A DNA stretch of 27,562 bases from a virus: IMG/VR virus record IMGVR_UViG_3300034418_010908, positions 1-27,562 of that record. One strand, given 5' to 3'. Every line of letters begins with the position of its first letter. Positions within the stretch are counted from its first letter, which is position 1. The notes beneath the pieces are model-generated. The model made no database searches, had not been told where the DNA came from, and worked only from the letters and a program-made list of their open reading frames with translations. Shown piece after piece: positions 1 to 27,562 of this stretch. The translations under genes were made by a program, and so were the position numbers.

Positions 1-350
1 AATTGTTGGTTTTTACAAAATGTACTAAACTCTTCTTCAACATATTTTAAATCATTTGAAGATAATTTGTAAGCTTCTTTTAATTGATCAATAACCGCTG
101 TTTTTAAAACATCATTATCAAGTTTTTTAACTTCAATTTGAAGTGCTTCTAATGTAGGTGATGTATGATACTTATCAAAATATTTTAGAGTTTGACTAAC
201 AATCCATTGTAAAGATTGATTGTCAAAATATTCAGGACTAATAGTGTCCCTAATGTTTAGAATAAAGGACTTATTAGTTAAAAGAATATTTAGAACTTTT
301 AACTGAAACGGTAGCCCATACTGTGATAATTTATTGAAACTATTTACCAT
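1..350 (-). CDS. Replicative DNA helicase, DnaB/gp41-like (N-terminal part, cut by window edge)
   Basis: This open frame starts at an ATG at 350 and runs off the left edge without a stop, giving about 116 residues. The protein begins MVNSFNKLSQYGLPFQLKVL. It continues with FDKYHTSPTLEALQIE and ends with a YVEEEFSTFCKNQQ segment. The pattern (YG..FQ.KVL, a hydrophobic helix, PTLEAL, FCKNQ near residue 112) matches the helical N-terminal domain of T4 gp41-like DnaB helicases, which unwind DNA ahead of the polymerase and bind primase. The Walker ATPase core would lie outside the window, so the call rests on the N-domain pattern and on the neighbours: RNase H, RecA/UvsX, gp32 and polymerase lie just upstream. 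A promoter-like sequence with TTTG and TATATT elements precedes the start at 362-391. Confidence 0.75.
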   Translation of the reverse strand, partial: MVNSFNKLSQYGLPFQLKVLNILLTNKSFILNIRDTISPEYFDNQSLQWIVSQTLKYFDKYHTSPTLEALQIEVKKLDNDVLKTAVIDQLKEAYKLSSNDLKYVEEEFSTFCKNQQ

Positions 351-361
351 AACTTTTATTA

Positions 362-391
362 AATATAACTATCATTTTTTGGAAGTACAAA
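362..391 (-). promoter_or_regulatory. Promoter for the helicase gene, TTTG-N20-TATATT
   Basis: On the minus strand TTTG (391-388) is followed by 20 bases and then TATATTTA (367-360). Spacing and elements fit the Bacteroidota housekeeping promoter (TTTG at -33, TAnnTTTG at -7), with only the final G missing. The predicted start of transcription is near 355, just before the ATG at 350. The upstream element overlaps the end of the RNase H gene. Two sites of the same build occur before gp32 and before the polymerase. Confidence 0.5.
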
Positions 392-1397
392 GATAAGTAA
401 AAATACTTATTAACCAATTTTCTACATTTGGTATAGCATTTCCTAAAGTATCTTCTTGGTACATTTCCAAAAATTCTGCTTTGTTTAGACTAGACTTAGG
501 ATTATTTAACATTTCGTCAATTTCTTCCTTAGCATCGTCTGGGATGTTTGGATTGGATAAATCCATTAATTGTTCATTTATTTTTAATTGATGTTTAAAA
601 TTATAAACATTTCCATATAATGAACCTTTTGTTGTTTCTGATCCATTAAGACTTTTATTAATAATAAAATCTAAATCTACTTTACTTTCTTCTGTTAATT
701 CTGGGAAGAATTTAACTAGTTTTTTCATACCTAAACCTTTAACACCAGGTACATTATCAGATGAGTCACCTAATAGTACCTTCATGTTTAAAAAGTTTGT
801 AGCAGGAATACCAAATTCTTCTTTAACAGTTTTAGGAGTGTAAAACAATTTTTTAGTAGGAGAATAAACTGTTACTTTATCACTAACTAGTTGTAAAAAG
901 TCTTTATCTGATGACATAATAGTAACATCTCCATCGTATTTACCCGCTATATAACCGATTATATCATCAGCCTCTAAACGGTCGATAATTGTTACATCTA
1001 CAGGAAGACATTGTAAATAATACATTAGTCTTCTTATTTGGTTAACAATAGATTCACTCTCGTCATCTTGAGATTCAAATCCTTCCCAATTAGTAATTCT
1101 TGAAATATGTCTATTTCCTTTATAATCAGAATACAAATTTTTCTTGTTCACTGTTGATCCAGGACCATCAAAAATCAAAATTACTCTAGTTGGATTAATA
1201 TGCCTAATAGCAAATCCAATTGATTTTAGATACCCTGTTAATCCTCCAATATGATGCCCATGGGGGTTCATATGGTTAATAACAGCAAAACTTCTTAAAA
1301 ATGTATTCATAGAGTCAACTAGGAGGACTTTTGGTTTTAAGTCCTCCTTAGTTGCTGCTTTTATATTGTCTAGTATAGATTTAAAGTCTTTATTCAT
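372..1397 (-). CDS. rnh: 5'-3' exonuclease / RNase H (T4 Rnh, FEN-1 family)
   Basis: Flap-type 5'-3' nuclease expected to remove RNA primers and 5' flaps from lagging-strand fragments. The acidic metal-binding positions of the family are visible in order: LLVDSMN, LIFDGPGST, LEADDIIG, MSSDKDFLQL and GDSSDNVPGVKGLG, the last being the helix-hairpin-helix region that contacts duplex DNA. At 341 residues it is close to T4 RNase H (305). I start it at the ATG at 1397, which overlaps the UvsX stop (ATGAATAA). A longer reading from 1409 would use TTG. Neighbours are RecA/UvsX upstream and the gp41-like helicase downstream, a lagging-strand set. The C-terminal tail overlaps the promoter for the helicase. 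Confidence 0.92.
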   Translation of the reverse strand: MNKDFKSILDNIKAATKEDLKPKVLLVDSMNTFLRSFAVINHMNPHGHHIGGLTGYLKSIGFAIRHINPTRVILIFDGPGSTVNKKNLYSDYKGNRHISRITNWEGFESQDDESESIVNQIRRLMYYLQCLPVDVTIIDRLEADDIIGYIAGKYDGDVTIMSSDKDFLQLVSDKVTVYSPTKKLFYTPKTVKEEFGIPATNFLNMKVLLGDSSDNVPGVKGLGMKKLVKFFPELTEESKVDLDFIINKSLNGSETTKGSLYGNVYNFKHQLKINEQLMDLSNPNIPDDAKEEIDEMLNNPKSSLNKAEFLEMYQEDTLGNAIPNVENWLISIFTYLCTSKK

Positions 1398-2475
1398 CAG
1401 CTGTATCAAAAATATCTCTTACGTCTTCAGAAACTTCACTTTCTTCGATAATATCAAAGTCAGTACTTCCTAATACTTGAAGCCATTCATGAGCATGATC
1501 TTTTTTATACTCATTAACTGCTTTAGGATCTTCTTCAATGAATCCGTGAGGAGTCATAATAATTCTACCCATTGTAGTAACACCATTAACGTGATTCTTA
1601 TCTACAGATACTTTAGTACGTTTAGCAAATTCAACTTGTTTACCATCTTTAGTTGCTTTAATCTTAGATGTACCTGAATTTGTAATGTTACCAAATGTAA
1701 CTACTAAAGTTGAATCAAAGAACATAGTATTTCCACCTTTGTTCTTCATTTTAGGCATTTCCATTGGTGTAGCTGGTTTATCAACCCAAATTTTATTGAT
1801 ACAAACTAATGAATTGGTGTATGGTGATGATTCTTTTCTTGATAACAATATACGTTGATTAACATTATTACCAAATTGAGTACTCATAGCACCTGCATTC
1901 CACTCATTATTATTTTTGTTTGACTTAACAGACATTTCACATGGAACAGAACCAATTGAATCCCACAAGAAACATAAGTCATAAGGTAAATTACCTTTCT
2001 TTTGTTCATCAAGTAGGTCAAGAATAAATTCTGCTACATCTTCTACTGTATTTAATCGACCTCTATCTACATAAATAAAGAATCCATTATAATCAGTAAC
2101 TTCTCCTGTTTCTTTGTCAACAATTTCTTCAACTTGGAGACCCATCATCTTAGCATGCTCCCAAGACCATTTCATCTCAGTGATAATAAACACAGGCAAA
2201 ATACCTCGTTTCTGAGCATTAACAGCTACTTCAAGTAGAGCTGTTGTTTTGCCTGTATCCGAATGACCACGTAACAAAGTTATGTGACCATGCGGAATAC
2301 CAGGTAATGTTACAATGTCTTGAAAGGCTGAAGATAAAGGAATCCACTGCTGCTCTTTAAATTTAACACTACTAGCGCTTAAAAATTTTGATTTCTTAAA
2401 TGAATCGAGACTAAAGGTGCCTTTTACAGCACCTTTAACCGCTTCACTAGCTGAGGTTTCACTTTTCTTAGCCAT
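1390..2475 (-). CDS. uvsX: RecA/UvsX-like recombinase
   Basis: ATP-dependent strand-exchange protein for recombination-dependent replication and repair. The Walker A motif GHSDTGKT is at residues 70-77. The strand with a catalytic-type glutamate, VFIITE, ends at E100. Walker B, LCFLWDSIG, has D172. A conserved loop-2-like segment with NAGAMSTQFG follows, then VCINKIWVDKP. Length (361) is near T4 UvsX (391) and E. coli RecA (353). The first 40 residues are lysine- and serine-rich and look disordered. The C-terminus is acidic (EESEVSEDVRDIFDTADE), as in RecA proteins. It is encoded five bases after gp32 and overlaps RNase H, so the three are probably one transcript. Assignment to UvsX rather than bacterial RecA is by context. 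Confidence 0.92.
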   Translation of the reverse strand: MAKKSETSASEAVKGAVKGTFSLDSFKKSKFLSASSVKFKEQQWIPLSSAFQDIVTLPGIPHGHITLLRGHSDTGKTTALLEVAVNAQKRGILPVFIITEMKWSWEHAKMMGLQVEEIVDKETGEVTDYNGFFIYVDRGRLNTVEDVAEFILDLLDEQKKGNLPYDLCFLWDSIGSVPCEMSVKSNKNNNEWNAGAMSTQFGNNVNQRILLSRKESSPYTNSLVCINKIWVDKPATPMEMPKMKNKGGNTMFFDSTLVVTFGNITNSGTSKIKATKDGKQVEFAKRTKVSVDKNHVNGVTTMGRIIMTPHGFIEEDPKAVNEYKKDHAHEWLQVLGSTDFDIIEESEVSEDVRDIFDTADE

Positions 2476-2480
2476 AAAGA

Positions 2481-3293
2481 TTAGTCGTTAAAAAGTGAAT
2501 CAAATTCGTCTTCGTCAAAATTGCTCTTCTTTTTAGGAGCGGGTTCTGAATAGGTTGATTTTGGAGTTTCTTCAACAAATGGTGATTCACTTTCAGAATC
2601 TTCTGATGTTTCAGATTCTGCTTCTGGGTTAAGATAACTCATCAACATATCCTTCATTTCATCAAATTCATACTTTTTGTAAAGTGTAGTAACATCAGGC
2701 TGTTCAGATAACCATTCTTTTACTTGAGAATTATTATCACTTAAAGCAGTTTGTTTAGTACGAACACGTGCTGATGACTTATTGTACATAGTACCATTAG
2801 TTTCAGGTCCTGTAGTTTCAATCAAGATATCACGACCATCAACAACTGCTGTGTAGTCCCCGATATCCTCATCCTCAGCCATAGATAACAATTCCATGTA
2901 CATGGCTTTACCAAACTCCCACAAACGTACTCCTTTTTCTTCTTCACCACGAACAATTACAGGAGCAAAAATACGCATTTTTGGCTCAATTTTTTTAGCC
3001 AAACGCCAATTTTCTTTGTCAGAAGTTTTACGAAGTTGTGAAACAAACTCAACAATTGGATCTTTTTCACCCCAATTTGTTAGAGCAGCCATTGAACGAT
3101 TTCCAACTCCATAATGGAAGAAAACCTCTTTAAATGGGTTAGACTTGTCGAATTTTGAAGGTACAATTCGAATTACCTGTTTTCCTACAGTTGGTTTCCA
3201 GAAGTGTTTTGAACGATCTTCTTTGTTACCACCTGGTTTTTTGTTTTGCAATGTTTGCAAGCGATTTTTAATTGCATTTAAATCCATACTCAT
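2481..3293 (-). CDS. 32: Single-stranded DNA-binding protein, gp32-like, without zinc ligands
   Basis: Coats single-stranded DNA during replication and recombination. The N-terminal segment with FWKPTVGKQVIRIVPSK and KEVFFHYG matches the T4 gp32 OB-fold core (W, a VIRxxPSK strand, then a hydrophobic strand and HxG). RLWEFGKAMYMELLSM follows near residues 120-135. The C-terminus is the typical acidic, flexible tail ending FDEDEFDSLFND, which in T4 recruits partner proteins. T4 gp32 binds zinc through one His and three Cys; here the region after HYG (about residues 60-85) is short and the whole protein has no cysteine. The ATG at 3293 lacks a Shine-Dalgarno sequence, and a promoter-like site lies at 3315-3344. 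It is followed closely by RecA/UvsX. Confidence 0.88.
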   Translation of the reverse strand: MSMDLNAIKNRLQTLQNKKPGGNKEDRSKHFWKPTVGKQVIRIVPSKFDKSNPFKEVFFHYGVGNRSMAALTNWGEKDPIVEFVSQLRKTSDKENWRLAKKIEPKMRIFAPVIVRGEEEKGVRLWEFGKAMYMELLSMAEDEDIGDYTAVVDGRDILIETTGPETNGTMYNKSSARVRTKQTALSDNNSQVKEWLSEQPDVTTLYKKYEFDEMKDMLMSYLNPEAESETSEDSESESPFVEETPKSTYSEPAPKKKSNFDEDEFDSLFND

Positions 3294-3314
3294 ATTGTAA
3301 CTTTATTTGTTACT

Positions 3315-3344
3315 AATATAACTAATGGATTCTAGAAGGCCAAA
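3315..3344 (-). promoter_or_regulatory. Promoter for gp32-uvsX-rnh, TTTG-N20-TATATT
   Basis: On the minus strand TTTGGCC (3344-3338) is followed 17 bases later by TATATTAG (3320-3313). Read as TTTG-N20-TAnnTTxG, this matches the Bacteroidota -33/-7 consensus at all but one position. The predicted start is near 3308, leaving a leader of about 15 bases before the gp32 ATG. It fills the only real gap in the replication block (3294-3345). Confidence 0.55.
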
Positions 3345-3345
3345 C

Positions 3346-3801
3346 TTAGAGTTCAATAATTTTAAAGATTTTTGTACCTACTTTTCTTAATGTGTCATTT
3401 TGAGTAAGTAAAATCATATTCCTATAATCAAACCAATCGATTTTATAATTAGGATCTGCTATTCCTTCATTTAATGATCTGATTAAGGTATTAAGAGCGT
3501 TTATAGTATATAAAGTATTTGTTTCTTTTTTTCTATGAACTAAAATTGTATTATAAGGAATTTGATTATCAAAAGTTGATCGATCAATATTATAAGTACA
3601 AATATATTCTTGAGTTTGTTTAGACTCTAAAACAAATATTTTATTATATAAAATTGTATATTGGGATGTTATATCGGCGATTGCCTCGTCTAAATATTCT
3701 CTTTGGACGAAGGTGCAAAACAGTTTATTACTCACAGTTTCTTGGTTTATTGGTCGCCCGATAAATATGTCATCAATCTGTGAAACCGTAATTTTGTCCA
3801 T
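3346..3801 (-). CDS. Unknown protein between DNA polymerase and gp32
   Basis: A 151-residue protein with no domain I can name. It looks folded: alternating hydrophobic strands (KLFCTFVQREYLDEAIADI, YNKIFVLES, EYICTYNI), then a basic strand with HRKKETNTLYTINALN, a helix, and a C-terminal WFDYRNMILLTQN segment. There is no signal peptide or membrane helix. The ATG at 3801 overlaps the end of the polymerase gene by 29 bases, so the two are probably translationally coupled. In T4 the gp32 neighbourhood holds the helicase loader (gp59), the late-transcription coactivator (gp33) and DsbA, but I see no convincing similarity to any of them. A replisome accessory or regulatory role is only guilt by association. 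Confidence 0.8.
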   Translation of the reverse strand: MDKITVSQIDDIFIGRPINQETVSNKLFCTFVQREYLDEAIADITSQYTILYNKIFVLESKQTQEYICTYNIDRSTFDNQIPYNTILVHRKKETNTLYTINALNTLIRSLNEGIADPNYKIDWFDYRNMILLTQNDTLRKVGTKIFKIIEL

Positions 3802-5074
3802 GTTGAAATTTAGTTTTAAAACCGTTTTTTTCTATAATTGATTTAATATCAACCAAACATTGCTTAGTATCATGTTTTGAAAAATCAAACAAAATTGAAT
3901 CATAAGTATACATTACAATCTTAGTTTGTTTATCTTTTAAATACTCAAATAATTCAGTTAATATTTTAACATTATTTTCTGTTTCTTTACTTTGAATTAA
4001 GTAATTAAATAGCTTTTGTGGTGATGGGTTATCTAACTTGTCTTTAGATAATTTTCTAAATCCACCTAAAAATATAAATCCTAATGTATTAAAGTCTTTC
4101 CATAATTGACTTACAAAATCATTAATTTCTTTAAAATAAGGCTTGTCTCTTAATTCTGGTCTAATACCTCCATATAAATTTTGGAATGTTATTTCTTTAG
4201 CCTCATTTTCATCTACTTCCATTACTTCAGCTAAATGTTGATATGGTTTATCTCCTAAATCATAATTGACTAATTTAGAAATAATACTTGGATGATAAGC
4301 TGAAAAATCAAATTCTACTAAAATATCATTTGATGGAATAAATGATTGTCTAGCTCCATTTTCTTTAGGTAAAGCTGCAAAATTAATATTATTAAAAGCA
4401 TTACTAGGTCTAGTTGTAATATTATATAAATTAAATTTAGTATGTATTTTATTTTTAGTTATTGAAAATTCATCATGAGTTGTTTCAAAATAATTTTTAA
4501 ATTTAGATGGTGATATTTTAATACCGTTTTCTTCTATGGTTTTAAATACACCTGTATACTCATAATCAAAATATTGATCAACTTGATTGTCTAAATAATC
4601 TTCAACTAAAGGATAAATAGATTCCCATTTCTCATAATGTTTTGAGATTGGGATTAAACTATTAACATTATTCCTAAAGTAATGTTGTCTGTAGAAATAG
4701 TTGTGAGCAACTGTGTTATATTCATTAGTTTTGATAGCATCTTTTCCATCATTTATTAATTTAAAATTTATATCAGTACATTGTACAGTTTCTGGAATAA
4801 AATAATCATGAAATTTCTTATCTATAACATGAATTATTTTATGTTGTTTTATAAAATCTAATACTTGAGACCAGTCTAGATTAAATGATTCAGTATGATT
4901 AATAGGTAAAATATAACCTTTAGTTTGAGAGCATCTATAATAAACACAATTTACACCTGTTAATTTAGGGTGAAAAGAATCATTGTTAGGTATAATATTG
5001 ATAAAACAACTATCATAGCAACTATTTAACTTTAAGTACTTAAGTTGATCAGATGTTTCTATTATATAATGCAT
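3773..5074 (-). CDS. Divergent family A DNA polymerase with degenerate exonuclease domain
   Basis: Template-directed DNA polymerase, judged from the palm and fingers motifs in family A order. TTRPSNAFNNINFAALP (residues 220-236) corresponds to the TGRLSS..PNLQNIP region. Motif A is VEFDFSAYHPSIISKL with D256. Motif B is KEITFQNLYGG (K293 to Y301). NYLIQSKETENN (357-368) replaces the usual N.PIQGTAAD helix. Motif C is YTYDSILFD with D392, where most relatives have HDE. The first 100 residues read like a Pol I proofreading domain, but the place of the first DxE motif reads FINII, so proofreading is probably lost. At 433 residues it is about half a normal phage PolA. A proofreading exonuclease could be encoded elsewhere. 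It opens the replication block behind a promoter-like site and overlaps the next gene. Confidence 0.75.
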   Translation of the reverse strand: MHYIIETSDQLKYLKLNSCYDSCFINIIPNNDSFHPKLTGVNCVYYRCSQTKGYILPINHTESFNLDWSQVLDFIKQHKIIHVIDKKFHDYFIPETVQCTDINFKLINDGKDAIKTNEYNTVAHNYFYRQHYFRNNVNSLIPISKHYEKWESIYPLVEDYLDNQVDQYFDYEYTGVFKTIEENGIKISPSKFKNYFETTHDEFSITKNKIHTKFNLYNITTRPSNAFNNINFAALPKENGARQSFIPSNDILVEFDFSAYHPSIISKLVNYDLGDKPYQHLAEVMEVDENEAKEITFQNLYGGIRPELRDKPYFKEINDFVSQLWKDFNTLGFIFLGGFRKLSKDKLDNPSPQKLFNYLIQSKETENNVKILTELFEYLKDKQTKIVMYTYDSILFDFSKHDTKQCLVDIKSIIEKNGFKTKFQHGQNYGFTD

Positions 5075-5081
5075 TTAGCTA

Positions 5082-5111
5082 ATTATAACATAGAAAGTTA
5101 TAAAAGCCAAA
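5082..5111 (-). promoter_or_regulatory. Promoter for the polymerase gene, TTTG-N20-TATAAT
   Basis: On the minus strand TTTGGCT (5111-5105) is followed after 17 bases by a perfect TATAAT (5087-5082). It lies in the 37-base gap between the last virion gene and the polymerase, where the late and replication blocks meet. Transcription would start at about 5075, next to the ATG at 5074, so the message may be leaderless or nearly so. The TTTGGC element and the spacing repeat at the gp32 promoter. Confidence 0.5.
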
Positions 5112-5735
5112 TTAAGGTTCTATAATTGCACCTTCTGTTAAATTAGATAGATATAAACTAATTCCAGGACAGTTTTTTTCGGCTTCACTGACCGATCTTT
5201 TATTTGAACTGTAAACTCCTGGTCTTACTAATATATTATTCTTATATTGGTCTTCCAAAGGTCCTCTAACTCTCCATAATAAAGAAGTTAAAATATACAT
5301 TATTGAATGGTATTCTGAAGGATTCGCTAGGAGATTATTGTATGTAGACTGTGATAATTCATCAAACTTTAGTCGTGTTGACGCCTTATATTTAATGAAA
5401 TAACGTGTTTTAAACCCAATATCATATTCACTTTTATCAATAATAAAGTTACTAGGTTGAATAGGTTTAGCATTAGGACCTAATATATTAGGTGATTTAT
5501 TAATTTTATTATATCTTAAAGTATCACTGTTATATCCAGAATTATCATCTGAGTATGATTGGGGTAAAATTGATTGAAGTATAACAGATGTATTATCATG
5601 TGTTTTACCAGTCCAATTATTTCCATAAACATCTTTATGGTAATATCCTTTATACCTAATGTTTGAAGGAATTGTAAATTCATTTCCTTCTGTATAATAA
5701 TATTTGTCTAATATTTTTCCTTTAGGTATATACAT
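5112..5735 (-). CDS. Unknown protein at the end of the baseplate block
   Basis: A 207-residue protein I do not recognise. It starts MYIPKGKILDKYYYTEGNEF, is rich in Tyr, Asn and Ser, and includes short KG/YG motifs (IRYKGYYHKDVYGNNWTGKTHD) of the kind found in virion surface proteins. A predicted helical stretch, SEYHSIMYILTSLLWRVRGPLEDQ, lies near residues 138-161. There is no signal peptide. It starts two bases after the stop of the 1209-residue baseplate protein and is the last gene before the polymerase promoter, so it is most likely expressed with the tail genes. A small baseplate or tail-completion role is plausible but unproven. Confidence 0.75.
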   Translation of the reverse strand: MYIPKGKILDKYYYTEGNEFTIPSNIRYKGYYHKDVYGNNWTGKTHDNTSVILQSILPQSYSDDNSGYNSDTLRYNKINKSPNILGPNAKPIQPSNFIIDKSEYDIGFKTRYFIKYKASTRLKFDELSQSTYNNLLANPSEYHSIMYILTSLLWRVRGPLEDQYKNNILVRPGVYSSNKRSVSEAEKNCPGISLYLSNLTEGAIIEP

Positions 5736-5737
5736 AA

Positions 5738-8700
5738 TTAAGGTCTATATTGAATATTTGAATTAACTGGGCGTCGAAGAGTGTTAGAATTAGTTAAAGG
5801 TCGTATTGTAGTCATAGCTTGAAACTTTTCAATAGTTTGAGCACCGTAGTCACCACTATCTAATCCAACATAAGCATAACTATTTGTTGAATTATCTACA
5901 CCATTTATATCTGGATTCTTTTGGACTCTAAATAATGGATAATATTTACTTAACCAATTAGTAAAGAACCAATTTGAACTAGGTATAGTTGATAATACTT
6001 CATCAGATAAAGATCTTAATACAGATAAATTGGCTATATCATTATTTGAATTTACTGTTTGTAAATAATCTCTAGAATTAGTTGATAAAATATTAGTATC
6101 CATATTCCAAACACCTGTTGTCACTGGGGTTGAAGCTACTCCTCCAGTTCCGTAAAAATTATAAGTTTCATTTGTTTTGCTAAAAACTCTATTATTAATT
6201 ATATAAGTACCATTATATCCATTTAAAATATTTTTATATTGTTTTTTATCTCTACCAACGTTATTAAAATTACCAGTGCCTAAATCTTCTCTAACTTGAG
6301 TATAATAGTCAGGAATGAAATATGAACCAGAATATCCTGAAATAGATCCCCAACTATATGTTGTTCTATATGATTCTATTTCTGTTTTATATTGATTTAA
6401 AACTTCTCTAAAAGTTAATGAATTAGAATTTGGTGTTGGGTTGAAATTAGCGTTTAAATCATTATTAGAAGCATTATTTAAAGTATTATCTATCCAATAT
6501 TGAGCAAATTCTGATATACCATAATTGTCTGGAAGGGTTGAACCTCCTCCTGCTAATTGTTGTTTAACAGGCCAGTTAAATTCTGTTCCTCTAGCTTGAC
6601 CAAATTCAAAAATATTGATGTTATAGTAATCTAATACTCCTGTAGTATTTTGAGCTAATTTTTTTAATGCCAGTTGTCTATCTGTAGCACGAATAGTAGC
6701 AGCGGCATTAGATATAGGTTCATCTTGTAAAATATTACCTTCTAAATATGTAGACGCATTTTTATTTAATTCACCTTCAGGTATATCATCAAACATATAA
6801 GTAACTATAGCTCTTATTGCTTGATATGTTATAAAATCTCGTATAATAAGGAAATTTAAAGTTCTATAAAAAGCTTCATTAACGGCTTCTACAGATGCTT
6901 GCTTTCTAGCTTCTGTTAAAGCAGTAGTTAATTTAGTTAAATTACTAGAAAGTTTACCATCATCCAATAAACATATTTGAGTTTTTAATGTAGTAGTCCA
7001 ATCATTTTTAGATAAATCATGACTAATACCTGTAATAATAAATCCTAATTTTTTATTATAATAATCTCTAGGTAAAATATTTTTATTTATTGTAAATATT
7101 TGTCCAATAACAAATCCTCCAATTCCATCTAATGTTAATGATAATTCAAATGGAATTAAAGCTTTAAAATTTATATCAGGATTAAATTGAAGTAAAAATG
7201 TTCTTAAAGCTGAACTAGAAGCTGGAGGATTGTTTGGAGATGTTATTGAATATTGAGGAGAATATGAATTGAAATCAGCATTTCCTATAACATAATATCT
7301 TAAATAAGCAACTAAAGCTAATAATTTATTATATAATTTATCTCCACCACCTGATATAGTTACAGGAGTATGGGATGAGTTGTCTGGGGTTGAAGATACA
7401 TCTTTATTTTTAGCTATTCTATCTGTTAAACCAGCATTAAATAAAGTTTGTGTTGAAGAGTAAATATCACCAATATTACCTTTATTTTGAGCTGCTATAG
7501 CTATCATTGTAGATTGTTCTGGGAATATTCGTGATGTTATTTTGACATCTCTACAAATGCTTTTTAGTCCCATTAAATCAAATTGGAATTTTTTACTTGT
7601 AACTCTATTAGATGGATCTTCTACATAATAAACATCTCCAATTTTAATAACATTATTATTAGTAAATACTTTAAAGTTATTTAAACCTCCTAAAGCTGTT
7701 GAAATTCCATTTAAAACATTTTGAACATATGATAAAACATCTACACCATCATTATTTGTAGATGAGTTCATACTTTTAAAAGTTTTTAGTAAGAAATCAA
7801 CATTAATATTTACATATTCTAAAACTCCTAATTTTTTATTTTTTAAATAAAAATCTTTAACATCTGTTCTATCATTTTGATCAGCTTTTAATAATTTAGA
7901 TAATATTCCAGTATTACCGGCTGAAGCATATTGGGTGTATAAAGCTTGTATTTCAGGAAAAGCATTAGAATTATCAACATAACAAACACTAGGGTCAACA
8001 GAAACAGAATCAGGAGCTGCTAAACAATATGTTGGGTTACTAGATGGATTATTTATATCAAAATAAACATAAGCTTGTTTATCATCGGTTTTTAACATAA
8101 AATAAGCATCCATAATAGCTAACCACATATTAAAAGATATATATTCATTAAATTGATTTACAGTATCTTCATCAGTACTGTCATATTTTTTAATATAAGG
8201 TTGATTATTAGATGAAATTTCGTTAAATAAAGGTACTAATTTATATGAAGTTTTTCTTATTATATCTCTATCTTGGAATCTACTTCCTATATCATTTATT
8301 GATGTTTGAACTTGAGAAAAATCAACACCAGTATATGATCCTGAAATAAAATCATTTTGGTCTACTCTTGCTTTTAAAGATAAAAGAACTTTTTCATAAT
8401 CTGTATATTCATAACTTCTTATTTCATTTGGTCTAGATAATAAATTATTTGGAGTAGAAGTACTTTCATTCGGGTTTGATGATATTTTTAATGAAGATAT
8501 TACTTCTCCAACTGATATTAAGGTTGTTGTACATTCATAACCACCATTACTTAATAATGTCCAGTTAAAATTCCTTACATATCCTAACATAGCATCATAA
8601 TTACTTCTAGATTTTTTGATTTTTTCATCAACTAAATTAAGAACTAATTCTTGACTTAAATTAGGGGAATAAGCATCTATAAAAGGTGTAGTAAATGGAG

Positions 8701-9367
8701 AAATGTTTAAATTGTTTGAACTAACATTAACATTTGCCCCACTTTGAAGAGAACTACTTAAAGCAGCAGCAGTTGAATCATTATAATCTATATACTTTGA
8801 CCATCCCCATTCTAAAAGAACTGAGTAACCAGGTCTCATAAAAAGGATTTCTAGTTCTTCTAATTGATGTTTATCCCAACAATAAAATTTAATTTGGGCT
8901 TCTCTTAAAGAACCATAAGCACTTTTACTGTATATATCAACTGAAGATATACCTGGGGTTGGTCTGATTCCTAATGGTCTGTTTACTGCTCCAATGTTTT
9001 GATAGGCGGGAATGTCTAAATCACTTCCATATAAGGCATTTAACTTATCAACACCTCCTCTTAAACTTTGTTGATCATTAGTTCTATTAGTATAAGGAGT
9101 ACCACCAAACAAAACATATTTTTTAGATAATTCATTACCTGTATAATAACCAGTTTGTTTATAATTAACAATATTATTATAACCAATTTCTATATCTTTC
9201 CAACTATCATAATCAACTAAAGAAGTCATTTTAACCCAAGAATTTTTAGACATATAACCAACAAGTTGATTATTTCTAACATTTGAGTCTTCGGAAGATA
9301 TAACTTTTTCACGAGCCCTAAGTTGAGCTATGACTTCAGGTTTAAGGGTATCTCTAAAAATTGACAT
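5738..9367 (-). CDS. Large baseplate structural protein (hub-like)
   Basis: A 1209-residue virion protein. An early segment (about residues 150-190) reads SVDIYSKSAYGSLREAQIKF followed by a cluster with LEELEILFMRPGYSVLLEWGW. This is the kind of strand-rich module seen in phage structural proteins that begin on a membrane- or tube-facing ring. Around 265-290 there is YVRNFNWTLLSNGGYECTTTL. Around 750-800 a barrel-like part reads GGFVIGQIFTINKNILPRDY, then LGFIITGISHDL, resembling the end of baseplate hub or late-control proteins, where a thread-like site contacts the tube. The rest is Asn/Ser/Tyr-rich and probably beta-structured. It lies directly after the gp53-like wedge gene. Baseplate location is well supported by position; the exact T4 counterpart (gp27 or other) is not. 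Confidence 0.6.
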   Translation of the reverse strand: MSIFRDTLKPEVIAQLRAREKVISSEDSNVRNNQLVGYMSKNSWVKMTSLVDYDSWKDIEIGYNNIVNYKQTGYYTGNELSKKYVLFGGTPYTNRTNDQQSLRGGVDKLNALYGSDLDIPAYQNIGAVNRPLGIRPTPGISSVDIYSKSAYGSLREAQIKFYCWDKHQLEELEILFMRPGYSVLLEWGWSKYIDYNDSTAAALSSSLQSGANVNVSSNNLNISPFTTPFIDAYSPNLSQELVLNLVDEKIKKSRSNYDAMLGYVRNFNWTLLSNGGYECTTTLISVGEVISSLKISSNPNESTSTPNNLLSRPNEIRSYEYTDYEKVLLSLKARVDQNDFISGSYTGVDFSQVQTSINDIGSRFQDRDIIRKTSYKLVPLFNEISSNNQPYIKKYDSTDEDTVNQFNEYISFNMWLAIMDAYFMLKTDDKQAYVYFDINNPSSNPTYCLAAPDSVSVDPSVCYVDNSNAFPEIQALYTQYASAGNTGILSKLLKADQNDRTDVKDFYLKNKKLGVLEYVNINVDFLLKTFKSMNSSTNNDGVDVLSYVQNVLNGISTALGGLNNFKVFTNNNVIKIGDVYYVEDPSNRVTSKKFQFDLMGLKSICRDVKITSRIFPEQSTMIAIAAQNKGNIGDIYSSTQTLFNAGLTDRIAKNKDVSSTPDNSSHTPVTISGGGDKLYNKLLALVAYLRYYVIGNADFNSYSPQYSITSPNNPPASSSALRTFLLQFNPDINFKALIPFELSLTLDGIGGFVIGQIFTINKNILPRDYYNKKLGFIITGISHDLSKNDWTTTLKTQICLLDDGKLSSNLTKLTTALTEARKQASVEAVNEAFYRTLNFLIIRDFITYQAIRAIVTYMFDDIPEGELNKNASTYLEGNILQDEPISNAAATIRATDRQLALKKLAQNTTGVLDYYNINIFEFGQARGTEFNWPVKQQLAGGGSTLPDNYGISEFAQYWIDNTLNNASNNDLNANFNPTPNSNSLTFREVLNQYKTEIESYRTTYSWGSISGYSGSYFIPDYYTQVREDLGTGNFNNVGRDKKQYKNILNGYNGTYIINNRVFSKTNETYNFYGTGGVASTPVTTGVWNMDTNILSTNSRDYLQTVNSNNDIANLSVLRSLSDEVLSTIPSSNWFFTNWLSKYYPLFRVQKNPDINGVDNSTNSYAYVGLDSGDYGAQTIEKFQAMTTIRPLTNSNTLRRPVNSNIQYRP

Positions 9368-9381
9368 AACTTTTTATATTT

Positions 9382-9681
9382 TTAACTATTTAATGTTTCA
9401 AACTCATCTAAAATTTGAACTATATCTGTTGGGATTCTTAATTGAAAGCCTAAATCAGGGTATAATGAATCTTTTGACATTTCAGGATTAGCTACTTGTA
9501 TAACCCACCATAATGTTGGATCACCGTAAAATTGATTAGCTAAATTATCTAATCTATCACCATCAATTGTTATAATATATAAATCATTTTCTGATAAAGG
9601 GATAAAAGGATATCTAGTAGAAGAATAATATCTTTTACCTTTAGATGTTTTTAGTTGATTTATATTTTGATAACGATTCAT
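9382..9681 (-). CDS. 53: Baseplate wedge protein, gp53-like with LysM-type fold
   Basis: A 99-residue protein. Residues 30-75 read DLYIITIDGDRLDNLANQFY, then GDPTLWWVIQVANPE, then YPDLGFQLRIP. This is the phage tail-X/LysM-like pattern of T4 and cyanophage gp53: a strand, a DRLDNLA helix, YGD, an LWWVI helix and a final IP strand. In T4, gp53 joins neighbouring baseplate wedges. The short length fits the minimal domain. It begins two bases after the preceding structural gene stops and is followed by the 1209-residue baseplate protein. LysM-like folds also occur in tail-tube initiator proteins, which is the main alternative. Confidence 0.75.
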   Translation of the reverse strand: MNRYQNINQLKTSKGKRYYSSTRYPFIPLSENDLYIITIDGDRLDNLANQFYGDPTLWWVIQVANPEMSKDSLYPDLGFQLRIPTDIVQILDEFETLNS

Positions 9682-9683
9682 TT

Positions 9684-11618
9684 TTATATTCCTAAATCTT
9701 GAGTGGCTTGTCTAGCGGCTTCAGAATTAAAATCTATTTCCCTTGTAGGGGTTTGTTTTTTATCTGATGTGTATTGTATAGGTAAATATTTGTTTTTACG
9801 GATAGTTTCAGCATTTTGAACAATTAAACCGTTTTCATCTGTTGTATTATAATTATTAGTAATATTATAACCTCCATATCCATTATATGCTTTTATATCT
9901 GGGGTAAAGAATGGAGCTGTATATTTATCTATTGTATTTCTTCTTGGTACAAAAGTATGAATTGGTTTAAATGACATTCCTACAACAAAAGATTTAGGCA
10001 TTTCTAATTGTCTATTATCAGTTCCAACTCCTGAGTCTCTTTGTTCTGGTTCATTTAAAGCTATTTCCCAATTATGGTCTAAGAAATTAGATAATCTTAA
10101 AGAAGTAATTACACCAGGTTGTCTATAGACATAATCTCCTATTGTTAAATAATGATAATTACCTCTCATTAATAATCTATCACTATAGTCAGGTGTTAAT
10201 GAAGAAGCTAAATAATTTATTTTATTCCATACAGGAGCCATTTCTTCAGGAGTATGGGCAAATACAGTAAAAGATAAAGAAATATCTCTAGAGTAACCTT
10301 CATATACATAGAATGGTTCACCTCTACCCATATATCTATATTCATTCCATTTAGCTTCAAAGTCATCATCCATAGAGTTTAAGTAAGCTCTAAAAGCTAA
10401 TACTTCATTATTATTAACTCCTGGTTTATCATTGTTGTTGACTTCAATTCTGAATTTAATTATATCACGACCAAAGAAACCTGAAAGTTTATCTTTATAA
10501 TCTGTACCGTTTTGAAATAATTCTGGTTTTTGTGCTGATGTAGCAGTTCCTGAATTATTATAAAATGTTCCTGCTTTTGTTATATTAATAGTATTTATAG
10601 AATCAACAGCTCCCTTTTGACTTTGCCAATTATAAGTGTTTTCTCCTGGATTATTTTTATAAGCTAAATTTTTATTTGTTGATACACCTATTCTATTTTC
10701 AACATTATAAGCAGGATAATCAGCAGCTGTACCTGCTGTATAAGTAGATCTAAAATCTTTAAAATCTTTATTAAAATTATCTTGACTAGAATTAGGTAAT
10801 AAAGGTTGAGATGTATTAAATAAATTATCCCAATCTGAATTAAAGTTATTTATTTTTGAATATGAAAAAGCATAGTTTCCTGAGTCATTAAAACCATCTT
10901 TATCTGTTGTAGCATCATTTAAAGGACCTGTGTTTCTAACTCTATTAATAACAGTTGAACCAATACCATATAATGAATCTGATCCTCCATTTTGAGATCT
11001 TATAACAAAATCACCAGGTTCATTAGACATATTATCAAAATATGTTACTAATCTATTAGCTTTTCTATCTCCACTATCAAAAGTGGTCATATTTTGGGCA
11101 GCTATTCCGGGATTTTTGCTACCATAGTCTCCAGCATATGAAGTATCATTTACAAGTAAGCCATTTTGATCAAAATGTATACCAAAAGGAGATGAAGCAG
11201 CATTTAAATTAACACTAGCTATGTTATATTCTCTATTATATGTTCTTTCGTCTGAAGTAGAGTTACCTAAATTTTCAAATTGTGGATTTGAACGATTTAA
11301 ACCTATTTGTTTAGTTAAAAATAAAGGACCTTTAACACCATTTTGTACATTAATGTCTGTTAAAAATTTACCTAATCTAACTTCATCTCTAAAAACTGCT
11401 AAAGCTGTATTTAAAAAACCACCTCTAATTAATCCACCATCAAATTGATCAAATTGGGCTGGAGGATCAATACCGACTTGAACGTAAGGTTGTCCACTAT
11501 CACCTCCACCTCTAATATCATTACCATAAGGTAAAGAAGTTTGGGTGAAATTTCCCTTACCACCGTAGTAGTAGTTAAAGGTGTCTACACCATTATATAG
11601 ATCCTTTAAAAATGGCAT
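9684..11618 (-). CDS. Baseplate / tail-tube-initiator-like structural protein
   Basis: A 644-residue protein with two parts. The N-terminal 370 residues are Gly/Asn/Ser-rich and look like an elongated structural domain. The C-terminal part (about 380-560) has a recognisable virion pattern: EVLAFRAYLNSMDDDFEAKW, YMGRGEPFYVYEGYSRDISL, FAHTPEEMAPVWNKINYLAS, then GDYVYRQPGVITSLRLS. This resembles the tube-fold proteins at the top of the baseplate (T4 gp48/gp54 class), which cap the hub and start tube polymerisation. The ATG overlaps the stop of the upstream gene by one base (TAATG), and it precedes the gp53-like gene. Placement in the baseplate is inferred from context and pattern; which T4 protein it replaces is uncertain. 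Confidence 0.55.
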   Translation of the reverse strand: MPFLKDLYNGVDTFNYYYGGKGNFTQTSLPYGNDIRGGGDSGQPYVQVGIDPPAQFDQFDGGLIRGGFLNTALAVFRDEVRLGKFLTDINVQNGVKGPLFLTKQIGLNRSNPQFENLGNSTSDERTYNREYNIASVNLNAASSPFGIHFDQNGLLVNDTSYAGDYGSKNPGIAAQNMTTFDSGDRKANRLVTYFDNMSNEPGDFVIRSQNGGSDSLYGIGSTVINRVRNTGPLNDATTDKDGFNDSGNYAFSYSKINNFNSDWDNLFNTSQPLLPNSSQDNFNKDFKDFRSTYTAGTAADYPAYNVENRIGVSTNKNLAYKNNPGENTYNWQSQKGAVDSINTINITKAGTFYNNSGTATSAQKPELFQNGTDYKDKLSGFFGRDIIKFRIEVNNNDKPGVNNNEVLAFRAYLNSMDDDFEAKWNEYRYMGRGEPFYVYEGYSRDISLSFTVFAHTPEEMAPVWNKINYLASSLTPDYSDRLLMRGNYHYLTIGDYVYRQPGVITSLRLSNFLDHNWEIALNEPEQRDSGVGTDNRQLEMPKSFVVGMSFKPIHTFVPRRNTIDKYTAPFFTPDIKAYNGYGGYNITNNYNTTDENGLIVQNAETIRKNKYLPIQYTSDKKQTPTREIDFNSEAARQATQDLGI

Positions 11619-11953
11619 TAATATCTACCATCAATAGGCCCTCTATCCCTATAAGTACCTGTACCTCCAACACCACCTAAAGATGGATAGAAAGGTATTC
11701 CTTCTACTCCATTAGGAACTGATACTGGTGGAGTTGATGCTGGTTTAAAATAGTTAGCACCTGGGATTTGGGCTGATAATCTACCTGAGATTAAGTCTTG
11801 AGAAGCTACTAATGTGCCTCCTCCTACAAGAGCTTGAATATCAGAAGTAGATGCTTGACCTTCGTTTTCAAAAGGAACAATGTTTGTTAATTTGTTACCC
11901 TCTAAACTTAAGTTTTCTGGGGTTGGTTTAGATAATTGATCAATAATTGGCAT
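11618..11953 (-). CDS. Small Gly/Pro-rich virion-associated protein, unknown
   Basis: A 111-residue protein with no recognised family. It has a polar N-terminus, MPIIDQLSKPTPENLSLEG, a middle LVGGGTLVASQDLISGRLSA and a Pro/Gly-rich C-terminus with PFYPSLGGVGGTGTYRDRGP. It looks extended rather than enzymatic, and has no membrane segment. It lies between the tape measure and the tube-initiator-like gene, and its stop overlaps the latter's start (TAATG), so it is coupled to baseplate production. An ATATTTAT box lies 17 bases upstream. A minor baseplate or tube-cap role is a guess from position. Confidence 0.75.
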   Translation of the reverse strand: MPIIDQLSKPTPENLSLEGNKLTNIVPFENEGQASTSDIQALVGGGTLVASQDLISGRLSAQIPGANYFKPASTPPVSVPNGVEGIPFYPSLGGVGGTGTYRDRGPIDGRY

Positions 11954-11970
11954 AATTGTATTGTTTTGTT

Positions 11971-11978
11971 ATAAATAT
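11971..11978 (-). promoter_or_regulatory. Late-promoter-like box ATATTTAT before the 111-residue virion gene
   Basis: Minus-strand AATATTTATAA, 17 bases before the ATG at 11953. It is one of eight matching boxes that lie just upstream of virion genes, and there is no TTTG element 20 bases above it. It directly follows a weak stem at 11980-12003. Confidence 0.4.
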
Positions 11979-11979
11979 T

Positions 11980-12003
11980 AACTTTTATTATCTATTAAAA
12001 GCT
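11980..12003 (-). terminator. Weak stem-loop at the end of the tape measure gene
   Basis: In the minus-strand RNA an 8-pair stem (AGCTTTTA with TAAAAGTT, one G-U pair) encloses an 8-base loop and contains the tape measure stop codon. It is AT-rich and has no clear U-tract, so on its own it would be weak. Its place directly before an ATATTTAT box repeats at other late genes. Confidence 0.25.
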
Positions 12004-14330
12004 GTTTGATTTTGACTTGCATTAGTTGACCATTTTCCCATTTGGTCACCATTCATATTGACAACAAATGTTTTATCAGTACTTGATCTTCTAGTTTGTT
12101 CGGTAATAGCTTCTTTTACTTCTTTTAATCCATTAAGTAATTCATTATTACTACCAGCATATGATGGAGTGTTTTGGGTATTAACATTAGCACCTGCTCC
12201 TCCTCCACCTCCACTAATATTAACACTTTCTCCTTCTGGGATAGTTGAGTTGATTAAAGCTATAGCTCCAGCGGCGGCTGCTAATCCAAGACCAACAGCT
12301 AATGGACTTGTTAAGCCTGCTGTTAATGCTTTTGCTGTTGCTAAAGATTTTTCAGCGCCAACAGCTGCTTTAGTAACTCTAGCAAATGCTACCATTCCTT
12401 GAATACCGCTAGTTATACTAGAAACTAAATTAAAAGCCATTATTCCAGCTATAGTACTAAAAAGAACTTTTAAACCACCAGCTGTTGAAAGCATATTAGT
12501 TAATCCATTTAATATAGCGCCAATAGGACCTTCAGCTATCATAACAAGACTTTCTTGTAAACTAGTAACTAAAGCATTAAGTTTTTCTTGTAATGAAACT
12601 TCTTCATATTGGGCAACTAATTGTTCACCACTAGCAGTTTGTCTAACTTGATTTAAGAATTGTTGTCTAGCTGTTTGATCTTTAATAGAATCAGCTTGGG
12701 CTTTTAATTGTTCAAAAGTTCCAAATCCAGTTTCTTGTAATAATTGTTGTTGTTTAACAGCATCAGCCATTTCATTAGCTGTTAAACCTACAGATTCAGC
12801 TAATGCTCTTTGTTGAAGTACATTTAAATTTTGGAATTCTTCTAAACCACCAGCTTCTTTCATTAATTCTGCTGCGGCTTCAGCTGATTTACCTTGTAAA
12901 GCTAATGCTCTAGCTCTTTCAAAGTTTAAAGATTTATTAGTTAATAATTCAGCTTTTAATTCATTTTCAATTGATGATTCAAAATTTAATAAAGAATCAG
13001 CCTGTTTAGCAGTTTGTTCTAAAGTTAAACCTAATAGTTGAGCTTGAACAACAGCTTGAGCCAATAGTTTAGGATTATTTTTATATTGAGCAGCTAATTG
13101 ACCAGAGATTTGAGCTACTTCAGCTAATACTTTTCTAAAATTAAGGGCGACACCTGTTTGAGCTATTAATTGAACTACAGTATCAGCTACTGTTGTATAT
13201 GTTTCTTTAGTTGTTTGGTTATTAAGTACACCTAATTTTAATAAATTAGCCGCTTCAACTCCAGATAAACCTAATTGTTTTGTAAGAAATACTTGATCAG
13301 CTGCTTGTTGTGTAGTAAAAACATTAGCAGTACCTAAAGCAGCATTTAATTGATTTTGTGCTTCAACAATATTTCTCATGTTGAATACAGCAACGTTTAA
13401 ATTTTCATTGTAAGCTTTAGCGTTAACTTGTTGAAGTTTAAAACTTTCTGTTAAACTATCAGCTACTTCTTTATTAACACCTAATGTTCTTCCAAAATCA
13501 GTATTAGCTTGATCTAATTCTATAACTCCTTTAATAAGACCAGTTAAAGTTAAACCTACTAAAAGTTCATTAATTTTAAGCTGGGCTCCTATTTGTCTTA
13601 AGGTTTCTTTTTGTTTTTCATTTAATTGAAGTTGTTTTTTAAGATATTCTATTCTATCTTTTTCTTCATCATTATTAGCTTGAGCAAATTTTAATTTAGC
13701 TTTTAAGTTTTGAACTAAATTTTGATCAACATTTTCTTGTTCAAGCATAGCTATTAACTGATTAGCTAGTAATGCTTCTTGTTCTCCATATTGGTTTGTT
13801 AATGTTTGTTGATCCGCTTTTATAAGATCTGATAAATCTTTTATTTTGTTTTCTTCATTGGCTATAGCTTGTTTTTTATTAGCTATTTCTTGTATTAATC
13901 TAGTTTGATCAGCTATAGCAGAAATATCACCTTGGTTAATTCTAGCATTAGCCTCAGCTAGTGCTGTTTCTTTTTGTCTTAATTCTGTTAATCTAGCTGA
14001 TAATTTTTCTTTAGCTTTAAAACCATCTGTAATTTTCTTTTCTAAACTTGAATTTAAAGTTCCTAATTGGCTAGTTAAATCAGTGTTTTTTGCTTTAGAT
14101 TTATTTAAAGCATCTTCAGCTTCTTTTAATTTATCAGCTAATTCAAATTGATTATATTTTTCTTTATTAATTTCTTTAACAAGAGATAATTGATCTTTTA
14201 AAACTTCTTGTATTCTAGAAGCTTGATCAAAAACATCTCTAAGTAAATTAACTTGAGCTTGAAAGTCAGCATTAGCTTGCTGGATGTTTTGTGGATTTGG
14301 TGGGGTATTTGGTGGATTACCTGTAGCCAT
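11988..14330 (-). CDS. Tail tape measure protein
   Basis: The 780-residue protein that sets tail length and fills the tube. Residues 15-255 are almost continuous coiled coil rich in Lys, Glu, Gln and Ala. A hydrophobic segment, INELLVGLTLTGLIKGVIEL, is near residues 253-272. A long Ala/Leu/Gln helical region follows (280-600). The C-terminal part has hydrophobic stretches at about 601-650 (GPIGAILNGLTNMLSTAGG and on) and 672-695 (PLAVGLGLAAAAGAIALIN), typical of the part that enters or contacts the host membrane. At about 1.5 angstrom per residue it would suit a tail of roughly 115 nm, an inference. It follows the tail chaperone pair, the standard position for tape measures, and starts a new transcriptional unit behind a hairpin and an ATATTTAT box. 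Confidence 0.88.
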   Translation of the reverse strand: MATGNPPNTPPNPQNIQQANADFQAQVNLLRDVFDQASRIQEVLKDQLSLVKEINKEKYNQFELADKLKEAEDALNKSKAKNTDLTSQLGTLNSSLEKKITDGFKAKEKLSARLTELRQKETALAEANARINQGDISAIADQTRLIQEIANKKQAIANEENKIKDLSDLIKADQQTLTNQYGEQEALLANQLIAMLEQENVDQNLVQNLKAKLKFAQANNDEEKDRIEYLKKQLQLNEKQKETLRQIGAQLKINELLVGLTLTGLIKGVIELDQANTDFGRTLGVNKEVADSLTESFKLQQVNAKAYNENLNVAVFNMRNIVEAQNQLNAALGTANVFTTQQAADQVFLTKQLGLSGVEAANLLKLGVLNNQTTKETYTTVADTVVQLIAQTGVALNFRKVLAEVAQISGQLAAQYKNNPKLLAQAVVQAQLLGLTLEQTAKQADSLLNFESSIENELKAELLTNKSLNFERARALALQGKSAEAAAELMKEAGGLEEFQNLNVLQQRALAESVGLTANEMADAVKQQQLLQETGFGTFEQLKAQADSIKDQTARQQFLNQVRQTASGEQLVAQYEEVSLQEKLNALVTSLQESLVMIAEGPIGAILNGLTNMLSTAGGLKVLFSTIAGIMAFNLVSSITSGIQGMVAFARVTKAAVGAEKSLATAKALTAGLTSPLAVGLGLAAAAGAIALINSTIPEGESVNISGGGGGAGANVNTQNTPSYAGSNNELLNGLKEVKEAITEQTRRSSTDKTFVVNMNGDQMGKWSTNASQNQTAFNR

Positions 14331-14336
14331 TTACAT

Positions 14337-14344
14337 ATAAATAT
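14337..14344 (-). promoter_or_regulatory. Late-promoter-like box ATATTTAT before the tape measure gene
   Basis: Minus-strand AATATTTATATG, six bases before the ATG at 14330. It abuts the hairpin at 14346-14372, so the upstream unit would end and the next begin within a few bases. No TTTG element lies at -33. Confidence 0.4.
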
Positions 14345-14345
14345 T

Positions 14346-14372
14346 AAAGGCGCCTATCTTTTAGACGCCTTT
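14346..14372 (-). terminator. Stem-loop at the end of the tail chaperone extension
   Basis: In the minus-strand RNA an 11-pair stem (AAAGGCGTCTA with TAGGCGCCTTT, one G-U pair) encloses an AAAGA loop. It includes the TAG stop of the chaperone extension frame and ends in TTT followed by an AT-rich tail. It may terminate or attenuate transcription before the tape measure gene; the short U-tract makes efficiency uncertain. Confidence 0.5.
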
Positions 14373-14662
14373 GTTACTATATCAGGTTGAAATACTGGTT
14401 GTTTTGAGGATGGGGTTATAGAGGCTTGTTTACCTTGTGATTTTTCAAATTCTTCTTTTTGTTTTTCATTAAAATCATTGATTTTTCTTATATGAAATCT
14501 ACGAGTCATAATAGGCATTTCATAAACTTCACTCCATATAAAACCTCCACCACCATGATAAACTAAATCATGGATTTCAGACATATAAATTGCTTTATAT
14601 TCCGGAGTCAGGCCAAAAAAAGTTAGTACCGATTGGCATAGTGATGCCCTCCACAACATCAC
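14354..14662 (-). CDS. Tail assembly chaperone extension (gp51 / gpT-type), probably made by frameshift
   Basis: The frame is open from 14662 (GTG) to a TAG at 14354. The conserved part is GLTPEYKAIYMSEIHDLVYH, then WSEVYEMPIMTRRFHIRKIN, then a charged helix and a Ser/Pro/Lys tail. The VYEMP..xRRFxIRKI pattern matches small proteins downstream of gp26 in T4-like phages, which act as tail assembly chaperones with the tape measure. The first residues (MMLWRASLCQSVL) are just the other frame of the upstream gene, and no ribosome site precedes them. I therefore think this is expressed as a C-terminal extension of the 254-residue protein through a +1 or -2 shift on the T run at 14615-14621. An internal start at the ATG at 14584 is the alternative. 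It lies immediately before the tape measure gene. Confidence 0.65.
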   Translation of the reverse strand: MMLWRASLCQSVLTFFGLTPEYKAIYMSEIHDLVYHGGGGFIWSEVYEMPIMTRRFHIRKINDFNEKQKEEFEKSQGKQASITPSSKQPVFQPDIVTKASKR

Positions 14663-15359
14663 CTTTTGAATTAATGTAACTAATACGAGTATCTAAATCT
14701 GGGGTGATTTTGGCCGCATATTCACGTACTGCTCTTGCGTCTCGTACCATCATATTATCAACAAAGTCTCTAATAGTATTGTTATCTGAGTCACCATTAA
14801 CAGAGGTGATTAAGTGTTTTAAACGAGTTGTGATATCATAAGAACCATTTGGATTAGCTTTAGTCAATCCTTTAATTTCTTGCTCAATCTTTTTATCATC
14901 AGCATGAGTTAACAATTTAAAAGTAACTGTTACTTTTGATTGTGGTAAAGTAAAAGCAAATTCATTTTTACCTTTTACAAAAATTGACTCATCAATTGGT
15001 TTTGGATCAAAATCAGTTAAATCAATTACTGTTTTAACTTTTTGTCCATAATCATCTGTAAGTTCAACATCATAATCTTTACCATATCCTAAAATACGAG
15101 CTGCTACTAATAAAGCATTTTTATCACCTGTTAACAATTCATCATAATCAATTTTAGAAACAATCATTGATTGTAATAATCTATCAATTACAACACCTTG
15201 CCTAATAAAGTTCATGTTGGTTAAAATGTCTTCTTCTTTAGCAGACATGTACTTCATCTCAATAGTACCTGATGATAATGGAGATGATTCTGGATACGGA
15301 AAGCCTTTAGATGGCAATTCTACAACTTCGGTCGGAAACTTAAATTTATTCTCTGACAT
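14595..15359 (-). CDS. 26: gp26-like baseplate / tail assembly chaperone
   Basis: A 254-residue protein of the T4 gp26 base-plate family. It opens with VELPSKGFPYPESSPLSSG, then IEMKYMSAKEEDILTNMNFI, then VIDRLLQSM, DELLTGDKNALLVAARILGY. That is the LPSKG / EEDIL / LLTGDK / ARILGYG signature. It continues with a strand-rich middle and a helical tail (VREYAAKITPDLDTRISYIN). In siphophages and myoviruses the matching protein, made just before the tape measure, keeps it soluble and helps tube assembly, and often has a frameshifted longer form. The zero frame ends NFFWPDSGI right after a seven-T run, while the overlapping frame carries the conserved extension. An ATATTTAT box lies 16 bases upstream of its ATG. 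Confidence 0.82.
   Translation of the reverse strand: MSENKFKFPTEVVELPSKGFPYPESSPLSSGTIEMKYMSAKEEDILTNMNFIRQGVVIDRLLQSMIVSKIDYDELLTGDKNALLVAARILGYGKDYDVELTDDYGQKVKTVIDLTDFDPKPIDESIFVKGKNEFAFTLPQSKVTVTFKLLTHADDKKIEQEIKGLTKANPNGSYDITTRLKHLITSVNGDSDNNTIRDFVDNMMVRDARAVREYAAKITPDLDTRISYINSKGDVVEGITMPIGTNFFWPDSGI
14615..14621 (-). other. Candidate programmed frameshift site, seven T
   Basis: In the message the zero frame reads AAC TTT TTT TGG CCT. A +1 (or -2) slip on the T7 run leads from ...TNF(F) into GLTPEYK, the conserved chaperone extension. The zero-frame stop follows only six codons later. A true homopolymer length error in the assembly would look the same. Confidence 0.55.
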
Positions 15360-15375
15360 AACAATCTATTTGTAT

Positions 15376-15383
15376 ATAAATAT
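15376..15383 (-). promoter_or_regulatory. Late-promoter-like box ATATTTAT before the gp26-like gene
   Basis: Minus-strand TATATATTTATATAC, 16 bases before the ATG at 15359. The core TATATTTA also fits the -7 half of the Bacteroidota promoter (TAnnTTTG), but without the -33 element. It follows an AT-rich stem at 15388-15415. Confidence 0.4.
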
Positions 15384-15387
15384 ATAA

Positions 15388-15415
15388 TTAAAAAACTAGC
15401 CTAACACTTTTTTAA
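15388..15415 (-). terminator. AT-rich stem-loop with T6 at the end of the heptosyltransferase-like gene
   Basis: In the minus-strand RNA TTAAAAAA (15415-15408) pairs with TTTTTTAA (15395-15388) around a 12-base loop that holds a small TAG/CTA stem and the stop codon. It could be a weak terminator; without GC pairs it is uncertain. Confidence 0.3.
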
Positions 15416-16430
15416 TCTCTTCTAAAACATGTTCTACAGGAGTTGGGTGTTCTGATTTTAAACTTAATACTTGTTCTGCTGGATGTTCTGGATGGGATAT
15501 TCTATGGCAACTAAATTCATGATAAGGAGGTGTAAAGTCAGAAATTAAAAATACTTCTGTATTACAAGCCCAAGCTAACCATGATAAACCTGTTGAAGAA
15601 CCAATATGATATTCTGAAGTAGCTGTTTCTAATGCTCTTTTATCTAAAGAAATATCACCGGTTTGGTCTGTTACATTTTTTAATTCAGTTGGTTCTTTTG
15701 ATATTACAACTACTTCATATCCTTTTTCAACAAACAAGTCTACAACTTTTTGCCAATCTTCTGTTGTACCCCAATCTTTATCTTTACCAGAAGTAAATTC
15801 ACTTAATGTGATTTTCTTTTGTTTTGGATAAGAAGGCATACCAATATTAGGTCTAATTTCTTTATATTCTAAACCTAAAATATCAGAAGCTACGCGCTGT
15901 AATGGTTTATCTAAATGGTTTGATGGAGCATATCGAGTGTTAATATCAGGTTGTGTTCCCACGTAATATTGCGCGTATATGTTCCATATTTTAGTGTTAG
16001 GCTTAACAAACATTATATCAGGATAAGCCATTATAAAAAATTCATTAAAGAAAGTAGAAACAATTAATTTACAATTATGTTTTTTTCTAAATTCTTCAAA
16101 ATATGGTATCCATGCTAAAGTATCGCCTATTCCCCAAGAGTCACACTTTATAAACACTGTCTCGTTTTCAGCGCTATATTCATCAAATTTAATAAGTTTT
16201 TTGTTTGAATCAGTTATAGTTATTCTCCATTTAGTAAACCATTGTCTATCACCTGTTAAAGGTTTATCAGGTAAAACTGTAAGTTGATTTACTAAAGAAT
16301 CTGATTCAATATCATAAAATGATACTGTATATTCTTGTGTTAATTCTTCCTCTGATTCAGGGAAAAAATAAATTAAAGGTCCTCCAATTGTAACTGGTAA
16401 TTCTGTTACATAACTAATTTTTATTTTCAT
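15396..16430 (-). CDS. Autotransporter O-heptosyltransferase-like glycosyltransferase (GT9-type fold)
   Basis: A 344-residue glycosyltransferase resembling the bacterial autotransporter heptosyltransferase family (TibC/AAH type), which puts sugars on Ser of beta-helical repeat proteins in the cytoplasm. The first Rossmann domain carries FIKCDSWGIGDTLAWIPYFE (residues 93-112) and IVSTFFNEFFIMAYPDIMFV (123-142), both hallmarks of the family. WNIYAQYYVG follows at 149-158. The second domain has the donor-site pattern GSSTGLSWLAWACN (277-290) and VFLISDFTPP (293-302). The family's cysteine-rich, iron-binding segment after that point is absent: the C-terminus goes straight to a short helix. The first 80 residues look like a beta-rich accessory domain. 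It is the last gene of the fibre operon, so the likely acceptor is a virion fibre; donor sugar is unknown. Confidence 0.78.
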   Translation of the reverse strand: MKIKISYVTELPVTIGGPLIYFFPESEEELTQEYTVSFYDIESDSLVNQLTVLPDKPLTGDRQWFTKWRITITDSNKKLIKFDEYSAENETVFIKCDSWGIGDTLAWIPYFEEFRKKHNCKLIVSTFFNEFFIMAYPDIMFVKPNTKIWNIYAQYYVGTQPDINTRYAPSNHLDKPLQRVASDILGLEYKEIRPNIGMPSYPKQKKITLSEFTSGKDKDWGTTEDWQKVVDLFVEKGYEVVVISKEPTELKNVTDQTGDISLDKRALETATSEYHIGSSTGLSWLAWACNTEVFLISDFTPPYHEFSCHRISHPEHPAEQVLSLKSEHPTPVEHVLEEIKKVLG

Positions 16431-16438
16431 AATTTATT

Positions 16439-16690
16439 TTAAGGTACAAATTGAACTTCTTTCCAAGCAGTACCGTTATAAAACCATAATGAACCTGTTG
16501 TAGATGATTGATAGTTTACCATTTGTCCACTAACAGATTCAGCTGGATTTGGTAATGAACCTGTTGGAGTTAATATAACTGATGCTGATGTCATCAAAAA
16601 TCCGTAAGTAAATACACTACCATAAACAGTTTGGGTTCCTGTATCTATGTCAAATGATGATCCGGCTGCTAAGTCGTTTGCTTCTGGCAT
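16439..16690 (-). CDS. Small fibre-associated protein
   Basis: An 83-residue protein between the long fibre and the glycosyltransferase. It ends SLWFYNGTAWKEVQFVP, a motif commonly seen at the ends of phage fibre domains (W/F-YNG-x-W). The middle is Ser/Thr/Gly-rich and probably beta-structured (TPTGSLPNPAESVSGQMVNY). It is too short to be a fibre alone. It may trimerise on the long fibre or be a detachable C-terminal tip. The start codon is 22 bases after the fibre stop, and the gap is AT-rich with no Shine-Dalgarno sequence. The function is inferred from position and the end motif. Confidence 0.65.
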   Translation of the reverse strand: MPEANDLAAGSSFDIDTGTQTVYGSVFTYGFLMTSASVILTPTGSLPNPAESVSGQMVNYQSSTTGSLWFYNGTAWKEVQFVP

Positions 16691-16712
16691 AATATTTTAT
16701 TTTTATTTATAA

Positions 16713-19700
16713 TTATTTATTAACCCATTCTAAACCACTTCCTGATGGTTGAACTGTATAAAGTCCTCCAGGAACAGTAAATAAAGGTATAGAAAATGTA
16801 AAACAGAAGTTTGTTCCTGGGAGGCAATATCTAATTGTTTGCGTTTTAGTAAAGCTTCCACTTTGATAAACTGTTAATCCTTCATATTTGTTTAAATTTA
16901 TTCTTTCAGAATAACTCATTACTGGATACATAAATCCACCTGGGGATGATGTTTTGGAGTGAACATGTAATGCTACAGAAGCACTTGGAGCAGCATTTAT
17001 ACCTATTTGATCTGTATAAGCTACAAACACGTTTGATCTATCAGCTTCACTAGCACCATCACCTATTAAGAAATGAGCACTTCCTAAAGTTTCATTATAA
17101 GCACCAACTACTGTTTGATATTGAGCTGATGCTGAGGTATGATTACCACCGGCGTGAGAATAAGCTCCTTGAGCTAAAGTATAATAACCTTCAGCATGTG
17201 ATGCAAATCCTATTGTTCTTGTTTCTCTACCTTCAGTATGTGAATAAGTACCACTAGCATAAGTGCGATATCCTTCAGCATGAGACCAAGGTCCTGCTAT
17301 TATATTTTCGCCACCTTCAGCGTGAGACCAACTAGCGTATAATAATATAGTATTAGCATTTCCTTCAACGTGAGATCCATATGCTAAAGTTGTATTAAAA
17401 CAACCTTCAGCATGAGCATGATAACCTAAAATGTATATATCATTCTGATCTCCTTCTACGTGAGCATCTATAGCATAAACAGTGTTATTAATACCTTCAG
17501 CATGAGAATAATCAGCTGATGACATAATGGTATTAATTCTTCCTTCAGCGTGAGCGTAGCTAGCACCTAAAATTTTATTTTGTGAACCTTTAGCGTTATT
17601 ATAACTTCCTGATATAGTGTTTTGATATCCTTCAATATGGTTATAAGCACCATAAGTTATTGTATTTTGGTAACCTTCTGCATGCCCATTACCTAATAAA
17701 GTATTACCTACACCTTCAGCATGGGAATAATCGGCAGATATTATATTTTGGAAACCTTCAGCATGAGAATAATAACCACCATTAGTAATACTATTACCAT
17801 ATCCTTCAGCGTGGGCATACATAGCATTACCTGTTACTGAATTACTATCACCATGAACAACTGAATAAGCTGCTGAGGCTGTTAATCTTGTACCATGTGT
17901 GAATGTTGGACCATCACTAAATGATCCTGTTATATTTCTTAAACCACTTTGGTCTGAAGGTAAACTAATATCTAAACTACATGAAGTATGATTATCTCTT
18001 GTTGTAACATCTTGCCAATTATCAACTTCTGTTACTGTAACTAATACACCATTAGATCCACTTATAGAAGCGCTAACAGCATTACCTACAAAATTCCAAT
18101 TATAAACTGGTGTATTAACTAAAGTTCCTTCATCGTAAACAGTATGTGGTGTAGCTTCATCTCCTTGAATACCTTGTATACCTTGTGCTCCAGTTATACC
18201 TTGTATACCTTGTGCTCCAGTTATACCTTGTATACCTTGAGGACCTTGAATACCTTGCGCACCTGTAGTTCCTTGAGTACCATCAGCACCTTGTATACCT
18301 TGTATTCCTTGGGCTCCAACAGTACCTTGGGCTCCAACAGTACCTTGAGCACCAGTAGCACCTTGAGGACCTTGAATACCTTGTATTCCTTGGGTTCCAA
18401 TAGTACCTTGTGGACCTTGAATACCTTGAATTCCTTGAGTACCTGCTCCTCCTCCTCCTGTTATTTCTATTATTACTCCATCACTACCACTTTGATTAAC
18501 TGATACTCCAGAACCTGTAAAATTAAATTTAGTAGTATTAGAGTTAACTAATGAACCTGTTTCATAAACAGTAACTGTAGATGATGCTGAAGAAGCATTT
18601 TGATAAAATAATTGACCATCTACAGCATTCCATCCTATAACATAAGTTTGGGTAGCTTGGGTCAGATCAGGCATATAAACACTTTGTGAGAAAGCGTTAA
18701 AGGTTTTATTAAATATAGCTAAATCACTTCTTGTACTTGAAGTACCATTACCTACAACAAATAAATCATCTGTTTGTGGACGATCTATATTATAATGACC
18801 AACTACATTAACATAATTTTCATTAGCTATTGTATGTAAACCAGCTGCATGTGAACCTATACCTGTTGTTACAGACCCGGATCCTTCAGCATGTGAATAA
18901 TTTCCAATAGTTGTTGTTCTATAACCTTCAGCGTGTGAAGCCTTAGAACCACTTATAATATTACTATAACCTTCAATGTGTGAACTATTTGAACCAGAAG
19001 TTATAATATTACCATATCCTTCAGTATGGTTGTTAATTGATTTATATAAAATAGTATTATAAGAACCTTCAATATGATTATGATCACCTCCTATTAATGT
19101 ATTTTTTAAACCTTCTACATGGTTATAATATTCAGGAGTTGTAGGTGATGATGTTCCGTCTAATATTGTATTAAATGCTCCTTCAATATGGTTAAAGTAA
19201 CTAGCTGTATAATTGTTTTTTATTGTATTTTTATAACCTTCTATATGAGAAGAAAACACTGCTCTGTCCCACCAAGTTCCTCCAAGTAATTTATTTTCTT
19301 GGCCTTCAACATGTGAATAAAATACATCTCCGTTTGTACTATTAAAATATCCTTCAACATGAGAATATCTAGTAGAACCATTTATATCATTATATCCTCC
19401 TTCAACATGAGTATATGCTGCATCACCGGAGAGAATATAATTACCAGCACCTTCAACATGAGACCAAGCGGATTTAATTAAGTTATAATAACCTTCTACA
19501 TGGGCCCAATATGCACTGTTACCATAGTTACTACTCGCTCCAGCATTATTGTATGTAAAGTTATTATTGCCTTCAGCGTGGGACCCATAAGCGGCGGGAA
19601 AATTGTAACAACCTTCAGCGTGAGCATGACTACCAATAATAGGATGATTTGGATAGTTTCTATCTCCTACATAGTTGTTATCACCTTCACCATGAGCATG

Positions 19701-20378
19701 TTGACTATAAACTCTTTGTAATAATCCTTCTGCGTGAGAATAATCACCTAATACTGTGTTTTTATATCCTTCAACATGAGAATAACTACCAGTAGAATAA
19801 CCAGTGCTTCCTCCCCATTTAGTAAATATTCCTCCAATAGTATTATATTGACCTTCAGCGTGAGAATAAGAACCTGTTAATATAGTATTATATTGACCTT
19901 CAACTCGTGATCCTGTACCTTTTAATATAGTATTATATTGACCTTCAGCAACACCAAAAGGTGCTAATGAAGTAATATAAACATGGTCACCGTTAGCTAA
20001 TGAATAATCTCCAGAAGCTGTAGCATAATAACCTCTAGCAAATGAAACTAAACCTGAAGCTGTAACATTATATTCTGGGTTGGTAGATGTACCTATGTTA
20101 ACACCTTGTCTTATAATATCTGAAAATTCAGCTGGGGTTGAAGCTATTAATGTATTTGATCCTGATACTTGTAAGGTTCCTAAAACAAAAACAGATCCAG
20201 TTATTGTTAATGATCCTGATGAGATTGTTTGATTATTTGAACCTGAAAGGAATACTGCACTATCAGCTAGATCTAATATACGTTGTCTAACATCCTCAGC
20301 AGTAATAGCTCTGTCTATATTATTTTCTATATATAGAGTAGCTTCATCTAATATTTGTTGTCTTGTTTTTTGGGTCAT
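16713..20378 (-). CDS. Long tail fibre / adhesin with beta-roll repeats and collagen-like rod
   Basis: A 1221-residue appendage protein. Residues 1-50 form a helical attachment segment (TRQQILDEATLYIENNIDRA and on). Residues 140-514 carry about 22 copies of an S-H-[AVI]-E-G-x-x-N repeat spaced roughly 14-24 residues apart, similar to YadA-type head repeats that fold as a trimeric left-handed beta-roll. Residues 645-740 are G-x-y triplets (GIQGIQGPQG and similar), a collagen-like rod. A second block of about 16 repeats spans 851-1080. A linker with a TVY[ED].G[ST]LVN pattern occurs on both sides of the rod, indicating internal duplication. The C-terminus contains PVMSYSERINLNKYEGLTVY, typical of phage fibre ends. 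There is no intramolecular chaperone. It likely contacts the host surface. The gene overlaps nothing and follows a 96-residue gene by nine bases. Confidence 0.88.
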   Translation of the reverse strand: MTQKTRQQILDEATLYIENNIDRAITAEDVRQRILDLADSAVFLSGSNNQTISSGSLTITGSVFVLGTLQVSGSNTLIASTPAEFSDIIRQGVNIGTSTNPEYNVTASGLVSFARGYYATASGDYSLANGDHVYITSLAPFGVAEGQYNTILKGTGSRVEGQYNTILTGSYSHAEGQYNTIGGIFTKWGGSTGYSTGSYSHVEGYKNTVLGDYSHAEGLLQRVYSQHAHGEGDNNYVGDRNYPNHPIIGSHAHAEGCYNFPAAYGSHAEGNNNFTYNNAGASSNYGNSAYWAHVEGYYNLIKSAWSHVEGAGNYILSGDAAYTHVEGGYNDINGSTRYSHVEGYFNSTNGDVFYSHVEGQENKLLGGTWWDRAVFSSHIEGYKNTIKNNYTASYFNHIEGAFNTILDGTSSPTTPEYYNHVEGLKNTLIGGDHNHIEGSYNTILYKSINNHTEGYGNIITSGSNSSHIEGYSNIISGSKASHAEGYRTTTIGNYSHAEGSGSVTTGIGSHAAGLHTIANENYVNVVGHYNIDRPQTDDLFVVGNGTSSTRSDLAIFNKTFNAFSQSVYMPDLTQATQTYVIGWNAVDGQLFYQNASSASSTVTVYETGSLVNSNTTKFNFTGSGVSVNQSGSDGVIIEITGGGGAGTQGIQGIQGPQGTIGTQGIQGIQGPQGATGAQGTVGAQGTVGAQGIQGIQGADGTQGTTGAQGIQGPQGIQGITGAQGIQGITGAQGIQGIQGDEATPHTVYDEGTLVNTPVYNWNFVGNAVSASISGSNGVLVTVTEVDNWQDVTTRDNHTSCSLDISLPSDQSGLRNITGSFSDGPTFTHGTRLTASAAYSVVHGDSNSVTGNAMYAHAEGYGNSITNGGYYSHAEGFQNIISADYSHAEGVGNTLLGNGHAEGYQNTITYGAYNHIEGYQNTISGSYNNAKGSQNKILGASYAHAEGRINTIMSSADYSHAEGINNTVYAIDAHVEGDQNDIYILGYHAHAEGCFNTTLAYGSHVEGNANTILLYASWSHAEGGENIIAGPWSHAEGYRTYASGTYSHTEGRETRTIGFASHAEGYYTLAQGAYSHAGGNHTSASAQYQTVVGAYNETLGSAHFLIGDGASEADRSNVFVAYTDQIGINAAPSASVALHVHSKTSSPGGFMYPVMSYSERINLNKYEGLTVYQSGSFTKTQTIRYCLPGTNFCFTFSIPLFTVPGGLYTVQPSGSGLEWVNK
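17137..17826 (-). repeat. Fibre beta-roll repeat block 2 (about 16 S-H-A-E-G units)
   Basis: Coding repeat near residues 851-1080 of the long fibre. The recurring codons read, on the plus strand, as ccttcagc-atg/gtg-agaa at about 45-60 base spacing. The last units (YRT..ASG, RET, YYT) are the most regular and resemble bacterial trimeric adhesin heads. Confidence 0.85.
18160..18450 (-). repeat. Collagen-like G-x-y repeat of the fibre
   Basis: About 32 G-x-y triplets dominated by GIQ, GPQ, GAQ and GTQ, coded by a 9- to 18-base near-repeat (plus strand accttgtat / accttgag). Predicted to form a trimeric collagen-like rod between the two beta-roll blocks. Confidence 0.9.
18836..19960 (-). repeat. 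Fibre beta-roll repeat block 1 (about 22 S-H-x-E-G units)
   Basis: Coding repeat near residues 140-514. Units alternate A, V, I or T before E-G, and the third position after G is usually Asn. Spacing is less regular than in block 2, with some units carrying long insertions (for example around GGSTGYSTGSYSH). Confidence 0.85.
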
Positions 20379-20387
20379 TTTAAACTA

Positions 20388-20678
20388 TTAAATTGGTGGC
20401 TCATTATCTGGGGTTAAATCAAATATTAATGTACTGTAACTGGCAGATATAACATTTATAGCAAATTCTCTAGTTATTTCAAATATTCTACCAGGTTCTA
20501 CAGTAGCATCAAATGGAGCTATTGTATTATCTATAGTTCTAGTACCAGGTCCATATTGGTAAAATGTTTGTAAAGCTAATAACTCACTACCAGAGTAATA
20601 AGGAATAGCCCATGTTTCTTTATACTCATCATAAATTGTTGAGTCTATTTGTATACTTTCAGACACTACTGTTGCCAT
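20388..20678 (-). CDS. Small protein opening the fibre operon, unknown
   Basis: A 96-residue protein with no family I recognise. It is acidic and aromatic: MATVVSESIQIDSTIYDEYK, then WAIPYYSGSELLALQTFYQY, then a strand-rich EPGRIFEITREFAINVISAS. It starts a new unit: a strong terminator lies just upstream and an ATATTTAT box sits four bases before its ATG. It ends nine bases before the long fibre. It may attach the fibre to the tail or help its assembly, but nothing in the sequence proves that. Confidence 0.75.
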   Translation of the reverse strand: MATVVSESIQIDSTIYDEYKETWAIPYYSGSELLALQTFYQYGPGTRTIDNTIAPFDATVEPGRIFEITREFAINVISASYSTLIFDLTPDNEPPI

Positions 20679-20682
20679 GCTT

Positions 20683-20690
20683 ATAAATAT
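20683..20690 (-). promoter_or_regulatory. Late-promoter-like box ATATTTAT opening the fibre operon
   Basis: Minus-strand CATATTTATAAG, four bases before the ATG at 20678. It sits directly downstream of the strong terminator at 20692-20720. If it is a -10 element the transcript would be leaderless. Confidence 0.45.
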
Positions 20691-20691
20691 G

Positions 20692-20720
20692 AAAAAAAGG
20701 GGTTTGGAAACCCAAACCCC
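20692..20720 (-). terminator. Intrinsic terminator after the tail tube gene
   Basis: In the minus-strand RNA a perfect 9-pair stem GGGGTTTGG / CCAAACCCC with a four-base loop (GTTT) is followed by seven T (20698-20692). It is the strongest terminator in the window and ends the sheath-tube transcript about 25 bases after the tube stop. Confidence 0.85.
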
Positions 20721-20744
20721 CTAATATTTTTATTAAATCTACTA

Positions 20745-21230
20745 TTAGTAGTTTAATATGCAATAATCCATAGCAACACTTAAAGAAAGGCTAATATATT
20801 GATCTTGAGACCAATCATAATCACCAAAAGCCGCTGTTTTAACATAAGCACCTTTAATGATCCATTCACCTACTACATCACCAACAGGGCCTAAAATGTC
20901 AAAGCGTAAATCTTTTTTATAGAAATCGCTATAACCATCACGGCCAGTTACTGATTCGTGTGCTAAACGAGCCCATTCCATTACAGCTTGAGCTCCAGAA
21001 GGAGTAACAGGATCGTACAATTCGATGTTCATATCTTGCCATCTAACTTTACCTTTAACTTTACGGTAAACGTTGATATGGTCTAATACTACTTCACCAG
21101 CATCGAAAGAAGGAGCTGTCACTTTTTTAACTAAATATGATGGTACACCTTGGATGTACATAATAAATCTGTTTTGAACCTTTGGTTCAAAAGCAGTAAA
21201 CATGATTTCATTTGTATTTAATACTGGCAT
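20745..21230 (-). CDS. 19: Tail tube protein, gp19-like
   Basis: The 161-residue subunit of the inner tail tube. Sequence features of the T4 gp19 family: an N-terminal extension, NRFIMYIQGVPSYLVKKV, a TAPSFDAGEVVLDHINVYRK strand pair, VRWQDMNIELYDPVTPSGAQ, a helix with WARLAHESVTG, then DILGPVGDVVGEWIIKGAYV and a final repeat of strands (ISLSLSVAMDYCILNY). The length matches the family (163 in T4). It lies 28 bases after the sheath gene with its own ATATTTAT box, which would allow extra tube transcripts. A strong terminator follows it. Tube and sheath together confirm a contractile tail. Confidence 0.93.
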   Translation of the reverse strand: MPVLNTNEIMFTAFEPKVQNRFIMYIQGVPSYLVKKVTAPSFDAGEVVLDHINVYRKVKGKVRWQDMNIELYDPVTPSGAQAVMEWARLAHESVTGRDGYSDFYKKDLRFDILGPVGDVVGEWIIKGAYVKTAAFGDYDWSQDQYISLSLSVAMDYCILNY

Positions 21231-21244
21231 GGCGTTTGTTTATT

Positions 21245-21252
21245 ATAAATAT
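21245..21252 (-). promoter_or_regulatory. Late-promoter-like box ATATTTAT before the tail tube gene
   Basis: Minus-strand CTAATATTTATAATAAAC, 14 bases before the ATG at 21230, in the short gap after the sheath gene. The tube protein is needed in very high copy, which fits a separate promoter. Confidence 0.4.
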
Positions 21253-21258
21253 TAGTTA

Positions 21259-23043
21259 TTATTGAAAGCTTGCACCAGTTGGAGTAATATTGAAGCTCAA
21301 TAATACAAATTCAACTGTTTTGGTTGGTTGGATATAAATTTGACCTACTAACTGGTTTCTATCAATAACATCTGGTCCGTTATTTGACTCATCCATTACT
21401 ACTTTAAACGCATACAAACCTTGTTTTTGTTGTACTGATTCTAAGTATGGATTAACACTTGCTAAGAAGTTATTTCTAGTTACTGTTGTATTTTGTTCAA
21501 ATACTAATGTTTCACCAACATTACCTACAAATCTCTTTAAGTTAATTAACAATCTACGAACATTAACACGATCAAGAGCAGATGGTTTTTGTTGTAATGT
21601 TTTCTGACCATAAGCTACAACACCAACTCCTGGGAATGTAGCGATTGGGTTAACTTTAGAAGCATATAATGTATCACGATCTGTTGGAGATAATTTTCTT
21701 TCAGCTTGAATTACACCTCCTAAACCACCTCTAGTTAAACCAGCTGGGGCGAACCATTCAGCAGATACTCTATCACTAAAGGCATAAACACCTGGCATAA
21801 CAGTTGAAGCTGGAACCCATACTAATTTACCTGTTTCTTGAGATGATACTTGAACCCATGGCCAATAAGTACCAGCGTATGAAGAATCTCTTTCTAAAGC
21901 TTCAGCAGTTACTGTTCCTATAGATGCAGTGTAATTAACTAAATCCATAATATAGAAACAATCACCTCTACTTTGAGCCATATTAATAAAATCACCTACA
22001 GCGGTATAATCTAAATTATATATACCTGGAGTAGATAATAAACTAAAATCATATTCATCAGTATTAGCTAATATTGAACTAGCTGTGGCATAAACACTAT
22101 TTGTTAATCCTTGAGTATTTACACTATTAATTGAAGAAAACATAGAACTAGTCACTGAGTTTGACTGAGTGTCATCACCTGTAGAACCAGAAAATGATCC
22201 TTGGAATGATCCCGATCCAGGGGCTGGAAGATATGAGCCAGCTGTTAAAACTGAAGAAGTATATTGGGCTTTAGCGTTTCCGTTATTATCAAACCAATTT
22301 GGAGTTTTACGATTTACATTAGATACATAAACATATTTACTTCTGTTAGGATAATCACCGTTTGTTTTAATATACCATCCACTATCAGTATCATATGAAA
22401 TAGTTTTATATTGGTTACCTACAACAGCTTCAATATAATTTGGAGAATTTGGATCTAATGAACATCCAGTAAATGTTTCTAAAACATTTTTCTGTAAAGT
22501 AGTATCATTACCTTGTCTAATTATTAGTGTGAATGTACCTTGGGAATAGTTAACATTTTGAATTTCCCACCTAACATTGTCATTAGAACCAGATAATAAG
22601 GTATCATTAGAACCAGAATAAAATTCACCACTTCCACTAGTATTCATTATTTCACCATAATTAATGGTTTTTAATGTGAAACTAGCAGTAGCATCAGTTA
22701 CAGATGTTGATCCACTTACCCAAATAGTATCACCAGTTGTTGCTTGAGTATAGCTATCACTAACTACTCTATTAACAAGAATAGAAGTACCACCTTGGTT
22801 AAAGTAGTTATAAGCAGCAATTGATGTCAAATATTCATATGAATTTCCATCTGTTCCTGTGAAAGAACCTCCAAACTTATTTTTAAAGTCTGAATATGAA
22901 GTAACTACAGTTGGCATGTTTGGAGCTCCTTTTACAGTAGGACCTACCAAAGCTAAACCAACTGATACAGGACCAGTGGTAATAAACGACTGGTCATTTT
23001 CGGTTGTTAATACACCTGGTGAAATTAAAGTTTCTGTTGCCAT
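21259..23043 (-). CDS. 18: Tail sheath protein, gp18-like
   Basis: The 594-residue contractile sheath subunit. The N-terminus reads LISPGVLTTENDQSFITTGP, then LALVGPTVKGAPNMPTVVTS and FKNKFGG, the standard sheath opening that hooks neighbouring subunits. A variable Ser/Asn/Thr-rich surface domain spans about 90-330. The conserved core resumes with QSRGDCFYIMDLV, YAFSDRVSAEWFAPAGLTRG and INPIATFPG-like KVNPIATFPGVGVVAYGQKT. The C-terminal handshake domain reads VNVRRLLINLKRFVGNVGET, then NNFLASVNPYLESVQQKQGL and a final TKTVEFVLLSFNITPTGASF. Length is close to T4 gp18 (659). It is preceded by an ATATTTAT box and a 55-base gap. Confidence 0.95.
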   Translation of the reverse strand: MATETLISPGVLTTENDQSFITTGPVSVGLALVGPTVKGAPNMPTVVTSYSDFKNKFGGSFTGTDGNSYEYLTSIAAYNYFNQGGTSILVNRVVSDSYTQATTGDTIWVSGSTSVTDATASFTLKTINYGEIMNTSGSGEFYSGSNDTLLSGSNDNVRWEIQNVNYSQGTFTLIIRQGNDTTLQKNVLETFTGCSLDPNSPNYIEAVVGNQYKTISYDTDSGWYIKTNGDYPNRSKYVYVSNVNRKTPNWFDNNGNAKAQYTSSVLTAGSYLPAPGSGSFQGSFSGSTGDDTQSNSVTSSMFSSINSVNTQGLTNSVYATASSILANTDEYDFSLLSTPGIYNLDYTAVGDFINMAQSRGDCFYIMDLVNYTASIGTVTAEALERDSSYAGTYWPWVQVSSQETGKLVWVPASTVMPGVYAFSDRVSAEWFAPAGLTRGGLGGVIQAERKLSPTDRDTLYASKVNPIATFPGVGVVAYGQKTLQQKPSALDRVNVRRLLINLKRFVGNVGETLVFEQNTTVTRNNFLASVNPYLESVQQKQGLYAFKVVMDESNNGPDVIDRNQLVGQIYIQPTKTVEFVLLSFNITPTGASFQ

Positions 23044-23072
23044 GTTAATTTTTATCTAGATTGAGTCTAATG

Positions 23073-23080
23073 ATAAATAT
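23073..23080 (-). promoter_or_regulatory. Late-promoter-like box ATATTTAT before the tail sheath gene
   Basis: Minus-strand CATATTTATCATT, 29 bases before the ATG at 23043, the longest leader of the eight boxes. It abuts a small stem TGGC-T6-GCCA at 23080-23093. Confidence 0.4.
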
Positions 23081-23098
23081 GGCAAAAAAGCCACAAAA

Positions 23099-23353
23099 TT
23101 AATTTTGGGTTGGAATAAATTCGCCTGTTTCCATTTTTATAGAACCATTACCATATTTGGTATTTAATGTTTTAGCAAATTCATTCTGGTCTTTATTAGT
23201 TTTATTTAATCTTTCTTTTAGATCATTTTTTTGAGTTTCAAGAATAGATAAATTCATTTCAATTTGACCAAATTCCCAAATTAAATTATCATTAGTTTTT
23301 TTAAATTCTGTAAGTTGAGTTAACTCTTCTTGTGTTAATTTTATTGTTTCCAT
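23099..23353 (-). CDS. Small coiled-coil protein upstream of the sheath gene
   Basis: An 84-residue protein starting METIKLTQEELTQLTEFKKT. Heptad-like leucines and isoleucines run through IEMNLSILETQKNDLKERLN, so residues 5-65 should form a coiled coil. It ends with a short YGNGSIKMETGEFIP hairpin. Proteins of this shape occur near tail genes in several T4-related environmental phages, but I know no function. The ATG at 23353 lies one base beyond the stop of the FkbM gene. A longer frame to 23395 would begin with TTG inside that gene, so I prefer the shorter version. It might be a chaperone or a tail-completion factor. Confidence 0.75.
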   Translation of the reverse strand: METIKLTQEELTQLTEFKKTNDNLIWEFGQIEMNLSILETQKNDLKERLNKTNKDQNEFAKTLNTKYGNGSIKMETGEFIPTQN

Positions 23354-23354
23354 T

Positions 23355-24581
23355 TTATATAAAAATATATTTGTCTGCTCGTTTAGTTCCATCAAAAGGA
23401 TTAATCATTGTTTTTACTATTTCTGGATCTACTAGATCTGGATGTACCCACCAATCTTCAAATGTACTATTTGAATCAGGAGCGATATCACCTACTACTC
23501 GTTTATATCCTAAAGATTCTAAATATTTTCTTGAAGAATGTCTATAATCAATTGGATGATTTATATAATAATCATGTTCATAAGTGATCACTCTAAACTT
23601 GTATTTGTCAAAAGGAATTGATAATAAAACACTAAAAGTAACATCAGCTGGTTCACAGTCGATTTGTAAATAATCTATAACTGTATCAAAATTATTTTCA
23701 GCTAATAACTTATCATAATCAACTGTTGTAGCATCTTGTAAAATACATGTGTTAGAACGATGTTCTTTATGTTTATTTACTTCTTTTTCATCAATTTCTA
23801 ATGCTACCCCGGTCCAATTAAATTCTTTTTCTAATAAAGCTGTATTACTATTATGGAAAGGATCTGATGCTCCGATTTCAAGATATGTACCATTTTCTTT
23901 TCCATCCAACATACTTAATATAAATAAATCTTGATATGTTTGAGAGTAATTTTTCTCAATTTTTTCAGAATTTTTAAACTTATATCTTAATTTTGAATGT
24001 TCTTCTTTAGTATATGTTAATGTTGGATATTGAAGACCATGTATCATAGATAGATTATTATAACAAGCTTCTATAAATTCTCTACGCATTGGATATTCTT
24101 TTAACAAATGGTTAAATAATTCTCTTGATTCATCACAATATCCAATCCACCAACCTGCTACTGCTTTTTGGAATATTAAAGCATATTCACCTGGGAAATC
24201 TATATCAACTGATGTGGATTTTAGATTTTTTAGTTTATCTAAACCTTGAACAGCGGCTAAATATGATTCTTGCCATTCATTTTTTGTTTGATGGTCATAA
24301 CTTAAATGATAATAAGCTTCAGGACGTTCACGATCAAAAGTAATAGCATTTAAAATAGATCCTCTAACTGAATGAGGACGATGTCCTAATGTTTTTAAAC
24401 ATAAAGCTACTTTAACTAAAGCTTCATATGTTAAATCTTTATCAAAACCATACTCTGCTGCTCTTAAAAATAATGTTAAAGCGGCTGCTTTGTGACCTTC
24501 TTGATAATATTGTTCACCAAACCAAAAATTAGTTTCTGGGTTATATGGGTCATTTAAAAAATTTTTTAATATTTTATCCAT
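23355..24581 (-). CDS. TPR-like domain plus FkbM-family methyltransferase
   Basis: A 408-residue two-domain protein. The first 180 residues are helical pairs of TPR type (for example FWFGEQYYQEGHKAAALTLF and EAYYHLSYDHQTKNEWQESY), as found next to phage and bacterial glycan enzymes. The second domain starts near 212 with YSQTYQDLFILSMLDG. The SAM-binding motif YLEIGASDPFHNSNT is at 233-247. VALEIDE is at 259-265, and LQIDCEPADV at 305-314. It ends with HSSRKYLESLGYKRVVGDIA. This is the FkbM family, which methylates hydroxyl groups on sugars and polyketides. The ATG overlaps the stop of the GH130-like gene (ATGGATAA). A role in methylating a glycan on the virion or host surface is inferred. 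Confidence 0.82.
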   Translation of the reverse strand: MDKILKNFLNDPYNPETNFWFGEQYYQEGHKAAALTLFLRAAEYGFDKDLTYEALVKVALCLKTLGHRPHSVRGSILNAITFDRERPEAYYHLSYDHQTKNEWQESYLAAVQGLDKLKNLKSTSVDIDFPGEYALIFQKAVAGWWIGYCDESRELFNHLLKEYPMRREFIEACYNNLSMIHGLQYPTLTYTKEEHSKLRYKFKNSEKIEKNYSQTYQDLFILSMLDGKENGTYLEIGASDPFHNSNTALLEKEFNWTGVALEIDEKEVNKHKEHRSNTCILQDATTVDYDKLLAENNFDTVIDYLQIDCEPADVTFSVLLSIPFDKYKFRVITYEHDYYINHPIDYRHSSRKYLESLGYKRVVGDIAPDSNSTFEDWWVHPDLVDPEIVKTMINPFDGTKRADKYIFI

Positions 24582-25563
24582 TGAGTAATTCTTCTAAAAC
24601 ATTTTCTGGGATTCTAACTGCAAAAGCCGCATTATCATGGAATCCATAAGTTAAAACTAAATCATTATCTATAACAGCAGCACCACAAACAAATTCAATT
24701 CGTCCTGTCATAAATTTAAATACATCAGAATATTTAACAATATTCCAATTTTCATCATAAGCGATTATTCGGTGATTGTAAATACCATCTTTATTATTGT
24801 TTTCATTTTGCCAAAAATCTACTTCATGAACAACACATAAACGATAATTTTTCCATTTAACAACTGAAGAACCACCTCTTAAATCATGACCAGCATTTAT
24901 TTGTTTAAAAACACCATTAAATATAGTTTCACTAGTTCCATTAATAGGATCAACTTTAACAATTTCTGCTGGATTAGCCCATTTTACATAACAATAATCC
25001 ATATCATTAATAGGCATCCAATTCTTTTCACAATATGAATTAGGATCATTTGGTGGTTCAATTCTTACTCGAGAAATTTCATTAGCTGTATCATAGTCAT
25101 CTATTTCAGAAAGTTCCATTCTGCCTTCACCATTAGGTTTTGTATCTCTTCTAACACCGGTAATGTATAAAACACCATCCCAACGAACCACTCGAGCATC
25201 TTCTAGACCAATAAATTCCCAAACTGGGGTAATATCTAGTTCAGATGTGTTTACTTCTTTATAAGAAGCTACTTCTAAAGTTTTAGGATCTAAAACACAT
25301 AAAAAATTAGCAGTTCTAAGATTACAATCATCTTCAGGATGAATATAAGTTAAAGGACCCCAACGACTTTGGAATTTTTGATTATTTTCACAAAGATAAA
25401 GAGCGTATCCTACGTTCCTTATATTACATAATATAGTGCCATCATCATCAATAAAAATAGAAGGATTACATATACCTGTACCTTTACTATCAGACGAAGG
25501 AATCTTTAAGTGGGCTACAGAACCCCCTTTGTCTAAAACTAATTTAACTAAATTATCAATCAT
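24574..25563 (-). CDS. GH130-type beta-propeller glycosidase / mannoside phosphorylase homologue
   Basis: A 329-residue five-bladed propeller protein. Visible family signatures: NPSIFIDDDGTI (33-44), the catalytic-type GLEDARV (119-125, D122 at the place of the general acid in EDPR motifs), YCEKNWMP (177-184), DLRGGSSVV (227-235), EFVCGAAVI (290-298) and LTYGFHDNAAFAVRI (304-318). Characterised GH130 enzymes cleave beta-mannosides with phosphate, or hydrolyse them. Phage and giant-virus homologues sit beside sugar-modifying genes and have not been assigned reactions. It overlaps the TPR-FkbM gene by eight bases, so both are co-produced. Possible roles are remodelling a surface glycan or making a sugar phosphate for virion decoration. 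There is no signal peptide, so it acts in the cytoplasm or on the virion. Confidence 0.8.
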   Translation of the reverse strand: MIDNLVKLVLDKGGSVAHLKIPSSDSKGTGICNPSIFIDDDGTILCNIRNVGYALYLCENNQKFQSRWGPLTYIHPEDDCNLRTANFLCVLDPKTLEVASYKEVNTSELDITPVWEFIGLEDARVVRWDGVLYITGVRRDTKPNGEGRMELSEIDDYDTANEISRVRIEPPNDPNSYCEKNWMPINDMDYCYVKWANPAEIVKVDPINGTSETIFNGVFKQINAGHDLRGGSSVVKWKNYRLCVVHEVDFWQNENNNKDGIYNHRIIAYDENWNIVKYSDVFKFMTGRIEFVCGAAVIDNDLVLTYGFHDNAAFAVRIPENVLEELLNG

Positions 25564-25605
25564 TGAATATTAATATAATAAAACTTATTTAAAAAACCAA
25601 ACTAT

Positions 25606-25833
25606 TTATGGGCAATTTACGCAGGGGTATATTGGGTTTTCGGAAATTGCGTAGATTTCTGATTCTGTACTTTCATAAGTACGTGCTCCTAATTCTGCTC
25701 CATAATATGCATCAATGTGAGCCGTAGCTTTTTCTACAGTGTCTATATTTTTACCTTCTGAATTTTCAGCGTTAAAGATATCAGTCCACGTTCCTTCGAT
25801 TGTGCTGAATACCATCATTAATGTTTTGTACAT
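25606..25833 (-). CDS. Small protein after the adhesin-like gene, unknown
   Basis: A 75-residue protein, MYKTLMMVFSTIEGTWTDIF, then a helix with VEKATAHIDAYYGAELGART and a C-terminus ending IYPCVNCP with a C-x-x-C motif. It starts one base after the stop of the adhesin-like gene, so the two are coupled. The CxxC end could bind a metal or form a disulfide, which is unusual in this otherwise cysteine-poor phage region. No family recognised. A translation start at the internal ATG at 25815 (MVFSTIEG) is also possible. Confidence 0.7.
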   Translation of the reverse strand: MYKTLMMVFSTIEGTWTDIFNAENSEGKNIDTVEKATAHIDAYYGAELGARTYESTESEIYAISENPIYPCVNCP

Positions 25834-25834
25834 G

Positions 25835-26488
25835 TTAATTTGCCCAGATTATTAGTTTATTTGCTCTATCTTGAATTCCGCCGGCACACCTATGGTTAAT
25901 AGCAGGACCTCCTTCACAACCTGCGAACCAGGATTGTACACAAGACTGTTCGTAGTAATTTGACCATCCTCCTACTGCTCCGGAACATGTGCTGCCGGCT
26001 GAAGTGATCCAATCTGTCCAGCTAGCACCTCCCCATTTTCTTTTAAATCTTTCACCGGAGCTACCGCCGGTGCTGTTCCAATTTGAAGGATTTTCAAATT
26101 CATTGTACTGTGTACTTCTATTATTTAAACTACCATCAGCCCATACAGTACCGAATTCAACAGAAGTGTGGTACCATTGAGTTCTGGTTTGTTTCAATCC
26201 TCTGTTTAGGATTCCTTGGATTACAGAATCGGAGAATTTAGACATGGTAGTGTCGTTTGGGTCTGGTGGGGAAGATACATCGTTTGCATTGTAGGGACTA
26301 GTATCTCTAGGAAATGCTGTAAATATTAGGAACCAAGCTTGATCGGCATCGGTAGTAATATCGGCATAAATTGATCCGACTTCAACTTTTCCGGTTGCTG
26401 AGCTTCTTAAGGCTACATATCCGTCTGATCTAAGATTCTTCTTAGCACTTGCACTATCGTATACTAAAGGTCCTCCAGATGTTCCCAT
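25835..26488 (-). CDS. Adhesin-like virion protein with a cysteine-containing C-terminus
   Basis: A 217-residue protein. It begins MGTSGGPLVYDSASAKKNLR, with a strand-rich first half (VALRSSATGKVEVGSIYADI, AWFLIFTAFPRDTSP). The second half is Gly/Ser/Trp/Asn-rich (FENPSNWNSTGGSSGERF and WGGASWTDW). The end carries four cysteines: STCSGAVGGW, EQSCVQSW, AGCEGG and HRCAGG. That style is more like an extracellular lectin or fibrinogen-type tip than an enzyme, but I cannot name the family. Its base composition is visibly richer in GC than its neighbours, which suggests recent transfer. It sits between a LamG-like protein and carbohydrate enzymes, in a host-interaction neighbourhood. Confidence 0.7.
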   Translation of the reverse strand: MGTSGGPLVYDSASAKKNLRSDGYVALRSSATGKVEVGSIYADITTDADQAWFLIFTAFPRDTSPYNANDVSSPPDPNDTTMSKFSDSVIQGILNRGLKQTRTQWYHTSVEFGTVWADGSLNNRSTQYNEFENPSNWNSTGGSSGERFKRKWGGASWTDWITSAGSTCSGAVGGWSNYYEQSCVQSWFAGCEGGPAINHRCAGGIQDRANKLIIWAN

Positions 26489-26492
26489 GTTT

Positions 26493-26500
26493 ATAAATAT
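26493..26500 (-). promoter_or_regulatory. Late-promoter-like box ATATTTAT before the adhesin-like gene
   Basis: Minus-strand AATATTTATAAAC, four bases before the ATG at 26488, directly after the tandem stops of the 51-residue gene. Confidence 0.4.
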
Positions 26501-26502
26501 TA

Positions 26503-26658
26503 TTATAGATTATTTAAATAAATTTGAGCTTCTTCTTTTGTATAAAAATAATCTACTACTTTATCATTTACACTTCCTTCAGTGATAAAATAAGGGCGAT
26601 CTGGTATTAAAGAGCCTGATATTTCAACTTGAGGTATATTATATATATTATAATCCAT
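26503..26658 (-). CDS. 51-residue protein, unknown
   Basis: A short open frame starting MDYNIYNIPQVEISGSLIPD and ending KEEAQIYLNNL with tandem TAA stops. Its ATG at 26658 overlaps the last codons of the LamG-like gene by 11 bases, and it fills the whole gap to the adhesin-like gene, so it is probably real and translationally coupled. The second half (DYFYTKEEAQIYLNN) looks like one helix preceded by a strand. The function is unknown; it may be a chaperone or accessory for the adjacent surface proteins. Confidence 0.6.
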   Translation of the reverse strand: MDYNIYNIPQVEISGSLIPDRPYFITEGSVNDKVVDYFYTKEEAQIYLNNL

Positions 26659-27436
26659 ATCTTGTTTTATAAGCATTATATGTTTGGGTTATTTCGTCTG
26701 GTGATAATGCTTTATTGTAGAAAAGTACATTTCCTAACTCACCAGGAACATACCCATTTCCATTTGGATTTGCTATGGAATTGGTTCCTCCATATACTCT
26801 AAACCCTCCACTTGCATAACTACTGTATACCATTGATTCACCTGGGGAGGTTGGATTACTTCCACCACCATCAGAAGTCATAGGACCGTTATTAATTTGA
26901 GATGAATTTTTATAACTAGCAGCTTGACCACTTGTTTTATCATAAGTGTAAGATACCATAAACCATCCATTAGTATCAGCTCCTACTGGGGCAAAATTAC
27001 CATTTAAAAAACGTTTATATCCAGATGTAGTTGTTGTTGAAAAATTAATTATATAACTTTGTTCCATTACCATTGTTAAAGGATTTCCATTTGTTCCACT
27101 ATTACTTGTACAAAGTAACCCTCTCCAATTATTATTGCCTCCTACATTTAAAGGTATGTTTTCCATATTAATCCAAATAATAGCAGTAATTGATCCTGTT
27201 TCTAAGTCACTATTGCGACTAATTATAGTATGACTTGTACCAGAACCATCATTAATTACATTACTTTGTAAAGTTTTAATTCCTGCTCCTGATCCTATGT
27301 TAAAGTTATATACTCCCCAACTACTTCCAATAGGTTTATTAGGAATAGTTTCAGAACTAGTACCATTAAAATAATTAGGTTCTAATAAATGGATTAATCC
27401 ATCAGTGACTATTCTAGGTTTATGAAAAAAGGCCAT
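26648..27436 (-). CDS. LamG / concanavalin-type lectin-like virion protein
   Basis: A 262-residue protein with a jelly-roll lectin pattern. The N-terminus reads RIVTDGLIHLLEPNYFNGTS, typical for LamG-like proteins of phages ('GLIxxLDPxNxxS'). Strands such as GSITAIIWINMENIPL and GWFMVSYTYDKTSGQAASYK follow. The classic end is GELGNVLFYNKALSPDEITQTYNAYKTRYG, where A-L-S-x-x-E-I-x-x-x-Y-N closes the LamG domain. There is no signal peptide. LamG domains bind glycans or proteins, so this is a likely receptor-binding or head/tail decoration protein. It lies between a 2OG oxygenase and the adhesin-like gene, and has an ATATTTAT box 17 bases upstream. Confidence 0.82.
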   Translation of the reverse strand: MAFFHKPRIVTDGLIHLLEPNYFNGTSSETIPNKPIGSSWGVYNFNIGSGAGIKTLQSNVINDGSGTSHTIISRNSDLETGSITAIIWINMENIPLNVGGNNNWRGLLCTSNSGTNGNPLTMVMEQSYIINFSTTTTSGYKRFLNGNFAPVGADTNGWFMVSYTYDKTSGQAASYKNSSQINNGPMTSDGGGSNPTSPGESMVYSSYASGGFRVYGGTNSIANPNGNGYVPGELGNVLFYNKALSPDEITQTYNAYKTRYGL

Positions 27437-27453
27437 ATTATAGCTAATTTATT

Positions 27454-27461
27454 ATAAATAT
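27454..27461 (-). promoter_or_regulatory. Late-promoter-like box ATATTTAT before the LamG-like gene
   Basis: Minus-strand AATATATTTATAATAAA, 17 bases before the ATG at 27436. It sits inside a perfect inverted repeat, TTATAAAT-AATAT-ATTTATAA (27452-27472), which spans the stop of the upstream gene. The core TATATTTA also fits a Bacteroidota -7 box. Confidence 0.4.
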
Positions 27462-27462
27462 A

Positions 27463-27562
27463 TTATTTATAATGGCCTCCTCCAGCCCACAATACTAAGC
27501 TTTTTCTTAAGCCTGATGATACTGGGGTTACTCTATGTTGTAGGAACGATGGAAATACTATA
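27463..27562 (-). CDS. 2OG-Fe(II) oxygenase, C-terminal end (cut by window edge)
   Basis: The last 32 codons of a gene entering from the right. The readable end is VFPSFLQHRVTPVSSGLRKS, then LVLWAGGGHYK and a TAA. The pattern FPSFLxHRVxPVxxGxRxSLVxW is the C-terminus of prolyl-4-hydroxylase-like 2-oxoglutarate/iron oxygenases: the His of HRV binds iron and the Arg of GxR holds 2-oxoglutarate. The HxD part of the active site lies outside the window. Such enzymes are common in T4-like environmental phages next to tail or head genes, and may hydroxylate virion proteins or DNA. Confidence 0.75.
   Translation of the reverse strand, partial: IVFPSFLQHRVTPVSSGLRKSLVLWAGGGHYK

Follow-up and report, generated by a model that had tools for sequence, protein, structure and literature searches.

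A 433-amino-acid protein encoded in a 27,562-base virus fragment (IMG/VR record IMGVR_UViG_3300034418_010908; this whole stretch is called the window below) is a compact, divergent member of the family A DNA polymerases, and in its relatives the corresponding gene is found together with a replicative polymerase. We favor, with roughly even confidence, the explanation that the protein is an active but distributive accessory second polymerase that serves in gap filling or repair together with a 5' nuclease, the single-stranded DNA-binding protein gp32, and a small protein that we call p151. The same explanation would place the gene in a contractile-tailed, T4-related aquatic phage. What is new here is a variant family A polymerase that appears to be accessory rather than a replacement, and that is accompanied by p151 as a constant partner.

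The gene (positions 3773..5074, minus strand) begins with an ATG codon, and its stop codon is counted within these coordinates. A preliminary description of the window had assigned family A motifs to named residues of this 433-aa reading frame, and both the frame and the motifs were confirmed on the minus strand. A second contig (L008) encodes an identical protein and a third (L009) a near-identical one (99.5%), which argues against an assembly error. Comparison with four relatives gave dN/dS values of 0.15-0.31, indicating that the gene is under purifying selection.

A Pol I-type fold along the whole protein

When the window protein was searched alone, it matched no Pfam or PHROG model, and phmmer returned only pentatricopeptide matches that we judged to be due to chance. 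In contrast, a profile built from 20 relatives and searched against the PDB sequence set matched the Klenow fragment of E. coli (E=2.1e-8) and, at about 1e-4, Bst Pol I. Six of 20 relatives match Pfam DNA_pol_A (PF00476; best 4.6e-11), and 11 of 20 match PHROG 17, which is annotated as "DNA polymerase".

Structure prediction and comparison with Pol I had been proposed as checks on the initial assignment. An AlphaFold2 model, for which 53 aligned sequences served as input, has a pLDDT of 94 and a pTM of 0.91. Foldseek places the apicoplast polymerase (E=1.3e-17), Klenow (TMq of 0.74, the highest value obtained), Bst, Taq, Pol theta, and Pol nu in the top ranks for this model, and phage PolA proteins are its matches in a viral structure library. 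This ranking points to a family A polymerase fold that includes the N-terminal exonuclease-like domain. Thus, a Pol I-type right-hand fold along the whole length of the protein is well supported by the predicted model, and profile, motifs, and fold alike uphold the original view that the protein is a family A polymerase, compact and divergent, whose exonuclease domain is vestigial.

A profile-profile comparison with the full-length PolA of Flavobacterium phage immuto, a cultured relative discussed below, fell below significance (E 0.16 to 0.46), with the catalytic residues in register in those local alignments. The claim of homology therefore rests on the HMMER and fold results. We also considered a family B reading of motif A, because DFSAYHPSII resembles the family B motif DxxSLYPSII. 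This reading was rejected because relatives carry D-Y-D-A-F-H-x-R-L at the same place and the profile finds Pol I.

Active-site residues

Conservation was counted in an alignment of 55 compact polymerase sequences. The equivalents of Pol I R668 (R222, within TTRPSN; 4409..4411), D705 (D256, the catalytic aspartate of motif A, within DFSAYHPSII; 4307..4309), K758 and F762 (K293 and F297, in the motif B O helix), Q849 (Q361; 3992..3994), and D882 (the aspartate of motif C) are invariant (55/55), and that of Y766 (Y301) is present in 54 of the 55. Motif B from K293 to Y301 occupies 4172..4198 and lies within AKEITFQNLYGG. All of these features are encoded on the minus strand, and D256, K293, Y301, and the tripeptide that takes the place of HDE in motif C had been correctly located in the preliminary description.

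Other positions depart from Pol I. The steric-gate position, which is Glu710 in Pol I, is occupied by H261 (4292..4294) in the window protein and by histidine in all 55 sequences. The HDE of motif C is Y391-D392-S393 (3896..3904), with Y and D invariant across the family (YDS in 50 sequences and YDA in 5). The residue aligned with Arg754 varies and is mostly Tyr. The replicative PolA of immuto (gp199) retains Glu511 at the gate, and the histidine is therefore a property of the compact family and not of these phages in general. In Pol I, loss of Arg754 and Glu710 would reduce activity, and given the loss of both residues it is possible that the compact polymerase has low or altered activity.

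A gate histidine in every sequence, YD(S/A) in place of HDE, and the absence of a thumb (see below) are also features that might suit a primase-polymerase or RNA-making enzyme, one that uses ribonucleotides to lay or extend primers. T7 RNA polymerase likewise lacks a Glu at the steric-gate position and has HDS as its motif C. In addition, the PDB holds a structure of Bst polymerase E658A with rCTP, and we take E658 to be the same residue as the gate position. We nevertheless regard such an enzyme as unlikely. The best polymerase matches listed, by sequence and by fold, are all DNA polymerases and none are RNA polymerases, and a DnaG-type primase is already encoded in 8 of 12 records that carry the compact gene, including every record of at least 111 kb (the four without it are fragments of up to 101 kb). 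Moreover, the PolA of Thermus phage Tt72, a family A enzyme, has Ser in the position of E883 and is an active DNA polymerase (PMC9324360), so motif C alone says little. Tt72 PolA differs from the compact polymerase in that it retains the steric-gate Glu and has strong proofreading.

The invariance of the catalytic residues bears on another alternative, in which the protein is a catalytically dead scaffold, that is, a polymerase-shaped subunit of the replisome or of the recombination machinery. Such a protein could well have lost Glu710, Arg754, the acidic residue of HDE, and the thumb, and could have become too divergent for any Pfam or PHROG model to match it, as is the case for the window protein. 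However, it would have no need of two catalytic aspartates and of Lys758, Phe762, and Gln849 equivalents that never vary, or of a Tyr766 equivalent in 54 of 55 sequences. We consequently think it improbable that the protein is a dead scaffold.

Loss of the thumb and of proofreading

Only a remnant of the thumb is present, at residues 184-222 (4409..4525, minus strand), as judged from the predicted model and from alignment with Klenow and immuto PolA. The distance from a conserved IExxG to the R668 equivalent is 38 residues in the compact polymerase versus 214 in immuto gp199, an alignment with Klenow sets 93 Klenow thumb residues against 8 profile residues, and the predicted model has no long helices in the thumb region. 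These observations indicate that the thumb is essentially gone, with about 85 residues of the Klenow/Pol I thumb absent. The fingers are shortened as well. The thumb of Pol I has an established role in holding DNA, and an enzyme that lacks this subdomain would be expected to grip DNA poorly, to be distributive, and so to need help.

Residues 1-141 (4652..5074, minus strand) form a vestigial 3'-5' exonuclease-like domain, as seen in the alignment and the model. The earlier report that acidic residues are missing from exonuclease motif I holds for nearly the entire family. The positions that correspond to D355 and E357 are P29 and N31 in the window protein, and across the 55 sequences they are occupied by P, S, T, or L and by N or S, respectively, with a single D. 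In the same domain, all 55 sequences share H35, H60, and K87, and 53 of them share D101. Our alignment places these residues outside motif I, and they possibly mark a binding site or an interface.

When compared with E. coli Klenow, the compact polymerase is alike in its whole-length fold, in the order of motifs A, B, and C, and in its catalytic Asp, Lys, Phe, Tyr, and Gln residues. It is unlike Klenow in lacking the exonuclease acids, a thumb portion of ~85 aa, and R754, in its trimmed fingers, and in the changes from E710 to H and from HDE to YDS/A.

A constant partner among replication genes

The preliminary description had placed the polymerase gene beside gp32. The two genes are indeed near each other, but they do not adjoin directly because the p151 reading frame (3346..3801), which encodes 151 aa, lies between them and has 29 bases in common with the end of the polymerase gene. 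Beyond it on the same minus strand are genes for a gp32-like single-stranded DNA-binding protein (2481..3293), a UvsX/RecA-like recombinase (1390..2475), and a 5'-3' exonuclease of the Pol I 5' nuclease or T4 RNase H type (372..1409), all three recognized by Pfam and PHROG searches. These are followed by the start of a DnaB/gp41-type helicase gene (3..350), which is cut by the end of the window and is assigned by synteny with immuto gp007. Elsewhere in the window, also on the minus strand, 16713-20378 encodes a 1221-aa fiber-like protein in which SHAEG/HVEG-type repeats are numerous and a GxQGxxG stretch resembles collagen. Two genes of nonstructural appearance lie in the tail region (23355-25563, minus strand); judged by eye, the candidates are a protein with TPR and a possible methyltransferase, and a possible glycoside-active protein.

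The arrangement is nearly constant. p151 is present in 129 of the 130 loci that have more than 1.5 kb of downstream sequence, where its gene usually abuts or overlaps that of the polymerase, and among 50,697 phage records p151 and the compact polymerase occur in exactly the same six. Among the 57 loci that extend far enough, 56 have the order compact polymerase, p151, gp32, uvsX, and 5' exonuclease, and the sole difference in the 57th is a recombinase that does not match the uvsX profile. The predicted model of p151 has a pLDDT of 86, with no PDB or PHROG match and no convincing Foldseek match to solved structures. Because a recognizable fold is absent, what can be proposed for p151 is drawn from its adjacency and co-occurrence. 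The conservation of this protein exceeds that of the polymerase (59% vs 35% identity to immuto), and its invariant residues include HRKK..N.LY.IN.LN.

Cellular Pol I consists of a 5' nuclease and a Klenow-like core, and fills gaps once primers have been removed. The compact polymerase is a family A core in which proofreading has been lost along with most of the thumb and a portion of the fingers, but which retains the two catalytic aspartates, the lysine of motif B, and the contacts to primer and template. Together with the neighboring 5' nuclease, such a core would amount to a Pol I split in two. It could then fill short gaps, or carry out repair or recombination synthesis, in company with the gp32, UvsX, and 5' nuclease proteins whose genes adjoin it. 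p151 might supply the missing grip on DNA, or might dock the polymerase to the replisome. A possible model for p151 is provided by T7 gp5, a phage polymerase of family A that is made processive by a small host partner, thioredoxin. In contrast, the thumb of T7 gp5 is full, and p151 is encoded by the phage and matches no solved structure.

The same neighborhood could instead be read as that of a DNA polymerase specialized for damage bypass or for recombination, where it would extend the 3' ends of D-loops made by UvsX rather than fill Okazaki gaps. The absence of proofreading and the proximity of uvsX and gp32 in 56 of 57 loci fit this proposal. The 5' nuclease gene adjoins just as constantly, however, and nothing singles out bypass, so that we assign this specialization a small probability.

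A second polymerase in addition to the replicase

The preliminary description had suggested that the compact polymerase stands in the place of gp43. The 27.5-kb window does contain no other polymerase gene, with genes elsewhere in the genome of that phage lying beyond the fragment. In relatives, this suggestion is contradicted by the presence of PolB with its exonuclease, or of a full-length PolA. When 12 records that carry the compact gene were searched, 8 proved to encode a family B polymerase as well, and both genes are present on two other virus contigs, for a total of 10 virus records. The family B exonuclease domain is present in all eight family B polymerases examined. The records without a family B match are immuto, fragments of up to 111 kb, and one MAG with an immuto-type PolA. 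Immuto itself has no family B polymerase and encodes a 777-aa PolA (gp199) with a PF01612 exonuclease domain and PF00476. In a reverse search, the compact gene was found in 12 of 13 long contigs that encode an immuto-type full-length PolA, the one exception being a 121-kb piece.

Coexistence with PolB or full-length PolA means that the compact gene encodes a second polymerase, one that supplements a normal replisome. This coexistence is well supported in relatives. For the phage represented by the window, we infer a separate replicative polymerase from relatives with 54% identity that reside on contigs of 176-180 kb. A normal gp43 in the same genome combined with a poor match to the polymerase fold had been named as grounds for doubting the original assignment; a gp43 was found, in relatives only, and the match to the fold is not poor. 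To our knowledge, T4 manages without a second polymerase, and we count this against the accessory polymerase explanation.

That the compact enzyme serves as the replicative polymerase in place of gp43, with the exonuclease encoded separately as in Rhodothermus phage RM378, is in keeping with the lack of another polymerase gene in the 27.5-kb fragment but is very improbable, since relatives also encode PolB or full PolA and the split polymerase of RM378 belongs to family B. RM378 shares with the compact polymerase the separation of polymerase and exonuclease functions, but its p092 matches PF00136 (family B), its separate exonuclease p024 matches PF03104 (family B exonuclease), and a PF00476 match is absent from RM378. 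An RM378-type split was therefore ruled out on the grounds of polymerase family.

Several observations concern the replicative enzymes themselves. In LR756508, at about 260400-266900, the family B polymerase lies in two frames with Hint-domain matches, which suggests an intein or a split gene. In three other contigs (L099, L100, and L101), the exonuclease-bearing family B frame ends at 576-639 aa, about halfway through PF00136, which suggests three lineages with a split gp43. In immuto (NC_055915, 104446-106150), the DnaG primase gene is followed by a PHROG 298 / PD-(D/E)XK-type exonuclease, which is not of the proofreading type.

Distribution and significance

A tblastn search of 50,697 phage records matched only three lineages in six records. 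Four of these records are of Flavobacterium phage immuto, whose gp001 (YP_010114413) is a direct homolog of the window protein with 35% identity over 99% of the query. Its annotation as "DNA polymerase family A" is by name only; the gene order at its locus is nearly identical to that of the window, and the full-length PolA gp199 is encoded in the same genome. The remaining lineages are Microcystis phage Mel-JY01, in which the homolog is annotated as a hypothetical protein, and a 484-kb uncultured phage (LR756508). In IMG/VR, a first set comprised 80 loci, and an alignment-based search found at least 571 stretches that encode relatives. Ten contigs from bacterial and archaeal MAGs, several of them Bacteroidota, also encode the compact polymerase and are probably phage contigs.

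Phage replication is usually described in terms of one polymerase per genome. Our literature search found no paper describing the compact polymerase family, although related entries may be present in published surveys. Moraphages have both VOG00275 (PolB) and VOG01986, "DNA polymerase I", in their shared gene list (PMC12619734), and the latter may be the compact polymerase gene or else a 5' nuclease. Surveys of virioplankton PolA sort these enzymes by residue 762 (PMC6302109), and they may or may not include the compact family. A second polymerase accompanying a family B enzyme also occurs in group 2.2 jumbo phages, where a minimal split Pol III alpha is found beside a T4-type family B polymerase and has been proposed to share in strand synthesis or repair (PMC7824862). 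The jumbo phage enzyme differs in belonging to another polymerase family and in being encoded by two genes.

A bolder proposal, to which we give little weight, is that these proteins constitute a widespread class of thumbless family A enzymes with a gate histidine that function solely as one half of a two-protein enzyme with p151, accept ribonucleotides (or both sugars), and start or heal strands beside the replicase and DnaG.

Hundreds of aquatic phage contigs carry this modified family A polymerase and its small companion protein at a fixed place among their replication genes. The second polymerase and p151 are retained whichever replicase is used, family B or family A. The family also provides a natural test of how far Pol I can be reduced (in the thumb, the steric gate, and HDE) while the core remains under selection, and the use of a second polymerase to a T4-like phage becomes testable in the cultured Flavobacterium phage immuto.

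Follow-up and report, generated by a model that had tools for sequence, protein, structure and literature searches.

The window, the whole 27,562-nucleotide stretch of viral DNA analysed here, encodes a long repeat fibre and, close to it, a 344-aa glycosyltransferase (GT) related to E. coli TibC. On the basis of genomes and predicted structures, the best current reading, to which we assign a probability of about 0.5, is that the phage fibre is sugar-coated by its own TibC-like enzyme. The enzyme itself is best explained as a side branch of the autotransporter O-heptosyltransferases (TibC/AAH) that lacks the iron finger and is carried mostly by phages. As a shortened relative of adhesin-glycosylating enzymes lies beside a fibre resembling a bacterial adhesin head, the phage may sugar-coat its own fibre. 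In our literature searches we recognised no work on a phage TibC/AAH-type enzyme or on phage fibres of this repeat type, and a text search for SHAEG returned unrelated papers only.

The fibre and its locus

The fibre (1221 aa; 16713-20378), a small 83-aa protein (16439-16690) and the GT (15396-16430) are encoded in this order on the minus strand, and the coordinates given for the fibre-GT region in the initial annotation proved exact. The three genes had been placed in a shared transcriptional unit: they are indeed on the same strand, with intergenic gaps of 22 bp (fibre/83-aa gene) and 8 bp (83-aa gene/GT), which makes a single unit plausible. The 83-aa protein matched no family in Pfam, NCBIfam or PHROG searches; a similar protein is present at the equivalent place in the loci L004 and L006. 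In L171, the gap between fibre and GT holds a small ORF of different appearance.

The three genes lie in an insert of ~5.4 kb, whose first gene encodes a 96-aa protein (20388-20678). The insert is bordered on one side by the gene at 20745-21230, which from its position and size in a T4-like block we take to encode the tail tube protein, and on the other by a T4-type baseplate gene (14595-15359; Pfam PF12322, phrog_150 baseplate hub), all three on the minus strand. Three locus scans, including a tube-anchor scan, covered the best 80 matches each. Among the matches listed, tube and baseplate genes are at most 200 bp apart in 115 of 139 surveyed loci, and an insert with fibre and enzyme is present in all six loci having a 5-6-kb gap, which represent three distinct phages (window/L002/L091, L004 and L006/L093). 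Joint transfer of fibre and GT was considered, but the identities between L004 and L006 are mosaic and not decisive: at the nucleotide level, 0.99 for the GT, 1.00 for the fibre-GT gap containing the 83-aa gene and mostly 0.94-0.96 for the fibre, falling to 0.84 in its middle part, with 0.90 for the 96-aa gene, 0.92 for the baseplate, 0.79 for the sheath and 0.96 for the tube. The dN/dS of the GT was 0.13-0.28 in six comparisons, indicating that the enzyme is maintained by selection.

The fibre is composed of an N-terminal region, a first beta-roll block (residues ~172-499), a collagen-like stretch (646-741), a second beta-roll block (~855-1064) and a C-terminal region. About 38 S-H-x-E-G (SHxEG) repeats had been claimed; this number is approached under a looser pattern (39), whereas 33 repeats fit x-H-x-E-G and 19 the strict motif. 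The 33 repeats form two blocks flanking the collagen-like stretch, and 1000 shuffles of the fibre protein yielded a mean of 0.35 x-H-x-E-G and a maximum of 3. The reported richness in Ser and Thr was recovered as a modest enrichment (19.4% vs 15.0% across the remaining window proteins >150 aa encoded on the minus strand). Residues 840-1126 are predicted to form a beta-solenoid. The structure matching the roll model best was BpaC's YadA-like head (7O23; Z 20.6 with rmsd 8.7; next row 11.8). This head ranked first only by the second structural alignment: Foldseek returned nothing below E 0.001 for the roll model, and the roll had no match to PDB sequences at E≤0.01. In the predicted model, this part of the fibre appears to resemble the head of a trimeric autotransporter (YadA-type) adhesin, in which repeats of ~14 residues build a left-handed beta-roll; the modal unit of the fibre repeats is 14 residues.

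The enzyme and its family

The two enzyme signatures noticed initially, GIGDTLAWIPYFE and GSSTGLSWLAWA, are present and contain the equivalents of the catalytic Asp-110 and of Trp-305 of TibC. The assignment to the TibC/AAH family held for fold and donor site, but not for the family cut-off or the iron finger. Against NCBIfam TIGR04414 (hepto_Aah_TibC) the GT scored 163.9 bits (E 5.2e-48), short of the curated equivalog cut-off of 200 bits, and it matched TibC by sequence at E 7e-21. Its AlphaFold model (pLDDT 85, pTM 0.83) aligned with TibC (4RAP/4RB4) over 324 residues (Z 30.9/30.5; model residues 1-343; Foldseek E 2e-22). As judged from this model, the GT shares with the TibC/AAH enzymes (BAHT, TIGR04414) the N-terminal beta-barrel, the GT-B domain and the Asp, Lys, Arg and Trp of the ADP-heptose site, and its gene likewise adjoins that of an adhesin-like repeat protein; the acceptor would differ, being a phage fibre. 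The catalytic Asp corresponds to D103 and the donor site to S214, K218, R265, S279 and W284, with K218, R265 and W284 standing for TibC Lys-230, Arg-286 and Trp-305, and S214 for Thr-226. Ser in place of Thr-226 is also found in 37 of 65 finger-bearing rows of the alignment. At the stereo-determining position the GT has Ser, a feature shared with AAH. The equivalents of D110, K230 and W305 are kept in 32/32 fingerless rows and that of R286 in 31/32, and the class-specific residues K95, D298 and H304 are present in all 32.

However, the window GT lacks the four-Cys iron finger of TibC (Cys 339, 342, 358 and 370). The tail following the ISD motif, measurable in 28 of the 32 fingerless rows, is 33-44 residues long with 0-1 Cys in 27 and 73 residues long with no Cys in the remaining one. 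In addition, 9 TibC residues around F265-V266, at the beta-hairpin tip of the thumb, have no GT counterpart in the alignment; as the finger-bearing L009 and L010 likewise appear short there, this loss does not set the fingerless enzymes apart. TibC is reported to need its iron finger for dodecamer formation and activity, all four finger-Cys mutants being unable to heptosylate TibA, and two of its modules are named as required for ring assembly (PMC4358343). Both modules are missing from the window GT and, with the finger absent, the TibC mechanism is not simply transferable. The window GT falls outside TIGR04414 as curated and represents a variant resembling TibC.

Finger-bearing homologues with the same domain occur in tailed phages (Microcystis phage Mel-JY01, LR756501, LR756504), some of them near collagen-like fibres. 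They differ from the window GT in keeping the CxxC...WC...C pattern, in frequently forming part of larger proteins with additional domains (ORFs >520 aa in 28 of 65 clusters) and in the near absence of SHxEG fibres from their contigs. Relatives in the phage collection were of the finger class only (4 records, 3 distinct), and UniProt A0A6J5SVC1, 'Glycosyltransferase Aah/TibC [uncultured Caudovirales phage]', is a phage homologue by its entry name.

Distribution of the enzyme and of SHxEG fibres

The fingerless enzymes form one clade on the tree. The initial annotation had proposed a survey for co-occurrence of enzyme and fibre, and its outcome was strongly positive for this class: counted over clusters that are not independent, as the finger was lost in a single event (one independent pair on the tree), SHxEG repeats are present on the contig in 19/33 fingerless clusters vs 1/65 finger-bearing ones. 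The nearest SHxEG fibre is within 600 bp in 9/33 vs 0/65 and within 2.5 kb in 14/33 vs 0/65. In whole records, the repeats were found in 20 of 35 with a fingerless enzyme (near-duplicates included), 1 of 50 with a finger-bearing enzyme and none of 50 in a tail-gene control; restricted to records of at least 100 kb in these tables, the values are 7/10, 0/11 and 0/5. The cluster label combines a motif scan of the contigs with both whole-record tables. The finger table covers 50 of 63 virus/phage cluster representatives; the 13 short contigs left out, as well as the MAG contigs L302 and L306, had no SHxEG by motif scan. The control comprised 50 chosen larger loci, one of which (G064) also bears a finger-class GT and is counted in the finger table too. 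Clusters of unclear class (L305, L210, L304 and L195) were put in neither class, and the 971-aa one of two clusters named L303 was left out of the cluster comparison.

Relatives regularly found without a repeat fibre had been named as a case against the proposal. They are the rule in the finger class (no SHxEG found on the contig in 64/65 clusters) and make up part of the fingerless class, in which 14/33 clusters have no SHxEG on the contig. Among these, the 149-kb record G023 counts as an exception, as it has a baseplate match along with two repeat proteins of other kinds; in G005 and G010, the sheath, tube and baseplate proteins of the window found no counterpart, and these records may be devoid of the tail block. 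In the reverse direction, an SHxEG fibre does not require the enzyme, as the latter was detected in 0/19 other SHxEG-fibre records: in the 22 records searched, matches were obtained solely in two window-clade records and in G001. The SHxEG fibre of Flavobacterium phage immuto is likewise one for which the enzyme was not found. Comparing the repeats of 15 enzyme-bearing and 18 enzyme-free loci, no residue position cleanly divided the two groups. Ser/Thr at unit position 8 was more frequent with the enzyme (55% vs 36%); because fourteen positions were inspected and position 10 showed the opposite (34% vs 57%), this difference was dropped as evidence.

Sugar supply, possible acceptors and implications

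Phage-borne heptose synthesis was considered and rejected for the fingerless class, in which neither hldE domain II nor gmhA was found in any of 27 records. Among 44 records, hldE domain II was detected in 3 (all finger class, below the cut-off) and gmhA in 2 (both finger class, one above the cut-off). The donor, if heptose, would therefore come from the host or from genome parts outside the records. The initial annotation had suggested that an FkbM methyltransferase and a GH130-type gene upstream finish or supply the sugar. The FkbM domain was verified (23355-24581; Pfam PF05050, 24.0 bits vs a cut-off of 22.7). The GH130-type identity of the gene at 24574-25563 was not confirmed: no Pfam, NCBIfam or PHROG family matched at E≤0.1, and the best PDB sequence reached E 0.43. 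The suggested role found no support: L059, L064 and L085 carry both genes, yet neither the TibC-like GT nor an SHxEG fibre was found in them, and L004 has, in their stead, the terminal part of a different GT upstream of the sheath.

Might the enzyme act elsewhere than on the fibre? It could modify glycans on the surface of the host (LPS or capsule), blocking superinfection or masking a receptor, and adjoin the fibre because both act in host recognition, as has been proposed for phage GTs near tail fibres, e.g., in pelagimyophages (PMC7029224). We consider this unlikely, although one fingerless lineage encodes the enzyme in a non-structural operon, and the enzyme is a remote relative of GT9 heptosyltransferases: its model matches WaaC, heptosyltransferase II and a GT9 enzyme (Z 17.3-18.4), and Pfam PF01075 (Glyco_transf_9) gives 17.2 bits, below the gathering score of 22. 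The structural matches, much weaker than that to TibC, reflect the GT-B core and cover model residues 82/89-343 only, whereas the alignment with TibC (1-343) includes the N-terminal beta-barrel. Moreover, the association is with one type of fibre, SHxEG: in finger clusters it was found in only 1/65, though in 28/65 a collagen-like ORF is no farther than 5 kb away.

That the GT glycosylates the virion elsewhere, on the collagen-like stretch, on the product of the 83-aa gene or on proteins of the tail, is improbable. Mycobacteriophages provide a precedent for a phage glycosylating its own particle, reported for capsid and tail tube rather than for a fibre of this kind (Freeman et al. 2023, cited in PMC12619734). 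The 83-aa gene is located between fibre and GT, and window-clade fibres themselves contain a collagen-like stretch. However, only 3/33 fingerless clusters, all of the window clade, lie within 5 kb of a collagen-like ORF, and such ORFs are common without such a GT: on tube contigs with at least 8 kb upstream, they were found upstream in 21/34 with a finger-class GT and 11/30 without, so that the link of the finger class to collagen-like fibres is not specific either. In L170, only 9 bp separate fibre and GT, leaving no room for the 83-aa gene. Finally, the GT might serve the adhesin-like fibre in binding or assembly without acting as a catalyst, comparable to the bacterial BimC, a TibC-family protein encoded with the autotransporter BimA and reported to bind it but not to have the transferase activity predicted for it (PMC6439308). 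This is highly improbable, as the catalytic Asp and donor contacts, for which a pseudoenzyme would have no use, show little or no variation in the 32 fingerless rows.

Under glycosylation of the fibre by its neighbouring enzyme, the GT would draw its donor, ADP-heptose or a closely related ADP-sugar, from the host and, before virion assembly, transfer the sugar to exposed Ser, Thr or Asn residues that recur at regular intervals along the roll. We propose that the ring-building finger of TibC may have been lost because the enzyme would act on a trimeric fibre produced in the cytoplasm rather than on a beta-helix that is secreted. Such a modification would change how the fibre binds its receptor, or how stable or soluble it is. 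We put at slightly under one half the chance of the wider proposal, that phages have evolved a branch of adhesin heptosyltransferases which dropped the metal finger and sugar-coats adhesin-head-like fibres, as a viral adhesin-plus-glycosylase pair. If true, this would represent a further kind of virion self-glycosylation, directed at the receptor-binding fibre, and would reveal a TibC-type enzyme able to work without the iron finger that is essential in TibC. The fingerless enzyme beside SHxEG rolls provides a search key for candidate glycosylated fibres in uncultured phages.

Gene order and the tube-baseplate insert

The tail block of this 27.6-kb virus record is of T4-like type and lies on the minus strand. 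A sheath gene (21259-23043) and a tube gene (20745-21230), both labelled from place and size, are followed by a 96-aa gene, the fibre gene (16713-20378), an 83-aa gene, the glycosyltransferase gene (15396-16430) and the gene of a T4-type baseplate protein (PF12322; 14595-15359). Upstream of the sheath, a protein with a concanavalin-like LamG domain (26648-27436; PF13385, 28.1 bits versus 27.6) is perhaps another receptor-binding part. As a Shine-Dalgarno-like core was present in the 22 bases 5' of the start in only 1 of 25 window genes, and as Flavobacterium phage immuto was the top phage-record match to the window roll (40% identity), our guess is a Bacteroidota host.

Among the 139 listed loci having both tube and baseplate genes, the two are at most 200 bp apart in 115. 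The spacing is about 5.4 kb in six (the window, L002, L091, L004, L006 and L093), which represent three distinct phages, and all six carry both fibre and glycosyltransferase within this insert. Other spacings occur in 18 (0.3-1.8 kb, one of 9 kb), and neither gene was found in these gaps. The 96-aa gene, together with the 83-aa gene or a homologue, is present in the inserts of the window, L004 and L006. Two further members of the window clade are truncated by contig ends, L003 retaining the fibre end and the enzyme and L005 the enzyme only.

The initial annotation had suggested that the sugar could be finished or supplied by an FkbM gene with TPR (23355-24581) and a so-called GH130 gene (329 aa, 24574-25563, without family match). 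This suggestion is unsupported: the two genes are also paired in several relatives (L059, L064, L085) where enzyme and fibre were not found, and they are no evidence for sugar supply.

A TibC-like enzyme beside an adhesin-like fibre

The 344-aa enzyme matched TIGR04414, the autotransporter strand-loop-strand O-heptosyltransferase family, with an E value of 5e-48 and 163.9 bits, under the cut-off of 200 bits. In a sequence search of solved structures, TibC was the sole weighty match (E 7e-21). The enzyme and roll structures used here are all predictions. The enzyme model fitted TibC over its full length (Z 30.9, rmsd 2.6, 324 residues), whereas LPS heptosyltransferases and a GT9 enzyme fitted only from residue 82 or 89 on (Z 17.3-18.4). 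In the TibC study (PMC4358343), Asp-110 is put forward as the candidate base for catalysis, and the donor-binding residues are Lys-230, Arg-286, Trp-305 and Thr-226; the four cysteines of the iron finger are each required for dodecamer formation and activity on TibA. The phage protein retains D103, K218, R265 and W284, has Ser at the Thr-226 position and, like AAH, Ser at the Pro-300 position; it lacks both iron finger and thumb tip, and the TibC ring and its grip on a beta-helix therefore cannot be assumed. The dN/dS values of 0.13-0.28 point to purifying selection.

The fibre contains 33 x-H-x-E-G motifs, compared to at most 3 after shuffling. They fall at residues 172-499 and at 855-1064, two blocks divided by a collagen-like stretch (646-741). 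Residues 840-1126 were modelled (pLDDT 81) for fold comparison. Foldseek returned no match to this model under E 0.001; in a second structural alignment the YadA-like head of BpaC, a trimeric autotransporter, ranked first (Z 20.6, 270 residues, rmsd 8.7; next 11.8). With moderate confidence, we take the predicted roll to be of YadA type.

Two enzyme classes and their association with SHxEG fibres

Two IMG/VR alignment scans (best 80 loci each), 6 MAG contigs and three annotated phage records yielded 103 clusters at 90% identity among the matches listed, 102 of which were placed on a tree after the finger region had been cut off. Among these matches, 33 clusters are fingerless (339-366 aa, unfused), 65 are finger-bearing (28 in ORFs >520 aa) and 4 are unclear. 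Finger loss is one change on the tree: 32 of the 33 listed fingerless rows form one clade (SH-aLRT 99), and L303, from a MAG contig, joins outside it (support 91). A second MAG contig, L301, falls inside; the remaining members are virus records. Among the class-specific residues, K95, D298 and H304 are each present in 32/32 listed fingerless rows, whereas the finger class mostly has other letters.

In Microcystis phage Mel-JY01, a 1227-aa 'methyltransferase FkbM' (L008, 4747-8430) ends in a finger-bearing TibC-like domain, with a collagen-like coding sequence nearby. Locus L004 has a fingerless enzyme beside its fibre and, upstream of its sheath, the C-terminus of a finger-bearing one (1-327); the presence of both classes in one phage suggests different acceptors. 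A gmhA-like sedoheptulose-7-phosphate isomerase gene occurs in two finger-class records, the 636-kb phage genome LR756504.1 (L010, 430182-430640; above the curated cut-off) and G048, the record of L218 (77932-78390), and these phages possibly make heptose.

Among the matches listed, SHxEG was on the contig in 19/33 fingerless versus 1/65 finger clusters, and the nearest fibre lay within 600 bp in 9/33 versus 0/65 and within 2.5 kb in 14/33 versus 0/65. The Fisher value for clusters, 1.6e-10, assumes that the clusters are independent, an assumption that fails here: on the tree there is just one independent contrast between finger class and SHxEG, while the SHxEG label takes 8 changes. The sole listed finger cluster with SHxEG, L011, whose contig stops within the fibre, comes from a phage closely related to that of the window, with 92% identity in the tube protein. 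In the window-holding clade, SHxEG was on the contig in 11 of 12 listed clusters. Whole-record roll searches were positive in 20/35 fingerless records (near-duplicates included), 1/50 finger-class records and 0/50 relatives selected on their tube or baseplate gene; for records of at least 100 kb the counts were 7/10, 0/11 and 0/5. The fingerless positives show that the query works. A shared host range could account for some of the association, a concern that the control with tube or baseplate relatives answers for the window's own lineage only.

The association is incomplete in both directions. SHxEG was not found on the contig in 14/33 listed fingerless clusters, some of them fragments, in which missing genes can be hidden; the 14 include the 149-kb record G023, which has a baseplate match but in which SHxEG was not found. 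In the L174/L259/L265 lineage, the fingerless enzyme lies among non-structural genes. This conserved operon (enzyme at 9989-11014 in L174, 9989-11026 in L259 and L265, and similar loci) has genes of ~107, ~112 and ~106 aa upstream and genes of ~113 and ~470-485 aa downstream; in L174 and L265 the ~107-aa gene encodes the thioredoxin-like motif WAPWCG. Conversely, the enzyme was found in 0/19 other SHxEG-fibre records and was not found in the complete genome of immuto; SHxEG fibres can therefore do without this enzyme.

The enzyme as the proposed glycosyltransferase of the fibre

It had been proposed that the enzyme heptosylates its own fibre. Which sugar would be added, to which residue and with what effect on infection we can only infer. 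Because the enzyme is TibC-like, has an intact donor pocket, is under purifying selection and adjoins an adhesin-head-like fibre, and because its fingerless class is strongly enriched with the SHxEG fibre type, the best explanation is that it serves as the glycosyltransferase of this fibre.
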